NCBI RefSeq assembly: GCF_000725345.1 | Contig: NZ_CP008852.1 | Span: 3,340,001-3,404,000, forward strand | Reading direction: 5' to 3' | Length of the DNA stretch: 64,000 nucleotides | DNA from: Pelosinus sp. UFO1 | Lineage (GTDB): Bacteria > Bacillota > Negativicutes > DSM-13327 | Part shown: positions 1-64,000 of the stretch, one piece after another | Layout: each line of letters begins with the position of its first letter | Position numbering within the stretch: position 1 is the first letter of the stretch | The notes under the pieces: model-generated | Told to the model about the DNA's origin: nothing | Database searches by the model: none | Seen by the model: only the letters and a program-made list of their open reading frames with translations | Translations under genes and position numbers: made by a program

Positions 1-120
1 ATCACGAGGAAAATATTCCTTTTCATCTCTTTCAGCAGCAGTCGGAGCCACCGATTTTTCAGCAAATGCCCGTACCATTTTGCGAATATCTTCTTGTTCT
101 TGCGTTAATACAAAATTCAT
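1..120 (-). CDS. Acyl-CoA dehydrogenase, N-terminal fragment (runs off the window)
   Basis: Only the first 40 codons are present. They read [20 protein letters not shown] and continue with a [12 protein letters not shown] stretch, which is the helical N-terminal domain typical of acyl-CoA dehydrogenases (flavoproteins that oxidise acyl-CoA or, in reverse, reduce enoyl-CoA). The ATG is preceded by a GGAGGAATTATTT ribosome binding site. It lies 44 bases downstream of the propionate CoA-transferase gene on the same strand and is probably co-transcribed. In this setting an acryloyl-CoA or butyryl-CoA reductase role is possible, but the substrate cannot be decided from 40 residues. Confidence 0.85.
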
Positions 121-164
121 AAATAATTCCTCCTAAATTTTTAACCCCTATAGGGCAATTTTTA

Positions 165-1736
165 TCATTTTCCACACCTTGACAACATTTCGCTAAGTCC
201 CATCTTTTCTTCTTTAAAAATACGAGCATCCATCATTTTAAGATCAGTAGCAATAATTGGCTTAAAATCCATAAGTGCTAAAATATCTTTATCCATATCT
301 ATCCCTGGAGCAATTTCTGTTAATACCATGCCTTCCGCTGTCAGGCGAAATACAGCACGTTCGGTAATATACATGACAGATTGATGATTATCTTGTGCAT
401 ATTTGCCACTAAAAGTAATTTGTTCAACATGTTCCAAAAATTTCTTATTACGTCCTTCTATGATGATATGTAATTTACCGTCAGCAATCCTTATTTTCAA
501 CCCTCCAGCCATAAAAGTTCCAAGAAAGATAACATCTTTTGTATTCTGCGTAATGTTGATAAACCCGCCACAACCAGCTACGCAACCCTTAAATTTACTT
601 ACATTTATGTTGCCATGTTTATCCGTTTCCGCTAGCCCTAGAAAAGCCAAATCAAGACCACCGCCATCATAAAAGTCAAACTGATAAGGTTGATCCAAGA
701 TGGCCTCGGCATTACTAGAAGCTCCGAAGTTTAAACTTCCAGCAGGAATTCCTCCTACGGGACCAGCTTCAACAGTAAGCGTCATAATGTCCCCCATGCC
801 TTCTTCATTGGCTACCATCGCTACCCCCTCAGGGACACCAATGCCAAGATTCACAATAGCATTAGGAATCAATTCCATAGCAGCACGACGAGCGATAATC
901 TTGCGTTCATCTAATGCCATGACACAATGACTCGACAAAGATGATAGCTTTACTGCTCCTGAGTAGGCAGGATTATACTGTTCTGAATAAGTCTGCATAT
1001 GATTAGATGGTTCCGAAACAACAATATAATCAACAATAATTCCCGGAACTTTTACATTCATGGGATGTAAACTTCCAGATTTAACAATACGCTCTACTTG
1101 CACTATGACAATACCTCCAGAATTCTTGGCAGCTTGTGCGATTGAAAGAATTTCCAGTGAAACAGACTCCTTTTCAATGGAGATATTGCCATTCTCATCT
1201 GCAGAGGTACCACGAATTAAAGCAACATCGATTGGAAATGGCTTATACCAAAGCCACTCCTCACCACCTAGTTGTATAATTTCCACAAGATCCTGTGTGG
1301 TTTTTTTGTTAAGTTTCCCCCCTTCTACTCTCGGATCAACGAAGGTGTTTAAACCAACCTTTGTTATAACACCCGGTTTTTTTCCGGCAATGTTACGAAA
1401 CCAATGTGTAAGCGTTCCTTGAGGAAAATTATAAGCCTCAATTTTCTCCTCTACGGCTAAATTACTTAACTTTGGTGCCATTTTAAAATGTCCGCCAACT
1501 ACTCGTTTTATCATATGTGCATGACCAAAATGATTGGCTCCGCAATTCTTTCCATCACCTTGCCCTGCACAATATACCAGTGTTAAATGATTTGGTTTGC
1601 CTTCCCTAAGAAATCTTTCTTCCAAAGCAGCAGTCAAGGCTTCGGGATTTGCACTACCAACAAAACCACTGGTAGCAATAGTGGTAGTATCTTTAATCAG
1701 ACTAGCCGCTTCTACGGCAGTAATGATCTTAACCAT
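165..1736 (-). CDS. pct: Propionate CoA-transferase / YdiF-type acyl CoA-transferase
   Basis: Family I CoA-transferase with fused alpha and beta halves (523 aa). It moves CoA between short-chain acids such as acetate, propionate, 3-hydroxypropionate or lactate. The sequence closely follows my recollection of Clostridium propionicum Pct, including the N-terminal TSGFVG motif, the YDGGGLDL segment and GFINITQNT. The catalytic glutamate is in TVEAGPVGG, at residue 323 from the chosen start; the Pct glutamate is at 324. An upstream ATG at 1760 is possible, but GGGAGGGG lies just before the ATG at 1736, so I start there. It follows the aldolase gene by 115 bases and precedes the acyl-CoA dehydrogenase. 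The exact acyl specificity is inferred. Confidence 0.88.
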   Translation of the reverse strand: MVKIITAVEAASLIKDTTTIATSGFVGSANPEALTAALEERFLREGKPNHLTLVYCAGQGDGKNCGANHFGHAHMIKRVVGGHFKMAPKLSNLAVEEKIEAYNFPQGTLTHWFRNIAGKKPGVITKVGLNTFVDPRVEGGKLNKKTTQDLVEIIQLGGEEWLWYKPFPIDVALIRGTSADENGNISIEKESVSLEILSIAQAAKNSGGIVIVQVERIVKSGSLHPMNVKVPGIIVDYIVVSEPSNHMQTYSEQYNPAYSGAVKLSSLSSHCVMALDERKIIARRAAMELIPNAIVNLGIGVPEGVAMVANEEGMGDIMTLTVEAGPVGGIPAGSLNFGASSNAEAILDQPYQFDFYDGGGLDLAFLGLAETDKHGNINVSKFKGCVAGCGGFINITQNTKDVIFLGTFMAGGLKIRIADGKLHIIIEGRNKKFLEHVEQITFSGKYAQDNHQSVMYITERAVFRLTAEGMVLTEIAPGIDMDKDILALMDFKPIIATDLKMMDARIFKEEKMGLSEMLSRCGK

Positions 1737-1851
1737 AATACCCCTCCCTATAAAAGTCATTACAAAATGATTATCACCATGATTTCATTTGCAATTTTCA
1801 ATCTATTTTAGAACTAGCCAAATTTATAAGAATAATAGCTAGTCGTGAACT

Positions 1852-2697
1852 TTATCCCTTATTTTGACTGCCAAAAATTAAAATATGATTTTTAACATTT
1901 TCATAAGTTGCTTCTAATACAGCATCCAAGTATTGAAAGAAAGTATTATTTTTAGATCTTTTCGCCACTTCGCCGACCTTATGTGCAATATTTTCAAACG
2001 ATGCGGTAGCAATATTAACTTTCTTGATTTTATGCTGTATGCAATTTTTAAAATCATCAGGAGTCAGCCCTGAGCCACCATGTAAAACTAAAGGGCAATC
2101 AATTATTTGGGTAATTTCTTCTAAGCGTTTAAACTGCAGTTTAGGCTGTTCTTTATAATGTCCATGCGCTGTTCCAATTGCTATTGCCAAGGCATCAACT
2201 TGTGTATTCTCGTAAAATGTTTTAGCATCAGCTACAGAGGTGATAAGCATTTCCACACTTTTATAATCACCTTCACTACCACCAACTTTACCAATTTCAG
2301 CTTCCACAGAAGCCCCATATTTTTTCGCCATTTTTTTCACTTCGTTGGTCATATCAATATTTTTTTCTAGAACATATGCTGATCCATCAAACATTACAGA
2401 GCTAAATCCCAATTCTAATGCTTGTGCAATTACTTCCATGCTGAAACCATGATCAAGATGTACAACAACGGGAATACTTGCCGCTTTAGCTGCCGCTATC
2501 ATCGCAGGACCAATCAAATGTAATGGAGAATAACGCAATCTCCCTTCGGCTACTTGAAGAATAATAGGTGATTTTAATTCCTCAGCTGCTTTTATCGCGC
2601 CCATAACCATTTCCATGTTTGCTACATTAAAGGCTCCAATACCATAACTTTCTTTACCGATTTTACTCAACGCATTTTCTAATGTAACTAAAGACAT
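1852..2697 (-). CDS. Class II aldolase (IolJ / KbaY / FbaA family)
   Basis: Zinc-dependent class II ketose-bisphosphate aldolase, 281 aa, full family length. Expected residues are visible: HLDHG at 80-84 (catalytic D82, zinc ligand H83), the VEAEIG segment near 131-136, H178 in GTAHGHY and H206 in LHGGSG as further zinc ligands, and a phosphate-binding NIATA segment near 228-232. The family splits DHAP-linked substrates (fructose-, tagatose- or 5-keto-2-deoxygluconate-phosphates). The neighbour just upstream is methylmalonate-semialdehyde dehydrogenase (38-base gap), and IolJ produces malonic semialdehyde, so 2-deoxy-5-keto-gluconate-6-phosphate aldolase is the most likely job. Sequence alone does not exclude a fructose- or tagatose-bisphosphate aldolase. 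Confidence 0.85.
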   Translation of the reverse strand: MSLVTLENALSKIGKESYGIGAFNVANMEMVMGAIKAAEELKSPIILQVAEGRLRYSPLHLIGPAMIAAAKAASIPVVVHLDHGFSMEVIAQALELGFSSVMFDGSAYVLEKNIDMTNEVKKMAKKYGASVEAEIGKVGGSEGDYKSVEMLITSVADAKTFYENTQVDALAIAIGTAHGHYKEQPKLQFKRLEEITQIIDCPLVLHGGSGLTPDDFKNCIQHKIKKVNIATASFENIAHKVGEVAKRSKNNTFFQYLDAVLEATYENVKNHILIFGSQNKG

Positions 2698-2735
2698 ATT
2701 TGCCTCCTTTCATTTTTTATTATCATTATTTCAGA

Positions 2736-4253
2736 TTATTTACGAGTCATAGTACCTTCCCAAGTATCCACTTTGGTATGTTTTTTATCTTCTTCACTAA
2801 ACCACCGACTAGTTATAGACTTAGCTTCCGTAAAGAAAGCCACGCCATCCTTGCCCATGCAATGCAGGTCACCAAAAAAAGATTTTTTATGTCCTGAGAA
2901 GGGAAATACAGAAAGAGGAACAGGGATACCTACATTAATACCAACCATACCACCATGGGTTTTCGCAGCAAATTCCCGAGCATAGTAACCACTTTGCGTA
3001 AAGATACACGAACCATTAGCAAATGGATTTGCATTCATAACCGCAAGACCTTCTTCAAAATTCTGTACCCGTTTAATACATACCACAGGTCCAAAAATTT
3101 CAATGTCGCCAATTGTCATTCCCGGCTTTACGTGATCAAAAATAGTGGGCGCAAGGAAAAAACCACCTTCATAACCTTCAACAATAATATCTCGACCATC
3201 TAAGATAAGTTCAGCACCTTCTTCCACACCTTTGTTAATCCAATTTACAACACTCTCTTTATGTTCTTTTGATACAACAGGTCCTAAATCATAATGAGAA
3301 TCATAGGCTGGACCTACTTTAAGTTCTTTGGCAAGTCTCACCAGATGCGCAACAAATTCATCAGCCACTTCTTCCTCTACACAAACTACCGGCAAAGCCA
3401 TACAACGTTGTCCTGCACAACCAAACCCTGAGTTAATTACCCTTGTAGCCGCCATTTCCAAAGCAGCATCTTTAAGGACTAAAGCATGGTTTTTTGCTTC
3501 ACATAGAGCCTGAACTCTCTTACCATGGGCTGCTGCAGTAGAATAAATATGAAGACCTACAGATGTAGAACCAACATAACAAATACCTGAAACATCCGGA
3601 TGTTTTAACAAATTTTCTGCTTCATTTCGACTGCAAGTCACTAAGTTTACAACACCGTTAGGCAATCCTGCCTCAATCAATAGTTCCAACATTCGAATAG
3701 CTGTTTTGGGAACAGCACTGGCAGCTTTCAATACAAAGGTATTACCTGTAGCAATACAAAGAGGAATCATCCAGCCAAAAGGAATCATTGCTGGGAAATT
3801 ATAAGGTACAATACCAGCAAATACACCTACAGGCTCTCTATACATAATAGTGTCATGACCATGAGAAACATTCATCAGCGAGTCACCTTGCATTAGGACA
3901 GGAGCAGAACAGGATAGCTCTACCACCTCAATTGCTTTTAGAACATCACCGCGAGCCTCATTGAGATTTTTCCCCAATTCAGTGGCAACCAGCAAAGCCA
4001 ACTCTTCTAAATGGGCATCCAAAATGACTTTATATTTAAACATAAGCTGAGCTCTTGCTGACACAGGCGTCGAAGACCAGGAAGGAAAAGCACTTTTTGC
4101 CGCAGCAACTGCTTGATTCACTTCGTCAACAGTGCAGCATGGCGCCTCAGCGATCACTTTCCCGGTATTCGAATCTGTTATCGGCATATAGATAGCTGTC
4201 CTAGATTCCTTCCATTCCCCATTTACGCTAAACTTTAATCTTATCACTGCCAT
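2736..4253 (-). CDS. mmsA: Methylmalonate/malonate-semialdehyde dehydrogenase (CoA-acylating)
   Basis: 505-aa ALDH-superfamily enzyme converting malonic semialdehyde to acetyl-CoA, or methylmalonic semialdehyde to propionyl-CoA, with NAD and CoA. The catalytic cysteine is C284 in GCAGQRC. The usual ALDH glutamate motif is replaced by EAKNH (252-256), which is characteristic of the CoA-acylating MMSDH family. The start is ATG with GAGGAGAGCG upstream. It is the first gene of the minus-strand operon and is divergent from a DeoR-type regulator, matching the iolA context. Expression probably starts at the promoter at 4462-4491. IolA versus valine-pathway MmsA cannot be separated by sequence alone. 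Confidence 0.92.
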   Translation of the reverse strand: MAVIRLKFSVNGEWKESRTAIYMPITDSNTGKVIAEAPCCTVDEVNQAVAAAKSAFPSWSSTPVSARAQLMFKYKVILDAHLEELALLVATELGKNLNEARGDVLKAIEVVELSCSAPVLMQGDSLMNVSHGHDTIMYREPVGVFAGIVPYNFPAMIPFGWMIPLCIATGNTFVLKAASAVPKTAIRMLELLIEAGLPNGVVNLVTCSRNEAENLLKHPDVSGICYVGSTSVGLHIYSTAAAHGKRVQALCEAKNHALVLKDAALEMAATRVINSGFGCAGQRCMALPVVCVEEEVADEFVAHLVRLAKELKVGPAYDSHYDLGPVVSKEHKESVVNWINKGVEEGAELILDGRDIIVEGYEGGFFLAPTIFDHVKPGMTIGDIEIFGPVVCIKRVQNFEEGLAVMNANPFANGSCIFTQSGYYAREFAAKTHGGMVGINVGIPVPLSVFPFSGHKKSFFGDLHCMGKDGVAFFTEAKSITSRWFSEEDKKHTKVDTWEGTMTRK

Positions 4254-4430
4254 ATAAACGCTCTCCTCTTGTAATACACTTTTTTAAATAGTGAATTTAC
4301 TCTATTTTTATTTTTTGCCTAAAATGCAATGTAAAATAATAATCTTTACCTCGTTTACTTCATCTCCCAATCTCCTCACTTTCTTTCTCACGATCACTTC
4401 GTGGTGATGTTTTGAGTTTTTATTGATTAT

Positions 4431-4460
4431 TTTTGGTATATTATTATTATCTTTTGGTAA
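4431..4460. promoter_or_regulatory. Pair of direct repeats, possible operators of the divergent DeoR-type regulator
   Basis: On the minus strand ATACCAAAAAT (4431-4441) and TTACCAAAAGA (4450-4460) are direct repeats 19 bases apart. They lie just downstream of the -10 of the mmsA promoter. Each differs at one position from the B. subtilis IolR consensus WRAYCAADARD as I remember it. Placement suits repression. The link to this regulator is inference. Confidence 0.45.
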
Positions 4461-4461
4461 T

Positions 4462-4491
4462 ATTATAGTATATTGCATTGCTTTAATGCAA
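4462..4491 (-). promoter_or_regulatory. Sigma-A promoter of the mmsA operon
   Basis: Minus strand TTGCAT, 18-base spacer, TATAAT. The -35 overlaps an inverted repeat, TTGCATT-N5-AATGCAA (4473-4491). The rest of the 423-base divergent gap contains AT-rich sequence and a small hairpin with a TTCG-type loop at 4394-4410. I did not find a clear promoter for the plus-strand regulator. Confidence 0.65.
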
Positions 4492-4676
4492 GTCTTTATT
4501 TTTAAATAAATTCATTTTACTTTTATGGTCATATCATGATATTATGATAGTAATATTGTGGTTATATTAAATTTCATGAGTACTAAATCTCACTTGCTTC
4601 TTTGCTGTCAGTATTCTACTAATGATGATTTAAAGTAAAATTGAATTCTATACTATTATGAAATGGAGTTTATAAA

Positions 4677-5435
4677 TTGAAAGAAGATAGAATAAGTGAA
4701 CTTGAAAATTATATTCTCGAGAAAGAAAGAGCCTCTATAGAAGAGCTTTGCAGTGTCTTTAATGTTTCTAAAAACACGATGCGAAGAGATATTAATCAAT
4801 TAGAATTAAAAGGTAAGATAAAGAAGGTCTATGGCGGCATTATTTTAACAGATAAAAAAACTACTGAGCCATTTGAGTCTAGAGAAGTAAAAAATAAATC
4901 TGCAAAATTAATTATTGCAGATTTAGCTAGTACATTAATTGAAGATGGAGATATTGTATATATAGACTCCGGAACTACTACGATGCACATGATACCCTAT
5001 TTATCAGAAAGGAAAAATGTAACGATCATTACAAATAACTTACACGTTATATTAAACTCACTCCCTTATCAAAACTTAAATATAATTTCCACCGGAGGGA
5101 CATTATTTAGAAGAACCAATTCATTTGTTGATGCAGAAGCTGTGAACTCTTTAAAGAAGTATAATATTTCCAAAGCATTTTTAGCCACAACCGGAGTCTC
5201 GATTGCAAAAGGAATAACCAACTCTTCTTCCCTGGAGTATGACATTAAAAGATATATAGTAGAACACTGCGATAAAAAGATACTATTAGCAGATAATACA
5301 AAACTAGAAAAAGTATCATTAATCACCTATTATGACCTAAAAGACATACAGGTTTTCATCAGTGAACAAAGACCAGAACAGGAATATGTCGACTTCTTTG
5401 CTAGTAATAACATAAGTCTGCTTACTCCTCAATAA
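4677..5435 (+). CDS. DeoR/GlpR-family transcriptional regulator, IolR-like
   Basis: 252 aa. The N-terminal winged helix-turn-helix covers about residues 5-58 (EELCSVFNVSKNTMRRDINQ), followed by the DeoR sugar-phosphate sensor domain with the signatures IYIDSGTTT-like (about 97-104) and TNN near 120. These repressors release DNA on binding a phosphorylated sugar. The start is TTG, 8 bases after a GGAG. It is transcribed away from mmsA-aldolase-pct, and two direct repeats lie at the facing promoter. By analogy with B. subtilis IolR it likely represses that operon in response to an inositol-derived phosphate. The inducer is inference. Confidence 0.85.
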   Translation: MKEDRISELENYILEKERASIEELCSVFNVSKNTMRRDINQLELKGKIKKVYGGIILTDKKTTEPFESREVKNKSAKLIIADLASTLIEDGDIVYIDSGTTTMHMIPYLSERKNVTIITNNLHVILNSLPYQNLNIISTGGTLFRRTNSFVDAEAVNSLKKYNISKAFLATTGVSIAKGITNSSSLEYDIKRYIVEHCDKKILLADNTKLEKVSLITYYDLKDIQVFISEQRPEQEYVDFFASNNISLLTPQ

Positions 5436-5547
5436 CCAGACTTATGCCCACCCTTTGTTGTACTATGCGACTTTATACCTTAAAAAGGACCTTCAATTCT
5501 ATATAAGTAAGTTAACTTGAGTGCACTATTATGTACAAGAATTATCT

Positions 5548-5601
5548 TTAAAATGAAAAGACCAATATCTTTTTAAAAGATATTGGTCTTTTCATTTTAA
5601 A
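5548..5601. terminator. Bidirectional intrinsic terminator between the DeoR gene and ptsG
   Basis: A nearly perfect inverted repeat of 27-base arms (arm core GAAAAGACCAATATCTTTT) with A/T-rich flanks on both sides. It lies between the convergent 3' ends of the DeoR-type gene and ptsG, so it can terminate both. Confidence 0.85.
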
Positions 5602-5636
5602 GAATAGGATATGGCTTATTTAACTCTTATTTGTTT

Positions 5637-7670
5637 TTACTGAATTTTAATAAAACCAGCATCTCCGCCTTTGATACTTTGTCCTTCCTGAATTTGAACC
5701 GTTTTACCCTCTGGAAGATTCGTAAAGACAACAGGCGTTATAATAGAAGGAACTTTTCCTTTTACATATTCAAGATCAACTTTTAACAATTTTTGTCCAA
5801 CAGTAATTTTATCTCCTTGACTGACCAGCGCAGTAAATCCTTCGCCCTGTAAGTTGACCGTATCAATTCCAAAATGAACGATAATCTCTAAGCCATTATC
5901 CGCTGTAATGCCAACTGCATGCTTGCTATCAGGTAAGCTAGTAACAGTTCCATCAACAGGCGATATCACATTACCACTTGTAGGCTCAATGGCAAATCCA
6001 TCCCCCATAATTTTTTGTGCAAATACATTATCGGGTACTTTTGTAATAGGAAGTATTTTGCCATCCACAGGAGCAACAAACTTACCTAGAACATCCGCTG
6101 CTGATTTTACAGTTGCGGCAACTTGAACATTACTGATAGTATCTTCATGTGTTTCGGCAACTTTACCTTCAATAATATCTTTGATCTGACTTTTTAGTTG
6201 ATCTGATTTTGGTCCAAAGATAATCTGCAAGTTATCACCTACTGTCATAACTCCAGCAGCACCTAGGTTTTTTAATTTATTTTGATCAACAGTAGCAATC
6301 TTTTTCACACTTACACGTAGACGAGTAATACAAGCATCTAAGTTTCCAATATTCTCTTTGCCGCCTAATGCTTGGAGTACTCCACTTGCCAATCCATAAC
6401 CAGTCGCATTGATGACAGTACCTGCTTCATCATCATTTTCTCTACCAGGAGTCATCAAGTTCCACTTACGAATTGCAAAACGGAAGCCGAAGTAATAAAT
6501 TACGGCAAATACTAAACCTACGGGAATCACTAACCACCAGTCTGTACGGTTAGGTATTACACCGAATAGTAGATAGTCAATAACACCACCAGAGAAAGTC
6601 ATGCCAATTTTCACGTTTAAGATATGCATGGTCATAAAGGACAAACCAGCAAAAATACAATGGATACCAAATAATACAGGAGCAACAAATAAGAAGGAAA
6701 ATTCAATTGGTTCTGTAATACCTGTTAAAAAGGAAGTTAACGCGGCAGAACCCATAATACCTGCTACTAAAGCTTTCTTTTCAGGTTTTGCTTCATGGTA
6801 GATCGCAAGCGCTGCTGCAGGTAATCCAAACATCATAAATGGGAATTTTCCTGTCATGAAAGTACCAGCTGTGAAAGGCACACCATCTTTAAGCTGAGCA
6901 AAGAAAATGCTTTGGTCACCATTTACTACTTGCCCTGCTTTGTTTATATATTCACCAAATTGGAACCAGAAAGGATTATAGAAAATATGGTGCAGCCCGA
7001 AAGGTATTAAAGCCCGTTCAATGATACCAAAAATAAAGGCCGCTAATGTTTTATTTGTATCAATCATATTACGTGAGAAATAAGTCAGTCCATGTTGGAT
7101 AGGAGGCCATGCAAAAACCATAACTACGCCTAGAATGAGGGCTGCTACAGCAGTCGCAATCGGAACAAACCGTTTTCCTGCAAAAAATCCTAAATAAGGC
7201 GGAAGTTCAATATTAAAAAACCTTTTATAACATAAAGAAGATAAAACACCGACAATAATACCGCCAAAAACCCCAGTTTGTAAGGATGGTATCCCAAGAA
7301 CCATGGCATATGAAGGATCTTTTGCCGCTATTAGTTCGGGCGTAACGCCAGCAATAAGACCAATGGTTACATTCATAATAAGAAAACCTACAATGGCAGC
7401 TAAACCAGCAACGCCTTCACCACCAGTCAAACCAACGGCAACCCCTACTGCAAATAGAAGGGAAAGATTACCGAAGATAACGTTTCCTGCCTGTTCCATA
7501 ACTTGAGCAAAACCATGAATACTTGCTAAACCAGGAAAAATATTTAAAAGAGCGGGATTTTGAAACGCATTACCAAAAGCTAATAACAAACCTGCCGCTG
7601 GTAATAATGCCACTGGAAGCATTAATGATTTACCAACCTGCTGTAAAACACCAAATGATTTTTTTAACAT
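5637..7670 (-). CDS. ptsG: Glucose-specific PTS permease EIICBA
   Basis: 677 aa with all three domains. The membrane EIIC spans about residues 1-405 with the GITEP motif at 317-321. EIIB carries its phosphorylated cysteine C447 in DACITRLRV. EIIA carries H599 in IVHFGIDTV. It imports and phosphorylates glucose using phosphate from HPr. Long stretches match B. subtilis PtsG as I remember it (HHIFY-PFW, TGKFPFMMFGLPAAALAI, GRE after EIIC), favouring glucose over N-acetylglucosamine. The start is ATG with AAGGAGAAACATT. The gap upstream has no obvious GlcT antiterminator site; instead it has a sigma-54-like promoter and tandem repeats. The gene stands alone. Confidence 0.93.
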   Translation of the reverse strand: MLKKSFGVLQQVGKSLMLPVALLPAAGLLLAFGNAFQNPALLNIFPGLASIHGFAQVMEQAGNVIFGNLSLLFAVGVAVGLTGGEGVAGLAAIVGFLIMNVTIGLIAGVTPELIAAKDPSYAMVLGIPSLQTGVFGGIIVGVLSSLCYKRFFNIELPPYLGFFAGKRFVPIATAVAALILGVVMVFAWPPIQHGLTYFSRNMIDTNKTLAAFIFGIIERALIPFGLHHIFYNPFWFQFGEYINKAGQVVNGDQSIFFAQLKDGVPFTAGTFMTGKFPFMMFGLPAAALAIYHEAKPEKKALVAGIMGSAALTSFLTGITEPIEFSFLFVAPVLFGIHCIFAGLSFMTMHILNVKIGMTFSGGVIDYLLFGVIPNRTDWWLVIPVGLVFAVIYYFGFRFAIRKWNLMTPGRENDDEAGTVINATGYGLASGVLQALGGKENIGNLDACITRLRVSVKKIATVDQNKLKNLGAAGVMTVGDNLQIIFGPKSDQLKSQIKDIIEGKVAETHEDTISNVQVAATVKSAADVLGKFVAPVDGKILPITKVPDNVFAQKIMGDGFAIEPTSGNVISPVDGTVTSLPDSKHAVGITADNGLEIIVHFGIDTVNLQGEGFTALVSQGDKITVGQKLLKVDLEYVKGKVPSIITPVVFTNLPEGKTVQIQEGQSIKGGDAGFIKIQ

Positions 7671-7759
7671 AATGTTTCTCCTTTCAATTTTAAAAGATAA
7701 TTACACTAAATACGTTACATATAACGCCTAGTATAATAAACGCATTTGTCCTATTACAT

Positions 7760-7776
7760 TGCAAGATGCATGCCAA
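7760..7776 (-). promoter_or_regulatory. Sigma-54-type (-24/-12) promoter of ptsG
   Basis: Minus strand TTGGCATGCATCTTGCA. GG and GC have the required 10-base gap. Only one base (T for C in TGGCAC) departs from the RpoN consensus. It lies 90 bases upstream of the ptsG ATG, with plausible enhancer repeats further upstream. Confidence 0.65.
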
Positions 7777-7891
7777 CTATAGTTTAGTATTGTTATTTTT
7801 TTAAAAATTAATCCCTTCTTGTAGATAAAACAGGACTTATAGGAAAATTTAAAACAATCTCTTTTTTTCTAATTCACCGCTATTCATTCCT

Positions 7892-7924
7892 TGTCTTATT
7901 CTTGTTTTATTTTTGTCTTATCTT
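7892..7924 (-). promoter_or_regulatory. Three tandem 11-base repeats, possible enhancer site for ptsG
   Basis: Minus strand AAGATAAGACA, AAAATAAAACA and AGAATAAGACA are contiguous, so each sits one helical turn from the next. They lie about 116-165 bases upstream of the sigma-54-like element, a normal distance for an enhancer-binding protein. The activator is not identified. The remainder of the 341-base gap is AT-rich without other features apart from the hairpin at 7935-7977. Confidence 0.5.
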
Positions 7925-7934
7925 TTTAACAAAG

Positions 7935-7977
7935 AATCCTCTCTTAGTAAATCCATTGTATTTACTAAGAGAGGATT
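7935..7977. terminator. Hairpin downstream of the GntP permease gene
   Basis: Perfect 18-base arms (AATCCTCTCTTAGTAAAT and its complement) around a 7-base loop, 35 bases past the permease stop codon. The T-run is better on the plus strand than on the minus strand, so termination of the permease transcript is likely but not certain. Confidence 0.65.
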
Positions 7978-8011
7978 TTTTGCACCTATAATTTTTTCTT
8001 TATTGCTTTTA

Positions 8012-9433
8012 CTAAGGCAGGCCTGTCAGACTATAAATCCCTAAGCAAATAAATGCTACTGCTGGTTTCATTAATGTCAGCATAAATACATCATAGTAAG
8101 ATTCTTTGTGTGTCAAACCACATACAGCAATCAAGGTCACCAGCGCCCCGTTATGCGGAACCGTATCAGCCCCTCCAGATGCCAAACAAATAATACGATG
8201 TAATATTTCAGGCTGCATTCCAATGGATTGTGCCCAAGCTAGCCATTCATTCCCAAGCATCCCCAAAGCAATAGTTAATCCGCCTGAAGCAGAGCCAGTA
8301 ATTGCAGTCATAATATTAGTAGTAATAATTGCCGAGAACAGCGGGCCTTCTCCAATATTTAAATGCAGTAACGCATTCTTTATAATTTGAAATCCTGTTA
8401 AGCTGGCTATTACACTGCCGAAGGCATAACCGGAAGCGGTATTCAAAATAGCCATTATGGAAGAATAAGCACCGGAATTGATTGGCTTTATTATTCCCCC
8501 ACTTGCCGTCAATCTTTTGCGGCCGATAACGATTCCACTTAAACTACCAATCACTAAGGCAATATTAATTGACCAAATCGATTGGACTCTGTCCACACTT
8601 GGGCTTAACAAGGATAGTTTTAATGATTTCAAAGGTTCCAAACTTCCCGTATTCCAATGATAAGCCCAACTCCAGTGGAAAGGATTGCTCATAAACAAAT
8701 TAACACCTACAACAACTACCAAGGGCAAGGCCGAAATCGCCCAGTGTGGCAAGTTTTCTAAAATAGGTTCTGGTTCATTAACAGTGTGGCTTCCATAAGT
8801 TTCACCCTTTGCTGCAAGCCTCTTATGGCGATAACTAATCCAAGCCCATCCCAAAACAAAATACGCTACTGAACCAATCAAACCAGTCACCATTCCTGCC
8901 CACGTGGTAGTACCAAAAAAGGCAGTAGGAATTACATTCTGTATTTGCGGTGTACCTGGCAAGGCAATCATTGCATAAGTAAAAATCCCCATCCATAAGG
9001 TTGCTGGCAACAGCCTTTTGGGAATTCCAGCCTGACGAAACAAAATAGCTGAAAAAGGATACATAACAAAAGCAACAACAAATACGCTTAAACCGCCATA
9101 AGTTAAAGCCCCACATCCGAGTAGTACAGCCAAAATTGCTCTTTCTTTTCCCAAAGAAGATACAATCTTTGCCGCTACTGCAGTAGCCAAACCGCCATCT
9201 TCCATAATTTTAGCAAAAACAGCCCCCAGTAAGAATACTGGATAATACACCTTAATATATTCCGCTACCTTCGTCATATAAATTTCACTATAAACCGGCA
9301 TGAAAGCATAATCGCCTCCAATTGACGCAATAATAGCTAAAATCGGTGCAAAAAGTATAATAGAATAGCCACGATAAGCAAAGAACATTAATAAAACCAA
9401 GCTTAAAAGAATCATTGTAATTTCCACTGGCAT
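8012..9433 (-). CDS. GntP-family permease (gluconate / hydroxy-acid type)
   Basis: 473-aa integral membrane protein with about 12 predicted hydrophobic segments. It resembles the GntP/citrate-type proton symporters, for example the segments near residues 48-60 (PVFLLGAVFAKIMEDGG) and the C-terminal GSASGGLTIALGMLG and SGGADTVPHNGA. Members import gluconate, 3-hydroxybutyrate or related acids with protons. A GGAGATGCC ribosome binding site precedes the ATG, and a good sigma-A promoter lies at 9502-9530. The substrate is not predictable here; the gene is monocistronic between ptsG and a binding-protein gene. Confidence 0.8.
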   Translation of the reverse strand: MPVEITMILLSLVLLMFFAYRGYSIILFAPILAIIASIGGDYAFMPVYSEIYMTKVAEYIKVYYPVFLLGAVFAKIMEDGGLATAVAAKIVSSLGKERAILAVLLGCGALTYGGLSVFVVAFVMYPFSAILFRQAGIPKRLLPATLWMGIFTYAMIALPGTPQIQNVIPTAFFGTTTWAGMVTGLIGSVAYFVLGWAWISYRHKRLAAKGETYGSHTVNEPEPILENLPHWAISALPLVVVVGVNLFMSNPFHWSWAYHWNTGSLEPLKSLKLSLLSPSVDRVQSIWSINIALVIGSLSGIVIGRKRLTASGGIIKPINSGAYSSIMAILNTASGYAFGSVIASLTGFQIIKNALLHLNIGEGPLFSAIITTNIMTAITGSASGGLTIALGMLGNEWLAWAQSIGMQPEILHRIICLASGGADTVPHNGALVTLIAVCGLTHKESYYDVFMLTLMKPAVAFICLGIYSLTGLP

Positions 9434-9501
9434 CTCCTTAAAACAGTTACTTTTTCATTTATTGTTACATATAAGATAGCAGATAACTCTTTGACTCTCA
9501 T

Positions 9502-9530
9502 ATTGTAAGATGTTTTTGCCATAATTGCAA
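9502..9530 (-). promoter_or_regulatory. Sigma-A promoter of the GntP permease gene
   Basis: Minus strand TTGCAA, 17-base spacer, TACAAT, ending about 70 bases before the ATG at 9433. Confidence 0.6.
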
Positions 9531-9585
9531 TTCCTTACACATAGGGAAAACGTCCTAATCTTTATATCTAACTTATAGAAGAAGA

Positions 9586-9622
9586 AGAAGACTGCCGTGG
9601 CTACATGCCTCAGCAGTCTTCT
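9586..9622 (-). terminator. Intrinsic terminator after the binding-protein gene
   Basis: Arms AGAAGACTGC and GCAGTCTTCT, followed on the minus strand by a TTCTTCTTCT tract, 16 bases after the stop codon at 9638. Confidence 0.75.
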
Positions 9623-9637
9623 CTAACCCTATATGAA

Positions 9638-10807
9638 TTAAGGTTTAACTGTTTCTTTATATACTTGCTTGCCATTTTTCATTTCAATTATAACCGCACT
9701 CTTGATTGCATCATGAGTCGCATTTAACGTCAATGCACCTGTTACACCTTGGAAATCTTTTGTTGCAGCAAGGGCTTCACGAATTTTTTCTGAATCTGTG
9801 CTGTTAGCACGTTTGATAGCATCTACTAAAGCATAAGCTGCATCATATCCAAGAACAGCCATTGCATCTGGCACTTGACCATATTCTTTCTGGAAGGCAT
9901 CTAAGAAAGCTTTTGATTTAGGGCTGTTGTCTTCAACGGAATAGTGATTCGTAAAGAAAGTATTATTAAGAGCATCTGCTCCACCGATTTCAGCCAATTT
10001 AGGAGAGTCCCAGCCATCGCCACCAACAAATGGTACTGTGATACCAATCTCGCGGGCTTGTTTAATGATCTTACCAACTTCACCATAATAACCAGGTACA
10101 TAAATTACATCTGGATTGGTAGCTTTAATTTTTGTTAACACAGTTTTGAAATCTTGGTCATTTTGTAAGTAAGCTTCTTCGATAGCGACTGTACCACCAC
10201 CCTTAGTGAAGGCATCTTTAAAGAATTTAGATAATCCTTTGCTATAGTCACTGGAATTATCAATCATAATAGCAGCATTTTTAGCCTTTAAGGAATTTAA
10301 AACGAAATTAGCACCTACAGTTCCTTGGAAGGGATCAATGAAGCAAACACGGAAGGTATAGTTTTTTACTTTTCCAGAGTTTTCGTCTAAAGTCACTTTA
10401 GGGTTTGTTGTCGCAGCGGCAACGAATGGAATCTTATTTGCTTCTGCAACTGTAGAACCTGCAATACCGTTTGAGCTAGTTGTGAAACCAGTAACGGCAA
10501 TTACTTTATCTTGAGAAATAACTTTCGTCATAGCATTAGAGGATTCGGATGGTTCACCTTTGTTATCGGCAACAGCGATTTGAATTTGTTTGCCTAAGAC
10601 ACCACCATTGGCATTAATTTCTTTAAATGCTAATTTAGCACCATTCGCAGCAGCTGTACCAAAAGATGCAGTGCTTCCTGTCAATTCATATACAACACCA
10701 ATTTTAATATCTTTACTTGCACTTGAACCACATCCAGTTAACAGACCAGCGACTAAACTAGTACCAACAATTAGAGATAACCATTTCGCATTCATTTTTT
10801 TAAACAC
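9638..10807 (-). CDS. Leu/Ile/Val-type ABC substrate-binding lipoprotein
   Basis: 389 aa from the GTG at 10807, which follows GGGGGATTATT; an upstream in-frame start lacks a site. The N-terminus has a lipoprotein signal (hydrophobic SLIVGTSLVAGLL, then lipobox LLTGC). The mature part is a type I periplasmic binding protein: DIKIGVVYELTGSTASFG at the start of the fold, and VPFVGGDGWDSP and VLGYDAAYALVDAI later, as in LivJ/LivK. It would capture an amino acid or small acid in the periplasm. No permease or ATPase partner (LivHMGF) is nearby, so it must work with a transporter elsewhere. Promoter and leader hairpin are at 10959-10987 and 10892-10932. Confidence 0.88.
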   Translation of the reverse strand: MFKKMNAKWLSLIVGTSLVAGLLTGCGSSASKDIKIGVVYELTGSTASFGTAAANGAKLAFKEINANGGVLGKQIQIAVADNKGEPSESSNAMTKVISQDKVIAVTGFTTSSNGIAGSTVAEANKIPFVAAATTNPKVTLDENSGKVKNYTFRVCFIDPFQGTVGANFVLNSLKAKNAAIMIDNSSDYSKGLSKFFKDAFTKGGGTVAIEEAYLQNDQDFKTVLTKIKATNPDVIYVPGYYGEVGKIIKQAREIGITVPFVGGDGWDSPKLAEIGGADALNNTFFTNHYSVEDNSPKSKAFLDAFQKEYGQVPDAMAVLGYDAAYALVDAIKRANSTDSEKIREALAATKDFQGVTGALTLNATHDAIKSAVIIEMKNGKQVYKETVKP

Positions 10808-10891
10808 AATAATCCCCCTTTTTATTCCTATTATTTTTAAAATATTTTCTCCCAACCTCTTCCCTACCACCCCCACCAAGATATCGAAAAA

Positions 10892-10932
10892 GGTGCTTTA
10901 AACAAGAGATAATTATCCCTGTTTAAAGCACC
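10892..10932 (-). terminator. Leader hairpin (attenuator-like) ahead of the binding-protein gene
   Basis: Arms GGTGCTTTAAACA and TGTTTAAAGCACC followed by TTTTT on the minus strand. The inner loop is itself palindromic (GATAATTATC). Because the sigma-A promoter at 10959-10987 is upstream of it, the hairpin lies inside the 5' leader and would stop transcription unless bypassed. Confidence 0.6.
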
Positions 10933-10958
10933 ATTGCTTTAATCTGTATTTAATTTTC

Positions 10959-10987
10959 ATTATACCGTGCACTTCTCAACTTGACAA
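10959..10987 (-). promoter_or_regulatory. Sigma-A promoter of the binding-protein gene
   Basis: Minus strand TTGTCA, 17-base spacer, TATAAT: a strong match. The rest of the 309-base gap between the rocA stop and the binding-protein start is AT-rich, with a weak A/T hairpin near 10990-11025 that may end the rocA transcript. Confidence 0.75.
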
Positions 10988-11116
10988 GTGTTTTTTCTAA
11001 AAAAACATTTTTTATTTTTTAGAACATTTTAAATACTTTTTTTATGCTCGCACCGTGAAAATAGTAACATTCTTTTACTATATCATCTGAATTGATGCAT
11101 AAAATCTTTTTATATA

Positions 11117-12664
11117 TTATAGTTTTTCGCAGATGGATTTTGCTTGTAAAAACAACAGTAAATAATCAGCGCCACCAGCTTTTGAATCCGTTCCAGATAA
11201 GTTAAAGCCGCCAAAAGGATGAACACCTACTAATGCGCCAGTACATTTACGATTAAAATACAAGTTACCTACATGAAACTCACGACGTGCTTGTTCTAGT
11301 TTTGCACGATTCTTGGAGTATACCGCACCAGTAAGACCATATTCAGTGCCGTTAGCAATGGCTAGGGCATGATCAAAGTCATCTGCCGGGATAACAGCTA
11401 GTACTGGGCCAAAAATTTCTTCTTGGGAAATCCGCGCTTCCGGTGCAATGCCTGAAAACACAGTGGGTTCTATAAAGTAACCTTGTTTACCAGCTGTAGA
11501 TCCACCACATTCTAATTTTCCTTCTGTTTCGCCTATTTCAATATAACTTAGAATCTTTTTGTAGGAACTTTCATCAATTACAGGACCAATATTACTATCT
11601 GAACTGCTAGCAGCACCAATGCGAAGTGCCTTCGTTTTTTCAACTACTTTCGTTAACACTGCGTCGTAAACATCCCTCACAACAATTGCACGAGAGCAAG
11701 CAGAACATTTTTGTCCTTGAAAACCAAAAGCGGAGGCAACAATGCCAGCAGCAGCTTCTTCTATATCGGCTTCACTATCGACAATGATAGAATCTTTCCC
11801 CCCCATTTCAGCGACGACTCGTTTAATCCATTTTTGTCCTGGGGACAAATCTGCAGCTAATTTGTTAATACGGAGCCCAATTTCTTTGGAACCCGTAAAG
11901 TTGATAAAACGAACTTGCGCATGGGATACCAAATAATCGCCAATCGTTCCACCACTACCTGGAAGATAATTGACAACACCAGCAGGCAAAGATACTTCCT
12001 CCCAAAGCTCCATAAACTTAGCGGCAATTACAGGTGTAGAACTAGCAGGCTTCATAATCACTGTATTGCCTGCTACAATGGCAGCCGCAGTCATACCAGC
12101 TAGGATTGCCAATGGGAAATTCCATGGTGGAATGACAACGCCAACACCTAATGGGATATATGAACATTCATTCTGTTCTCCAGGATAAGGAGTGACTTCC
12201 ATCCCTTTTGCGTATTTATCCATCTGACGAGCATAGTACTCCATAAAATCAATGGCCTCAGCAGTATCAGCATCTGCTTCTGCCCAAGTTTTTCCTGCCT
12301 CTTCTACCAACCAAGCGGAAAACTCAAATTTACGTCTACGCAAAACTGCTGATGCTTTGAACAAATATAGAGAACGTTCCGCAGGGCAAACATATTGCCA
12401 GGAAGCGAAGGCTTGCTTAGCAGCTTCTACTGCTTTTTCAGCTAAATCTACATTGGCCCGAGCTACCGTACCAACAATATCAACAGTATTGGAAGGATTG
12501 ATAGACGTAATACGCGCTTCTGTGTTAATCTTTTCCCCACCAATCACCAAAGGATAATGAGCACCTTTTTCTAATTGTACCGCAGCCAATGCTTTCTCCA
12601 TAGCCGCTTTGTTTTCAGGGATACCAAAGTTGGTAAACGGTTCATTTTTGTATTCTGTAATCAT
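11117..12664 (-). CDS. rocA: L-glutamate gamma-semialdehyde (P5C) dehydrogenase
   Basis: 515-aa aldehyde dehydrogenase, the same length as B. subtilis RocA. It oxidises glutamate semialdehyde (from proline, arginine or ornithine) to glutamate with NAD. The general-base glutamate is E286 in AEMGGKD and the catalytic cysteine is C320 in GFQGQKCSACSRA, the P5CDH signature. IPPWNFPLAI and FTGSKEIG form the cofactor-binding region. It is the last gene of the sigma-54 operon beginning at 15965, 50 bases behind the flavoprotein beta-subunit gene. That context supports proline catabolism to glutamate by the operon. Confidence 0.93.
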   Translation of the reverse strand: MITEYKNEPFTNFGIPENKAAMEKALAAVQLEKGAHYPLVIGGEKINTEARITSINPSNTVDIVGTVARANVDLAEKAVEAAKQAFASWQYVCPAERSLYLFKASAVLRRRKFEFSAWLVEEAGKTWAEADADTAEAIDFMEYYARQMDKYAKGMEVTPYPGEQNECSYIPLGVGVVIPPWNFPLAILAGMTAAAIVAGNTVIMKPASSTPVIAAKFMELWEEVSLPAGVVNYLPGSGGTIGDYLVSHAQVRFINFTGSKEIGLRINKLAADLSPGQKWIKRVVAEMGGKDSIIVDSEADIEEAAAGIVASAFGFQGQKCSACSRAIVVRDVYDAVLTKVVEKTKALRIGAASSSDSNIGPVIDESSYKKILSYIEIGETEGKLECGGSTAGKQGYFIEPTVFSGIAPEARISQEEIFGPVLAVIPADDFDHALAIANGTEYGLTGAVYSKNRAKLEQARREFHVGNLYFNRKCTGALVGVHPFGGFNLSGTDSKAGGADYLLLFLQAKSICEKL

Positions 12665-12714
12665 GTAGTATTCCTCGCTTTCTTATTTTAAAATACCAGA
12701 CTATAATTATTTGA

Positions 12715-13863
12715 TTATACGACAGAAGGTTCTACAAACAGCTCGCCTCGTTCAAAACGCCCTGCATCAAACATTTGAATTGGGAATGCCGTTGGTTTAC
12801 CCACTATCATTTCAGCCATCAATTGTCCTGTAATCGGTGAAATCATGAAACCATGCCCACTGAATCCTGCCGCAGTATAAAAACGCTGCAATTGTGGACT
12901 ATTACCAAGTATAGGAGTACGATCAGGACACATGTCATATAAACCAGCCCACTGCCTGACAATATTTAGCCCCGCTAAGGGAGGTAATATTTCCACCACT
13001 CGTTCTACCATATCACGTAAAAACTGCCAACTGGAATTGATATCGTATCCTTCTGGTTCGTTCGGATGACCAATTCCCATAATAAAGCTGCCATGAGGAC
13101 TTTGTTGACAATATAAGTTATGATAAAAACTCATTACCATGGGTCCCATAGTAGGTTCTACAGGCTCTGTTACTAAAATTTCATGACGTTCTGGAAAGAT
13201 TGGTAGTTCCACGCCAACCATACGGCCTACTTCTTTGGCATATCCTCCTGCCGCATTGACAACTGTATCTGTTTGAATATCCCCTTGGTTTGTACGGACG
13301 GACACAATCTTGCCATTTTCCGTTACAATTCCTAATACCTGTGTATTTGTATAAATTTCAACCTGTAGTTTTTTTGCAGCTTGGGCATAGGCTTCCGTTA
13401 CTTTGAAAGGGTTACAATGACCATCTTCCGCGCAATAAGTAGCACCAAGCATTCCTTTTGTATTTAGGAAGGGCACAATCTCTAGGGACTCTTCGGGTGT
13501 TACCCACTTTGCTGGAATAGCAAGGGAATTTTGCAGAACTAAATTTTGTTTAAACTGTTCTGCCATCTTTTCAGAATAAGCTGGCATAAGATACCCGTTT
13601 TGCGTAAATTCAATATCTACATCTACATTGAGTAATTCAGGCAAATGGGATAACATTTTGACGCTTTCTCTCGATAATAGGCAATTGGTCTCCGTTCCCC
13701 ACTGCATTCGCATGCCTGCACCACAACGGCCAGTAGATCCACTCGCTAGGTAGTTTTTCTCCAATACCACGACTTTTCCCGCCCCTAATTTGGCTAGGTT
13801 ATAGGCCGTAGAGCAACCAACAACACCACCACCAATAACAACAACATCTGCCGACTTAATCAT
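12715..13863 (-). CDS. FAD-dependent proline-dehydrogenase-like beta subunit
   Basis: 382-aa DAO-family flavoprotein. The N-terminal dinucleotide fold is VVVIGGGVVGCSTAYNLAK (about residues 7-25), followed by STGRCGAGMR. The C-terminus has AGFSGHGFMISPITG (about 333-347), typical of sarcosine oxidase beta and of the catalytic beta subunit (PdhB) of multi-subunit proline dehydrogenases. It would oxidise the C-N bond of an imino or amino acid. The gene overlaps the BFD-domain gene by 8 bases and precedes rocA. Alternatives are D-hydroxyproline, sarcosine or hydrogen-cyanide-synthase-type enzymes; rocA next door favours proline. Confidence 0.82.
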   Translation of the reverse strand: MIKSADVVVIGGGVVGCSTAYNLAKLGAGKVVVLEKNYLASGSTGRCGAGMRMQWGTETNCLLSRESVKMLSHLPELLNVDVDIEFTQNGYLMPAYSEKMAEQFKQNLVLQNSLAIPAKWVTPEESLEIVPFLNTKGMLGATYCAEDGHCNPFKVTEAYAQAAKKLQVEIYTNTQVLGIVTENGKIVSVRTNQGDIQTDTVVNAAGGYAKEVGRMVGVELPIFPERHEILVTEPVEPTMGPMVMSFYHNLYCQQSPHGSFIMGIGHPNEPEGYDINSSWQFLRDMVERVVEILPPLAGLNIVRQWAGLYDMCPDRTPILGNSPQLQRFYTAAGFSGHGFMISPITGQLMAEMIVGKPTAFPIQMFDAGRFERGELFVEPSVV

Positions 13864-14137
13864 GTTTTTCCCCTCCTAACAAAGAAGCCATTTTAATCGG
13901 TAAGGTAGAGGGGCGGAATTTTGCCAAAGGAATTTCAGAAATGGGTTTTCCTGTTGCCTTAGCAATTTCGTTGGCAATGAGAGGAGCGCAGGTTCTTCCC
14001 TGGCAAGGCCCCATGCCAGCGCGACAGGCCCGTTTAATTTCTTCTATAGTGTGTTTTCCTAGTGCAATTTGTTCTCTTATTTCCCCTAATGTTATATCTT
14101 CACAACGACAGATAGTAATATCATTTTGCTCCATCAC
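13856..14137 (-). CDS. BFD-like [2Fe-2S] subunit of the flavoprotein complex
   Basis: 93 aa. Cysteines C10 and C12 (ICRCEDITLGEI) and C38, C45 and C50 (CRAGMGPCQGRTC) fit the bacterioferritin-associated-ferredoxin-like [2Fe-2S] domain. In larger sarcosine and proline dehydrogenases this domain is often fused to the alpha subunit; here it is a separate gene, as in the small subunits of the Thermococcus-type complexes. It overlaps both neighbours (17 and 8 bases), implying translational coupling. Likely role: electron transfer between the flavin subunits. Confidence 0.85.
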   Translation of the reverse strand: MMEQNDITICRCEDITLGEIREQIALGKHTIEEIKRACRAGMGPCQGRTCAPLIANEIAKATGKPISEIPLAKFRPSTLPIKMASLLGGEKHD

Positions 14138-14573
14138 GTTCCTCCTTTCTCAGGCGAATGCTACGAACCTCCATAGCTAACTCCTGAGGTACAGATAACC
14201 AAATAATATTTGTTTTATTTGGTGAGTTCTGCACACGAATGACTTGAGCACTGCCTACACACTCGCCTTGACGATTTAATGCATCCACCTCTTCCTTAGC
14301 ACTGGGCAAAGGAGAAAACTCATAAGGGATTTTGACTAAGGCAACTTCTTTACCATAGGTATAATCTACTACGAAAATTGATAATCCTGGGCAATGGGTC
14401 ATACAGATACCACAACCATTGCAAAGTTCTTCATTTAAAGAAGGACAATCATTTATTTCTTTCACCGTAATGGCTCCTCGCGGACAAGCATCGGCGCAGG
14501 GATTACAGGGAATTTGCTGCAAACATTCAAACAAGGCAACTGGACCTTCAGCAAACCGTTCTTTTGATGGCAT
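14121..14573 (-). CDS. Ferredoxin-type iron-sulfur subunit
   Basis: 150 aa. Two cysteine clusters are visible: CNPCADACP (C23, C26, C30) and CNGCGICMTHCP (C51, C54, C57, C61), consistent with one or two [4Fe-4S] centres. The remaining roughly 85 residues contain no recognised domain. It sits one base after the alpha-subunit stop codon and overlaps the next gene. It probably carries electrons from the flavoproteins to the cell's electron carriers. Confidence 0.82.
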   Translation of the reverse strand: MPSKERFAEGPVALFECLQQIPCNPCADACPRGAITVKEINDCPSLNEELCNGCGICMTHCPGLSIFVVDYTYGKEVALVKIPYEFSPLPSAKEEVDALNRQGECVGSAQVIRVQNSPNKTNIIWLSVPQELAMEVRSIRLRKEERDGAK

Positions 14574-14574
14574 T

Positions 14575-15663
14575 CTATCCGACCTCCTCTAAGACAACTT
14601 TGCTAAGTCCATTACATATTTTCACACTTGCAGGGCCAGACCGTAGAGCACTTAATTGAGATTTTGCTTCTTGAAGGTCCTTCAAAAACGTAGTAGTTGT
14701 ATAGCCTAGAGCTGACGCAACGTAAAGTCCTGCTATTTTTCCTTCTACCATAGCCGCCGAGGCTTCTTCCACACCAGAAACATCACCTGCAACATAAATA
14801 TTCTCGTGAGTCGTTCTCATATTTGCATCCCGCAAAGGCACATAGCCACCTAACTCTCCTGCATACTTCATCTTACAGCCAGCCTGCCACAATAATTCTG
14901 TCAAGGGACTTAAGCCAACAGCTAGGCAAAGTCCATCTACAGGAATATATTGATCACTTCCCTCAATTGGTTGCCAATTTTCGTCTAGTTTGCAAATGGT
15001 AACGCCTTCTAAATAAGAATCGCCGTGAGCTGATTTCACAGAATGAGAAGTATAAATTGGTACGCCATGACGTTTTAACTTAGCGGCATGAACTTGATAC
15101 CCACCTACTTGAGGCGCTGCTTCTACGATACCTGCTACCTCAACACCTGCCTGCAATAGTTGATAGGCAACAATTACACCAATGTTTCCTGCTCCTACCA
15201 TTAATAATCGTTTGCCTGGTATAACACCATGTACGTTCATTAAGGTCTGCACTGCCCCTGCACCATAAATACCTGGTAGATCATTATTAGGAAATGCCAT
15301 TGTTTTTTCCGAAGCACCTGTTGCAATAATGATTTTCTTTGGCTTTACAGTGCAGAATGCACCTTCATGAGAAATGGTAACAACTCCGTCAGGATAAATT
15401 CCAAGTACTGCTGCATTCTTCCAAAGTGTTATATTTGAACATTCTTGACTTGAACTAATTAACTTATTTGCTATATCGATTCCTCGTTCACCAGCAAATT
15501 CAGCTTTTGAACCAAAAAACTTATGCGTTTGTTTGATGAGCTGCCCACCTAAGCGATCGGCCCTTTCTACTAAAAGTACCTTTGCCCCAGCTTCTGCAGC
15601 ATGGATGGCTGCCATTAAACCAGCAGGACCAGCACCAACCACTAGTATTTCTGTAGTGATCAT
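14575..15663 (-). CDS. NAD(P)/FAD-dependent oxidoreductase, alpha subunit of the proline-dehydrogenase-like complex
   Basis: 362 aa with two Rossmann motifs: LVVGAGPAGLMAAIHAAEAG near residues 7-26 for FAD, and LLMVGAGNIGVIVAYQLLQAG near 155-175 for a second nucleotide. The YVAGDVSGVEEA segment near 291-302 closes the FAD site, as in thioredoxin-reductase-like proteins. This matches the alpha (PdhA/HcnB-like) subunit, lacking the terminal ferredoxin domains that are separate genes here. It overlaps the [2Fe-2S] gene upstream by 4 bases. The electron acceptor is unknown. Confidence 0.82.
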   Translation of the reverse strand: MITTEILVVGAGPAGLMAAIHAAEAGAKVLLVERADRLGGQLIKQTHKFFGSKAEFAGERGIDIANKLISSSQECSNITLWKNAAVLGIYPDGVVTISHEGAFCTVKPKKIIIATGASEKTMAFPNNDLPGIYGAGAVQTLMNVHGVIPGKRLLMVGAGNIGVIVAYQLLQAGVEVAGIVEAAPQVGGYQVHAAKLKRHGVPIYTSHSVKSAHGDSYLEGVTICKLDENWQPIEGSDQYIPVDGLCLAVGLSPLTELLWQAGCKMKYAGELGGYVPLRDANMRTTHENIYVAGDVSGVEEASAAMVEGKIAGLYVASALGYTTTTFLKDLQEAKSQLSALRSGPASVKICNGLSKVVLEEVG

Positions 15664-15965
15664 AGTATCTTCCCCTTCCCTTCTTGCGTCTCAACAGCCA
15701 TACCAGCACGAAGGGGTTCGACACAAACTCGTACATTTGGAATTTTATCTACAGTCATTAAACAAGAAGAACAGTTTCCAATCGCACAAAAAAGACCACG
15801 AGGACGATGACGTTCATGACTATGACGCAATACCTTTATATCAGCCGCATGTAATGCAGCAGCAATAGGCTCTCCCTCTACTCCTTCTAACCTTTGACCA
15901 TTTAAGGTGAAGGAAACCATGGTTTGTTGTGGAAATGTCAAAATTGGATGGTTGACAATTCTCAT
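15660..15965 (-). CDS. [2Fe-2S]-binding subunit (sarcosine oxidase alpha N-terminal type)
   Basis: 101 aa. Plant-type ferredoxin ligands: C60, C65 and C68 (FCAIGNCSSC) and C81. It resembles the N-terminal [2Fe-2S] domain of heterotetrameric sarcosine oxidase alpha and the small gamma subunit of hydroxyproline/proline dehydrogenases. It is the first gene of the operon; GCAGGAGGTG precedes the ATG and the sigma-54 promoter lies only about 28 bases upstream. The five subunit genes are tightly overlapping, so they very likely make one membrane-peripheral or cytoplasmic complex. Confidence 0.83.
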   Translation of the reverse strand: MRIVNHPILTFPQQTMVSFTLNGQRLEGVEGEPIAAALHAADIKVLRHSHERHRPRGLFCAIGNCSSCLMTVDKIPNVRVCVEPLRAGMAVETQEGKGKIL

Positions 15966-15992
15966 AGTTAAACACCTCCTGCCTTAAACTAT

Positions 15993-16009
15993 TGCAACAA
16001 CCGTGCCAA
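15993..16009 (-). promoter_or_regulatory. Sigma-54 promoter of the proline-catabolism operon
   Basis: Minus strand TTGGCACGGTTGTTGCA, an exact match to the -24/-12 RpoN consensus TTGGCACG-N4-TTGCA. Transcription would start near 15982, directly before the ribosome binding site. Confidence 0.92.
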
Positions 16010-16066
16010 CTATATAAAAACATTTATTTTTTTGACACACACTACTGTAATTTATAAATAAAAAAA

Positions 16067-16108
16067 GCCTCTACATCCTTTAAAATCAATATTTTAAAAG
16101 ATACAGAG
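16067..16108 (-). terminator. Intrinsic terminator after the RocR-like activator gene
   Basis: 20-base arms (G-U pairs allowed; GCCTCTGTATCTTTTAAAAT on the minus strand) followed by TTTTTTT. It separates the activator gene from the sigma-54 operon. Confidence 0.85.
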
Positions 16109-16225
16109 GCGTTTGGAAAAATAAATCTACAGACATAAATAATAGTAATAAAAGCTTTCTTGTTTACTTGAATAATACCTTCCTGCTTTTCGGTTCTCCC
16201 AAACTTTATCTAAGCGTTGACGATA

Positions 16226-16243
16226 GTGTCAGTTTATTGACAC
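16226..16243. promoter_or_regulatory. Upstream activator site, inverted repeat
   Basis: GTGTCAGTTTATTGACAC, perfect 6-base arms around a 6-base spacer. It overlaps the last codons of the activator gene and lies about 217 bases upstream of the sigma-54 promoter. An identical-arm copy is at 17786-17803, ahead of the activator gene, so this is very likely the activator's binding site. Confidence 0.8.
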
Positions 16244-17706
16244 TCTAATCCTAATCTTTGCATTTTGTAGTAGAGAGTACTGCGAGGGATGCCTAATTTT
16301 TTCGCTGCCGCAGCTTTATTATAATGCTGCTCAGATAATACCTTGGCAATCATTTCTTTTTCTAAACTAATTGTTACCTCAAGAAGACCAGCATCCATTA
16401 CCCTAGTTTCCGAATCCACTACATGGCAGACCAGTTGATTGAAATTACTCGGTAAGTTATCCATACCCAAGAAATTACTATCTGCTAGAACAACCAACCT
16501 TTCTAGAACATTAAATAACTCTCTAATATTTCCGGGCCAAGAGTATTGAATCAGGGAAGCCATAAGGGCCGGATCTACTTTGCTAATCTTTTTATCGTGA
16601 AGGTTACCGTAATATTGAATTCCTTTATGAACCAGTTCCGGAATATCATCTAAACGTTCCCTTAATGAGGGCAAAGATACTGCCACTACATTTAAGCGGT
16701 AATATAAATCTTCCCGAAATTCACCCTGGCGGATCATTTCTTCCAAATTACGATGGGTAGCTGCAATAATTCGCACATCAATATGGATGGCTTTATTACC
16801 ACCAACTCGAAAAAAGCTTTTATCTTGTAAGACCCTTAATAGCTTAACTTGCATATCTTTAGGCATATCACCTAATTCATCCAGTAATAAAGTTCCCCCA
16901 TTTGCTTGCTCTAATAAACCTACTTTTCCCTTTCGATCTGCTCCTGTAAAGGCGCCTGGTTGATAACCAAATAACTCGCTTTCAAATAAATTAGGCGATA
17001 TCGCTCCGCAATTTATGGCAATAAAAGGTCCACTACATTGACTGGCATCGTGAATTGCACGGGCAAAGAGTTCTTTTCCTGTACCACTTTCACCTCGCAG
17101 TAATACTGGCACCTTTGTCGAAGCAACCCGTCTAGCTATACTAATGGCTTCGCGAATCGCTGCACTGTGACCATATATAGCCGCAAAATAATCGGCTTGG
17201 GAATGAATCTTATCAATTTCTTGCTTTAAGGATTGCACTTCCTGATGGGTTTGCGATAATTTTTGATTTAATTGTACTACCTCTGTAATATCCCGTTCTG
17301 CACAAACTCCACCAATCACTTGACCCCACAAACGTACGGGCCTAGCATTAATGAGCACATGAGTATCAGGACAAGGTGTATGATATTCTTCATGAACGGT
17401 TCGACGCTCTTTCATCACTTTAGTTAACATCAAATTCGAGAAAAAGCCTTCGATGGGTTTCTCTATAATCTCATCCGCAGCAATGCCGTATAAAAGCTCT
17501 GCATGATGGTTCCACACTACCACTTTATCAGATTCATCAATAACACATACCGCTTCATTTACTGTATCTAGTAAGGCTTCTAACCTAGCTTGCTGCAATT
17601 GATATAAAGACAATAGTTCTTGAAAACCCTCGATAATCTTATCTGACTGCTCTGCTTCAATATATGTGGATAATTGTTCCAGCGTCAAGGGAATTTGCAT
17701 GCTCAT
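16234..17706 (-). CDS. Sigma-54-dependent activator, RocR-like (PAS-AAA-Fis)
   Basis: 490 aa. A PAS sensor occupies about residues 40-145. The AAA+ domain has Walker A GESGTGKE (205-212), the sigma-54 contact loop GAFTGA (251-256) and Walker B LLLDELGD (273-280). A Fis-type helix-turn-helix ends the protein (about 455-485, [18 protein letters not shown]). There is no response-regulator receiver domain, so it senses a ligand directly, like B. subtilis RocR. It lies upstream of the proline operon, which has a consensus sigma-54 promoter and a GTGTCA-N6-TGACAC site. The effector is probably proline, ornithine or citrulline (inference). Confidence 0.92.
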
Positions 17707-17737
17707 AGTAGAATACCTCCCTCATAAATACAAAAAA

Positions 17738-17785
17738 GATGCCCAATACAGAACGACAATCGTCCCTGTACAAGCATCTTTGCTT
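17738..17785 (-). terminator. Terminator-like hairpin in the leader of the activator gene
   Basis: Minus strand arms AAAGATGC and GCATCTTT, with further pairing inside (TACAG/CTGTA, GAC/GTC), followed by TTTTTT. It is 30 bases upstream of the activator ATG and downstream of the promoter at 17815-17843. It may end readthrough from the AlaX-like gene or attenuate the activator gene. Confidence 0.7.
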
Positions 17786-17803
17786 GTGTCAGTTTGCTGA
17801 CAC
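17786..17803. promoter_or_regulatory. Second activator site, at the activator's own promoter
   Basis: GTGTCAGTTTGCTGACAC, the same arms as the site at 16226-16243. It begins about 5 bases downstream of the expected transcription start of the activator gene, a position suited to autorepression. Confidence 0.72.
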
Positions 17804-17814
17804 TTTTTTCTTTC

Positions 17815-17843
17815 ATTATAAGATAAGGATTATAAATAGGCAA
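17815..17843 (-). promoter_or_regulatory. Sigma-A promoter of the RocR-like activator gene
   Basis: Minus strand TTGCCT, 17-base spacer, TATAAT, immediately ahead of the operator palindrome at 17786-17803. Confidence 0.68.
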
Positions 17844-17864
17844 TAGTATTTTTTTAACATCCTG

Positions 17865-18512
17865 CTACTCAGTCAGATATATTTCAATTCTTTCTTTGTT
17901 TTTCCCTAAGCCTTTTCCTCTTTTTAGACGAATTCCCCCTACTTCACCAGTCCGTTTAATATGGGTTCCACCGCAAGGAACCTTGGCGAAACCGTCTATT
18001 TGCCAATAACGAGTTTCCTTTTCTTCATCACTAAAGGCACTGGTTATTGGAACATCCGCTTTTATTATTTCCTCCGATTTTTCTTCAAGCAAAGGAAAGG
18101 CTGCTGAAATGTTTCCTTCCCATTCAAAATCCACTCGTGCTTTATCTGAAGTAATATTTGCGCCGATTTTTTTAGGATTATGAAAGTGTTGCGTCATTAA
18201 TTCTAAGATAATTTCGGCAGCAAAATGCAAGCGCATAATTTTGTATCTTTTCTCCCAGTCAACAACAAGGTTAACTGTATCACCAACTTTCAGATCTTGC
18301 TCTGTGTCTAACCTATAATATATTTCCTTTTCGACTTTTTTTGCCTCTATAATCTGGTAATCATTCATAGTACCAGAATCTGACGCCTGTCCACCAGAAA
18401 AGGCATATACTATAGTTTCATCCAAAGTAATGCCATTTTCATCAATAGAAGTTACTGTTGCAATATGTTCTTTCAAGTATGGATCTTCCCAAAATATTTT
18501 TTTGACAGTCAT
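17865..18512 (-). CDS. AlaX-like alanyl-tRNA editing protein
   Basis: 215 aa. The N-terminal part is the small beta-barrel seen in alanyl-tRNA synthetases; the C-terminal part is the tRNA second-additional (SAD) editing domain, with VPCGGTHIKRTGEVG near residues 175-190 supplying zinc-binding Cys and His. Such proteins remove serine or glycine from mischarged tRNA-Ala. The first zinc motif reads RLHFAAE, so the second histidine of the usual HxxxH is glutamate. Either this is a subfamily with altered metal binding or its substrate differs. It is 40 bases downstream of ilvA on the same strand. Confidence 0.8.
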   Translation of the reverse strand: MTVKKIFWEDPYLKEHIATVTSIDENGITLDETIVYAFSGGQASDSGTMNDYQIIEAKKVEKEIYYRLDTEQDLKVGDTVNLVVDWEKRYKIMRLHFAAEIILELMTQHFHNPKKIGANITSDKARVDFEWEGNISAAFPLLEEKSEEIIKADVPITSAFSDEEKETRYWQIDGFAKVPCGGTHIKRTGEVGGIRLKRGKGLGKNKERIEIYLTE

Positions 18513-18552
18513 ATTGTCACCTCATATGTTAGGATAATTTAACTTATTCTTT

Positions 18553-19791
18553 CTAATAAATTTTTTGAATTTCTATCCCATGCTTCTGGAATGCTGATTC
18601 AATTTCTTCCACATGACAATGTCCATTTGTTTCCACTGTTACTTCTAGCTGAACTTGTTTAAAGCTATCCATAACCTTAGACTGATTATGATCTAATTTT
18701 ATTACATTTGCATTTGAATCAGAAAGAATTTTTGCAACATGTAATAACTCACCTGGTTTATCTGGTAGATTGACAGTAAAGCAAAACAATCTGCCACGAA
18801 ATACAAGTGCTTTATTAATGATGGCAGAAATGGTTAAAATATCAATATTTCCACCACTTACTAAACAAACTACCTTTTTCCCCTTCGACTGTAATTTTTT
18901 TAGCCCTGCTAAAGATAATGCTCCTGCACCTTCGGTAATCAGCTTATGTTTCTCGATTAAAAGTAGTATTGCCTCTGCTATATCAAAATCAGAAACCGTA
19001 ATAATCTCATCTACAAATTCTCTAATAAACTCAAAAGTTAACGTCCCCGGCCTCTTAACTGCTGCCCCATCAGCTATGGTATCCACTTTCTCTAGTTCCG
19101 TTACTTTTCCCTGAGCAAGGGATTCCTTTATACAGCAGGCTCCATCTGGTTCCACTCCGATTACCTTTATGCTTGGTTTTAGCATTTTTGCAACAAAAGC
19201 CACCCCGCTAGCCAAACCGCCTCCCCCTATGGGAACTAGTATCTCATCAACATCTTCTAAATCATTTAGGATATCTAAAGCCACAGTACCTTGCCCAATG
19301 ATAACATCCAAGTCATCAAAAGGATGAACAAAAACATAATTATGCTCCGCCTCAAGCTCTCTCGCTTTTTTATATGCTTCGTCATAACTATCACCATATA
19401 AGACTACTTCTGCACCATAGTTTTTCGTCGCCTCTACCTTGATGATCGGTGTAGTAGCCGGCATAACAACAGTAGCCTTAACTCCAAGTAATTGAGCAGC
19501 ATAACCAATACCTTGGGCATGATTTCCCGCAGAAGAAGCGATAACACCTCTGCTTTTCTCTAATTCATTTAGTTTACTCAATTTATTATAAGCACCACGG
19601 ATTTTAAAAGCACCTGTCATTTGCAGATTTTCTGGTTTTATGAATACACGATTTCCACACTCACTACTAAAAACTGGACTTTCAATGAGTTCTGTTTTTT
19701 TTATCACGCCTTGCAATTTTTGGTTTGCTATATAGATATCTTCCATTGATACATAAGAATTTTCTAGTTTAAAAGGTTTGCTGTTTGACAT
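18553..19791 (-). CDS. ilvA: Threonine ammonia-lyase (threonine dehydratase)
   Basis: 412-aa PLP enzyme converting threonine to 2-oxobutyrate, the first step to isoleucine. PLP-lysine K63 is in TGAFKIRGAYNK, the phosphate-binding loop is GGGGLASG (about 192-199), and a single C-terminal ACT regulatory domain covers about 335-410. The length fits the one-ACT class found in many Firmicutes. A T-box leader lies upstream, and I read a possible isoleucine (ATC) specifier in it. That suggests induction when charged tRNA-Ile is scarce and a biosynthetic rather than purely catabolic role. The ATG follows a GGAGG. Confidence 0.92.
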   Translation of the reverse strand: MSNSKPFKLENSYVSMEDIYIANQKLQGVIKKTELIESPVFSSECGNRVFIKPENLQMTGAFKIRGAYNKLSKLNELEKSRGVIASSAGNHAQGIGYAAQLLGVKATVVMPATTPIIKVEATKNYGAEVVLYGDSYDEAYKKARELEAEHNYVFVHPFDDLDVIIGQGTVALDILNDLEDVDEILVPIGGGGLASGVAFVAKMLKPSIKVIGVEPDGACCIKESLAQGKVTELEKVDTIADGAAVKRPGTLTFEFIREFVDEIITVSDFDIAEAILLLIEKHKLITEGAGALSLAGLKKLQSKGKKVVCLVSGGNIDILTISAIINKALVFRGRLFCFTVNLPDKPGELLHVAKILSDSNANVIKLDHNQSKVMDSFKQVQLEVTVETNGHCHVEEIESAFQKHGIEIQKIY

Positions 19792-19826
19792 AAAGTTACC
19801 TCCATATATTTCAATATAAATAAAAA

Positions 19827-20082
19827 AGCCCGTCCTTGAAAATATCCAAGGACGAGCTATACCCGCGTTACCACCTTAATTGCATAATAATGCCTCTTAT
19901 CAGTTCTATCAAACCTAAGCCCAATAACGAGGCTACCCCGGTATTTCTTACTACCTTTCAGAAATACAGTTCTAGAGTGATCTTCCCCCACCGCTCATTG
20001 TCAACTCACACCAAACGTCAACTCTCTGAAAATTTGCTAGTAGGCTACTATCTCTATCATTACTATTGTTCTTTATGCTTTG
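19827..20082 (-). promoter_or_regulatory. T-box riboswitch leader of ilvA
   Basis: On the minus strand AAGGTGGTAACGCGGGT (19861-19877) is the conserved T-box sequence. It is followed by a terminator hairpin at 19827-19858 (GCTCGTCCTTG / CAAGGACGGGC, then TTTTTT). Upstream, an AGAGAGT...ACTCT pairing resembles stem I; ATC just before the closing strand (about 19918-19920) is a possible isoleucine specifier. Presence of a T-box is secure; the specifier is tentative. Confidence 0.92.
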
Positions 20083-20088
20083 AGATGA

Positions 20089-20117
20089 ATTTTATCATTG
20101 CGCTTATACAATGTCAA
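20089..20117 (-). promoter_or_regulatory. Sigma-A promoter of the ilvA T-box leader
   Basis: Minus strand TTGACA (consensus), 17-base spacer, TAAAAT. Confidence 0.78.
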
Positions 20118-20238
20118 TGTTTTTTACGATTTATCCCGCGTTTTTGTAATATTTTTATTTTACGATACCATACCAAGAGACTATTGTTGTTCTTTTTTAA
20201 TACATACATATTTCTCAAGATTAGGACAAGTTTATCTC

Positions 20239-20862
20239 CTACGTAATTCGCACTATAACCTTATGCAAAATATCTGTAGTATATCCTAGATGGATGGCCG
20301 CATCCTTAATATGATGATATACCTCCCTATATTTCATTGCATACATAAGGTCTCCCCGATTAAAAAGCTCTACCATACCGTCGCGATAATCAGCTTCCAC
20401 CCGTAACTGTACTTCACGAATGCTTTCTATATAAGTTTGCGACTTAATAGGATCTCCCTTTAATAAGTCAATTGCCTCAGCAAGCTGCTCCGTTCCTTTA
20501 TATAATTGTTCTACCATTTTTATAATAACTGAGTCAGCAAAGACTTCAAATGCTTCCATTTCTTCTAAGGTAGACTTAGCATATTCAACAATCCTATCCA
20601 TTTCTACAGAAAGAGAATAAATATCCTGCCTATCAAAAGGAGTAACAAAAGCCTCTACTAGATTATTTTCCATAGTAAATCGAATCCCATCTGCCCGATC
20701 TGCCTCACGGAACACTAGCTGATAATCTTCCTTTGATCTACTAGAAATCCATTTTTCTAGACTTTTCATACCACTACAAGTAACCAAAGCTTGATCATGT
20801 AACATCTTATTAAAATCCCATTTGACAGGAAATAATCTTTCCCAAAAGTTATTTTTAGCCAT
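20239..20862 (-). CDS. DUF47 / PhoU-like protein partnered with Pit
   Basis: 207 aa from the ATG at 20862, which follows GGAGGGTGCT; the longer reading overlaps the upstream gene and is unlikely. The protein is almost all helical with the acidic and basic pattern of the DUF47 family (TPFDRQDIYSLSVEMDRIVEYAKS near the middle), relatives of PhoU. These are encoded next to Pit phosphate transporters and are thought to regulate them. It begins 17 bases after the Pit stop codon, so the two are co-transcribed. Confidence 0.88.
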   Translation of the reverse strand: MAKNNFWERLFPVKWDFNKMLHDQALVTCSGMKSLEKWISSRSKEDYQLVFREADRADGIRFTMENNLVEAFVTPFDRQDIYSLSVEMDRIVEYAKSTLEEMEAFEVFADSVIIKMVEQLYKGTEQLAEAIDLLKGDPIKSQTYIESIREVQLRVEADYRDGMVELFNRGDLMYAMKYREVYHHIKDAAIHLGYTTDILHKVIVRIT

Positions 20863-20879
20863 AGCACCCTCCTTAATTA

Positions 20880-21905
20880 CTACCCTACTATAGAATATAG
20901 GAACGCCGCTACCATCGCAGATGCTGGTATGGTAACGCACCAAGCAACAATAATTTCTTGACCAATCTTCCAATTGACCATACGAAATTCGTCTGCCGCT
21001 CCTACTCCTACCACACTACCCACTACTACGTGGGTTGTAGAAACAGGTGCTCCTAAAGCTGTTGACAAAATAACGGAACCACCTGAAGACAATTGAGAAT
21101 TCAAACTATGGATAGGACGAATGGTATAGATATCCCGCCCAATCGTTTTCATAATTGACCATCCGCCAAGCATGGTTCCCAGAAACATAACCGTACCACC
21201 AAATGCATTAATCCATAAAGGTTCTACATGACCAAAAGGTTCATTGGCAGCTGCTAAAGCAAGGGAAATAACGCCAACCACTTTTTGTGTATCATTGGCG
21301 CCATGACTATAAGCTAATAAAGCAGCAATAATCCATTGCACTCTTTTTATCCAACTATTTATTGTTATTTTAGCATTCCGCAATATAAGATTCGAGGTAA
21401 ACTGGAGGAGGAATGCAACTATAAAACCTAATAAAGGGGAAAACAGTAATGCGATCACAATTTTGCTAATTCCAATGACTTGATGTTCTGGTGATAGGAG
21501 TTCTTTCCACCCCCATAAAATATATTCTGTGCCACGAGAAACCCATACTGCCCCTACTAATCCCCCTACCAACGCATGAGTAGAGCTGGAAGGAAAGCCA
21601 AACTTCCAAGTTACTAGATTCCATATTACAGCCCCCATCATAGCCGCTAATAATATTTTTAGTAATGCTGTTTCTATAGGGACAGCAACAATTGCAGAGA
21701 CTGTATTTGCCACTGCACTACCACTCGTTACTGCACCAATAAAGCCCCCTATTGCCGCCAAACAAATTGCTTGAACTGGAGTGGCAGCCCCGCATGAAAT
21801 AAAAGTCGCGACAACAGAGCTTGCATCATGTAAACCATTTGTTAATGTGAAAACAAGCGCCGTCAAGATTACTATAACTAAAATTAATTCAGTAGAAATA
21901 CCCAT
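20880..21905 (-). CDS. pit: Low-affinity inorganic phosphate transporter (Pit family)
   Basis: 341-aa membrane protein with two PD001131-type repeats: NGLHDASSVVATFISCGA near residues 23-40 and AYSHGANDTQKVVGVISLAL near 197-216. GFPSSSTHALVGGLVGA and GAPVSTTHVVVGSVVGVG are the paired signature loops. It imports phosphate (as a metal-phosphate complex) using the proton gradient. It forms an operon with the DUF47 gene. No Pho box was recognised upstream. Confidence 0.92.
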   Translation of the reverse strand: MGISTELILVIVILTALVFTLTNGLHDASSVVATFISCGAATPVQAICLAAIGGFIGAVTSGSAVANTVSAIVAVPIETALLKILLAAMMGAVIWNLVTWKFGFPSSSTHALVGGLVGAVWVSRGTEYILWGWKELLSPEHQVIGISKIVIALLFSPLLGFIVAFLLQFTSNLILRNAKITINSWIKRVQWIIAALLAYSHGANDTQKVVGVISLALAAANEPFGHVEPLWINAFGGTVMFLGTMLGGWSIMKTIGRDIYTIRPIHSLNSQLSSGGSVILSTALGAPVSTTHVVVGSVVGVGAADEFRMVNWKIGQEIIVAWCVTIPASAMVAAFLYSIVG

Positions 21906-21987
21906 CCCTCAATTCAACATAAACTTCTATCTACAATAGAGTACCCATAATACAATATCATTTACTCTTTTTAACAATCTTTCATGC

Positions 21988-22347
21988 CTATGTTGTTATT
22001 TTTAACCTAGCTCGCTTTTCCCGAGTAAGGGACTTAACGACCAAATCATAAGAGTGATCTATGAAACTCCTTATCTCCTTCTCAGGAATACTGCCATCCA
22101 GTAATAAGGTGTTCCAATGGCGCTTATTTAGATGGTACCCTGGTAAAACGCTTACATATTGCTGACGTAAAAGTTCTGCATAATTAGGATCACATTTTAA
22201 GGAGAGATTTACCTGTCCCTCCCTACGTGATAAAAGTGCAAACATTTTTCCCATCACTTTCATAACAATTACATCTGGGCCAAAAGGATAGTCCTCAATT
22301 GCACCTTCCTTACACAAACAGTAAGTAAAAAACTTTTTAGAATCCAC
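21988..22347 (-). CDS. MmcQ/YjbR-family protein
   Basis: 119 aa from a GTG at 22347 that follows GGGGGAGTGAAT; the longer reading has no ribosome binding site. Family features: an early KKFFTYCLCKEGAIEDYPFG segment, a central KMFALLSRREGQVNLSLKCDP strand pair, and LNKRHWNTLLLDG. The family has a cyclic double-wing fold that may bind DNA, but its role is not established. Probably monocistronic. Confidence 0.82.
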   Translation of the reverse strand: MDSKKFFTYCLCKEGAIEDYPFGPDVIVMKVMGKMFALLSRREGQVNLSLKCDPNYAELLRQQYVSVLPGYHLNKRHWNTLLLDGSIPEKEIRSFIDHSYDLVVKSLTREKRARLKITT

Positions 22348-22421
22348 ATTCACTCCCCCTGCTATAACTCTTTGCCTTACCACAAATACGTAGTAAGTGA
22401 CTACATTCCATTTAATATAGT

Positions 22422-22463
22422 AAAACCCTGCAAAAATTCACAAGAACTCTTACAGGGTTTTGC
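22422..22463 (-). terminator. Intrinsic terminator after cheX
   Basis: Arms AAAACCCTG and CAGGGTTTT around a long loop, 24 bases past the CheX-like stop codon. Confidence 0.7.
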
Positions 22464-22486
22464 ATGTATAACAATGTCTTTGACAC

Positions 22487-22948
22487 TTACCCAGCATTAA
22501 GGCCAATGGACATTTCCACTGGGCAATTATCTACTATCATTTCAATAGCAATATATGTACTATTACATACCTGAATTTTTGTATTCTCCTGCAAAAAAAC
22601 AGGAGGGTTGACTTTTACCATGAATCCTTCCTTATTTAAGGAAGTAGATGCATGAGAAACAACCATATTAAACAATTCACAGACTGCACTTTTAGCCATA
22701 TCATCAATCGTATTGATTACAGTCCCCATCATCATAACTGATGAAATTTTCTTAGCCGTCTGTTCCGACATATTAAAAACAATATTTCCATCGCTTTGAC
22801 TTTTCACACCAACCTGCACACTAACTCCAAGACTATCAACAAACTGTTCTTTGGAACAAATTTTACCTCTAACAATATTTACAAATCCAACTTGAGGCAT
22901 CACGCCCGTAAATGCAATTAAAAAAGGGTTAATAAATTTGGCATCCAA
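22487..22948 (-). CDS. cheX: CheX-like chemotaxis phosphatase
   Basis: 153 aa starting at TTG 22948, preceded by GGGAGGACAAAGG; this gives MDAKFINPFL, the usual CheX beginning. The protein has the CheC/CheX alpha-beta fold. The phosphatase helix has the single active-site pair E91 and N94 (CELFN), as in CheX rather than the doubled motif of CheC. CheX removes phosphate from CheY-P. No other chemotaxis gene is nearby, so it is an orphan and may act on a different receiver protein. Confidence 0.85.
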   Translation of the reverse strand: MDAKFINPFLIAFTGVMPQVGFVNIVRGKICSKEQFVDSLGVSVQVGVKSQSDGNIVFNMSEQTAKKISSVMMMGTVINTIDDMAKSAVCELFNMVVSHASTSLNKEGFMVKVNPPVFLQENTKIQVCNSTYIAIEMIVDNCPVEMSIGLNAG

Positions 22949-23124
22949 ACCTTTGTCCTCCCACACCATAATACATGATCAGAAAATAAATTACTCCACC
23001 TAATTTCATATATTTATGCAATTTATCGAAAGTCTAATCAACAGTAGATTAAATATAGAAGATGTACTCTAGTCATTAAAGCCTGTCAGAAATTTGCTTG
23101 AGTAATTCTTGCCAAAGCACCTGA

Positions 23125-23439
23125 TTATTTTTTCTTTCTAAAATTTTTATCGACTTTGACTAGCCAGGTTATAAATACGATTAAAATTTCTTCTAAATTT
23201 CCAGCCCCACCGGAACCGTTAAAAATACTATTTTCTACTTTACAATGCACCCAATCATCAACACTTCTTTCCACTTTATATACAGGAAACTCCTTGCCAT
23301 CAACTCTCGTATCAACTAAATTAATAGAAATAAGCCATCCTAGCATGTCAACGCTTTGAATTTTAACATTCCAGTCATGTTCCCAATCACCTTCGCAATT
23401 GCTGATGTACCATTCTTCTAACAATTTAATAACATTCAT
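23125..23439 (-). CDS. Imm53-like immunity protein (copy A)
   Basis: 104 aa. Conserved features shared with copy B: an N-terminal LEEWYISNCEGDWEHDWNVKI helix and strand, GWLISINLVDTR, DDWVHCKVENSIFNGSGG, and GNLEEILIVFITWL at the end. These fit the polymorphic-toxin immunity family Imm53 as I remember it. Such proteins neutralise a cognate secreted toxin in the cytoplasm. No toxin gene is adjacent, so this may be an orphan immunity gene kept against competitors. The family call is from memory of its pattern. Confidence 0.72.
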   Translation of the reverse strand: MNVIKLLEEWYISNCEGDWEHDWNVKIQSVDMLGWLISINLVDTRVDGKEFPVYKVERSVDDWVHCKVENSIFNGSGGAGNLEEILIVFITWLVKVDKNFRKKK

Positions 23440-23557
23440 TATTTATCTCCTACCTTGGTATTTTACTTAAATAATGGTCATCCACCTCATAAACTTTAGG
23501 GGAAGAGTTACTTGAAAGAAATTATCTACTACAAATCTTCTTGGAATATTCAGAGTA

Positions 23558-23893
23558 TTAAAACTCATATTTGCTGCAAGGCGATTTAAATTCTTCTTTC
23601 TTGCTTAAGTCAGTAACCCATTCTTTGAATATCTCTAGTATCTCTTCCAAATTTTCAGGTCCTCCAAATCCTTTGAAAATATTATCATTAACAAGGCACC
23701 GAATCCAATTATTATCGCTCCTGTCAAGATAAACAGTTTCAAATGTTTTTTGTTCAAATCCTGTACCCGTCAAATCAATTTTTATAGACCATCCTGGATT
23801 ATCTACTGTTGTAATCTTCACACCGTAACAATGCTCACAATTGTCATTACAATTTTTTTTATACCAGCCAGCCAACCATTTTACTAAGCTCAT
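23558..23893 (-). CDS. Imm53-like immunity protein (copy B)
   Basis: 111 aa, a paralogue of the gene 118 bases downstream (roughly 40% identical by eye). It carries the fuller motif set: AGWYKKNCNDNCEHCYGVKI, DNPGWSIKIDLTGT, NNWIRCLVNDNIFKGFGGPENLEEILEIFKEW. Its N-terminus has a cluster of four cysteines absent from copy A. Each gene has its own intergenic region. The 23894-24045 stretch upstream is AT-rich and includes the 65-base repeat at 23977-24043. Confidence 0.75.
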   Translation of the reverse strand: MSLVKWLAGWYKKNCNDNCEHCYGVKITTVDNPGWSIKIDLTGTGFEQKTFETVYLDRSDNNWIRCLVNDNIFKGFGGPENLEEILEIFKEWVTDLSKKEEFKSPCSKYEF

Positions 23894-23976
23894 TTCTTCA
23901 GACTCCTTCTGGATTTGTCTATTCTAATCATTTTCCCGTTTCGAACCGTTACAGATACAATAATACATTTTGATTT

Positions 23977-24043
23977 TTTTTTCGTCTGCCAAAAGGTATA
24001 TGTTTTAACATTTTTTATTATATTTATATATTTTTTTACAAAA
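23977..24043. repeat. 65-base direct repeat, copy 1
   Basis: Almost identical to 29304-29368 in the same orientation; one extra T is the main difference. The core contains TCGTCTGCCAAAAGGTATAT. It lies beyond the terminator of the WG-repeat gene. Confidence 0.92.
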
Positions 24044-24046
24044 AGT

Positions 24047-24076
24047 GAGGTCAATGGATTTTATCCATTGACCTCG
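24047..24076 (-). terminator. Terminator after the WG-repeat gene
   Basis: Arms GAGGTCAATGGA and TCCATTGACCTC around a short loop, followed on the minus strand by ACTTTTTG. It is about 40 bases past the stop codon. Confidence 0.75.
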
Positions 24077-24116
24077 TTGTGCTAAATAGTCTTTAAATTT
24101 TATAACAATTCCTTTT

Positions 24117-25265
24117 TTAAGATTGTATATAGTAACTCTTTTCATTGTCTAATAGTGCTTGGTTCCAAAAAATTCCTACATCACTAAATTGCGGAGTAAT
24201 AGCCATCTTCCCGTTTGTGTCCATATAACCCCATTTGCCATTCTTCTTCACAGCTAAGAGCCCAAAGGATCCCCCCATAAGATCTGAAGAACTGTTAATT
24301 TCCGCTGGAACAACAAACTTCCCAGTTGTATCTATAACTCCCCATTTTCCTTGCATCTTTACTTTGGCAAAACCGCAAAAGAATCCGAGTTTTTCTTCAA
24401 GAAAAGAATTATTCGCTGGAAATCCAATTTCATCAAAGCGAAATGGTATTACTATTTTACCATTTGTATCAACAAACCCCCATTTATCATGTACATTTAC
24501 GGCAGCCAGTCCCTCATGAAATACGCTGGAAAAGTCATACTTAGTTGGTACAACCTCTTTTCCCGTTTGATCAATATATCCACGTTTCGTATTTTGCGGT
24601 AAAAGAGCATTATTAAATTCCGGGCCGCCAATACTCATTGTACCGGAACCATACCCTACAGCTGCAAAAAGTGAAAATGATGTTTTTTCGACTCTCACTT
24701 CTGCAATTCCGTTTTTAAATGGAAAAACCTGATCATAACCTGATGCTATCACATTACCTTTCCGATCTATGTAGCCAAATTTGTTACCGTTTTTTACTGT
24801 TGCAACGCCTTCTTGGAAACTGCTATTTACATCAGCAAATTGTTCCTTTATCACTAGAACTCCACTTCGGTCAATAAATCCATATTTCCCATTTACCTTT
24901 ACGACTGCTACTCCCTCGCTGAAACTATAAGCATCCTCAAAGTGAAATGGTATAATCACCTTACCGGTTTTATCAATATAGCCCCATTTCCCCTCGTTCT
25001 TAACTGGTGCCAGCCCTTCAGAAAATAAGCCGGCAGCCTTATATTTAGGTGAAATTACCATTTGATCACCAACTTGGTAATACCCCCACTTTCCCCCGCT
25101 CTTGACTAGAGCTAGATTTTCTTTTGGTCCCGACACTTCCTCAAATTCTACTGGAACGGCAACTTTTCCCTGCGCATCATAATATCCCCACTTCCCGTTA
25201 CGCTTTACCGTTGCAAATCCACCATCAAAGTTGCCCACATCAGCAAACTCTGCAGGAATCACCAT
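24117..25265 (-). CDS. WG-repeat protein, 5'-truncated or frameshifted
   Basis: 382 aa made of about nine WG (KWG) beta-hairpin repeats, each near 40 residues, with the pattern VKxxGKWGYxDxxGKxxIPxxFxxxxxF. Such proteins are often surface or periplasmic, but this one has no signal peptide. The same reading frame continues upstream to about 25370 with a further clear repeat (SFQEGLLAVRKESGWGFYN) and then meets adjacent stops with no ATG, GTG or TTG. The annotated ATG lies inside a repeat and lacks a ribosome binding site. The gene has therefore lost its 5' end or carries a frameshift near 25360. Function unknown. Confidence 0.7.
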   Translation of the reverse strand: MVIPAEFADVGNFDGGFATVKRNGKWGYYDAQGKVAVPVEFEEVSGPKENLALVKSGGKWGYYQVGDQMVISPKYKAAGLFSEGLAPVKNEGKWGYIDKTGKVIIPFHFEDAYSFSEGVAVVKVNGKYGFIDRSGVLVIKEQFADVNSSFQEGVATVKNGNKFGYIDRKGNVIASGYDQVFPFKNGIAEVRVEKTSFSLFAAVGYGSGTMSIGGPEFNNALLPQNTKRGYIDQTGKEVVPTKYDFSSVFHEGLAAVNVHDKWGFVDTNGKIVIPFRFDEIGFPANNSFLEEKLGFFCGFAKVKMQGKWGVIDTTGKFVVPAEINSSSDLMGGSFGLLAVKKNGKWGYMDTNGKMAITPQFSDVGIFWNQALLDNEKSYYIQS

Positions 25266-25507
25266 CTGGCCATTTTTGTTATAAAAACCCCAACCAGATT
25301 CTTTCCTTACTGCAAGGAGCCCTTCTTGGAATGATCTAATTTCTTTGCATTCCGCAGGAACTTTCTATCACAACCTAATCCGCATTCCTGGACTTGATAT
25401 TCGACTTCACCATCCTGGTAAACACTAAAATACTAGCCAAAAAACCATTTTATCAACTGATGTAACCCTTGAAGAAGACTACGGCTCTGTTAGTTCTTCC
25501 CCCCTCA

Positions 25508-27223
25508 TTATTCGATAATAAGCGGAACCAACTTTTGCTCATTTACTTTGATAAGTCCTTTATCCGTCAATTTCAATTCCTGGCTGACAGGCAACGACAA
25601 CGTACTTATGGACATAATGCTGTTTGTATGCTCATATCCCAAGTGTTGCAGGGCCTTTTTAACACCTGCCATTTCTTTCCCCAGTTCGGCCAATGGCTTA
25701 TCAGACAAGATACCAGCTATGGGAAGATCGGCTTTTCCTATCACTGCATCATTTTCTACCACATAGTAGCCACCTTGTCTTTCAATGACACAATTGGCTG
25801 CTTTTAGCATATCTTTATGATTCTTGCCTAGTACCAGCAAATTGTGATGATCATGAGCATAGGTCGTAGCCACCGCACCGTGCTTGATGACATCACCGCC
25901 GACCAGTCCAAAGCCCATATTTCGATTTTTCCCGTGTCTTTCCAGGACTACAGCCAAACAGCAGGAGGTACTTTCCCAATCCAGCACATGATTGCGCACC
26001 GGAATTTCGAAGAACTCCTCTTTAGTAAAAGTGGTACCGGAACTAACTATCATAACACGACAAGTAACTAGGCCGTCAGCTTTGTCTGTTTTTATGGTAA
26101 AACAGTCCTCTGTTAGCAAGGGTAACTGGACGCTTTTATAAAAGTGGGGTGGAAAGGAATGATCAACTTTTTCCTCAACTGCCACTTCCCCTTGATTAAA
26201 TACTTCCTGTCCCTTTTTAAAAGTTCGGCAAATATTAAAATCCTGTAGATTGTCTAATAAAACAAAATCCGCAATTTTCCCCGGAGCAATGCTTCCCCGG
26301 TCTTTTAGTCCCATCCTTTGAGCAGGGGTGAATGTTGCAGCGTAAATGGCATTTTCAGGCTTCATGCCTAGGGCAATGGCCTTTTTTACAAGAACATTTA
26401 AGTGTCCTCTTTGGACTAAGGAATCGGGCATCACGTCATCGGTTACAAAGGCAAAATGTTCATAGAGCCTATGTTCCATCAGATAATCAACAATTTCTTG
26501 TTTCAGGGATTTTTCCTGGATTTCAACAAACATACCATTTGCGATTCTCTCTTTGAGTCCTGCCACCGTCTGCTCGGTATGATCAGAATCGACTCCGGCG
26601 AATATAAACCTAGACAATTCTAGCCCGACAAGCCGCGGACAGTGGCCCTCTATGGCTAAATGGGGCTTGGTTTTTTTTACATGCTGAATGAATTGATTAC
26701 TTTTTGAATCTTGTTTATACACAACATCTACATAATTCATCACTTCACCCAGACAAATTACACCATCCATGTCCAGCATTTCCTGCAAATCTTCAAAGGC
26801 AATCTCTCTGCCACTTGTTTCCAATTCAGGACTGGTGGAAGGAACAGAACTGGGGATGGCAATCAGCACATCTACAGGGCAGTCCTTGGCAGCGTCTATC
26901 ATGGCTTTAATTCCTTCCAAACCAAAGACATTGCCCATCTCGTGCGGCTCGGCCACAATAGTAGTTACGCCATTTTTGGCCATTGCCTGAGAGAATGTCA
27001 ACGGTGCCGCCATGGAACTTTCGATATGCATGTGAATATCAATCAACCCTGGAATTACATACTTTCCTTGTCCATCGATGATTTTCTCAGGCTGGAATAT
27101 ATCAGTTTCTTCTGTGCCAATGTAAAGAAACTTTCCATCTAGTATGGCAATATCACCAGAGACAAATTGTTTAAAATACGCATTAAAAATCCGCGCATTT
27201 TTTAGCAATAAATTAATTTTCAT
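25508..27223 (-). CDS. ade: Adenine deaminase
   Basis: 571-aa amidohydrolase converting adenine to hypoxanthine and ammonia, of the bacterial Ade type (B. subtilis AdeC). Metal-binding motifs: GLIDIHMHIESS (about 59-70), AEPHEMGNVFG (about 90-100), the EGHCPRL histidine near 193 and FVTDDVMPDS near 276. The length is normal. It lies 21 bases behind a purine permease gene, so uptake and deamination of adenine are coupled. A GGAGAGCCTCG site precedes the ATG. Confidence 0.93.
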   Translation of the reverse strand: MKINLLLKNARIFNAYFKQFVSGDIAILDGKFLYIGTEETDIFQPEKIIDGQGKYVIPGLIDIHMHIESSMAAPLTFSQAMAKNGVTTIVAEPHEMGNVFGLEGIKAMIDAAKDCPVDVLIAIPSSVPSTSPELETSGREIAFEDLQEMLDMDGVICLGEVMNYVDVVYKQDSKSNQFIQHVKKTKPHLAIEGHCPRLVGLELSRFIFAGVDSDHTEQTVAGLKERIANGMFVEIQEKSLKQEIVDYLMEHRLYEHFAFVTDDVMPDSLVQRGHLNVLVKKAIALGMKPENAIYAATFTPAQRMGLKDRGSIAPGKIADFVLLDNLQDFNICRTFKKGQEVFNQGEVAVEEKVDHSFPPHFYKSVQLPLLTEDCFTIKTDKADGLVTCRVMIVSSGTTFTKEEFFEIPVRNHVLDWESTSCCLAVVLERHGKNRNMGFGLVGGDVIKHGAVATTYAHDHHNLLVLGKNHKDMLKAANCVIERQGGYYVVENDAVIGKADLPIAGILSDKPLAELGKEMAGVKKALQHLGYEHTNSIMSISTLSLPVSQELKLTDKGLIKVNEQKLVPLIIE

Positions 27224-27244
27224 TCGAGGCTCTCCTTCTTACAC

Positions 27245-28573
27245 CTATTTCATACTGGTCAGCGAATAGAAATAATACATCAGCACCAAACTTAACAGGT
27301 AGTGCCCATAAACCAATTCTTTAGAACGACCGGCAGCTACCTTCATAATGATATAAGCGATAAACGCCGCTGAAATTCCATTGCCAATGTTAAAGGTGAA
27401 TACGGTAAGAGCAATACACAGAAAAGCCGGGATATACTCGGTAATATCGTTATAGTCAAGATTGCGCAATCCGCTCAACATGCTCATTCCCACATATACC
27501 AGAATGGGAGCTGTCGCCGCTGCCGGGATCATCAAAGCCACAGGAGTAATAAATAATACCAGTAGAAAGGCAATAGCAGTCGTAATAGCCGTCAATCCAG
27601 TGCGTCCGCCAGCTTCAACGCCCGCACCGGATTCGAGGTAAGTAATTAATACCGGAATGGTGACGAATGAACCTAATGTAGCGGCAATGGAATCTACCAA
27701 AAATACCCGGTTTAACCCTGGAAGATCACCGTTCTTATCTAAAAAACCTGCTTTACTGCCAACCCCAAGGGCTGTACCCATGCTGGAAAAGAAATCAGGC
27801 AGAAAGAAGGCAAATAAGAAGGGTATATATTTCACATCAAGAGCACCCACAATATCAAAACGGAAAATTACATCACTTATGCCGGCAGGCATACTAAAAA
27901 ACGCAGTAGGAATTTTGGTAACTCCTAAAGGAATTCCGATTAAAGTCGCCAGCAAAATGGTAATTAATGCGCTGCCGCGAATTTTGCGTGCCTCTAAGAT
28001 CAATAGAATGACGAAGCCAATCACAGCCAAAATAACAACAGGTTGGGCAAGATTATCGAAAGACAATGCAGTTTTTTTCGCATCGGCAGCAATAATATGA
28101 GCATTGCGCAAGCCAAGCACACAAATAAATAAGCCTACTCCAGCACTAATAGAAATCTTGATTCCCTTAGGAATAATGGCAGTAATAAAATCTCGAATAC
28201 CAAATATGGTAACAATTATAAATAATAGACCACTAAGAAAAACAATGCCGCTGGCCACTTCCACAGGCACTTTCTGCAATTGAACAAGGGTAATCGAAAA
28301 AATAGCCACACTCCCCATGCCAGGCGCTAAAACAAAGGGCCTGTTAGTATACAGCCCCATGGCAACCGTGGTCACAAAAACCATCATCACCATTGCTGTA
28401 AGGATCTGCCCTGTCGGTAGCCCTGCTTCTCCCATCAATTTCGGAACCACTGCCAATGAATAGGCCATGGTAGCAAATGTTGTAATGCCAGCAATAATTT
28501 CCGTTGTAACATTGGTACCAAGTTCCTTCAGTTTAAATTGTTGTTCAAATACTTTACCGAATCCATTGTCCAT
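27245..28573 (-). CDS. NCS2-family purine permease (guanine/hypoxanthine/adenine type)
   Basis: 442-aa membrane protein of the AzgA-like branch. Signatures: TTEIIAGITTFATMAYSLAVVP near residues 21-42, LAPGMGSVAIFS near 82-93 and SGAGVEAGGRTGLTAI near 315-330. It is a proton symporter for purine bases. In many relatives the first motif reads LAPGMGLNA; here it reads GMGSVA. It is co-transcribed with ade, so adenine or hypoxanthine is the probable substrate. No purine riboswitch was found upstream; a hairpin of unknown type lies at 28628-28658. Confidence 0.87.
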   Translation of the reverse strand: MDNGFGKVFEQQFKLKELGTNVTTEIIAGITTFATMAYSLAVVPKLMGEAGLPTGQILTAMVMMVFVTTVAMGLYTNRPFVLAPGMGSVAIFSITLVQLQKVPVEVASGIVFLSGLLFIIVTIFGIRDFITAIIPKGIKISISAGVGLFICVLGLRNAHIIAADAKKTALSFDNLAQPVVILAVIGFVILLILEARKIRGSALITILLATLIGIPLGVTKIPTAFFSMPAGISDVIFRFDIVGALDVKYIPFLFAFFLPDFFSSMGTALGVGSKAGFLDKNGDLPGLNRVFLVDSIAATLGSFVTIPVLITYLESGAGVEAGGRTGLTAITTAIAFLLVLFITPVALMIPAAATAPILVYVGMSMLSGLRNLDYNDITEYIPAFLCIALTVFTFNIGNGISAAFIAYIIMKVAAGRSKELVYGHYLLSLVLMYYFYSLTSMK

Positions 28574-28627
28574 TATATCTGCCTCACATTTCTTGAATTA
28601 TCTTTTACGTTTTCCCGTTGTTATTTC

Positions 28628-28658
28628 GAGTCAGGTGACGGTTCTTCGACTCGAACCC
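28628..28658 (-). promoter_or_regulatory. Hairpin in the leader of the purine permease operon
   Basis: Minus strand TTCGAGTC and GACTCGAA flank GAAGAACCGTCACCT; an alternative pairing GGTTC/GAACC is also possible. The two mutually exclusive stems 55-85 bases before the start codon could be regulatory. It does not match the purine riboswitch consensus that I know. Confidence 0.35.
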
Positions 28659-28946
28659 GCCACATACTCATAGTTTTTCTTTGTAAAATATAATACCTTT
28701 AACACTTTATTTACCTTTAAACACAAAAATCCTGCAAAACTTATCTACCTTTGGGAAATCTCCGGAATCAGTATAAGCCGGCCCTCTATTATTTGTTTCC
28801 TGCTGCATTAAGAAAAGCCTGTCCTTTGCAGGAAAAATATTGGATACTGTAGAAAGAATAGCAAAAATGCAAATTTTTCCCATTACATAGATATACTTCA
28901 GTGAATGGCAAGAAGTAGCGTCATCTTTGAGTGAAAGGGTGAGAAC

Positions 28947-29043
28947 TTGTCGAATCTAATCGAAGAATATATCGTGAAGCTCAAGGCGGCGGATAGTCAG
29001 CTAGAGCAAATAATCAACCTGCGTCAGGAAGCGGAGCCACAAG
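28947..29043 (+). pseudogene. Small reading frame cut off by the MITE
   Basis: A TTG start with AAAGGGTGAGAA upstream begins 32 codons of a charged, helical sequence (SNLIEEYIVKLKAADSQLEQ and on). The frame then runs into the left inverted repeat of the MITE at 29044. It looks like the start of a gene disrupted by insertion, but no continuation is seen on the far side. The family is not recognised. Confidence 0.4.
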
Positions 29044-29291
29044 TGTCAAGGGGACGGGGTTATCGACATCTTAGTCAAGCTTTTAAAACAATACCTCTAT
29101 TAATACCCGTAAGTCTTTCAATTTGTCGAATCGATAAATTATACTTCTGTTTTAGCTTTCTTAAGTATGTATTTCTTATTAGAGTAATTCCGCTTTCACT
29201 TTTCTTTCTAGCCGTTCGTGGCATACATTCCACCCCCAAGATCATCTTACTTTGGTATAATTTAGTTGTCAATAACCCCGTCCCCTTGACA
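29044..29291. mobile_element. MITE derived from a REP-associated (RAYT / IS200-like) transposase element
   Basis: A 248-base element bounded by 25-base inverted repeats, TGTCAAGGGGACGGGGTTAT ending in [T/C]GACA, that differ at one position (29044-29068 and 29267-29291). It encloses an internally deleted Y1-transposase remnant. No target duplication is visible, as expected for this family. Confidence 0.85.
29075..29224 (-). pseudogene. Internally deleted REP-associated tyrosine transposase
   Basis: 49 codons from an ATG preceded by GGGGGTGG. The first 13 residues, MPRTARKKSESGI, are the typical beginning of Y1/RAYT transposases. They are joined directly to a C-terminal tail (YLRKLKQKYNLSIRQIERL then TGINRG), the helix-turn-helix end of the same family. 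The catalytic HUH and tyrosine core is missing, so the product cannot catalyse transposition. It fills the MITE between its inverted repeats. Confidence 0.8.
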
Positions 29292-29303
29292 TCCCGTTGA
29301 TAA

Positions 29304-29368
29304 TTTTTTCGTCTGCCAAAAGGTATATGTTTTAACATTTTTTATTATATTTATATATTTTTTACAAA
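29304..29368. repeat. 65-base direct repeat, copy 2
   Basis: Partner of 23977-24043, same orientation. It sits between the MITE and the metY terminator. Confidence 0.92.
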
Positions 29369-29380
29369 TTTCATCGCCAA

Positions 29381-29443
29381 ATAGTAAAAGGCTACAACTA
29401 TGATATCCTCTACTGATATCATAGTTGCAGCCCTTTTTACTAT
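29381..29443. terminator. Terminator hairpin downstream of metY
   Basis: Long arms (core GCTACAACTATGATATC) with ATAGTAAAA outer pairing, 42 bases past the metY stop. The T-run is best on the plus strand. Confidence 0.7.
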
Positions 29444-29484
29444 ATTGTTTTATTTTATAAGGAGGTTACCTCAAGCCTTACAGT

Positions 29485-31942
<2,458 letters not shown>

Positions 31943-31975
31943 CCATATACCCTCTCCTCACCATCTCAAATATAT

Positions 31976-32120
31976 AAAAAACCCCTCTTATAAATAAGAA
32001 GGGTTTTTTATATAGTAAACCTTCTTATCTCCCAGGATTGCTCCTGCTGGAATTAGCACCACTGCATTACTGCCGGTTGCTGGGTGTCATTGGGCCAGTC
32101 CCTCCACCACTCTGGATAAG
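31976..32120 (-). promoter_or_regulatory. SAM-I riboswitch (S-box) of metXY
   Basis: The aptamer runs 32120 to 32024 on the minus strand: CTTATCCAGAGTGGTGGAGG, GACTGGCCC, ATGACACCCAGCAACC, GTGGTGCTAATTCC, GCAGGA and a closing GATAAG. The terminator (AAAACCC...GGGGTTTTTT) is at 31976-32009. High S-adenosylmethionine stops transcription before metX. Confidence 0.97.
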
Positions 32121-32161
32121 ATTCAAATATTTAGTTGTAACGTTGTAAACCTAATGTTGTT

Positions 32162-32190
32162 ACTATATCATGAAGTATCCCTAATAGCAA
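32162..32190 (-). promoter_or_regulatory. Sigma-A promoter of metXY
   Basis: Minus strand TTGCTA, 17-base spacer, TATAGT, about 40 bases ahead of the riboswitch. Confidence 0.65.
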
Positions 32191-32314
32191 TACTTATGAT
32201 TTGTTTCATTGGTGATTTCGTAAAATGTTTTTGCAATATTTGGCATTCATACTATCTTTTTATATCCCTGTTGTATTCATTACAGAAAATGTCTAATGTG
32301 TATTCCCTTCTCTT

Positions 32315-32346
32315 AAAGTGAAACTGTACTAGTACAGTTTCACTTT
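32315..32346. promoter_or_regulatory. 32-base perfect palindrome upstream of the GH4 gene
   Basis: AAAGTGAAACTGTA, CTAG, TACAGTTTCACTTT: perfect to the last base. It lies 82 bases before the GH4 start codon, without a strong T-run. It may be an operator or a weak terminator. The rest of the 32121-32427 gap holds only the metXY promoter and AT-rich sequence. Confidence 0.6.
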
Positions 32347-32427
32347 ATCCTAATTGCGCTCCTTCTTTTAGAACTATATGATTATTTTATAGAGATAAAA
32401 ATTCCAAGTGTATTAGGAGGTTTTATT

Positions 32428-33744
32428 ATGAAGGGGTTAAAAATTGTGACAATCGGTGGTGGCTCAAGTTATACACCGGAGATTATTGAAGGATTTATAA
32501 AAAGATATGATGAACTGCCCGTTCACGAACTGTGGTTAGTAGATATTGAAGCAGGCAAAGAAAAATTAAGAATTGTAAGTGATCTTGCCAAAAGAATGGT
32601 CCAAAAATCCGGGGTACCAATGGAAATACACACGACTCTAGATAGAAGAGAGGCTCTGCCCAATGCCGATTTCGTAACGACACAATTTCGCGTAGGGCTC
32701 TTAGATGCAAGGATAAAGGATGAAAGAATTCCATTAAGCCATGGTTATATTGGACAAGAAACCAATGGTGCCGGAGGAATGTTTAAGGCACTGCGAACCA
32801 TTCCAGTCATACTTGAAATTGATAAAGATATGGCAGAATTATGCCCGAATGCTTGGCTAATTAACTTTACCAATCCCTCAGGAATGATCACGGAAGCCGT
32901 ACTGAGATATGGGGCAAATAAGAAGGTCATTGGCTTATGTAATGTACCTATTGGAATGGAAATGGCAATAGCCAAACTATTTGATGTTGACCACAATAGA
33001 ATAAGAATTGACTTTGCCGGTTTGAATCATATGGTATTTGGTTTAAATGCATATTTAGATGGTGAGAACATCACCAAATCAGTGCTTGATAATATTGCTG
33101 CTGGCAAGATGCCGAGTACTGTAAAAAATGTTATCAATATTAATTGGATACCCGAATTTGTACTAGGATTAGATATTATACCTTGCCCCTATCACAGATA
33201 CTATTTCAAAAAATATGAAATGTTGGAAAAAGAATTAGAAGAGTTTGCCAAAGGGGAAACTAGAGCTGAAATAGTAAAAAAACTGGAGGATGATCTTTTC
33301 GAATTGTATAAAGATCCGAGTTTGGACATAAAGCCACCACAATTAGAACAACGTGGTGGAGCCTATTATAGCGATGCAGCCTGTAGATTGATAAACTCAA
33401 TATATAATGACAAGGGTGATATTCAGCCAGTAGATACGAGAAATAATGGTGCAATTGCCGGAATTTCGCCTGACTCGATTGTGGAAGTAAGCTGTGTGAT
33501 CACTAAAGATGGTCCTCAACCAATTGCTATCGGTGAGCTACCCATACAAGTAAACGGCTTAGTACAACAGATTAAGTCTTTCGAAAGAGTAGTCATTGAG
33601 GCAGCTGTTACTGGCGACTATAATAAAGCGTTATTAGCTATGACAATGAACCCGTTGGTCGCTTCTGATAAAATGGCTAAAGTTTTATTTGATGAAATGT
33701 TAGAAGCTCACAAAGAATATCTCCCCCAATTCAAAAGCTTATAA
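32428..33744 (+). CDS. GH4 6-phospho-beta-glucosidase
   Basis: 438 aa, NAD- and metal-dependent glycosidase family 4. The N-terminal Rossmann loop is IGGGSSYTPE (9-18). Metal and catalytic residues typical of GH4: NP in INFTNPSG (149-150), C171 in GLCNVP and H201 in GLNHM. GH4 enzymes cleave 6-phosphoglycosides made by PTS uptake by an oxidation-elimination mechanism. CNVP and the overall pattern point to 6-phospho-beta-glucosidase (LicH/CelF type) rather than alpha-galactosidase. AGGAGG precedes the ATG. No PTS gene is linked, and the palindrome at 32315-32346 may regulate it. Confidence 0.88.
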   Translation: MKGLKIVTIGGGSSYTPEIIEGFIKRYDELPVHELWLVDIEAGKEKLRIVSDLAKRMVQKSGVPMEIHTTLDRREALPNADFVTTQFRVGLLDARIKDERIPLSHGYIGQETNGAGGMFKALRTIPVILEIDKDMAELCPNAWLINFTNPSGMITEAVLRYGANKKVIGLCNVPIGMEMAIAKLFDVDHNRIRIDFAGLNHMVFGLNAYLDGENITKSVLDNIAAGKMPSTVKNVININWIPEFVLGLDIIPCPYHRYYFKKYEMLEKELEEFAKGETRAEIVKKLEDDLFELYKDPSLDIKPPQLEQRGGAYYSDAACRLINSIYNDKGDIQPVDTRNNGAIAGISPDSIVEVSCVITKDGPQPIAIGELPIQVNGLVQQIKSFERVVIEAAVTGDYNKALLAMTMNPLVASDKMAKVLFDEMLEAHKEYLPQFKSL

Positions 33745-33754
33745 TAGCAAAAAA

Positions 33755-33791
33755 CAACGCCAGATCCGAAGGAATGATCTGGCGTCATTTT
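33755..33791. terminator. Bidirectional terminator between the GH4 gene and pepF
   Basis: Arms ACGCCAGATC and GATCTGGCGT around a short loop, with A-rich and T-rich flanks, between two convergent genes. Confidence 0.82.
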
Positions 33792-33806
33792 AGTTAAATT
33801 AAGATA

Positions 33807-35711
33807 CTATTTAATTGTGAACGATTCTTCTTTCATTAAAATTTCCAATTCATCTAACAAACGATTAAATTTATGTAACGTAATTTCGATAGGCTCAGGA
33901 GTAGACATATCCACACCAGCATGTTTTAAAATATTGATTGGTGTATCTGAACCACCAGCTTTTAAGAAATAGATACTGTACCGTTCTTGGGCTGTCTTAC
34001 CTTCTGTTTGTAATTTTTCTGCAAAGGCCGTTGCTGCTGAATAACCAGTTGCATATTGATATACATAAAAATTACGATAAAAGTGAGGAATACGAGCCCA
34101 TTCTATATCAATTTCTTTATCCACAACCATATCACTACCAAAATATTTTACATTAAGTTCATGATACATACCTTCCATCACATCAGCCGTCAAGGTTTCC
34201 CCTTGCTCACTTTTTTCGTGAATCGCTTTTTCAAATTCGGCAAACATGGTCTGGCGATATAAGGTAGTGCGAATATTTTCTAAGTATTGATTTAAGAGAT
34301 ATATTTTTGTCTTTTTATCTTCTGTGTGCTTCAGCATATAATCAATGAGTAATATTTCATTTGTAGTAGAAGCAGTTTCTGCTGTAAAGATCACATAGTC
34401 AGAAGTAGGATAAGGCTGGTGCTTGGCACTATAGTAGCTATGCATGGCATGACCCATCTCATGGGCTAATGTAGAGGCATCGCTATATTTTCCGTGATAA
34501 TTCAAAAGAACGAAAGGATGTATGCCATAAACACCCCAAGAATAGGCACCTGAACGTTTTCCTTGATTTTCATAAACATCAATCCAGCTTGCTGCTATAC
34601 CTTTGTTAAAGTTTTCGATATACTCTTCCCCCAAAGGAGCTAAGGCTCTTCCTACAACCTCCAAGGCCTCTGGATAGGTCAATTTTATATCTATATCCTT
34701 TACGATCGGCGCATATAAATCATACATATGTATTTCTTCTACGCCCAAGGCCTTCTTCTTTAAGGCTACATAGCGATGTAATGGGGCAAGATTTTGATTT
34801 ACGGTACGAATTAAATTATCATATACGGCTACAGGAATATGGTTTGGCGTAAGAGCAGCTTCCTGCGCCGAAGGATACTTATGGGCTTGGGCGAAAAACA
34901 CATGCTGTTTGACATGCCCATTGAGAGTTGCTGCCAAGGTGTTGCGATACTGACCATAAGAACCTAGTACACCAGCAAAGGCTTCCTGACGAACGCGTCG
35001 ATCTGACGAGCGAAGGTACGTGGTGTAACGACCTTCACTTAATTGGACTTCCTGTCCTTGCTCATCTTTAATGTTGGGAAACCGAACTTCTGCATTTGCC
35101 AAAACATTAAAAACCGTAGCAGGAGTTTCCGCTACTTCCCCTGCTTTTGATAGTAGTGCTTCCTCTTTAGGAGAAAGCACATGATCTTTTTGCTGGATTA
35201 AACTATCAAAATAGAAGTTATAAATAGCTAGCCCTTTTTCCTGGCGCCTAATTTCCTGCAATTTTTCCGTTGGCATAGATACAATTTCAGGCTCAATAAA
35301 GGAAGTAGCGGCACTAACTTCCACATTTAATGATCGAGCTTTGCCAGTTAATGCCTGGTACTTATTATCAGCCGTATTTTCATCTTGATGCATACGGGCA
35401 AAAGGATACAACTTTCCTGTAATCATGGTTACTTCATCACGTAGTGTAAGACATGCAAGCATATCCTTACCCGAAAGATGCAGCTTGCCTTTGTATTCGG
35501 CAATCTTAGGCAACATAGCTTTCACCTTGTTGTAGTCTACCTGCCAAGCATCATCGCTTGTATATAAATCCTCAAGATTCCATTTATATTCAGCCTGTAT
35601 TTGGGCTCGGTCAGCAATCTGAGAATTTTCCGGAGCTCCTACTGCACTAGACGTAGTAGAAAGCATCATCATACTCAATGCTAAGGGGAAAACGTGGGTT
35701 TGTTTAAACAT
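33807..35711 (-). CDS. pepF: Oligoendopeptidase F (M3B) with signal peptide
   Basis: 634-aa zinc metallopeptidase that cuts short oligopeptides. The active-site motif HEMGH is at 417-421 in TLAHEMGHAMHSYYS, with the third ligand expected near TASTTNE about 25 residues later. The N-terminal part carries the M3 oligopeptidase domain. Unusually it begins with an export signal (VFPLALSMMMLSTTSSAVGA, about residues 7-26), whereas the best-known PepF enzymes are cytoplasmic. In a diderm this implies a periplasmic peptidase. The gene is monocistronic. Confidence 0.92.
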   Translation of the reverse strand: MFKQTHVFPLALSMMMLSTTSSAVGAPENSQIADRAQIQAEYKWNLEDLYTSDDAWQVDYNKVKAMLPKIAEYKGKLHLSGKDMLACLTLRDEVTMITGKLYPFARMHQDENTADNKYQALTGKARSLNVEVSAATSFIEPEIVSMPTEKLQEIRRQEKGLAIYNFYFDSLIQQKDHVLSPKEEALLSKAGEVAETPATVFNVLANAEVRFPNIKDEQGQEVQLSEGRYTTYLRSSDRRVRQEAFAGVLGSYGQYRNTLAATLNGHVKQHVFFAQAHKYPSAQEAALTPNHIPVAVYDNLIRTVNQNLAPLHRYVALKKKALGVEEIHMYDLYAPIVKDIDIKLTYPEALEVVGRALAPLGEEYIENFNKGIAASWIDVYENQGKRSGAYSWGVYGIHPFVLLNYHGKYSDASTLAHEMGHAMHSYYSAKHQPYPTSDYVIFTAETASTTNEILLIDYMLKHTEDKKTKIYLLNQYLENIRTTLYRQTMFAEFEKAIHEKSEQGETLTADVMEGMYHELNVKYFGSDMVVDKEIDIEWARIPHFYRNFYVYQYATGYSAATAFAEKLQTEGKTAQERYSIYFLKAGGSDTPINILKHAGVDMSTPEPIEITLHKFNRLLDELEILMKEESFTIK

Positions 35712-35816
35712 AGAACACTCTCCTTTAAAAATAATTCCAGTCCTTTCCTTTATCCTAACACGAGTGAAGCCTCTAGTAAAAGCCTTATTATGCGGAAGTA
35801 CTTATATTGGATAGTA

Positions 35817-36635
35817 TTATATATTTTCTTTTAATACATACTTCCTTAAAGCGTATTCCACACCTCTTTCTAAATTGCTTTTAGGGATGATAATATCTGC
35901 ATGCTGCTTTAATTCTGTACTAGCATTTCCCATCCCAATTCCCAATCCCACAGCTCGAAGCATTGCAATATCATTTCCTTCATTTCCAATGGCTAATGCT
36001 TGTGACATAGGAATTCCCAATTCTCGGCAGATAGTACCTAACGCAAGGCCTTTATTTACCTCAACATCCACGATTTCCAACCCCCGTGGTGAATCTTGAA
36101 AAACAGTGACCGCATCCTTCCATTGGCTAAGCTGCTCTTTGGCATACTGAATGCGCTCTGGCTCATCTTGTAAAACAATACGAAAAGGTGCCTCATTCAA
36201 TGTCCTTAGTTGTCCCCTTCCCACGACTGTATAAGGAATATTAAAATTCCTCGAAAATTCAATGGTTTTGGGCGTGGCTTCCTGCACAAAGAACATTTCA
36301 TTACAATACACCTTAATATAGTAACCTTGCTCCTCAAAAAATCTAATAATTTCCTTTGACTTAGCTACGTCGATAGGCCTTCGGGTAATAATCTTTTCCT
36401 TTTTTATATCAGCAACGTAGGCACCACAATGAGTAATCAAGGGTACTTCTATCTTTAACTGACTTGCATAAGGAACCACCGAGCAAAATGATCTGCCCGA
36501 AGCCAATGTAAATATTACGCCTTGCTGCTTAACCTGCTGAATAACCTGGATGGTTTCTTTGGGAATTTGACGTCTATCATGTAACAACGTTCCATCCAAA
36601 TCAATAGCAACTAATTTAACATCTAAATAGTGCAT
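35817..36635 (-). CDS. HAD-superfamily sugar phosphatase (Cof type)
   Basis: 272 aa. HAD motif I is DLDGTLLHD (about residues 12-20), motif II the serine in LASGRSF (about 59-65), motif III a lysine before ALGTICRELGIP, and motif IV GNEGNDIAML (about 218-227). The C2B cap between motifs II and III marks the Cof subfamily, which dephosphorylates sugar phosphates or flavin-related compounds. Specificity cannot be predicted. Standing alone, 105 bases from pepF. Confidence 0.88.
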   Translation of the reverse strand: MHYLDVKLVAIDLDGTLLHDRRQIPKETIQVIQQVKQQGVIFTLASGRSFCSVVPYASQLKIEVPLITHCGAYVADIKKEKIITRRPIDVAKSKEIIRFFEEQGYYIKVYCNEMFFVQEATPKTIEFSRNFNIPYTVVGRGQLRTLNEAPFRIVLQDEPERIQYAKEQLSQWKDAVTVFQDSPRGLEIVDVEVNKGLALGTICRELGIPMSQALAIGNEGNDIAMLRAVGLGIGMGNASTELKQHADIIIPKSNLERGVEYALRKYVLKENI

Positions 36636-36720
36636 ATAATATCCCCCTCCTATTCAATAAGAAAATAACTTTACTACATGGAATCAGCACAACTTACCAA
36701 GAAATTAGTGTGTAATGTAA

Positions 36721-36764
36721 GATAAACCACCCTTCCGAAAATTCTTTCAAAAGAGTGGTCTATC
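36721..36764. terminator. Hairpin after the DgaE/DgaF operon
   Basis: Imperfect arms GATAAACCACCCTT and AAGAGTGGTCTATC, 20 bases past the last stop codon. The U-tract is on the plus-strand side, so its strength for this operon is uncertain. Confidence 0.55.
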
Positions 36765-36783
36765 ATTCTTTTCGTTTTTTACA

Positions 36784-37503
36784 TTAATTTCCTGACAATG
36801 AAGTAAGTAACTTAGCAACTTTCTTAGGATCGGTTAGACCTGTTGCCTTGTCTACCAGTGCAGTATAAATGTGAGGAATGATGATTTCAGCACCATTTTC
36901 AGCACAAACCTCTACCACCTTGTGAACCGAATGAATATCAATTCCGCCCGTAGGTTCAAATATCCTAATTCCTTGCCGAACAGCCGCTCGTACCATTTCA
37001 GCAACTTCGTCTAATCTTGATTGTCCTTCAATAGGATAAAACTTTACAGAATGTATGCCAATTTCATGTAGTATGGCAGCAGCACCATCGCAGGAGATAC
37101 TATCTTGGAAATTTTGACTTTGTGGTCCTGTACATACAGATACCTTTCCAAGACTTACAGGGCTAATCAACGCATTCACCATTGTATGATCGCTACCGAC
37201 ACCTTTTAATCCTGCTAGGGTATAACCAGCAGCCGGGAACACTTGATTTACATGTACTGGTTTTGTTTTTATAGCCACTTCAGCAACCCGACTCCATTGA
37301 GCAGGATCTCCCGCCCCTAAACCAACAGAAACCGGAATGTTAGCTTGCTGAAATTCTAGAATTTTCTCTATCGCTTCATCATTGGAGTTAAAACTTTTAA
37401 CCATGATTCCAATATATACTTGCCCCTCAGCAGCCTCTACAATGTCCAAGGCATTCTGACGATCCTTAGCTAATAAATTTAAACGAACAGTTACATTTTT
37501 CAT
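36784..37503 (-). CDS. dgaF: 2-dehydro-3-deoxy-6-phosphogluconate-type (KDGP) aldolase, DgaF-like
   Basis: 239 aa from the ATG at 37503, which overlaps the preceding stop codon as TAATG and so is translationally coupled. The sequence (VSVGLGAGDPAQW, HVNQVFPAAGYT, SVKFYPIEGQ, FEPTGGID) matches the KDGP aldolase family linked to glucosaminate use (the TIGR03581 / EF_0839 type). It would split the keto-deoxy acid made by DgaE into pyruvate and glyceraldehyde-3-phosphate. It is the last gene of the operon starting at 44317. Confidence 0.87.
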   Translation of the reverse strand: MKNVTVRLNLLAKDRQNALDIVEAAEGQVYIGIMVKSFNSNDEAIEKILEFQQANIPVSVGLGAGDPAQWSRVAEVAIKTKPVHVNQVFPAAGYTLAGLKGVGSDHTMVNALISPVSLGKVSVCTGPQSQNFQDSISCDGAAAILHEIGIHSVKFYPIEGQSRLDEVAEMVRAAVRQGIRIFEPTGGIDIHSVHKVVEVCAENGAEIIIPHIYTALVDKATGLTDPKKVAKLLTSLSGN

Positions 37504-38624
37504 TATTTTTCTTCCTTCCCCTTGCACTTACTCATGATTTCACGAATACGATTCGCAATTATTTTCTCCTGATCCAATAATAAAGGACGAGGATCAATAT
37601 TGATGATTCCTATGTTGGCATAATAATTCCTAGTATAAATAGCAGGATCGCCTGCTTCTAATTCTTTAGCCAATGTTATCGCGCTGATTCCCGTAATCTT
37701 TTCATCAACTGTAAGTTGCGCTCGATAAATCGCCCGCCCGGCTTCATCCTGCACAAGGGCACCTTTGATACCAGGAACAGCAGCAAGTTCTTGAATCAAC
37801 CAATTCATGCGATCCATTTGTCCTTGTGAATCATCATCTTTCAATTCATATCGTTCCAAGGCTGTCATCAAACCAACAATGGATTCTTTGCCAACCTTCA
37901 TTGCTCTGCCAATTCCTTTATATTGCTTATGACAGGCTTTAATTAAATCCTCTCTACCGCAGATCAACCCTGAAGTTGGACCTTCTAGAGCCTTGCCACC
38001 GCTATAAATGACGATATCAGCACCCTTAGCAATATAACATTTAAAATCTTCTTCTGCTGCTGCATCAACAAGAATAGGAATATTTCTTTCTTTGGCAATA
38101 GCAATCATCGTCTCTAAGGACTGCATCCCTTTTTGTACTGCATGATGAGATTTTATGTAAAATAATGCTGCTGTTTTTTCATTAATTGCTCCAAGAATAT
38201 GGTCTTTCTCCACGTGATTGGCTTGCCCTACCTCTACAACTTTACCACCGCCTAAGGCAATCATCTGGGGAAGAGAAGCACCAAAATGTACAGAATGGCC
38301 CTTCTGAAGAATAATTTCATTTTTTAGACCATCAGTATTAGGTACTCTCTCAACAAGTGCCAAATTTTCGCCAGCAATAACAGCTGCTGTAGCTATCGCA
38401 ATACCTGGCGCAGCCCCAGCAGTAGGGCAGCCATTTTCAGCACCTGTCACTTGTGCAATTTTTTTACCAGCAGCAATCATCAATTCATGAATATCAACAT
38501 AATCCATAGCGGCCGCACTCAAAGCCTGAGCAATCTCGGAATGTACTGCACTAGCTCCTAGTACTGTCATTTTACCACTTGCATTAATTATTTTACGCAA
38601 ACCAAATTTTTGATAAATATTCAT
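37503..38624 (-). CDS. dgaE: D-glucosaminate-6-phosphate ammonia-lyase, DgaE-like
   Basis: 373 aa from an ATG at 38624 behind AGGGGTG; a TTG seven codons upstream is less likely. PLP-dependent SelA-like fold; the cofactor lysine is near residue 211 in YSGGKALEGPTSG, preceded by the PLP-contacting DAAAEED. Relatives convert D-glucosaminate-6-phosphate to 2-keto-3-deoxy-6-phosphogluconate and ammonia, as described for Salmonella DgaE. It sits directly before the aldolase gene. The substrate in this operon might be a related amino-sugar acid. Confidence 0.86.
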   Translation of the reverse strand: MNIYQKFGLRKIINASGKMTVLGASAVHSEIAQALSAAAMDYVDIHELMIAAGKKIAQVTGAENGCPTAGAAPGIAIATAAVIAGENLALVERVPNTDGLKNEIILQKGHSVHFGASLPQMIALGGGKVVEVGQANHVEKDHILGAINEKTAALFYIKSHHAVQKGMQSLETMIAIAKERNIPILVDAAAEEDFKCYIAKGADIVIYSGGKALEGPTSGLICGREDLIKACHKQYKGIGRAMKVGKESIVGLMTALERYELKDDDSQGQMDRMNWLIQELAAVPGIKGALVQDEAGRAIYRAQLTVDEKITGISAITLAKELEAGDPAIYTRNYYANIGIINIDPRPLLLDQEKIIANRIREIMSKCKGKEEK

Positions 38625-38661
38625 TCTTTGCACCCCTAATTTCAAGATAGTCTTTCGCCAT

Positions 38662-39324
38662 CTACTTCGTCAGAATAGGGAAAAAGGCTCCAAGCAGCAT
38701 TGCCCCTAAAATAGCTCCACCCGCAATAGGTTTCTGCCAAACGTAAAATATGGCTGCGCCAATTACTGCACCTAAACCTACGGGAATGGAAGCCATTGTA
38801 GCTGAGATAATAATGAGAGGACCTAAATATCGTCCTGATGCATTACCTGCCCCCATCATAACATCAGCACCGAACGTAGATGAGTTTCCACTGATTGTAA
38901 ATTTACGAATTAACACGATGATCGTTCCAATTATTAAACCAAGTGCCCCACCAGTAGCTAACGCAAGAGGAAAAGACGCCAGCGGAGCTGTTACTCCCAT
39001 ACCAAGCAGCATAGCAGGAACACCAATTCCAATCCCCGTCTGCAGTGCACCTCCAATATCCAAAATGCCGACGAGGGGTCCTTCCAAAACTCGAGCAAAG
39101 AGAAAACTTGCGCCAAAGGCTGCCGCTGCACCATATGCACCGGTTTTCAAACCACCTTCCAACATGGCCACAATGGCAATATCATTAAAAGCACCAATAT
39201 GATACACATAATACATATGGGTACCAGAAAATATCCCTGCAGAAAGCATAGCTACAAAGAGAACAAAAGCCCATTCAGAATACCAAAAACCTGTTAATTC
39301 AGTTTGTTTTTCCTGATTCTCCAT
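38662..39324 (-). CDS. DUF4310 membrane protein (EF_0833 type)
   Basis: 220 aa with about six hydrophobic segments rich in glycine and alanine. Recognisable segments: WYSEWAFVLFVAMLSAGIFSG near residues 12-32, AMLEGGLKTGAYGAAAAFG near 53-71 and VMMGAGNASGRYLGPL near 155-170. The DUF4310 family is found only in clusters like this one. I infer that it pairs with the neighbouring DUF4311 as the membrane part of an uptake system. The start is 2 bases after the upstream stop. No function is established. Confidence 0.8.
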   Translation of the reverse strand: MENQEKQTELTGFWYSEWAFVLFVAMLSAGIFSGTHMYYVYHIGAFNDIAIVAMLEGGLKTGAYGAAAAFGASFLFARVLEGPLVGILDIGGALQTGIGIGVPAMLLGMGVTAPLASFPLALATGGALGLIIGTIIVLIRKFTISGNSSTFGADVMMGAGNASGRYLGPLIIISATMASIPVGLGAVIGAAIFYVWQKPIAGGAILGAMLLGAFFPILTK

Positions 39325-39325
39325 T

Positions 39326-40111
39326 CTATTTCACCACCGATCCAAAGATTTTATGGAATTCGATCAATCCTGTTGGTACACCAATATGAAACTCATTTAA
39401 TAATCTGGCATCAAATCCACGGAAGAATCCACTAAATACAAACAATAACACTACGGCTACTACCAAGGTCTTCGTAATATGATTCCAACCGCTTTCATCT
39501 ACACCTTTACCTATTAAAATACCTAAGACAATCCCTGGTACTGCATTTCCCATAACAAGCTGCGACAAGCCTCCCAGAACAGTAGCCCATGTACCGCTCC
39601 TTTGCCCGGCATCAATAGCTGCCATCCAGAAAACGATAGGCATAACTGGATTAATCAGCCAGTTGGCTGCTGGGACTAGTACTTTTGTCGCAATAACTTG
39701 CAATGAAGCCGGAATCGCCACGGCTGTTGAATTCATCACAGTAACTACAACTATGCCAATGGCAGCACCAGCCAAAGCCATTTTTTTTGGATTATGCAAA
39801 GTTTCTTCCACTTTAGGATTTTTAGAAAGCAACGCTGCTGCCGCCCAATTTGGAATAATACGATGTTCTACATCTTGAGTAAAAGCACCAGCACCAACAA
39901 CAGATGCCCAAGAATTAAATAAAAATCCTAAACCAAAAGAGAAATGAGAAATTGGATCACCTTCACATGCATTTAGCTCGCCAAAAGTCCGAAAAGCCCC
40001 CATTCCCTGAACATTTGGTGCATGGAACATTCTAGCAGCACCTGCCCCTACGCCGAAACCGACCAAAGCGCCAATAATAATTGACTCGAAAATTATCGTC
40101 ATTGTATCCAT
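39326..40111 (-). CDS. DUF4311 membrane protein (EF_0832 type)
   Basis: 261 aa with several hydrophobic segments (about 8-26, 60-80, 107-125, 130-150, 155-185 and 215-235). Characteristic stretch: GAGAARMFHAPNVQGMGAFR, then TFGELNACEGDPISHFSFG (about 22-60). The family always accompanies DUF4310 and DUF4312. Together with DUF4310 it may form a permease, possibly PTS-like in origin. This is inference from gene content. It is 32 bases downstream of DUF4312. Confidence 0.8.
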   Translation of the reverse strand: MDTMTIIFESIIIGALVGFGVGAGAARMFHAPNVQGMGAFRTFGELNACEGDPISHFSFGLGFLFNSWASVVGAGAFTQDVEHRIIPNWAAAALLSKNPKVEETLHNPKKMALAGAAIGIVVVTVMNSTAVAIPASLQVIATKVLVPAANWLINPVMPIVFWMAAIDAGQRSGTWATVLGGLSQLVMGNAVPGIVLGILIGKGVDESGWNHITKTLVVAVVLLFVFSGFFRGFDARLLNEFHIGVPTGLIEFHKIFGSVVK

Positions 40112-40143
40112 CCGCCTATCCCTCCCTTAATTAATACCAACTA

Positions 40144-40482
40144 TTACTGCATGCGCAGCACTCTTTGCACCGTTGATAATTCTTCATTTCTTTTCTCAAA
40201 CTGAATTTCCGTCATATCAATCATCCTGAGACGAACAGTAATATTAACGGCAATATCATACCTTATCCGTTTACGGGGAAATAAAATGCCTAAAAATTTT
40301 TCAGTATAACTGGTTTCAATAGCAGATACTACTTCAACCTCTTGTGGCTCTATTTGTAAAACGATATTTGAAAAAGTCTTGGCTACCAAGGGCTTAATTT
40401 GAGAAAAAACATCATTAAAAGCTCTTTCTTTGCTCTCACCTGTCCCCCTCAAAGATAACGTATGTTTTAACTCCTTATACAT
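40144..40482 (-). CDS. DUF4312 protein (EF_0831 type)
   Basis: 112 aa, soluble. It begins MYKELKHTLSLRGTGESKERAF and contains a conserved LFPRKRIRYDIAVNITVRLRMID stretch. It overlaps the SFCGS gene by one base, suggesting that the two proteins are made together and interact. No domain of known activity. The pattern of two beta-alpha units could be a ferredoxin-like fold (inference). Confidence 0.78.
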   Translation of the reverse strand: MYKELKHTLSLRGTGESKERAFNDVFSQIKPLVAKTFSNIVLQIEPQEVEVVSAIETSYTEKFLGILFPRKRIRYDIAVNITVRLRMIDMTEIQFEKRNEELSTVQRVLRMQ

Positions 40483-40862
40483 TATTGTACCTCTTTATTT
40501 TTTTCTTGTAATTTTATGTACTCTTCCGTTAGCCTTCGGCCCAGTTCTTCAATATCCATAAAGCCAAAGCCAACCACCTTCTTACCTGCTCGAATGGCTG
40601 TGACACCTGCATCAACAGAACGAAGACCAAATTCAACAGGATAGCCATACTTGGTTTTTGCTGTTATAGCCCCTGCACCACCACTACCACAAAATGAGAT
40701 AGCAAAATCAGCTGCTTCTTTGTGCATAGTATCCGCCACCTTCATATCAGCGGCAACACCAGGAATCAAGATTGGTATACCACCAGCCTGTTCTACACCT
40801 TGCGCTACCTTCTGGCCTTTACCTAAACGATCCCCGATTACCACTCTAACTTTCTTGTCCAT
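40482..40862 (-). CDS. Glycine-rich SFCGS-family protein (EF_0830 type)
   Basis: 126 aa. The defining motif SFCGSGGAGAITAKT lies near residues 56-70, after a beta-alpha-beta start (VRVVIGDRLGKGQKVAQGVE). A cysteine at the start of a glycine-rich loop is also how PTS EIIB proteins of the lactose/galactitol type look (CGTGxxTS), so a phosphocysteine role is imaginable, although unproven. It lies 21 bases after the small PRD gene and overlaps DUF4312. Confidence 0.8.
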   Translation of the reverse strand: MDKKVRVVIGDRLGKGQKVAQGVEQAGGIPILIPGVAADMKVADTMHKEAADFAISFCGSGGAGAITAKTKYGYPVEFGLRSVDAGVTAIRAGKKVVGFGFMDIEELGRRLTEEYIKLQEKNKEVQ

Positions 40863-40883
40863 TCATAAATCCCCTTTCCTATT

Positions 40884-41234
40884 TTAATTACTATTTTTAG
40901 CGGTCTCAAAATGCAAGGCTAATAACACGGTTTCAGTCTCATCATTAAATTCACTATCAATTTTTCGTAATATCTTTCTACTAAGCTCCATCATATTCGA
41001 ACTCACTTGGTCCATTATAAATTGATCTACCGTAGGAAGTCTTTCGCCTTTTTTCACACGCCTAATGGCAGATAGCAAATGAACTCCCATACTTAACCAA
41101 CGTTCCTCAGATATTTCTAGACCAGCTTGTTTTGCATTGATTGCTACCATCTGCAATAATTTTTTAAACTTGGCCATTTCCTCCAGATCCATAGGCATCT
41201 CCAAAGAAATTGTTTTAATAAGTGTATCTATCAT
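40884..41234 (-). CDS. Small stand-alone PRD protein (EF_0829 type)
   Basis: 116 aa consisting of one PTS-regulation-like domain. Possible phosphorylation histidines lie in MGVHLLSAIRR (H52) and LALHFETA (H109). It has no DNA-binding domain. Similar small PRD proteins accompany SFCGS/DUF4312 clusters. Its central part resembles the C-terminal segment of the operon's large regulator (LMLHSLLMVNRL there). It overlaps the amidohydrolase gene by 4 bases (ATGA). Confidence 0.75.
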   Translation of the reverse strand: MIDTLIKTISLEMPMDLEEMAKFKKLLQMVAINAKQAGLEISEERWLSMGVHLLSAIRRVKKGERLPTVDQFIMDQVSSNMMELSRKILRKIDSEFNDETETVLLALHFETAKNSN

Positions 41235-42361
41235 CTACATTTCAATACCTTTCCTGCTTTTATTGTGAATTTAGCTTGGAGCAACTGTCGCCCCTTAAAA
41301 GTCTTATTTTCTGCATCAATAAATTCAAAAACTCCATCTTCTATCGTGAGAATACTAATATCTGCAATTCTCCCTACTTGCAATGAGCCAATTTCATGCT
41401 CCATCCCCAGTATGGAAGCTGGCGCAACAGTGGTTGCTGCAATAACCTCATCCAAGGAAAAATCTAATGCCAAGAATTTTGATAATGTAGTTGTTAAACT
41501 ATATACTGGACCATTAAAGTTAGCCAAGTAAATATCCGTGCTGATTGAATAGGGCTTAATTCCCGCCCTTTGAGCTTTCTGTAATGTTTGTACACTGAAG
41601 CTTGAGTTTCCATGCCCCACATCAAATAAGATTCCACGCTTCAAAGCTTGACGTACCTCAGGAAGTATTTCATCACCTTTAAAAATACCACCTTTTTTAC
41701 CATGAAAAGCATGGGTAAGTACGTCACCGGCATCCAAAACATCCAAGATATCTCCAAGCTCAGGCGGCCCATTACCAATATGGACCATCAGCGGGAGTCC
41801 TACCTCTCGAGATAATGTTTTGGCTATTTTTAAAGGCTCTAAACCGCTATTTCCCAATACCGAACTACTCATTCGTACTTTTATTCCCCGAATGATTGGA
41901 TATTGACCAATCCGTTCAGCTACATTCTCTTTATCCAGCTTAGTAAGGTCACTTAATTCATCCCGCCCAGAGCACAATCCATCACCAGCTATATTAATCC
42001 AAGCTAATACTTGGGTTGTATTCTTTTCAACAACATTTGTAACAAACCTTGGAAACGTTACTGCACCAGCACTTCCTGCATCTACTAGTGTAGTGACCCC
42101 TTGCTGTACTCCGACCAAATCAGCACCAATACCTAGCTCAGCATCATCAGGGAATACATGGGTATGAAGATCAATTAAACCAGGCGTAACCAAAGAACCT
42201 TGGACATCAAGCATGTCTTTTGCACTATTCTCTAACCCAAAATCCTCTGGACAGTGGATACTAAAAATACGACCAGCATCAACAGCAATATCATATTTCC
42301 TATGGATTTTAGAAATAGGATCGATAACCATACCATTTTTTATCAGAAGATCAAAAGCCAT
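41231..42361 (-). CDS. Amidohydrolase/deacetylase family metallohydrolase (EF_0837 type)
   Basis: 376 aa, dihydroorotase-like amidohydrolase. Metal ligands: HTH in GLIDLHTHVFPDD (about residues 63-75), the histidine in LMVHIGNGP near 193, HAFHGKKGG near 217 and an aspartate in STDIYLANF near 279. The family may deacetylate N-acetylated or cyclic amide substrates. Upstream of DgaE/DgaF it might remove an acyl group from an amino-sugar acid before deamination. It is 12 bases downstream of the regulator gene. Confidence 0.84.
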   Translation of the reverse strand: MAFDLLIKNGMVIDPISKIHRKYDIAVDAGRIFSIHCPEDFGLENSAKDMLDVQGSLVTPGLIDLHTHVFPDDAELGIGADLVGVQQGVTTLVDAGSAGAVTFPRFVTNVVEKNTTQVLAWINIAGDGLCSGRDELSDLTKLDKENVAERIGQYPIIRGIKVRMSSSVLGNSGLEPLKIAKTLSREVGLPLMVHIGNGPPELGDILDVLDAGDVLTHAFHGKKGGIFKGDEILPEVRQALKRGILFDVGHGNSSFSVQTLQKAQRAGIKPYSISTDIYLANFNGPVYSLTTTLSKFLALDFSLDEVIAATTVAPASILGMEHEIGSLQVGRIADISILTIEDGVFEFIDAENKTFKGRQLLQAKFTIKAGKVLKCR

Positions 42362-42373
42362 TTCTATACCTCC

Positions 42374-44317
42374 TCACGAAAAATATCGAAGTATTGCACT
42401 AATTTCACTTTTTGGTATACTACGATACTCTTCACCTAGCACATTGATCAATTTACACCGCAGTTCCGCTAATCGCTTACTCTCAGGCTGATCACTATAG
42501 TTAAAATCAACATAGGGAGAGCCAAAGGCCAGCCTGTTTACCATAAGCAAACTATGAAGCATTAAACCAGCGGCTGCTTGCTCAGAAAGATATTCCTTAA
42601 ACTCACTTGTAATTAACATACCAAGTTGAAATCCCTTACTAATGATGTCCTGTGAAATGCTTTCAACAAAAGGTAACTCTGTAACATTAATGTTCCGAAT
42701 CATTAACATAAAGGATTCCGAAAAATCATGTTTTTTTTCTGGAGTCTCCTGGGTATATTCTAATTGGGTACCACATATTTTCTTCAATACCTTATGAATT
42801 GCCACTATATCTCGTTGTGTAAGTATGGAATTGACAACAACAAGGGGGCATTCCGTATTGATGGGCAATACACTAATCACCAAATCAATGGGCTGCATTT
42901 TGAGGACTTGCTCAATTTCAAGCACAGAACAATACCCGAGCACACTCAAACTTTTTATTTCATTTTCCAATCTGGTCTTCAGCAGCCTAGCCGTGCCTCG
43001 TCCTGTACCGCAAACCACAATCGCCCTAAACTGTGACCTCCCATATCTCCTCTCGTATGCTGCTTGGAAGTGAAGGACGATATATGCTAAATCCGGATCT
43101 GTCAAAAACACGCTAATTTCCGCAAATACTTCAGAGCATACTTCTTTTACACATCTAAACATTTCTGGATAGGATTGAATGACTTCTGCTACCAAGGGAT
43201 TCGGATCGATAACGCCATATTCGTATTTTGCTAATTTATCTGTTAAATGGGCAAGCAGACTATCAAATAACTCTGTGTCATCTGTATACGTTACTTTTAA
43301 GCATTGACTCACTTTGCTGATTATTTCTGCAGTTATGCCTGTAACTACTGGTTGTTTATAACCATTATGATGAAGTTCATTATGATACATGCCATTGCCT
43401 AGAGATTGTAACCAGATAAAGCCAATTTCTGTATCAGATATCTCGGTTCCCAAATGATTAGCGAGTGCTGCGCATTCTTCACTGAAAATACTATAAAAAG
43501 GATGCTCTTTTGCTTGTATCGCAACGGTCGTATCGAAAGCGGTAAGACCATTGTTTGTTTTAATCCTTTGAATGACAACACAAAAGCGTATTAGCGCACC
43601 AATCAGCATTCGATCAGAAAGATATTGTTCTCCTACCTTCTTAATGTTTGCAGCAATACGCCCAATCGCTTGGCATACAATTTTCAACTGGTCTTTTTCT
43701 AATAAAAAAGTGGTTATAACGTTACCTACACGAGATGGAAATTCATACTCACGTGCAATACTGTGCAAAATATATGAAATTTCATTACTATTTAAAAAAC
43801 TTTGTACTACATATTCCAGCGCTAACCGACGGTTAACCTCTGAGCTAACTGCACGTATACCATAATGAACCTTTCGTTCCATTTCAATGCGCCAGTTCTG
43901 AAGAAGCCGTTCTACTCTTTGCATATCAGCAACTACTGTATTACGGCTGACTCCCATTTTCTCAGCTAAAAGATTAATGGTAACAAACTTTTCATTAATC
44001 AATAATTCTAATGCAATATACTTGCTTCGTTCCTCTTGATTAAGCAGCAAGGCCACGCCTGCTTCATTATCTAACATACTGCGAATTTTATTGATAGCTG
44101 TAATTTCACCCTCAAGCCATATTCCAAGATTGGGCTTGGATTCTAATTGAACCACTTGTTCCTTTTGTTTTTCTAGCCATAAACGGACATTTTCTAAGTC
44201 ATATTTAATAGTTCGGGTGCTAACATGAAATTCGTCAGCTAAGTCTTTAATTTTAAAGGAGCGTTTTGCATCTATAATTTTTTTTAGTATTTGACGACAA
44301 CGAAAAGTAAGAATAAT
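42374..44317 (-). CDS. BglG/MtlR-type PRD regulator, apparent AUU start
   Basis: About 647 aa. Two N-terminal helix-turn-helices (IKDLADEFHVSTRTIKYDL and INLLAEKMGVSRNTVVADM), two PRD domains, an EIIB-like domain (VVCGTGRGTARLLKTRL) and a C-terminal PRD-like segment (LMLHSLLMVNRL). The shorter reading from GTG 44155 would delete the first helix-turn-helix. The frame is open back to a stop at about 44327, but no ATG, GTG or TTG occurs before 44155. GGGGGGAGAGG directly precedes ATT ATT CTT ACT (44317), where relatives read M-x-L-T. It should activate this operon under PTS control. Confidence 0.8.
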   Translation of the reverse strand: MILTFRCRQILKKIIDAKRSFKIKDLADEFHVSTRTIKYDLENVRLWLEKQKEQVVQLESKPNLGIWLEGEITAINKIRSMLDNEAGVALLLNQEERSKYIALELLINEKFVTINLLAEKMGVSRNTVVADMQRVERLLQNWRIEMERKVHYGIRAVSSEVNRRLALEYVVQSFLNSNEISYILHSIAREYEFPSRVGNVITTFLLEKDQLKIVCQAIGRIAANIKKVGEQYLSDRMLIGALIRFCVVIQRIKTNNGLTAFDTTVAIQAKEHPFYSIFSEECAALANHLGTEISDTEIGFIWLQSLGNGMYHNELHHNGYKQPVVTGITAEIISKVSQCLKVTYTDDTELFDSLLAHLTDKLAKYEYGVIDPNPLVAEVIQSYPEMFRCVKEVCSEVFAEISVFLTDPDLAYIVLHFQAAYERRYGRSQFRAIVVCGTGRGTARLLKTRLENEIKSLSVLGYCSVLEIEQVLKMQPIDLVISVLPINTECPLVVVNSILTQRDIVAIHKVLKKICGTQLEYTQETPEKKHDFSESFMLMIRNINVTELPFVESISQDIISKGFQLGMLITSEFKEYLSEQAAAGLMLHSLLMVNRLAFGSPYVDFNYSDQPESKRLAELRCKLINVLGEEYRSIPKSEISAILRYFS

Positions 44318-44631
44318 CCTCTCCCCCCTTTACTCGTACATACACCAGAACGACTTAGAATTCATTAACCGTATTATATTCTGAATTTTTGCTATAATAA
44401 AGTACAATTTGCTTCACCGTATATTAGTGCAAAATCAATTTTTCAAGAATACAAAACTCCTTTTACTTTACTATTTAATATAGAAAAAGACTTGGCTTAC
44501 ACCAAACCCTAGGATATAGGCAAAGTATTCATTCTTTATATTGGAGATCAAGAAGGTCGTATTCTTTCAATTGCATAAAAAAAGCAGGAACACATGTCCT
44601 GCTTTTCAAAGGAGCCCTTTTAGTCAAAATT
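44318..44631. other. Intergenic region between the regulator and lipase genes
   Basis: Contains the upstream region of the PRD regulator, AT-rich and without a promoter I can assign, and a 17-base fragment (AAAAAGACTTGGCTTA near 44485) shared with the 102-base repeats at 57.6 and 60.6 kb. It ends with the lipase terminator at 44579-44606. Confidence 0.6.
44579..44606 (-). terminator. Intrinsic terminator after the lipase gene
   Basis: Minus strand AAAGCAGGA and TCCTGCTTT around a 7-base loop, followed by TTTT, about 25 bases past the stop. Confidence 0.85.
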
Positions 44632-45984
44632 CTATTTGCCCTTATCTGAACCTAACCACTCTTGCCTATCATGACTCATTGTTTTCATATCGTGAATAAA
44701 TGCCTCCAAGGGCGTCATCTCCCGAGTACTACTTCCATAACTAGCAGCATGAACAACAGCACGATTCTCTACGCGATATACTCTTTGTGTCAAGGTGATA
44801 TAATACACATTTTCTTCATCCTTAACTTTGTGAGCCTGTACAGTTGGCACTACCACCCATTCAGATTTTTCTGCTAACGCTTTTTGGAAGATGTCCTCAT
44901 TCGTTTCTTCTCCAGCTAACATATAATTAGAAAATGTAGCGCGATATTCATCTTGTAAAGCTTCTTTCATATAGACAAACTCTGCTTGCAGCTCCTCTGG
45001 TAGATCATTTTTGAGCGGTGCTACAAATACTCTTGACGTTTCAGAAGTACTAAAAGACTGCTTAGGCATCGATAACTCCCCCGCCTGTACAGCTTGCAGC
45101 CGTTTCTGATAATAGTTTTTTATCGCCAAGTCTAAATATAAGGTAATTTGATGAGGTCCTGGATTTTCAAGAGTAGGTACTTGCCAGCGAATTTCTCGCC
45201 CAAATTGTTCATACCCGCCCACTAATTTTTGCAAAGCCTGAGTTACAGGGTCACCAGTAGCCACAACACGAGTTAAGTGTAACAAAGGCTCATATTTCTG
45301 GCGAAAGGCATGGTTTCCTACGGCTGGTGCGCCAAAAGTAATGACCTCCACTTGTTCTGGTTTTATCCCCATTTCTAGTAATCTTGCTCCCCCAATGGTA
45401 ACTCCTGCTCCCCCTAGACTATGTCCTACTAAATATACCTTTTTGTCCCCGTCCTCTTGTAATATGTCTAAAAATGGTTTTTTTGAATTACCAACTTCTT
45501 CTACTATTTCTTTGGAAAAACCAGCCTGAACATATTGATTGAATCCCTCATGTACCTTAGGTACTGTATCAGGCATATTTTTTCTCTGAGCATTCTCTGA
45601 AAATTCTTCTGGTCCTTTACCAGCAAAATAGACCTTACCTACTCGTAAGTCCGTCTTTACGTCTTTTATATTCTCTGTTCCTACTGCCGAAAGCAAGTAT
45701 AGGGGAATGGAACTCCCCTCTTGGCTCTTTTTGGCAAATAAAAATCTCGCATCTGCTTTTTTATCTTTCCCAACGTAATACTGAATTTTCCAGCCATCTT
45801 GCACTAGAGCGTCCCGAGCAATGATTCCCACTCGATCACTATATACAGCTGTACAAGCTGCGGCAGCCATATATAAAGTACGAGCTTCCTCATATTCCTC
45901 TAGGTATATAGCACTTACCAATACTGGCTGTAACAATAAAAAAATAAAACTTATTACATAAATGCATTTTAAAATTTTTTTCAA
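44632..45984 (-). CDS. Exported class 3 lipase-family protein
   Basis: 450 aa with an N-terminal signal (KCIYVISFIFLLLQPVLVSA, residues about 6-25). The alpha/beta-hydrolase nucleophile elbow is GHSLGGAG (about 188-195), followed by EVITFGAPAVGNHAF and a DPVTQAL segment with the acid residue, all typical of the fungal-type lipase_3 domain. The C-terminal 150 residues are not recognised. It likely hydrolyses an ester in the periplasm or outside the cell. Monocistronic. Confidence 0.85.
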   Translation of the reverse strand: MKKILKCIYVISFIFLLLQPVLVSAIYLEEYEEARTLYMAAAACTAVYSDRVGIIARDALVQDGWKIQYYVGKDKKADARFLFAKKSQEGSSIPLYLLSAVGTENIKDVKTDLRVGKVYFAGKGPEEFSENAQRKNMPDTVPKVHEGFNQYVQAGFSKEIVEEVGNSKKPFLDILQEDGDKKVYLVGHSLGGAGVTIGGARLLEMGIKPEQVEVITFGAPAVGNHAFRQKYEPLLHLTRVVATGDPVTQALQKLVGGYEQFGREIRWQVPTLENPGPHQITLYLDLAIKNYYQKRLQAVQAGELSMPKQSFSTSETSRVFVAPLKNDLPEELQAEFVYMKEALQDEYRATFSNYMLAGEETNEDIFQKALAEKSEWVVVPTVQAHKVKDEENVYYITLTQRVYRVENRAVVHAASYGSSTREMTPLEAFIHDMKTMSHDRQEWLGSDKGK

Positions 45985-46022
45985 AACAACCCTCTCCTAC
46001 TATAACTTGATGGAAAGTAGTC

Positions 46023-46919
46023 TCACTGTTCTACGTTATTGTAAGGGTCCCATTCTGTCATCGTCGATAAATGCTCCATTGCCTTCTTACAATCCACCAA
46101 TAGTTTTTCTTTATCTTGAGGCAACGTACCCGCCAGGGCTACATAATTTGAAATGTGATTGCTGCGAAACAAACAATGAGCTTCACTATGCAAATCAATA
46201 CCAGAAATTAATCGCGACAGTTCACCCATAATTTCTGCGGGAGACAATAAGGTAAATTCACCTCGTTCATATTCGGCCCTTAGCTCGCTCCCTCGATACA
46301 TCATTAAGGTTAAAGCACTGAGCATATTGGGACGAATCGCATTCACTGCTTGAGCAGTATGATAAGCATGTTCTTTAGAACCTGCCTTCCCTGCAAGGCC
46401 GATGATAACCATCAATGACAATTTGATGCCTGCAGCGACTATTTTCTGCCCTGCTTCAATAGACTGTTGTTTTGTAACGCCTTTATTTACATGGAGCAGT
46501 ACTTCATCATCGCCTGATTCCATTCCATAGTACACTAGTTTCAATCCTGCTTCTGATAAACGCTGAAGTTCTTCGGTTGTTTTTCGTAAAATATCATTGG
46601 GTCCCGCATAGCAAGATACTCTGCGAAGTTTGGGGAAATTTTCATGCAGTACTTTTAATATCTCCAACAACCTAGGGGTTGATAAAACTAATGCATTGCC
46701 GTCTGCCAAGAAGATACGGCGAATCATATCCTTATACGCTTTGGCTTGCTCGATTTGCGCCATAATTTCTTCCATGGAGCGAGTACGAAAATCAACAGTT
46801 CTGTACATATTGCAATAAGTACAACGATTATGAGAGCACCCAATCGTTACACGCAAAATAAAACTATCCGCTTCGCTAGGCGGACGAAATACGGGGCCCT
46901 CGGCAGTGTCAAAATACAT
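46023..46919 (-). CDS. Radical SAM protein with B12-less CSHNRCTYC motif
   Basis: 298 aa. The iron-sulfur motif is GCSHNRCTYC near residues 28-37, spaced CX4CX2C instead of the standard CX3CX2C; this spacing is characteristic of a known radical SAM subgroup often annotated as an oxygen-independent coproporphyrinogen oxidase-like or YgiQ-like protein. The segment YYGMESGDDEVLLHVNKG is the typical SAM-radical ESG region. The substrate is unknown. It is followed by a repeat at 46958-47079. Confidence 0.8.
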   Translation of the reverse strand: MYFDTAEGPVFRPPSEADSFILRVTIGCSHNRCTYCNMYRTVDFRTRSMEEIMAQIEQAKAYKDMIRRIFLADGNALVLSTPRLLEILKVLHENFPKLRRVSCYAGPNDILRKTTEELQRLSEAGLKLVYYGMESGDDEVLLHVNKGVTKQQSIEAGQKIVAAGIKLSLMVIIGLAGKAGSKEHAYHTAQAVNAIRPNMLSALTLMMYRGSELRAEYERGEFTLLSPAEIMGELSRLISGIDLHSEAHCLFRSNHISNYVALAGTLPQDKEKLLVDCKKAMEHLSTMTEWDPYNNVEQ

Positions 46920-46957
46920 AGTCTTCTCCTCCTACTAACAACAATTCAGAAACTCTA

Positions 46958-47079
46958 AACCACAGAAAAAAAACGATTGAAGCACAAAGAAACGAAGTCG
47001 CTACGCGGACACAATGAACACAAATGTGTCCATTTAACATGTTTTGTGTTCTTCGTGCATCTTTGTGATCTTTGTGGTT
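46958..47079. repeat. AACCACAAAG-bounded palindromic repeat, copy 1 (divergent)
   Basis: Starts AACCACAG and ends CTTTGTGGTT, with GTCGCTACGCGGAC in the first half. It is related to the copies at 51850 and 63031 but is the most diverged and longest. It lies between the radical SAM and sfsA genes. Confidence 0.7.
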
Positions 47080-47096
47080 AAATGCTTTTTAAAACC

Positions 47097-47783
47097 TTAC
47101 AGTACTATATCGACTCTGTCTCCGATTACAATCTTATCTTCCTCAACATAAGAATCATATGCTAGTAATATAACACCTTTTGCAGCAGCCAGTTTCAAGG
47201 CTGCTGCAAAAGCTTTGTCTGTCTTACTATTAGGGCTAAAACTGATGACACCTTTCATTTGGATAAGAAAGAAAATATATCCCTGATAGCCTTCTTCAAC
47301 GGCTTTAATCATTTCATATACATGCTTGGTCCCTCTACTTGTTGGAGCGTCGGGAAACATAACCATACCATCCTCTTCTAATGTCACTCCTTTGACTTCA
47401 ATAAACCCCTTATTGCCAAGGGATTCAAAGTAAACATCAAATCTGGAATTACCAAAGGTGACTTCTTTTCTTAAGGTATCTATGGTAGCTATCTCTGAAA
47501 TACTTCCTGTCTGTAAAGCTTCCAAAACAACATAATTTGGTACTTGGGAATCGATATTAATCAGCCTATCTCCTTTATAAATACAAATAACCGAAAATCT
47601 TGTTTTCCTTGCTGGGTTTTGAGAGCATTCTAAAATTACCTTCGTCCCTGCAATAAACAACTCTTTGCATCGGCCTGTATTTTTTACATGAACAATTTCC
47701 TCGGTTCCCTCTACCCATACATGAGCAATAAAGCGATTGATTCTTTTTATAAAAGTTCCTACTACTATTTTATTATATTTCAT
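47097..47783 (-). CDS. sfsA: SfsA-family nuclease-like protein
   Basis: 228 aa, complete. Conserved motifs: FIKRINRFIAHV near the N-terminus, HVKNTGRCKELF, RFDVYFES and IEVKGVTLE (the PD-(D/E)XK nuclease core), and FPDAPTSRGTKH. E. coli SfsA was linked to maltose-gene expression; the fold suggests DNA/RNA binding or cleavage. It lies 13 bases after msrB and is probably co-transcribed. Confidence 0.92.
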   Translation of the reverse strand: MKYNKIVVGTFIKRINRFIAHVWVEGTEEIVHVKNTGRCKELFIAGTKVILECSQNPARKTRFSVICIYKGDRLINIDSQVPNYVVLEALQTGSISEIATIDTLRKEVTFGNSRFDVYFESLGNKGFIEVKGVTLEEDGMVMFPDAPTSRGTKHVYEMIKAVEEGYQGYIFFLIQMKGVISFSPNSKTDKAFAAALKLAAAKGVILLAYDSYVEEDKIVIGDRVDIVL

Positions 47784-47796
47784 AACAAACCACTAT

Positions 47797-48234
47797 CTAT
47801 TTCTCCCTATCAAATAATGTAAGATACTTTCCATATCCTTCTTTCTCTAAATCCTCTTTGCCGATAAAACGTAACGCTGCCGAGTTAATACAATAACGTA
47901 GCTTAGTTGGAGTAGGTCCATCGGTAAAAACATGGCCTAAATGAGAATCCCCTTCTTTACTACGCACTTCTGTACGATTCATAAAATGACTATGATCTGC
48001 CTTTTCCTTAACCGCTTCTTCTGACACAGGTTTTGTAAAGCTAGGCCAACCACAACCAGAGTCATATTTGTCCAGGGAAGTAAATAATGGTTCCCCTGAA
48101 ACAATATCTACATAAATACCCGCTTGTTTATGATCCCAATATTCATTGCGAAAAGCAGGCTCCGTTCCATTATTTTGTGTTACTTCATATTGAACTTTAC
48201 TAAGCTTATTCTTCAACTGTTCTTTATCTTTCAT
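47797..48234 (-). CDS. msrB: Peptide-methionine (R)-S-oxide reductase
   Basis: 145 aa, repairs R-methionine sulfoxide in proteins. Signature segments: CGWPSFTKP (about 61-69), [11 protein letters not shown] (about 96-106) and the catalytic cysteine in [11 protein letters not shown] (about 113-123). The two CxxC zinc sites of some MsrB proteins are absent, as in the zinc-free class. It is followed closely by sfsA. Confidence 0.93.
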
Positions 48235-48347
48235 TACCTAACACCCCTTTTTATTTGATTCTAGTTCCTATTATTCTACCCCTGAGTTAGGTGAGATATT
48301 AAGCTAAAAGCGTAGTAATTCACTAACTTCTATTATAAAAAGTTAAA

Positions 48348-48380
48348 ATCCTGCAACGTCTTTAAGGAACGTTACAGGAT
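48348..48380 (-). terminator. Terminator of the thiamine salvage operon
   Basis: Minus strand ATCCTGTAACGT and ACGTTGCAGGAT around a short loop, then TTTT, 14 bases past the thiE stop. Confidence 0.85.
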
Positions 48381-48393
48381 ATCTTTTGACGCT

Positions 48394-49023
48394 TTATTTA
48401 GTTATGATCTGACGCAGATGCCAAGCAGCTTCCCTCGGATTGGTTGCAGCAATAATTGCAGATACTACCGCGGCTCCATCCACTCCCGTCGCTATTACAT
48501 GATGAATATTACTCCCATTAATACCGCCAATTCCAACAATCGGTATCTTAATTTTTTCTTTTATCATCCCCAAATCCTCAAGACTCACATGATCTGCATC
48601 ACTTTTGGTCAGAGTAGGAAATAAGGCTCCAATTCCAAGGTAATCTGCTCCTTCCTCTTGAGCCCTTAGCGCTTCTTCTAGGGTAGATACAGATACCCCA
48701 ATAATCTTTGTTGGTCCGAGTAAATTTCTTGCTACTGGTAAGGGCATATCCTCCTGACCAATGTGTACACCATCTGCATCTACGGCTAGAGCGATGTCTA
48801 CACGATCATTGACAATAAAGGGAACACCATAGGTAGTCGTAATACCTTTAACCTGTAAGGCCAACTGAAAAAAGTCCAACGTAGATATGTTTTTTTCACG
48901 AATTTGTACTAAACTAACACTGCCCTTAATCGCTTCTTCTACTGTATTAGCAAGATCTTTGCCACTTAATAATTCCCGGTCCGTAACTAAGTACAAGGAA
49001 TAATCAATTGCCCCTTTATCCAT
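48394..49023 (-). CDS. thiE: Thiamine-phosphate synthase
   Basis: 209-aa TIM barrel joining HMP-pyrophosphate to thiazole phosphate. Typical motifs: LVQIREKN (about 36-43), FIVNDRVDIALAVDADGVHIGQEDMP (about 69-95), IIGVSVST and VGIGGINGSN near 163-172. It overlaps thiM by 8 bases and ends the thiD-cytX-thiM-thiE operon. Confidence 0.95.
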   Translation of the reverse strand: MDKGAIDYSLYLVTDRELLSGKDLANTVEEAIKGSVSLVQIREKNISTLDFFQLALQVKGITTTYGVPFIVNDRVDIALAVDADGVHIGQEDMPLPVARNLLGPTKIIGVSVSTLEEALRAQEEGADYLGIGALFPTLTKSDADHVSLEDLGMIKEKIKIPIVGIGGINGSNIHHVIATGVDGAAVVSAIIAATNPREAAWHLRQIITK

Positions 49024-49828
49024 TCGTTATCGTGCCGCCTTTTACTAAGATCTCTGGAGTCATATTCCATACGGCATCAAATAACCGAGCACGAAATGTT
49101 CCAATCCCTTCGCCAGCTTTCAAGGATTGTCTCGCGAGCTCCCCAGCAAGCCCCATGGTCAGAACTCCTGCTGCTGCTCCGACAAACAAGTCATCATTTG
49201 CGCCACAATAAGAAGCAATGAGAGATGTAGCCATACATCCAGTGCCAGTAACCTCTGACAATATAGGATGTCCATTATTAATTAGGCAAACTTTATTTCC
49301 TTGGGCAATATAATCTTGTTTACCCGTAATTGCAATCACACAACCAAGTTTTTGCGAAAGATGTCTAGCTACCTTCTCTCCATCCATTTCATCAGCCACA
49401 GAATCGACGCCTTTAATTTCTGTAGCGATACCCGCTAAAATTTTCATTTCTGACATATTGCCACGTATTACATCAGGACGAACTTCTTCTATAATTCGCT
49501 TTGCCGTAACCGTACGAAGGTTAGTAGCTCCCACCCCTACTGGATCGAAGACAATGGGAATTCCCTTTTCTTTCGCCTTTTTGCCAACCACTAGCATGGA
49601 TTCAATACTTCGAGAATTCAGTGTACCTATATTTAACACTAAGGAAGAAGCAAAAGAAACCATTTCTTCAACTTCTTCTATATCATCTGCCATCACAGGA
49701 GAAGCGCCTATCGCCAAGGTGATATTTGCACAATCATTCACTGTCACATAATTAGTAATATGATGTACCAAAGGCTTCTTTTGTTTTAGAGCTATAAGGC
49801 CATCGGAGATTTTTTGCAGTATTTCCAT
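49016..49828 (-). CDS. thiM: Hydroxyethylthiazole kinase
   Basis: 270 aa from ATG 49828. It phosphorylates the thiazole moiety for salvage. Motifs: PLVHHITNYVTVNDCANITLAIGASPVMAD near the N-terminus, FDPVGVGAT, and SEVTGTGCMATSL near residues 192-204 (anion hole). A GGGGG lies upstream of this ATG, and it overlaps cytX by 37 bases; an ATG six codons further up is an alternative. Confidence 0.94.
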   Translation of the reverse strand: MEILQKISDGLIALKQKKPLVHHITNYVTVNDCANITLAIGASPVMADDIEEVEEMVSFASSLVLNIGTLNSRSIESMLVVGKKAKEKGIPIVFDPVGVGATNLRTVTAKRIIEEVRPDVIRGNMSEMKILAGIATEIKGVDSVADEMDGEKVARHLSQKLGCVIAITGKQDYIAQGNKVCLINNGHPILSEVTGTGCMATSLIASYCGANDDLFVGAAAGVLTMGLAGELARQSLKAGEGIGTFRARLFDAVWNMTPEILVKGGTITNG

Positions 49829-51024
49829 TGTTTCGTATACCCCCATATTATTTTATAGAGTAATGCGGTAATCAGCATAACAGGTATCGTCGCTCCAAAG
49901 ATAAATTCCATTTTGATAAACTGATAATACATTCCTACGCCAAGGGCCCAAACCACTAATGCACTCCAGTTGATTAGAACCTCGGGTCTAACTAGCCGAT
50001 TTTTAATGATAAAATACTCGGTCAAAAGTACCGCAAATAAAGGTGCAAAAACTGACCCGATAGCAATTAGAAAACTTTCGTACTCTTCGATATTGATCCA
50101 CAAAGCGATCACTGTGCCAATGATCGTCATCACCAAAGCAACCTGTTTCTCATTTAACTCCGGGAAAATATTATTAAAGCTTACACCTGCGGAATAAGCA
50201 TCCAAGAAAGTCGTCGTTACTGTTGCTAATACTACAATCCCCAAGGCAGATAGTCCCAAATTAGCAGCTAGCATCATAGCTGAAGGCTCTGGGTTGCCAG
50301 CAACAATAGCGGCTCCGAGACCAATGATATACATCCAGCAGCTGCCAATAAAGTAGCCAAGGCCACTGCCTAAGGCGGCACTTGTTTTACTTTTTGCAAA
50401 ACGAGTATAATCTGCAATCAACGGTAACCAAGACAAGGGCATAATTACACTAAGTTCTAACGCTTCACCAAAGGACATACCACCAGCAGGTAGTACGCTT
50501 AAAGCGGAACTATCCTTAAATACAACGGTACTTAGTATCACAGTTATGCCTAATAAGAGAAACACGGCCAACATATTAAGCCTCTTCAAGCCGCCTTCCC
50601 TACCCAGAGCAATCCATAAAAGAACTAAACCACCAATACCAATGCTCCACAAGGACATTTGATCCATACCCCAAAGCATTTTACTTATTTCATTGGCTGA
50701 TCTGGCCGCTGAAATAATCATAACGGCTGTCCAACCTACTAGTTGCAGTACATTTAGTATGGAGAATAAATAGGAACCATAGGCTCCGAAAGAAATTCTG
50801 GTAGATACTAGGGCTGGTATCCTTTCCTGAGTTCCTATGATGCCACATAACACCATCATAACGGTCCCCACCACATGACCAATGACAATGGCGGTCACAC
50901 CACTTTGAAAACCAAGAGGAGCCAATAGCCCGCCTGTTAAAATCTCCGCAATCGACACAGCCGCACCAAACCACAAGAATAAATAATGGGTAAAACCAAG
51001 TGTATTATTATTTTCATTTGTCAT
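49792..51024 (-). CDS. cytX: CytX-type hydroxymethylpyrimidine transporter (NCS1)
   Basis: 410 aa with about 12 membrane segments, purine-cytosine permease (NCS1) family. Motifs: LFLWFGAAVSIAEILTGGLLAPLG near residues 11-34 and PLSWLPLIADYTRFAK near 196-211. CytX proteins are riboswitch-linked and are predicted to import the pyrimidine part of thiamine (HMP). Lying between thiD and thiM in this operon strongly supports that substrate. Its start overlaps thiD by 11 bases. Confidence 0.9.
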   Translation of the reverse strand: MTNENNNTLGFTHYLFLWFGAAVSIAEILTGGLLAPLGFQSGVTAIVIGHVVGTVMMVLCGIIGTQERIPALVSTRISFGAYGSYLFSILNVLQLVGWTAVMIISAARSANEISKMLWGMDQMSLWSIGIGGLVLLWIALGREGGLKRLNMLAVFLLLGITVILSTVVFKDSSALSVLPAGGMSFGEALELSVIMPLSWLPLIADYTRFAKSKTSAALGSGLGYFIGSCWMYIIGLGAAIVAGNPEPSAMMLAANLGLSALGIVVLATVTTTFLDAYSAGVSFNNIFPELNEKQVALVMTIIGTVIALWINIEEYESFLIAIGSVFAPLFAVLLTEYFIIKNRLVRPEVLINWSALVVWALGVGMYYQFIKMEFIFGATIPVMLITALLYKIIWGYTKQWKYCKKSPMAL

Positions 51025-51823
51025 CTAACATACCTGCACCTTTATATAAATTATAGAAATGATGGACGGGACCAACCCCTTTACCGATGGAAAAAGAATG
51101 TTCAATTGCGGTATGAATATATTCTTTAGCCCGCGCAACTGCCTCTTGCACCAAATATCCTTTTGCCAAGTTGGCCGCAATAGCAGCTGACAAAGTACAA
51201 CCCGTACCGTGCGTATTTTGGGTGGCAATCCGCAAGGAGCCAAAATGGTGGAAGGTTTCCCCATCAAATAAGACATCAACCGCATCCTCTTCTCGATGAC
51301 CTCCCTTTAAGAGAACATATTTGGGCCCTAACAGATGAATGGCTTTAGCGGCTTCTTCCATATCTTTTAAACTATGTATCTTCCTGCCGCTGATTTCTTC
51401 CGCTTCAGGAATGTTAGGAGTCAGCACTGTCGCCAAAGGCAATAAACAAGATACTAATGCCTCCATTGCATCAGGCTGGAGTAAATAATATCCGCTTTTT
51501 GATATCATTACGGGATCCACAACAACATTCTGGGCATTAAACTTTTTGAGGCCATTGGCTACTGCTCGGATGGTTTCGATGCGAGAAACCATACCAATTT
51601 TAACAGCTGAAACTGCTATATCATCAAAAATAGCTTCTATTTGTTTCTCTATAACAGCTACATCAATATCTTGTACAGCAAATACGCCTTGAGTATTCTG
51701 AGCTGTCACTGCTGTTATGACACTCATACCAAATACCCCATGAGCACAAAAAGCCTTTAAATCAGCCTGAATTCCAGCTCCACCACTAGAATCGGAACCT
51801 GCTATCGTAAGTACCTTTTTAAT
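51014..51823 (-). CDS. thiD: HMP/HMP-phosphate kinase, apparent AUU start
   Basis: 269 aa. It phosphorylates hydroxymethylpyrimidine twice. The first canonical start (ATG 51727, MSVITAVTAQ) would remove 32 residues, including the nucleotide/substrate motif VLTIAGSDSSGGAGIQADLK that all ThiD proteins carry. That motif is encoded in frame immediately upstream. The frame has no ATG, GTG or TTG there; the codon where others have methionine (MKKVLTIAG) is ATT at 51823, 7 bases after GGGGGA. The C-terminal GTGCTLSAAIAANLA anion hole is intact. A TPP riboswitch is upstream. Confidence 0.9.
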   Translation of the reverse strand: MKKVLTIAGSDSSGGAGIQADLKAFCAHGVFGMSVITAVTAQNTQGVFAVQDIDVAVIEKQIEAIFDDIAVSAVKIGMVSRIETIRAVANGLKKFNAQNVVVDPVMISKSGYYLLQPDAMEALVSCLLPLATVLTPNIPEAEEISGRKIHSLKDMEEAAKAIHLLGPKYVLLKGGHREEDAVDVLFDGETFHHFGSLRIATQNTHGTGCTLSAAIAANLAKGYLVQEAVARAKEYIHTAIEHSFSIGKGVGPVHHFYNLYKGAGMLDDK

Positions 51824-51849
51824 ACAAATTCCCCCTTAAAAAAATATTC

Positions 51850-51926
51850 AACCACAAAGACACAAAGGACACTATGGAACGTTTGCTTTTGTGTGCCGCG
51901 ATAGCGGCATTGCGTCTTTGTGGTTT
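51850..51926. repeat. AACCACAAAG-bounded palindromic repeat, copy 2
   Basis: Ends AACCACAAAGAC and GTCTTTGTGGTT are inverted; the interior includes GTGCCGCGATAGCGGCAT, a small hairpin. It lies inside the thi leader, between the riboswitch terminator and the thiD ribosome binding site. Confidence 0.85.
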
Positions 51927-51948
51927 ATAATACTCTATCATGTAAAAA

Positions 51949-52081
51949 AGCACATCCATAGGGATGCGCTTGGTATACAAAAACTCTATCGCTATCCCTC
52001 CGCTGGCATTACCCAGATCAGGTTACAGGGTCATAGATTTTATCAGATCTATATCTCAGCCAGCCTCTCCAGCCCCCCTTG
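51949..52081 (-). promoter_or_regulatory. TPP riboswitch of the thiD-cytX-thiM-thiE operon
   Basis: The aptamer (52081 to about 51993, minus strand) has GGGGGGCT, GCTGGCTGAGA, GACCCTGTAACCTGATCTGG, GTAATGCCAGCG and AGGGA. The terminator AAGCGCATCC/GGATGTGCTT with TTTT is at 51949-51972. Confidence 0.97.
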
Positions 52082-52100
52082 CCTTATTCAGTTCAGCATC

Positions 52101-52129
52101 ATCGTAACATATCCAAACTAGTTTTTCAA
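52101..52129 (-). promoter_or_regulatory. Sigma-A promoter of the thiamine operon
   Basis: Minus strand TTGAAA, 17-base spacer, TACGAT, just upstream of the riboswitch. The remaining stretch to 52463 is AT-rich and holds a small inverted repeat (GTTCTTA/TAAGAAC near 52345-52375); nothing else was recognised. Confidence 0.65.
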
Positions 52130-52463
52130 CTTCTTATGCAAGGACACTTACATCTTACTCTACAACACTTTATTATAGTTAACCGATTTGTGCCGTAATA
52201 ATTAGATCACTGTATTGAAAATACCTAATTCTGTTAATAATAACAAACAACCCTTTACTAATTTGTGCACCCTATAGTCCATACCCTACTTCTACATTCA
52301 TCAAAAACCTAGGTGCTAAATTAAAAGAAAAAACATAAACTTTATTAGTTCTTATTTTTTCAGTCTTACCATAAGAACAATGTTTATTTTTTCCTATTGC
52401 TATGATATATAAGTAGATTTTATATCTCCTATATGAGAAATCCCCAATAAAGGAGGTCTTATT

Positions 52464-52892
52464 ATGTGCAAAGAGTCTTTTAAAGCAGTTTTATTCTGCA
52501 TACGCTGCAATCAAGAGGCTGTTCATGATATTGACTACAATAACAACTTAATTGTACAAATATCTTGTGAAGAATGTGGAAAAACCATTGGACCTTATCG
52601 GCAAATTACTGCAACGCCTCTACCAAGTAACCTAATACATAAAACAACCATTACCTCTTCTCCTGCCCCAACAAATGATACTATTAACCCTGAAAACTTA
52701 CTCAAAAAAACCTCTTCCCAAACTTATGGCGAATTCCTCTTGTCTCGCATCATAACAAAACCCTCTCGTTTGAACCAAGAAATTCGTAATGATCTGACAA
52801 CATTCCTTTGCTCTATTCCCGTTCGGTTTATGACGAAGCCAGTACGTATCGCTAAGGAATACCACACTTCGAAAGTCAACCTACATCGATAA
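52464..52892 (+). CDS. Small zinc-ribbon-like protein of unknown function
   Basis: 142 aa with AGGAGG well placed before the ATG. An N-terminal pair of knuckles, CIRCNQE (C12, C15) and CEECGKT (C36, C39), could bind zinc. The middle is rich in serine, threonine and proline and looks unstructured, and the C-terminal 60 residues are basic. I do not recognise the family. It stands alone, between the thiamine promoter region and the convergent RND pump gene. Confidence 0.7.
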   Translation: MCKESFKAVLFCIRCNQEAVHDIDYNNNLIVQISCEECGKTIGPYRQITATPLPSNLIHKTTITSSPAPTNDTINPENLLKKTSSQTYGEFLLSRIITKPSRLNQEIRNDLTTFLCSIPVRFMTKPVRIAKEYHTSKVNLHR

Positions 52893-52910
52893 TGCCATAA
52901 AAGAGAAGAA

Positions 52911-52962
52911 GACTTAGGCTCAGACGGAGTTACACTCCACTGGAACCCAAGTCTTCTTTTTT
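52911..52962. terminator. Bidirectional terminator between the zinc-ribbon and RND genes
   Basis: Outer arms AGAAGACTT and AAGTCTTCT, with inner GGAGT/ACTCC pairing; T8 on the plus strand and TCTTCTCTTTT on the minus strand. The sequence is related to the hairpin at 57794-57826. Confidence 0.85.
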
Positions 52963-52968
52963 TATTAC

Positions 52969-55900
52969 TTATTTTGCAGAACCTGCATCATGAGATGCCT
53001 GCAATTCCTTTTTATGTTGCTTATGTTTATTTAAAGCACCCACTCCCTGCTCAATTAGAACAAAGAGTACAGGGATTAAGAAAATTCCTAGCAGTGTAGC
53101 TGCCAGCATACCGCCAACAACGGCCGTACCCATAGAATTTCTCGCTCCAGCACCAGCTCCTGTAGCAATTACAAGAGGTAAACATCCAATAATAAAGGCT
53201 AAGGAAGTCATTATAATAGGACGTAACCTTAATTTAGCGGCTTCAATAGCTGCTTTAATAGGGTCCATGCCCTTATCAACCCTAACCTTCGCATATTCAA
53301 CGATTAGGATTGCGTTTTTAGCTGATAGTCCAATCAGCATAACCATACCAATCTGCATGTAAACATCATTTTGCAAATTACGTACAAATTGGAATAGGAA
53401 AGCCCCAAATATGCCGGTAGGGACTGACAAAAGAACTGCAAAAGGTATACCAAAACTTTCGTAAAGAGCCGCCAAGCATAAGAATACAAACAGCAAGGCA
53501 AAACCAAAGACATAAGGAGCACGGCCACCAGATATCTTTTCTTCACGACTCTGATCAGCCCATTCATAACCAAAACCAGTAGGCAAGTTTTCAGCTGCCA
53601 CTTCTTCTAGAGCAGTTAAGGCTTGACCTGAGCTATAACCAGGTGCAGGATTACCACCAACTTGAATCGTTCTGTAACCATTAAATCTTTTAATTACAGG
53701 AGGTGCCGTAATTGTTTGTGGTTTTAATAAGGTATTGAGTGGTACCATCACTCCAGATGAACTACGGACATAGAAGAAGCGAGTTCCTTCAACATCATTT
53801 CGGAACTGCTGTTCCGCTTGCATGACTACTTTATAGGACCTTCCGAAACGGTTAAAATCATTAACCTGTACGCCACCAAGGAAGGTTTGTAATGCTGTAA
53901 ATACATCCTTTACTGGTACGCCTAACTGCTCTGCTTTTTCCCGATCTACGTCAAAACGATAACCAGGAGTATCTATTCCAAAAGTAGAGTAAATCATCCC
54001 AATTTCCGGACGTTTACGGGCAGCAGCCATAAATTGTTTAGAAACCCTATCGATTTCTTCAATGGTATTACCACCTTTATCCTCAATCATCATGGTAAAG
54101 CCACCTACGGTGCCAATCCCCGGTAAGGAAGGAGCATTAAAGGAAACAACCCTAGCTTCAGGAACATGAGAACCATTCATTAAAACCTTCATAACTTGTT
54201 GCTCTACACCTAATCCTGGAGCGGTTCTTTCATCCCAATCAGCAAGTTTCGTAAAAATAATCGCTGAATTTGCTTTCGCAGCACCAGCTAAAATATCATA
54301 ACCTTGCACTACAATTGTATCCGCTACCCCTGGTTGAGCACGCATATCCTCGGCTATTTTACTAGCAACAGTAGCGGTACGACTCGCGCTTGCCGCCTCT
54401 GGTAAGGTAATACTTGAAATAAAGTACCCTTGGTCTTCACTAGGAACAAAGGAAGATGGAACGAGTTGAAATAGTTTACCAGTGATTAATAAAAGTACCA
54501 CTAAGAATACAACACCCAAAGCAGCTCTTTTGATTAATTTAGCCAAACCTCTACCATACCGCTCTACGGTAGCCTCAAACACATCATTAAATTTGTTAAA
54601 AAATCTTTCTAGGAGCCCAGAATGGGCATCCGGATCATGAGGTTTAAGTATTAACGCACATAGGGCCGGTGTTAAAGATAAAGCCACGATGGCGGACAAG
54701 GCCATGGAAACTGCGATTGTTAAGGCGAACTGTTTGTATAAAACACCTGTTGTCCCGCCAAAAAAGGCAACGGGAATAAATACAGATGCTAACACAAAGG
54801 CAATCGCAACAACGGGACCAGATACTTCACTCATAGCCAATTTAGTTGCCTCTTTGGGGCTCATGCCATTGTACCTCATATGATGCTCTACCGCTTCAAT
54901 TACAATAATCGCATCATCTACTACGAGTCCTATGGCCAATACCATAGCAAAAAGAGTTAAAGTATTAATGGAGAAGCCCATCACCATAAATGCACCAAAG
55001 GTTCCAATTAAGGAAACTGGGATTGCGAGCATTGGAATGAGTGTTGCACGCCAGCTTTGCAAAAACAAAAATACTACTAACAGCACTAACAGCAGTGCTT
55101 CTGCAAAAGTTTTCGCAACTTCCTTCATGGATTCGCGTACGAATTTTGTATTATCAACAACCGAATAATAAGCAACATCCGATGGGAACTTCTTGGATGC
55201 TTCTTCTAATTTTTGTTGAACCTGCGTAATGGTTTCTAAGGCATTTGCATCAGTTGTAAGTTGAACAGCAAAAGCTACTGCTTGATGTCCATTAAGAAAA
55301 GCCTGGAAGCCATAATCTTTGCCTCCCATTTCAACTTTCGCTATGTCTTTTATACGAGTAAAGTTGCCATTCTGAGAGCTAACAATAATATTTTCAAATT
55401 CTTTTGGCTCAGTCAAACGTCCTTGTACTCTTGCCGTATATTGAAATTCTTGCTGAGAAGATGTTGGTCTTTGACCAATAGTTCCCGCAGGAGCCTGGAT
55501 ATTCTGAGTACTAATCGCACTGGCGATATCACTACCCGTCAATTTTAACTGAGCCATTTTATCTGGCTGCAGCCAAATCCTCATGCCATAATCGGCACCA
55601 TACTCCATAATATTCCCTACACCCTTGATTCTTTTCAAATCTTCGACAAGGTAAATACTGCCAAAGTTTTTTAAGAAAGTGCTATCATAGCTTCCCTTAG
55701 GAGACCATAATGTAAAGATTAGAGAATTATCAGGAGAAACCTTACGGGTTGTAAGACCTGCCGTTGTTACTTCCGAAGGAAGCGACGCATTGGCTTGGGC
55801 TACCCGATTTTGAGTTTGTACAGTTGCCATATCCGCATTCTTACTCAAATCAAATTTTGCCGTTAAAGAGTAAGAACCAGAATCGGAGCTAGTAGACTGC

Positions 55901-56133
55901 ATAGAAACCATATCTTCAGTCCCATTGACCTGTAGTTCAATCAATTGGGCCATTGTCTGTTCTACAACTTCAGCATTTGCACCTGTATAACTACCACTAA
56001 CACTAACTTGTGGTGGTGTAATTTGTGGATATTGGGCTATCGGCAAATTAAAGGCTGAAATTGAACCAATTAAAACAATAACAATCGATAATACGATCGC
56101 AAAAATGGGACGATCAATAAAAAACTTTGCCAC
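52969..56133 (-). CDS. RND multidrug efflux permease (HAE1/AcrB type)
   Basis: 1054-aa inner-membrane proton-driven pump. N-terminal MAKFFIDRPIFAIVLSIVIVLIG is diagnostic, with 12 membrane segments and two large periplasmic loops. The proton relay aspartates are in GLVVDDAIIVIEAVEHHM (about 400-417), and the second half has GLSAKNAILIVEYAK. It exports drugs or detergents across both membranes with an adaptor and a TolC-like channel. The adaptor gene lies 11 bases upstream; no outer-membrane factor is in the window. Strong evidence for a diderm envelope. Confidence 0.95.
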   Translation of the reverse strand: MAKFFIDRPIFAIVLSIVIVLIGSISAFNLPIAQYPQITPPQVSVSGSYTGANAEVVEQTMAQLIELQVNGTEDMVSMQSTSSDSGSYSLTAKFDLSKNADMATVQTQNRVAQANASLPSEVTTAGLTTRKVSPDNSLIFTLWSPKGSYDSTFLKNFGSIYLVEDLKRIKGVGNIMEYGADYGMRIWLQPDKMAQLKLTGSDIASAISTQNIQAPAGTIGQRPTSSQQEFQYTARVQGRLTEPKEFENIIVSSQNGNFTRIKDIAKVEMGGKDYGFQAFLNGHQAVAFAVQLTTDANALETITQVQQKLEEASKKFPSDVAYYSVVDNTKFVRESMKEVAKTFAEALLLVLLVVFLFLQSWRATLIPMLAIPVSLIGTFGAFMVMGFSINTLTLFAMVLAIGLVVDDAIIVIEAVEHHMRYNGMSPKEATKLAMSEVSGPVVAIAFVLASVFIPVAFFGGTTGVLYKQFALTIAVSMALSAIVALSLTPALCALILKPHDPDAHSGLLERFFNKFNDVFEATVERYGRGLAKLIKRAALGVVFLVVLLLITGKLFQLVPSSFVPSEDQGYFISSITLPEAASASRTATVASKIAEDMRAQPGVADTIVVQGYDILAGAAKANSAIIFTKLADWDERTAPGLGVEQQVMKVLMNGSHVPEARVVSFNAPSLPGIGTVGGFTMMIEDKGGNTIEEIDRVSKQFMAAARKRPEIGMIYSTFGIDTPGYRFDVDREKAEQLGVPVKDVFTALQTFLGGVQVNDFNRFGRSYKVVMQAEQQFRNDVEGTRFFYVRSSSGVMVPLNTLLKPQTITAPPVIKRFNGYRTIQVGGNPAPGYSSGQALTALEEVAAENLPTGFGYEWADQSREEKISGGRAPYVFGFALLFVFLCLAALYESFGIPFAVLLSVPTGIFGAFLFQFVRNLQNDVYMQIGMVMLIGLSAKNAILIVEYAKVRVDKGMDPIKAAIEAAKLRLRPIIMTSLAFIIGCLPLVIATGAGAGARNSMGTAVVGGMLAATLLGIFLIPVLFVLIEQGVGALNKHKQHKKELQASHDAGSAK

Positions 56134-56144
56134 CAGATTACCTC

Positions 56145-57302
56145 CTATTGCTTCGCCGGAGCGTTTAAATCATCCGGGCCAATCATTATTACCGTTACAG
56201 GTGTTCCTGGCGGAGTCTTCGCAAACCCTTCTACAACAATACGGTCATTTTCTGTTACACCTTCATCTACTACCCACATATTGCCGACTTTTGTACCCAT
56301 TTTAACTGCCCTTGTTTCTGTTTTTTCGCCTTCGCCAATAACAGTAACCAAAGTTTTATCCAGCATTTGTTGCACGGCTCTTTGTGGAATTAGGAGAGCT
56401 CCTTGGCGGACCTCGCTTTGGACTGCAACACGAGCAAACATACCTGGTACAAGAAGTTTATTAGGGTTGCTAAAAGATGCTTTGAAACTGAGTGTACCTG
56501 TGCCAGTCGCTAACCCCTTATCAACTTGCTCAATCTGACCCGATAACGGATATGTAGAACCATCACTAAGAATGAGCTTCAAGTCCCGACCCCATTCTGT
56601 TGGAGACGCACCCTTACTATTTTTAGCAAACTGTAAGTATTCATTTTCACTCATACTAAATTTCACCATAACTGGATCAACAGAAGAAATCGTAGCCATA
56701 GTTGTTGACCCTGCAGTAACAAAACTACCAATACTTAAGTCATTCACATCAATACGACCATCTAAAGGAGAAACAATAAGAGTATCCTCAATATCCTCTT
56801 GCGCTTGCTGCACTTTAGCCCAATTAGCTTTAACAGCTGCTGCATTTTGTTGTTCTTCTGATAATGCATTATCTAAGGTCTGCTGAGAAATTGCACCTTG
56901 AGATGCAAGCTGATTATACCTTCCTACATCTTGACGACTCCTCGCTAAAACAGCTTCCGACTGTGCTGCTGTAGCTTGGTTTGTTAATAGTGCAGAATTG
57001 TACTGACGGCTGTCAATACGAAATAAAGGCTGCCCTTTAGAAACCACTGCCCCGCCTGTCACCATTTTCTCTACTATATTACCAGAAACTTTGGCTCTGA
57101 TTTGAACCTCATTCTTGGCCTCTACTGTGCCAACGAATTCATATGCAATCGGAGTATCTTTCCGAACTACCTGCATAGCCTTTACCTCTGGAGCCTGGGG
57201 TGCTGGCGCTCCCTGCTTACTGCAACCACTTACAAGCACCATACTAAGAATTATTAATACCATATAATTGCGCCATCTTACTTTTGAACTTATATGAACC
57301 AA
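56145..57302 (-). CDS. RND periplasmic adaptor lipoprotein (AcrA/MexA type)
   Basis: 385 aa from TTG 57302, which has AAGGAGG 8 bases upstream; the longer reading to 57395 lacks a site. Lipoprotein signal: MVLIILSMVLVSGC. Then the lipoyl-like half motifs (VEAKNEVQIRAKVSGNIVEK and VVSKGQPLFRIDSRQY) flank a helical hairpin (about 110-165), followed by SPLDGRIDVNDLSIGSFV and the beta-barrel. It bridges the pump and the outer-membrane channel. First gene of the two-gene operon; a TetR-like operator lies upstream. Confidence 0.93.
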   Translation of the reverse strand: MVHISSKVRWRNYMVLIILSMVLVSGCSKQGAPAPQAPEVKAMQVVRKDTPIAYEFVGTVEAKNEVQIRAKVSGNIVEKMVTGGAVVSKGQPLFRIDSRQYNSALLTNQATAAQSEAVLARSRQDVGRYNQLASQGAISQQTLDNALSEEQQNAAAVKANWAKVQQAQEDIEDTLIVSPLDGRIDVNDLSIGSFVTAGSTTMATISSVDPVMVKFSMSENEYLQFAKNSKGASPTEWGRDLKLILSDGSTYPLSGQIEQVDKGLATGTGTLSFKASFSNPNKLLVPGMFARVAVQSEVRQGALLIPQRAVQQMLDKTLVTVIGEGEKTETRAVKMGTKVGNMWVVDEGVTENDRIVVEGFAKTPPGTPVTVIMIGPDDLNAPAKQ

Positions 57303-57452
57303 TTCACTTACCTCCTTAACTCTACTGAAATTAACCCTAACCTCGACCGCTATTGTGACCTTGTATTCTCGTACCACAACTTTTTTATGGAACATACCTT
57401 AGAAAAGGTATAGAATCATGCTCACACTTATCCAAATCACTCCTTTATCTAA

Positions 57453-57466
57453 TGACTAACTAGTCA
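57453..57466. promoter_or_regulatory. TetR-type operator upstream of the RND operon
   Basis: Perfect inverted repeat TGACTA-AC-TAGTCA about 150 bases upstream of the adaptor start. This form is common for TetR-family repressors of efflux pumps. No TetR gene is in the window. The rest of the gap to 57582 is AT-rich. Confidence 0.55.
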
Positions 57467-57581
57467 AGTTTAACCATTTCGACAAACTTATTACAAATCC
57501 TTCCTTCAAGAAAAGAAATTTCAACTTTATTTTATATGCTAATATTTTTATAAAAATATCACCTATTTTATTTTAGAGAGA

Positions 57582-57683
57582 TAAGAAAAGACTTGGCTTA
57601 AGCCAAGTCCACAGACGAAGGCAGAAGCCTTAGTCGTTCTTACTTGGAATCAAGAAAGTGTTAAACTTTCTGATTCCGTAAAA
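57582..57683. repeat. 102-base repeat, copy A
   Basis: 94% identical (6 differences by eye) to the reverse complement of 60576-60677. It contains the palindrome GACTTGGCTTAAGCCAAGTC and an imperfect hairpin from GGAATCA to TGATTCC. Confidence 0.92.
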
Positions 57684-57826
57684 TAGGTGTTTGTTAAACA
57701 CCTATTTTATCCGATGAGTAAGCCGCTCTAAGACTCCCATCTTCTATAAGTGGGAGTTAAGAGCGGCTTAGTCCCTGGATAAGTGCGACTAAGATTCAGA
57801 TGGAGTTAAAACTCCATCTGAATCAA
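57679..57826. repeat. Array of three consecutive hairpins after the repeat
   Basis: AAAATAGGTGTTT/AAACACCTATTTT (57679-57707); TAAGCCGCTCT...AGAGCGGCTTA with inner ACTCCCA/TGGGAGT (57719-57770); and GATTCAGATGGAGTT/AACTCCATCTGAATC (57794-57826). The last probably terminates the glucosaminidase gene transcript. Confidence 0.8.
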
Positions 57827-57839
57827 GTCTTCTTTATCA

Positions 57840-58502
57840 TTACTTTTCAGTTATAATTTTCTCATGTATTTTGAGTATCATTTGTCCATATGTATTCCCA
57901 GGAACAGCCCATTTTCCATTTAGATTCGTCCAGGTAAGAGACTGTCCAAACTTTTCCGATCGTTTTACCAGATCATAGCGAGGATCAACAACTGACATCA
58001 AAGGTGGGCGCGTTGCTGTATAAGCTAGCAAATGCTGAATTTGTGCCCTTACACCAATTTCTGGCGATGGAAACCAAGCACCTTTGACGCCGTTACCAGT
58101 AGTCCCTAATCCGGAATAATTATTTTGCATAGGACTAACATCTCCGCCATAACGGAAGTTACCCGTCTCATGTAATGCTTGTGCAAATGCCAGATCCGGC
58201 CGAATCCCCTCAATGCCCCCTTCTAAGTAGTAATAGTCGACTAACTGTTTCGGAGTTGTCGTAATTAAAGGAAAGGGATTATGCCGGAGCAAATAACTTA
58301 CACATTGCTCCTTCGTTGCGATTGGATCTCCCATGATCGTTAGATCAAATACCATTCCTGATTTTAACAAGTCTTTATTTACAACTGTAGGCTTTTTGGT
58401 AAGCATCGGATTAAAACTACCAAAAGCAAAGGCACTAGAAAATTGCAACACAAAAAACGTTATCACTAAAATACTAATTCTAAAAAAAATGAACTTTCTC
58501 AA
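57840..58502 (-). CDS. Exported N-acetylglucosaminidase (GH73-like)
   Basis: 221 aa from TTG 58502, 5 bases after GGAGG. Signal peptide: FIFFRISILVITFFVLQFSSAFA. The catalytic domain has the lysozyme-like HETGNFRYGGDVSPMQNNYSGLGTTG stretch, with the probable catalytic glutamate in ALHETG near residue 126, and GVRAQIQHLLAYT. It would cut peptidoglycan glycan strands in the periplasm, for growth or sporulation. The gene overlaps no neighbour and lies 28 bases from the FAH gene. Confidence 0.85.
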   Translation of the reverse strand: MRKFIFFRISILVITFFVLQFSSAFAFGSFNPMLTKKPTVVNKDLLKSGMVFDLTIMGDPIATKEQCVSYLLRHNPFPLITTTPKQLVDYYYLEGGIEGIRPDLAFAQALHETGNFRYGGDVSPMQNNYSGLGTTGNGVKGAWFPSPEIGVRAQIQHLLAYTATRPPLMSVVDPRYDLVKRSEKFGQSLTWTNLNGKWAVPGNTYGQMILKIHEKIITEK

Positions 58503-58530
58503 CTTTACCTCCAATAGTACAATACTTGTA

Positions 58531-59283
58531 TTATACGACAATATTACTCAATCTACCAATTCCTTCGATTTCAACAGTTACAGTATCACCCACTTGCATC
58601 GGCCCTACCCCAGAAGGAGTCCCTGTTAAAATTACATCACCTGGATACAATGTCATGACTTCCGAAACACGAGCCACGATTTCAGGAACCTTGAAGATTA
58701 AATCACCTGTATTCGAGCTTTGCTTTAATTGGTCATTTAGGTATAGTTTAATATTTATATTACTAGCATCGATTTCGGTTTCAATACATGGCCCCAAAGG
58801 CAAAAAGGTATCGAATGATTTCGCCCTTGTCCATTGCCCATCCATTTTTTGAATATCTCTAGCAGTTACATCATTTGCGCAGGTATATCCCAAAATATAC
58901 CCCTCAGCTTCTTCTGCCTTAACCTTTTTTGCCAATTTCTTAATCACGATAGCAAGTTCAGCTTCATAATGTACATCTTGACTAATGGAAGGATACTCAA
59001 TATTTCCTCCTGGATGATTTAAAGCAGAAGAAGGTTTTAAAAAGAATAAGGGCTGAACTGGAAGTTCTAAATTCATTTCTTTAGCATGTCCATGATAATT
59101 AAGCCCCACACAAACAGCCTTAGAAATAACGCAAGGGCTAAGCAGTTTCACATTTGCTAAAGAAAGTATTTCCTTTGAAATTTGGTACTCGCCAAAAACA
59201 TCACCATTTAGTACATTAATATGCTCACCCTGCAATACACCAAACTTAATGTTCCCCTCATGTTCGAACCTAACGATTTTCAT
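58531..59283 (-). CDS. Fumarylacetoacetate hydrolase (FAH)-family protein
   Basis: 250 aa. The FAH fold metal-binding residues are in EAELAIVIKK (about 107-116) with a following aspartate in YTCANDVTARDIQ. Typical ending: LYPGDVILTGTPSGVGPMQVGD. The family includes acylpyruvases, oxaloacetate decarboxylases and 2-hydroxyhepta-2,4-diene-1,7-dioate isomerases. The best general guess is acylpyruvate hydrolase or oxaloacetate tautomerase; the neighbours do not decide it. Confidence 0.88.
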   Translation of the reverse strand: MKIVRFEHEGNIKFGVLQGEHINVLNGDVFGEYQISKEILSLANVKLLSPCVISKAVCVGLNYHGHAKEMNLELPVQPLFFLKPSSALNHPGGNIEYPSISQDVHYEAELAIVIKKLAKKVKAEEAEGYILGYTCANDVTARDIQKMDGQWTRAKSFDTFLPLGPCIETEIDASNINIKLYLNDQLKQSSNTGDLIFKVPEIVARVSEVMTLYPGDVILTGTPSGVGPMQVGDTVTVEIEGIGRLSNIVV

Positions 59284-59404
59284 TTTTCTCCTCCATTCGC
59301 TTCATGCTACGGTCTATATAACTTATTTAGAAACTATTTTACAAAAATTCCTAAAGTCCTGCCATGTTTGCCTTTTTTCCATTCATTTCTATATAAAGAT
59401 CGGT

Positions 59405-60031
59405 TCACGACTCCCTGCTTCGAATCACCAAGGGATCGTGTTCTATATCCTGGGCCCTTTTCCCCATGATGGAAAAAGCCCATTGGATGGAGGGCCCAAG
59501 CGTAAATGCGATAATGATTGTGCCGATCCCCACTGGTCCCCCAAGAAAATATCCAAGTGCAGCTACACTCGTTTCGATGACTGTTCTTACCTTCCACACA
59601 GGCCAACCTGTTTTCTCAATGGAACCAACCATAAAACTGTCCCTTGGACCTGCCCCAAAAGCAGCGGAAAGGTAAAAGAAACTTGCCCAACCGATAATCA
59701 AAATACCAACTAATAACATTCCTAATTGTGCTAACCAAGAGGTAGGAACGAAAAGCCAAGAACTTGCCATGAAATAATCTATAAAAATACCAATGAAATA
59801 CATATTCGCAACAGTTCCCCAACCGGGCTTAATTCCCAAAAAGTAACTGATTAGGATAACAAGAATTCCTGTTAACTGGGATACCTGCCCTAAAGTCAAC
59901 GGAAAGTAAAGAATTAATCCTAGATGAAAAGCATCCCAAGGTGCCGCCCCCAAGTTACTCTTAATCGTCAGTACAATTCCAAGACCAAAAAGTAGTAAAC
60001 CCCAAAATAAATAAAAGATTCTTTTTACCAT
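59405..60031 (-). CDS. YczE/YyaS-family membrane protein
   Basis: 208 aa, five or six hydrophobic segments. It begins RIFYLFWGLLLFGLGIVLTI with the following SNLGAAPWDAFHLGL, a hallmark of the YczE/YyaS/YitT-like integral membrane family, and carries GAGPRDSFMVG near residues 128-138 as the second half of the internal repeat. Function unknown (YczE is linked to surfactin production in B. subtilis). Standing alone. Confidence 0.82.
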   Translation of the reverse strand: MVKRIFYLFWGLLLFGLGIVLTIKSNLGAAPWDAFHLGLILYFPLTLGQVSQLTGILVILISYFLGIKPGWGTVANMYFIGIFIDYFMASSWLFVPTSWLAQLGMLLVGILIIGWASFFYLSAAFGAGPRDSFMVGSIEKTGWPVWKVRTVIETSVAALGYFLGGPVGIGTIIIAFTLGPSIQWAFSIMGKRAQDIEHDPLVIRSRES

Positions 60032-60251
60032 CTACCCATTTCCTCCCGCTAAAACTAAAACGATCCATGTTACCCTATTTGCTTATCTTACTTCATAGCT
60101 TATTTCATATCAAGAAAATAGTTCTTACGCTTATTTAAATAATAAATATTAATTACTAAGTAATTTCAGAAAGGAATTCCTGTCTATCTGTCGAAGTAAA
60201 TTAAAAAGTAACATAACCTTGATTTGACTAATAAAATAAGGAGTGAGTACC

Positions 60252-60509
60252 TTGACTAAACATGATGTGTTCCAACTAGAAATCGGCAATACAGAGCGAA
60301 GTATTGAAGAAATTATCGGCAGTATTCGTAAATCCGATTTACCGATTGTCCATATTAAGCAAGTCCCTGCTTCTTCTAATAAAACAAGCAGTGGAGCTAC
60401 GATTGCTATCGAAACAGCCACCGAAGCAATCAGCGCAGCAGAGTTAAAGCAGCAATTGAACGAATATGGCGGTTGTATGTACCAAGTTGTATCTATTATT
60501 AAATCCTAG
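60252..60509 (+). CDS. Small protein of unknown function
   Basis: 85 aa from TTG 60252, which has AAGGAG 9 bases upstream; a GTG three codons earlier overlaps that site. The sequence is acidic and serine-rich with no membrane segment. The middle (SSNKTSSGATIAIETATEAISAAELKQQL) looks like a linker plus helix. I do not recognise the family. A good terminator follows, which supports it as a real gene. Confidence 0.6.
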   Translation: MTKHDVFQLEIGNTERSIEEIIGSIRKSDLPIVHIKQVPASSNKTSSGATIAIETATEAISAAELKQQLNEYGGCMYQVVSIIKS

Positions 60510-60547
60510 AATACATATACATAACGTACTACCTGCGTCTAAGAAAA

Positions 60548-60579
60548 GCGGCTACCCCTTGTGGGGTAGCCACTTTTTT
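60548..60579 (+). terminator. Intrinsic terminator after the small plus-strand gene
   Basis: GCGGCTACCCC and GGGGTAGCCAC around a 4-base loop, then TTTTTT. Confidence 0.88.
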
Positions 60580-60677
60580 ACGGAATCAGAAAGTATAACA
60601 CTTCCTTGATTCCAAGTAAGAACGACTAAGCCTTCTGCCTGCGTCTGAGGACTTGGCCTAAGCCAAGTCTTTTCTTA
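60576..60677. repeat. 102-base repeat, copy B (inverted relative to copy A)
   Basis: Reverse complement of 57582-57683 with 6 differences. It directly follows the terminator at 60548-60579 and ends 22 bases before the M29 aminopeptidase stop codon. Confidence 0.92.
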
Positions 60678-60698
60678 ACAAGCAGATCACTATTCTGC

Positions 60699-61928
60699 CT
60701 AAAATGCAAAATCGCCATTTTTAAATACAGCAATTTCTTTTCCTTCTGCTGTAATTCCGATGATTTCAAGATCCTTTGTCCCTATCATAAAATCTACATG
60801 TGTTAAAGAATCATTTACACCTAAGGCTTTTAGTTCTTCATTACTCATATTTTCTCCGTCTTTGATACATACAGGATAGGCTTTGCCTATGGCTAAATGA
60901 CAAGAAGCATTTTCATCAAAGAGAGTATTGTAATATAGTATGTTTGAATTTGAAATTGGCGAGTTGTAAGGTACTAATGCCACCTCACCAAGAAAATGAG
61001 AACCCTCGTCAGTCTCAACCAGTCCTTTTAAAATTTCGTAGCCTTGTTTCGCTGTAAAATCAACAACTTTTCCTTCCTTAAAGGTAAGAGAGAAATCATC
61101 AATTAGATTCCCATTATAGTTAAGCGGTTTTGAGCTGAATACCGTTCCATTCGCCCCAGTCTTCTTTGGCATAGTAAAAACTTCTTCTGTAGGCATATTC
61201 GCAAGAAACTCTAAGCCCTCTGGAGTAAACTCTGAGCCGCCAAGCCATACATGATTTTTGGGAAGCTGAATTTTTAAATCCGTACCTAAGGAATTTTTGT
61301 ACTGAAGGGATTCAAATTGATGCGTATTTAAAAACTCTGCATGTTTTTTCAAATTTCGTTTATGTTCTTCCCAGGCAGCAACAGGATCTGTGGTATCCAC
61401 TCTTACCGTCTTTAAAATCGCTTCCCATAACGCTTCAACCGCTTGTTCCTCTGATAGTTTTGGGAACACCTTTTTGGCCCAAGCCGTTGTTGGAATAGAC
61501 ACAACACACCATGAGTTCTTATTACTCATGATTCTTTCCCGATATTCCTTAAGTGCCGTATTACTAGCCTTTTGGACTTTGACTAATCTGCCAGGATTGA
61601 CATCCTTAAATAATTCTGGGTCCGATGCTGCAATACTGACAAAAGCAGCTCCTTGTTTTACATAGGATAAATAAAACTCCTTTTGCCATTCAGGAAATTC
61701 TTCAAATACTTCTTCGGGAGCCTGCATGAAGCGAATTTTTGCCAATAATTCATCTTTCCAATTTAGAACAACATCCCTTGCGCCCTCTTCGTAGGCAAAC
61801 TGCGCTACCATTCTAGCAAAAGAGGCACATTCAATAGGAGACGTAATCACCATTGTCTGCCCCTTTTGAATATTTACCCCTGTTTTTACAATTAGACGTG
61901 CATATTTTTCTAGCATTTTAGTATCCAT
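60699..61928 (-). CDS. M29-family aminopeptidase
   Basis: 409-aa metallo-aminopeptidase (AmpS/PepS/thermophilic aminopeptidase family), removing N-terminal residues from peptides in the cytoplasm. Matching segments: LIVKTGVNIQKGQTMVITSP near the start, EFTPEGLEFLANMPTEEVFTMPK (metal-binding glutamates, about 240-262), GEVALVPYNSPI and YNTLFDENASCHLAIGKAYP, and HVDFMIGTKDLEI near the end. The length is typical. Monocistronic. Confidence 0.92.
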   Translation of the reverse strand: MDTKMLEKYARLIVKTGVNIQKGQTMVITSPIECASFARMVAQFAYEEGARDVVLNWKDELLAKIRFMQAPEEVFEEFPEWQKEFYLSYVKQGAAFVSIAASDPELFKDVNPGRLVKVQKASNTALKEYRERIMSNKNSWCVVSIPTTAWAKKVFPKLSEEQAVEALWEAILKTVRVDTTDPVAAWEEHKRNLKKHAEFLNTHQFESLQYKNSLGTDLKIQLPKNHVWLGGSEFTPEGLEFLANMPTEEVFTMPKKTGANGTVFSSKPLNYNGNLIDDFSLTFKEGKVVDFTAKQGYEILKGLVETDEGSHFLGEVALVPYNSPISNSNILYYNTLFDENASCHLAIGKAYPVCIKDGENMSNEELKALGVNDSLTHVDFMIGTKDLEIIGITAEGKEIAVFKNGDFAF

Positions 61929-62115
61929 TTTTATCCCTAGTCAATTCCTATCATCTGATAGAAATCACTACGTTTCACTCCTCTCGTATTTACGATTGCC
62001 ATTTAAGTGTATTCATACCAATGCTGTATTTTTACCCTATAGGAAAAATTTTCTTTTGCTCTTTTCTTATTGTAACATTCAATATAAAATGCTACAACTA
62101 TTCCCCAAAAGGAGC

Positions 62116-62922
62116 TTAATCGATCCTATCAAAATCCGTTTCCTCATAAGGAGGCAGCTCTAATAATTCAGGAATTGTAACAAAACTGTAGCCTTGTTTT
62201 TTTAATTCATCAATTATCGCAGGTAAAGCTTCCACACTTCCCTCTAAATGAGGATTGACGCCATCATGCTGTAACACAATGTAACCATTTTTCATCTTAG
62301 GGATTACTCGCTCTTTCACAGTTGCCGAATCGAAACCCTTCCAATCGTCTGTATCTACTGACCATAGAATAATAAACTGGTTTTTGGAATAAATAACAGA
62401 GTCCACGTTCTCATTATGAAAACCAAAAGGCGGTCGCACTAATTTGGGCGTCTTTCCGGTTATGCTATGTATTATGGATGAACATTCTTCTAGTTCTTTT
62501 GCTATTGCCTGTTTATCCAGCGTGATTAAACTAGTATGATCTAAAGTATGGTTACCAATCACATGCCCTTCGGCATCAATCTTCTGTAACATTGCGGGAT
62601 ATGCTTGCGCTTGTTTACCAATGACAAAAAAAGTAGCTTTTACATTTTTTTCTTTTAGTATCGCCAAAATTTTAGGAGTCCAATGATCCTCTGGACCATC
62701 ATCGAAAGTTAACGCAACCTTTTTATCTTCAGCACTACCAGCCCAATATAGTTTTCCAGGAATGTTCTGGCCTCTTTTATACTTATCATGTATTGGCAAG
62801 GGTACATCTTCTTTTGCCAAAGGATCTGTCGTATTCTCCGGCTTCTTTAGAGGAGAGCAAGCAGTGACTAATAGAATTAGGATAAGCAAACTATATAGGA
62901 TAACAATATTATTTCTTTTCAT
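62116..62922 (-). CDS. Polysaccharide deacetylase lipoprotein (NodB domain)
   Basis: 268 aa. Lipoprotein signal: LILILLVTACS (lipobox cysteine near residue 22). NodB motifs: TFDDGPEDHWTP (motif 1, about 73-84), HTLDHTSL (motif 2, metal histidines, about 124-131), RPPFGFHNENV (motif 3) and DTDDWKG. It probably de-N-acetylates peptidoglycan or another glycan outside the cytoplasm. The gene stands alone, upstream of a palindromic repeat. Confidence 0.9.
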   Translation of the reverse strand: MKRNNIVILYSLLILILLVTACSPLKKPENTTDPLAKEDVPLPIHDKYKRGQNIPGKLYWAGSAEDKKVALTFDDGPEDHWTPKILAILKEKNVKATFFVIGKQAQAYPAMLQKIDAEGHVIGNHTLDHTSLITLDKQAIAKELEECSSIIHSITGKTPKLVRPPFGFHNENVDSVIYSKNQFIILWSVDTDDWKGFDSATVKERVIPKMKNGYIVLQHDGVNPHLEGSVEALPAIIDELKKQGYSFVTIPELLELPPYEETDFDRID

Positions 62923-63030
62923 ATCATTCCCCCTCAGTTAGCTTAACACTTGATTAACTCTTTTATACGCCACAATTCACAAGCACGCTGTAAGAACACT
63001 GAATAAGAAAAACGTTACGCGTCCTTTTTT

Positions 63031-63123
63031 AACCACAAAGACACAAAGGTCACAAAGGGGTTCTATCCATTTCATTCCCATCTTCTTTGTGTGCCGCGAT
63101 AGCGGCATTGTGTCTTTGTGGTT
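63031..63123. repeat. AACCACAAAG-bounded palindromic repeat, copy 3
   Basis: Same ends and the same GTGCCGCGATAGCGGCATTG core as copy 2, with a different middle. It is in the 281-base gap between the deacetylase and the DASS transporter. Confidence 0.88.
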
Positions 63124-63167
63124 CAATCTTTTTAACTAGAAACTTATAAATTCTGATACCATAAAAG

Positions 63168-63200
63168 AGGAAGCGGCATCTAAAGATGCCGCTTCCTTTT
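63168..63200 (-). terminator. Terminator after the DASS transporter gene
   Basis: Arms GGAAGCGGCATCT and AGATGCCGCTTCC around a tiny loop, followed on the minus strand by TCTTTT. Confidence 0.85.
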
Positions 63201-63203
63201 CTA

Positions 63204-64000
63204 TTACACTAACCCTAGCCATTTCCAATAAGTCGCTCCAAGGATTAAAATCAAAGCATAAGCAATGATTGTTAATGGAATGCCTGTTTTAATAAAGTCT
63301 TTTACTTCAAAAGTATCAGTACCATAGGCTACCATATTTTGCGGTGCATTCACTGGTAAAATAAAACCAAAGCTAACCACATATTGCAGAATCATGGTCA
63401 TGCCTACTACATTAACGCCAGGAGTCTGCACTCCTTGCAGCATGGATATTATGATTGGTATCATCGCGGCTGCCAACGCAGTAGCACTAGCAAAACCAAG
63501 ATGAATGATAATGAGAAATGCTGCAAGAATAGCGAGAATCATTAGAATCGGCATCGTCTGCAAACCAAAAGCAGTAACAATAATTTTTGCAAGCCAGGTA
63601 GCAGCTTTTGTTGAAAGAAGAGCTGAGCCAAGGCTGATACCTACACCAAATAAGAGCAATGTCCCCCAAGGTATCTTAGCTTGCGCTTCCTTCCATGTCA
63701 TAATACCAATACCAGGTAATAACATAATTGCAATCGCAGCAATGGTAGTCGAAGAGGTATCAAAAGGATGAACAATCTTTTCCGTAGCCCACAAAAAGAG
63801 AAGTATTACTGATATTATCATTAACTTTTTCTCATTTGTTTTCATAGGGCCAAGTTCGATCAATGCCTTCGCAACGGCCTCTTTCCCACCAGCAATTTCA
63901 TCCGTTTCTGGAGGCATAAGCTTCATTAATACATAGTACAAAGCTACAGACATAAAAACTGCAAAAGGCACCGCAGCGATGAACCAATCAAGCCAGCTAA
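63204..64000 (-). CDS. DASS/SLC13-family anion transporter, C-terminal part (5' end outside window)
   Basis: The frame is open through position 64000 (SWLDWFIAAVPFAVF continues upstream of the first internal GTG), so at least 265 residues are present. Several membrane segments follow, with the GTLLLFGVGISLGSALL helix and the late LPVNAPQNMVAYGT, the SLC13 substrate/sodium-site signature. Members carry dicarboxylates, citrate or sulfate with sodium. The exact substrate is not determined. Confidence 0.9.
   Translation of the reverse strand, partial: SWLDWFIAAVPFAVFMSVALYYVLMKLMPPETDEIAGGKEAVAKALIELGPMKTNEKKLMIISVILLFLWATEKIVHPFDTSSTTIAAIAIMLLPGIGIMTWKEAQAKIPWGTLLLFGVGISLGSALLSTKAATWLAKIIVTAFGLQTMPILMILAILAAFLIIIHLGFASATALAAAMIPIIISMLQGVQTPGVNVVGMTMILQYVVSFGFILPVNAPQNMVAYGTDTFEVKDFIKTGIPLTIIAYALILILGATYWKWLGLV

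Follow-up and report, generated by a model that had tools for sequence, protein, structure and literature searches.

The window (the whole 64,000-nucleotide stretch that was analysed) carries a nine-gene operon on the minus strand, at positions 36784 to 44317. From the regulator to DgaF, the intergenic gaps are 12, -4, 21, -1, 32, 1, 37 and -25 bases, given an ATG start at 38624 for DgaE and a GTG start at 37527 for DgaF; with the alternative DgaF start, an ATG at 37503, the last gap becomes -1. A preliminary description had listed nine packed genes in this order and place, and both the coordinates and a Pfam match for each name confirm it. The first gene (42374..44317) encodes a PRD-containing transcriptional regulator (Pfam PRD, 3.1e-24; HTH_11, 7.4e-17; PTS_IIB, 0.023), with HTH and PRD domains and a weak PTS EIIB-like domain that has a CGTGRG loop. 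Judged by frame and start context, it probably begins at the ATT codon at 44317, preceded by AAGGGGGGAGAGG. It is followed by an amidohydrolase/deacetylase-type metallohydrolase of the EF_0837 type (41231..42361; Pfam Amidohydro_1, 1.1e-13), a stand-alone small PRD protein, sPRD (40884..41234; Pfam PRD, 1.3e-7), the SFCGS protein (40482..40862; Pfam PF14272, Gly_rich_SFCGS, 2e-56), DUF4312 (40144..40482; Pfam, 2.1e-27), and the polytopic membrane proteins DUF4311 (39326..40111; Pfam, 2.3e-119) and DUF4310 (38662..39324; Pfam, 4.1e-102). The operon ends with a DgaE-type PLP ammonia-lyase of 373 aa (37503..38624; SelA-type Pfam, 8e-19; TIGR01437) and a DgaF-type KDGP aldolase (36784..37527; KDGP_aldolase, 1.2e-71). 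We refer to the block from sPRD to DUF4310 as the module.

NCBIfam labels this cluster EF_0829-EF_0839/AHA_3910-3917, and the operon is a member of it; the families concerned have no assigned function. The NCBIfam models for SFCGS, DUF4311, DUF4310 and DgaF exceed their curated cut-offs, and the cluster models for the small PRD, DUF4312 and the amidohydrolase score under theirs (for the amidohydrolase, TIGR03583 reaches 348 bits against a cut-off of 432, and PRK09237 gives 424 bits, above its cut-off of 371). A HAD (Cof-type) phosphatase gene (35817..36635, minus strand; Pfam Hydrolase_3, 6.2e-57), a possible accessory, lies 148 bases downstream on the same strand. A HAD gene follows DgaF in 6/70 other DgaF loci (L100, L101, L102, L104, L170 and L178) and is absent behind DgaF in the sister-species locus L010 and the remaining named loci; the gene is therefore no constant member of the operon.

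The gene set is widespread among bacteria and uncharacterised. In a sample of 80 named loci retrieved via DUF4311, the small PRD, SFCGS, DUF4311 and the amidohydrolase were each detected in all 80. DUF4312 was found in 79, the remaining one being a fusion (L034), and DUF4310 and DgaE likewise in 79, with L012 stopping at a contig end; the PRD regulator was present in 74 and DgaF in 69. Such recurrence argues that the grouping is not due to chance. The module can also stand accompanied by its regulator alone (L103). As the preliminary description had it for the operon itself, no recognised transporter is present, and none recurs in the flanks of the 80 loci: the commonest flanking cluster with at least five predicted membrane stretches occurs in 7/80, all Providencia, about 4 kb off. 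Four loci, L011, L053, L064 and L079, have a PTS EIIC-type gene nearby.

Both phosphorylatable histidines are retained in sPRD: H52 is kept in 108 of 109 rows (with one gap), and R59, E101 and H108 in all 109. The presence of PTS-responsive proteins, claimed earlier, is supported, and we propose sPRD as a phosphohistidine donor in an EIIA-like role. It is fused directly to SFCGS in two genera, and SFCGS is fused to DUF4312 in one genome. SFCGS itself has a cysteine in a glycine-rich loop, Cys58, which is kept in 105/105 sequences and had been likened to a PTS EIIB site. That homology was not borne out. No EIIB Pfam model matches SFCGS at E up to 1, and hhalign comparisons with single sequences of GatB, UlaB, the C-terminal part of ManX and the regulator's EIIB-like domain gave 11.5-14.0, whereas the highest background score among 149 proteins was 24.1. 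The predicted fold (from an L011 relative, mean pLDDT 91) instead matches RpiB (VIA Z 12.4, 2.7 A, 116 residues; Foldseek 2e-4); upon structural re-alignment, the best 21 rows are all RpiB/LacB-type, and EIIB is absent from the rows listed, an absence that would not by itself rule out an EIIB fold. The reading of SFCGS as an EIIB is therefore not supported, given its predicted RpiB fold and four EIIB sequences that score no better than background.

Among solved structures, a profile of SFCGS with its relative DUF2620 matches RpiB best (E 0.002); 13 of its 29 matches are RpiB/LacB-type, the others including cytochrome c6 and a nitrogenase chain. Of the weak matches to this profile in genomes (41 in 299 genomes), 19 were fetched, and in each of them the ORF hit is of RpiB type. 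Cys58 aligns with the catalytic Cys66 of E. coli RpiB, a cysteine that acts there as a catalytic base and not as a phosphate carrier. RpiB His99, which serves in ring opening, aligns with SFCGS Ser82 (invariant, 84/84), in a region where the alignment is uncertain (hhalign probability 33). SFCGS further differs from RpiB/LacAB in being shorter and in having a PRD protein and membrane proteins as neighbours. We propose that Cys58 serves as a phosphocysteine carrier, in an EIIB-like role.

DUF4311 and DUF4310 are both large and polytopic; their sequences are very conserved, and numerous polar residues in them are invariant. As modelled for the L062 relative, they are helical, at modest confidence (mean pLDDT 71), and the models have no convincing match among solved structures. 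Against an EIIC/EIID panel of ManY, ManZ, UlaA and three further EIICs, which we take to represent the lactose, glucose and fructose types, their scores reach 21.7 and 20.7, respectively; the maxima with 23 control proteins are 25.5 and 23.0. The idea that these membrane proteins are PTS-derived is hence not supported, with no convincing solved fold and no EIIC scoring above control membrane proteins. In function, we propose them as permease subunits, DUF4311 in an EIIC-like and DUF4310 in an EIID-like role. For DUF4312, every structural match listed that covers it is a dodecin, with Z 7.0-7.8 across 61-67 residues and so under the guide value of Z 8, and no PDB sequence matches better than E 1.5. 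DUF4312 looks dodecin-like in its predicted structure, and an assembly or scaffold role is proposed.

The enzymes fit an amino-sugar-acid type of pathway, as the preliminary description had suggested. DgaE scores 479 bits with the subfamily model TIGR01437 (cut-off 385), and of 105 module-type sequences, its H160, H161 and K211 are shared by 105, 104 and 105, respectively. By local motif, as opposed to alignment with the Salmonella protein, these residues correspond to the catalytic His-162/163 and the PLP lysine Lys-217 described for Salmonella DgaE (PMC9529869). DgaF exceeds the cut-offs of PF07071 (241 bits against 26.7) and TIGR03581 (256 against 222). Both score under the NCBI equivalog cut-offs (DgaE, NF047797, 431 against 600; DgaF, NF047796, 251 against 300), so the exact substrate is unproven. 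The amidohydrolase is presumed to deacylate an amino-sugar acid. In Salmonella, the DgaE and DgaF families are described as working with a mannose-family PTS permease (PMC4987338, PMC9529869). The D-glucosaminate system there (DgaABCDEF) resembles the present operon in having DgaE and DgaF in one operon under PRD-type control. It differs in that DgaABCD are recognisable EII proteins, whereas the present operon has sPRD, SFCGS, DUF4312, DUF4311 and DUF4310 instead, none a recognised EII, and an amidohydrolase in addition.

Among 71 DgaF loci (10 from one search and 61 from another), the module occurs in 30 where we could find no PfkB/FGGY kinase (13 genus codes), a kinase occurs without the module in 35 (11 genus codes), one locus has both, and five have neither. 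All five of the last group carry Ula-type EIIA and EIIC, with EIIB in 1/5, and neither DgaE nor amidohydrolase was detected in them; like the present operon, they suggest PTS entry to the DgaF pathway with no kinase found, but through recognised components. A wider kinase search, with GntK, KdgK and DUF1537-type added, found none in the window and, in 29 other module loci, a single DUF1537-type gene upstream of the regulator. Exceptions are L140 and the E. faecalis version of the EF_0829 cluster (L205), both of which differ from the present operon in carrying EIIC, MupG and a sugar kinase along with the module. In two Paenibacillus loci, an AH-DgaE-DgaF-PfkB block adjoins the module. Once relatedness is allowed for, the swap of module and kinase is not significant, since the DgaF tree offers only four independent starred contrasts; the kinase is opposite in about two of the four and never in the same direction (p 0.25 to 1).

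Another link to the PTS comes from operons that end in EI and HPr. In L060 (a Hungatella MAG) and two loci of a single genus, L174 and L197, these genes directly follow DgaF, and in L102 they come after the HAD gene; on two Bartonella plasmids (L206 and L207), an HPr-EI fusion stands at the operon end, its domains checked on one. These operons span four lineages, the Bartonella plasmids included, and no recognised EII was found in the stretch read around them. Such linkage occurs at 1/80 of the named DUF4311 loci and 3/29 of the module DgaF loci outside the window, where EI is near the module; in one of these three, L197, the DgaF frame is broken. At the level of whole genomes, EI and HPr were present in 13/13 module or yhf genomes tested, and the genome of L102 (G159) has three EI matches in all. 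The operon-borne EI and HPr are presumably dedicated to the module. EI and HPr could also serve regulation alone, since regulation is the known role of PRD proteins.

A parallel system that also speaks for the PTS link is the yhf gene run, present in E. coli, which comprises a PRD protein, a relative of SFCGS and a membrane protein. In all eight loci read, from the window's phylum, the small PRD (YhfY), the SFCGS relative (YhfU, DUF2620) and a polytopic membrane protein (YhfT) are adjacent; in E. coli, yhfU lies next to yhfT and yhfY stands apart, with yhfX, yhfW and php between. The alignment of DUF2620 with SFCGS runs over their full length, and D39, C58, G61, A65 and G98 are invariant in its 41 rows. 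The yhf run differs in having one membrane protein, no DUF4312 and other enzymes (Php, YhfS, YhfW and YhfX). A profile of nine YhfT sequences gave hhalign scores of 15.4-15.6 with DUF4311 and DUF4310, with no Pfam cross-match, and the single E. coli YhfT reached 28.1 with DUF4311 over 47 columns, slightly above the control maximum of 25.5. By these sequence comparisons, there is no convincing relation between YhfT and either protein.

HMM-HMM and structural comparison, named in the preliminary description as a check, thus largely gave the outcome that it had set as refuting, with neither an EIIB nor a transporter fold recognised, and none of the components showed homology to a known EII in any test run (Pfam, structure, hhalign). 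The functional PTS idea persists on other evidence: EI and HPr genes within operons, the replacement of kinases, the fusions of PRD to SFCGS, and the invariant His and Cys residues still argue for it, so the PTS-coupled uptake system proposed earlier gains inferential support. There is, in our estimate, nearly an even chance that the module takes up an N-acyl amino-sugar acid (N-acylglucosaminate-like) with energy from the PTS, probably as a phosphorylating permease. Its steps, namely phosphoryl transfer, transport and substrate phosphorylation, as well as the substrate's identity and the role of DUF4312, we infer from gene arrangement, conserved residues and predicted structures. PEP, EI and HPr would phosphorylate the histidines of the small PRD protein, which would pass phosphate to Cys58 of the RpiB-fold SFCGS. 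DUF4311 and DUF4310 would form the membrane pathway, in which the substrate would be phosphorylated while entering, and the dodecin-like DUF4312 would organise the complex. Once inside, the substrate would lose its acyl group to the amidohydrolase; DgaE would remove ammonia and water to give 2-keto-3-deoxygluconate-6-phosphate, and DgaF would cleave this to pyruvate and glyceraldehyde-3-phosphate. The PRD regulator would sense the load on the phosphate chain and control the operon.

The main rival, which we regard as unlikely, is that the module imports an already phosphorylated compound, such as an amino-sugar acid 6-phosphate or a phospho-glycan fragment, and that the PTS only regulates, via HPr acting on the PRD proteins, while SFCGS binds or isomerises a phosphorylated open-chain acid. 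The missing kinase is explained equally well by such import, RpiB-type enzymes bind sugar phosphates (according to structure entry titles), and the 6-phospho-muramidase MupG is encoded at five DgaF loci as well as in the E. faecalis operon. Ser82 at the position of RpiB His99 fits too, as an open-chain acid may need no ring-opening residue. However, operons that end in EI and HPr in four lineages, with no recognised EII nearby, would not be accounted for by this import alone, nor would the direct fusion of sPRD to SFCGS.

That DUF4311 and DUF4310 form an ordinary secondary transporter of the free sugar acid, with a kinase elsewhere and SFCGS and DUF4312 as pathway enzymes or scaffolds, would agree with their lack of PTS homology and with the kinase nearby in two Paenibacillus loci and the E. 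faecalis operon. We consider it improbable: 30/31 module-bearing DgaF loci have none of the kinases sought, the module can stand without these enzymes beside it, and DUF2620 in yhf still accompanies a small PRD and a membrane protein, among enzymes that are quite different. The poorest prospect is a membrane-bound, PTS-controlled sensor or enzyme complex that does not transport; the lack of a recognised transport fold, the PRD-rich operon and the isomerase fold of SFCGS speak for it, but no other transporter is linked in the 80 loci, the two polytopic proteins are large and very conserved with their invariant polar residues, and the module substitutes for kinase-bearing arrangements.

The PTS permeases known so far belong to a small number of superfamilies, in which EIIA, EIIB and EIIC parts can be recognised. 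If PTS-energised uptake is correct, the module may even represent a separate phosphotransferase permease class, a possibility against which the balance leans somewhat. A lone PRD would do the work of EIIA, an RpiB-fold protein would be the phosphocysteine carrier, and DUF4311 and DUF4310 would be unrelated to EIIC and EIID; YhfY-YhfU-YhfT, with another membrane protein, would be a second branch, and the set would carry its EI and HPr along when it moves between species, the Bartonella plasmids being an example. If true, a system of this kind would give a function to seven uncharacterised families (DUF4310, DUF4311, DUF4312, SFCGS, DUF2620, YhfT and the EF_0829-type PRD), three unexplained genes of E. 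coli K-12 among them, and would mean that phosphate from EI and HPr can power transport through entirely different components, namely a PRD domain, a protein of isomerase fold and uncharacterised membrane proteins.

A minus-strand block of nine genes, reading from 44317 to 36784, encodes a PRD regulator, an amidohydrolase (AH), a small PRD protein (sPRD), SFCGS, DUF4312, DUF4311, DUF4310, DgaE and DgaF, with gaps of 12, -4, 21, -1, 32, 1, 37 and -25 bases. All of the family names in the preliminary description are backed by Pfam or NCBIfam. The regulator likely begins at a rare ATT codon at 44317, since no ATG, GTG or TTG start in its frame retains the N-terminal HTH and the ATT is preceded by AAGGGGGGAGAGG, the first part of which is identical in the sister species P. 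fermentans JBW45 (L010; L-numbers denote loci read in other genomes, G-numbers the genomes). The window is Pelosinus DNA, its DUF4311 protein sharing 96% identity with the JBW45 counterpart. Upstream of the operon is a candidate terminator (44510-44487), from a scan that returned 8 in the region versus 6.0 expected in shuffled sequence. A HAD phosphatase gene lies 148 bases 3' of the operon; it was rejected as a fixed tenth gene because the JBW45 locus has no such gene. Both DgaE and DgaF score over the subfamily cut-offs and under the equivalog cut-offs, and glucosaminate therefore remains a putative substrate.

A DUF4311 scan yielded 80 named loci, distributed over Firmicutes, Gammaproteobacteria, Chromobacterium and Streptomyces, in which gene presence was scored with profiles built in this analysis. 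Genes for sPRD, SFCGS, DUF4311 and AH were each found in 80/80, DUF4312 in 79/80 plus one fusion, DUF4310 and DgaE each in 79/80, the PRD regulator in 74/80 and DgaF in 69/80. No other cluster of proteins with at least five predicted membrane stretches, encoded within 5 kb of these genes, occurs in more than 7/80 loci. The five genes from sPRD to DUF4310, hereafter the module, can also stand apart from the enzymes: in G244 the module and its regulator are alone at L103, and AH, DgaE and DgaF are on a different contig (L135). Among 299 genomes of the window's phylum, DUF4311 exceeded the cut-off in 6, and each of these belongs to the 10 in which a DgaF-type aldolase is encoded (hypergeometric P 2e-10, a statistic that ignores relatedness). 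A sub-cut-off DUF4311 signal was present in the E. coli control genome. Weak matches to DUF4311 (L008 and L009) and to YhfT (L096) lay in or beside proteins that by eye seemed unrelated, and were rejected.

In Brevibacillus daliensis (L015:1-5000), a second AH-sPRD-SFCGS-DUF4312-DUF4311-DUF4310 block, without DgaE or DgaF, lies immediately ahead of the full operon. The DUF4311 gene of G274 (L101:9342-9821, same as L006) is interrupted by one in-frame TAG, the remaining operon genes being seemingly intact; this could be either a pseudogene or readthrough. Among the open-licence PMC papers listed in our searches, we found none on the function of DUF4310, DUF4311, DUF4312, SFCGS or yhfTU; EF0838 and EF0839 turn up in excerpts of promoter-screen and Tn-seq work.

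The module and sugar kinases seldom share a locus. This was examined at 71 DgaF loci, comprising ten genomes of one set (window included) and 61 further loci, after dropping the sub-cut-off G482 and counting once both the two G632 fragments and the four genomes common to both sets. The module without a PfkB or FGGY kinase was found at 30/71 (13 genus codes), a kinase without the module at 35/71 (11 genus codes; 32 PfkB and 3 FGGY only), both at one (L140), and neither at five, all of which have a Ula-type EIIA and EIIC. G466 has one locus of each type (L144 and L172). The locus-level Fisher P of 1e-13 overstates this exclusion: the DgaF tree (91 rows) affords only four independent starred contrasts. 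In about two of them kinase and module change in opposite directions, and in none do they change together (p 0.25-1); the pairs show the predicted direction or no difference and are too few for significance. In the named loci, which overlap with the 71-locus set, PfkB was found in 2/80 (L016 and L017), within an AH-DgaE-DgaF-PfkB block beside the module. Wider queries (GntK, KdgK and DUF1537-type) found no kinase in the window and a sole match among the 29 other module loci, a gene at L104 that we take to be of DUF1537 type and that belongs to a distinct block lying 5' of the regulator. That block (L104:1331-4688, same strand, 0.5 kb ahead of the module operon) presumably comprises a KdgT-like permease, the DUF1537-type kinase and a PdxA-like gene. 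Module-type and kinase-type DgaE showed no difference in catalytic residues, having the same His pair and lysine.

Other gene neighborhoods touch on the same pathway. At L193-L196 and L198, a divergent DgaF lies beside Ula-type EIIA and EIIC, with EIIB in one and neither DgaE nor the amidohydrolase detected; judged from gene content, these may be another PTS route into the KDGP aldolase pathway. At L135, L137, L140, L144, L151 and E. faecalis L205, MupG (6-phospho-N-acetylmuramidase) adjoins AH-DgaE and a sugar kinase. Five of these have what we take to be an EIIC, and L137 has instead a presumed MurQ and EIIBC. Such loci may link muropeptide recycling with this pathway.

In several lineages the operon includes genes for the general PTS phosphate donors, which may be dedicated to it. 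HPr and EI genes directly follow DgaF in a Hungatella MAG (L060) and in two loci of one genus (L174 and L197, the latter with a broken DgaF frame), and follow a HAD gene at L102, whose genome, G159, has three EI matches. Two Bartonella strains have the operon on plasmids, in the order sPRD-SFCGS-DUF4312-DUF4311-DUF4310-AH-DgaE-DgaF-regulator, ending with a 671-residue EI that Pfam identifies, on one of the two plasmids, as an HPr-EI fusion. The sequence read around the EI/HPr-bearing operons showed no recognized EII (for Bartonella, by annotation). EI and HPr were present in 13/13 module- or yhf-bearing genomes examined, which by itself means little in this phylum. The Bartonella operons (L206 and L207, strains HY406 and HY761) are beside tssA on alphaproteobacterial plasmids of ~55 kb; on that of HY761, the repA-parA block beside the operon is present twice, in opposite orientation.

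Candidate phosphorylation residues are nearly invariant. In 109 unique sPRD rows scoring above 30 bits, H52 is conserved in 108 (one gap) and R59, E101 and H108 in all; in 105 unique SFCGS rows, R12, K15, D39, C58 and S60 are all conserved in 105/105. Moreover, sPRD and SFCGS are fused in single genes in two different genera (G274, L006/L101; G552, L178), a histidine protein-cysteine protein fusion that resembles the EIIA-EIIB fusions of the classical PTS. SFCGS is fused to DUF4312 in Providencia stuartii (L034).

SFCGS had been proposed to be EIIB-like, and an EIIB fold is not supported. Structure modeling used chains from related loci, the intergenic stop being read as glycine; SFCGS and DUF4312, joined, were modeled from L011 (mean pLDDT 91, pTM 0.59, mutual domain placement not trusted). 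The best 21 structural matches to SFCGS were all RpiB-/LacB-type (Z 12.4 to 8.3; top match 2.7 A over 116 residues), response-regulator folds coming next at Z 8.2 and below, and nearly all of the first 36 Foldseek rows were RpiB-type. Profile comparison points the same way. With hhalign, the RpiB family profile scored 32.1 against SFCGS and 35.5 against YhfU (background maxima 24.1 and 24.6, 149 proteins), whereas four EIIB sequences scored 11.5 to 16.9, below those maxima; when E. coli RpiB was used as a lone sequence, its scores were 26.2 with SFCGS and 19.2 with YhfU, the latter below the YhfU background maximum of 24.6. A combined profile of SFCGS and its relative DUF2620 had RpiB as top solved match (E 0.002), with RpiB/LacB types in 13/29 matches and others including cytochrome c6 and a nitrogenase chain. 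In the 299 phylum genomes, that profile (E up to 0.01) found 6 SFCGS, 5 DUF2620 and 41 weak places; the 19 of these 41 that were fetched were all RpiB-type, and no third SFCGS-like class was among them. In the RpiB alignment, Cys58 of SFCGS falls on Cys66, the catalytic cysteine in the E. coli enzyme, and an invariant Ser82 takes the place of His99. By model and profile, then, SFCGS is a predicted RpiB-fold protein and not a recognizable EIIB.

The remaining module proteins gave less. The DUF4312 model matched dodecins (Z 7.0-7.8 over 61-67 residues), a likeness that is suggestive only. The DUF4311/DUF4310 membrane model (mean pLDDT 71) gave nothing in Foldseek within an E limit of 0.001, and its best VIA Z was 5.0, over 63 residues; the matches listed include no convincing solved counterpart, and a known fold from a family outside those lists may yet fit. 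Against the PDB, the best E was 1.5 for the DUF4312 profile and 0.19 for the joined DUF4311/DUF4310 profile; the alignments are shallow because these families are very conserved.

A second operon family has a similar composition. DUF2620, which is YhfU in E. coli K-12, gives weak reciprocal matches with SFCGS (E 0.012, 0.037 and 0.065) and a hhalign E of 4.8e-6 (probability 86), with D39, C58, G61, A65 and G98 invariant in 41/41 rows. YhfY (a small PRD protein), YhfU and polytopic YhfT are neighbors in 8/8 loci read in the window's phylum; in E. coli, yhfU adjoins yhfT, and yhfY is in the same run, separated by yhfX, yhfW and php. YhfY retains the first PRD histidine in 9/9 and the second in 6/9. 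YhfT as a fused DUF4311 and DUF4310, plausible by eye, gained no support from its profile, which scored no higher by hhalign than 23 control membrane proteins, or from Pfam, which gave no cross-hit. The E. coli YhfT sequence taken alone scored 28.1 over 47 columns versus a control maximum of 25.5, so such a relation may yet hold. Neither hhalign nor Pfam gave a convincing relation between the membrane parts. The yhf run and the module thus represent two operon families that differ in their enzymes yet share one set of companions: a PRD protein, a cysteine protein of predicted RpiB fold, and a membrane protein.

Excerpts of two reports describe DgaE and DgaF of Salmonella as acting on products of a mannose-family PTS, the DgaE substrate being a 6-phosphate (PMC4987338, PMC9529869). 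The operons described here have the same enzyme families but mostly lack both kinase and EII, some lineages having EI and HPr. In Klebsiella, a lactonase-type gene separates DgaF from the regulator (L208:13504-14658), which fits an aldonic-acid-type substrate. Four Erwinia loci (L076, L081, L082 and L086) have at this position a clustered 381-residue ORF, which we take to be a lactonase as well. Transport and phosphoryl transfer are inferred, as are the substrate and whether deacylation or the lyase step comes first. As the leading rival, an already phosphorylated compound would be imported and the PTS would act on the regulators only. Read most simply, the five-gene module would itself do both uptake and phosphorylation, in which sPRD would take the role of EIIA, SFCGS that of EIIB, and DUF4311/DUF4310 that of EIIC/D.
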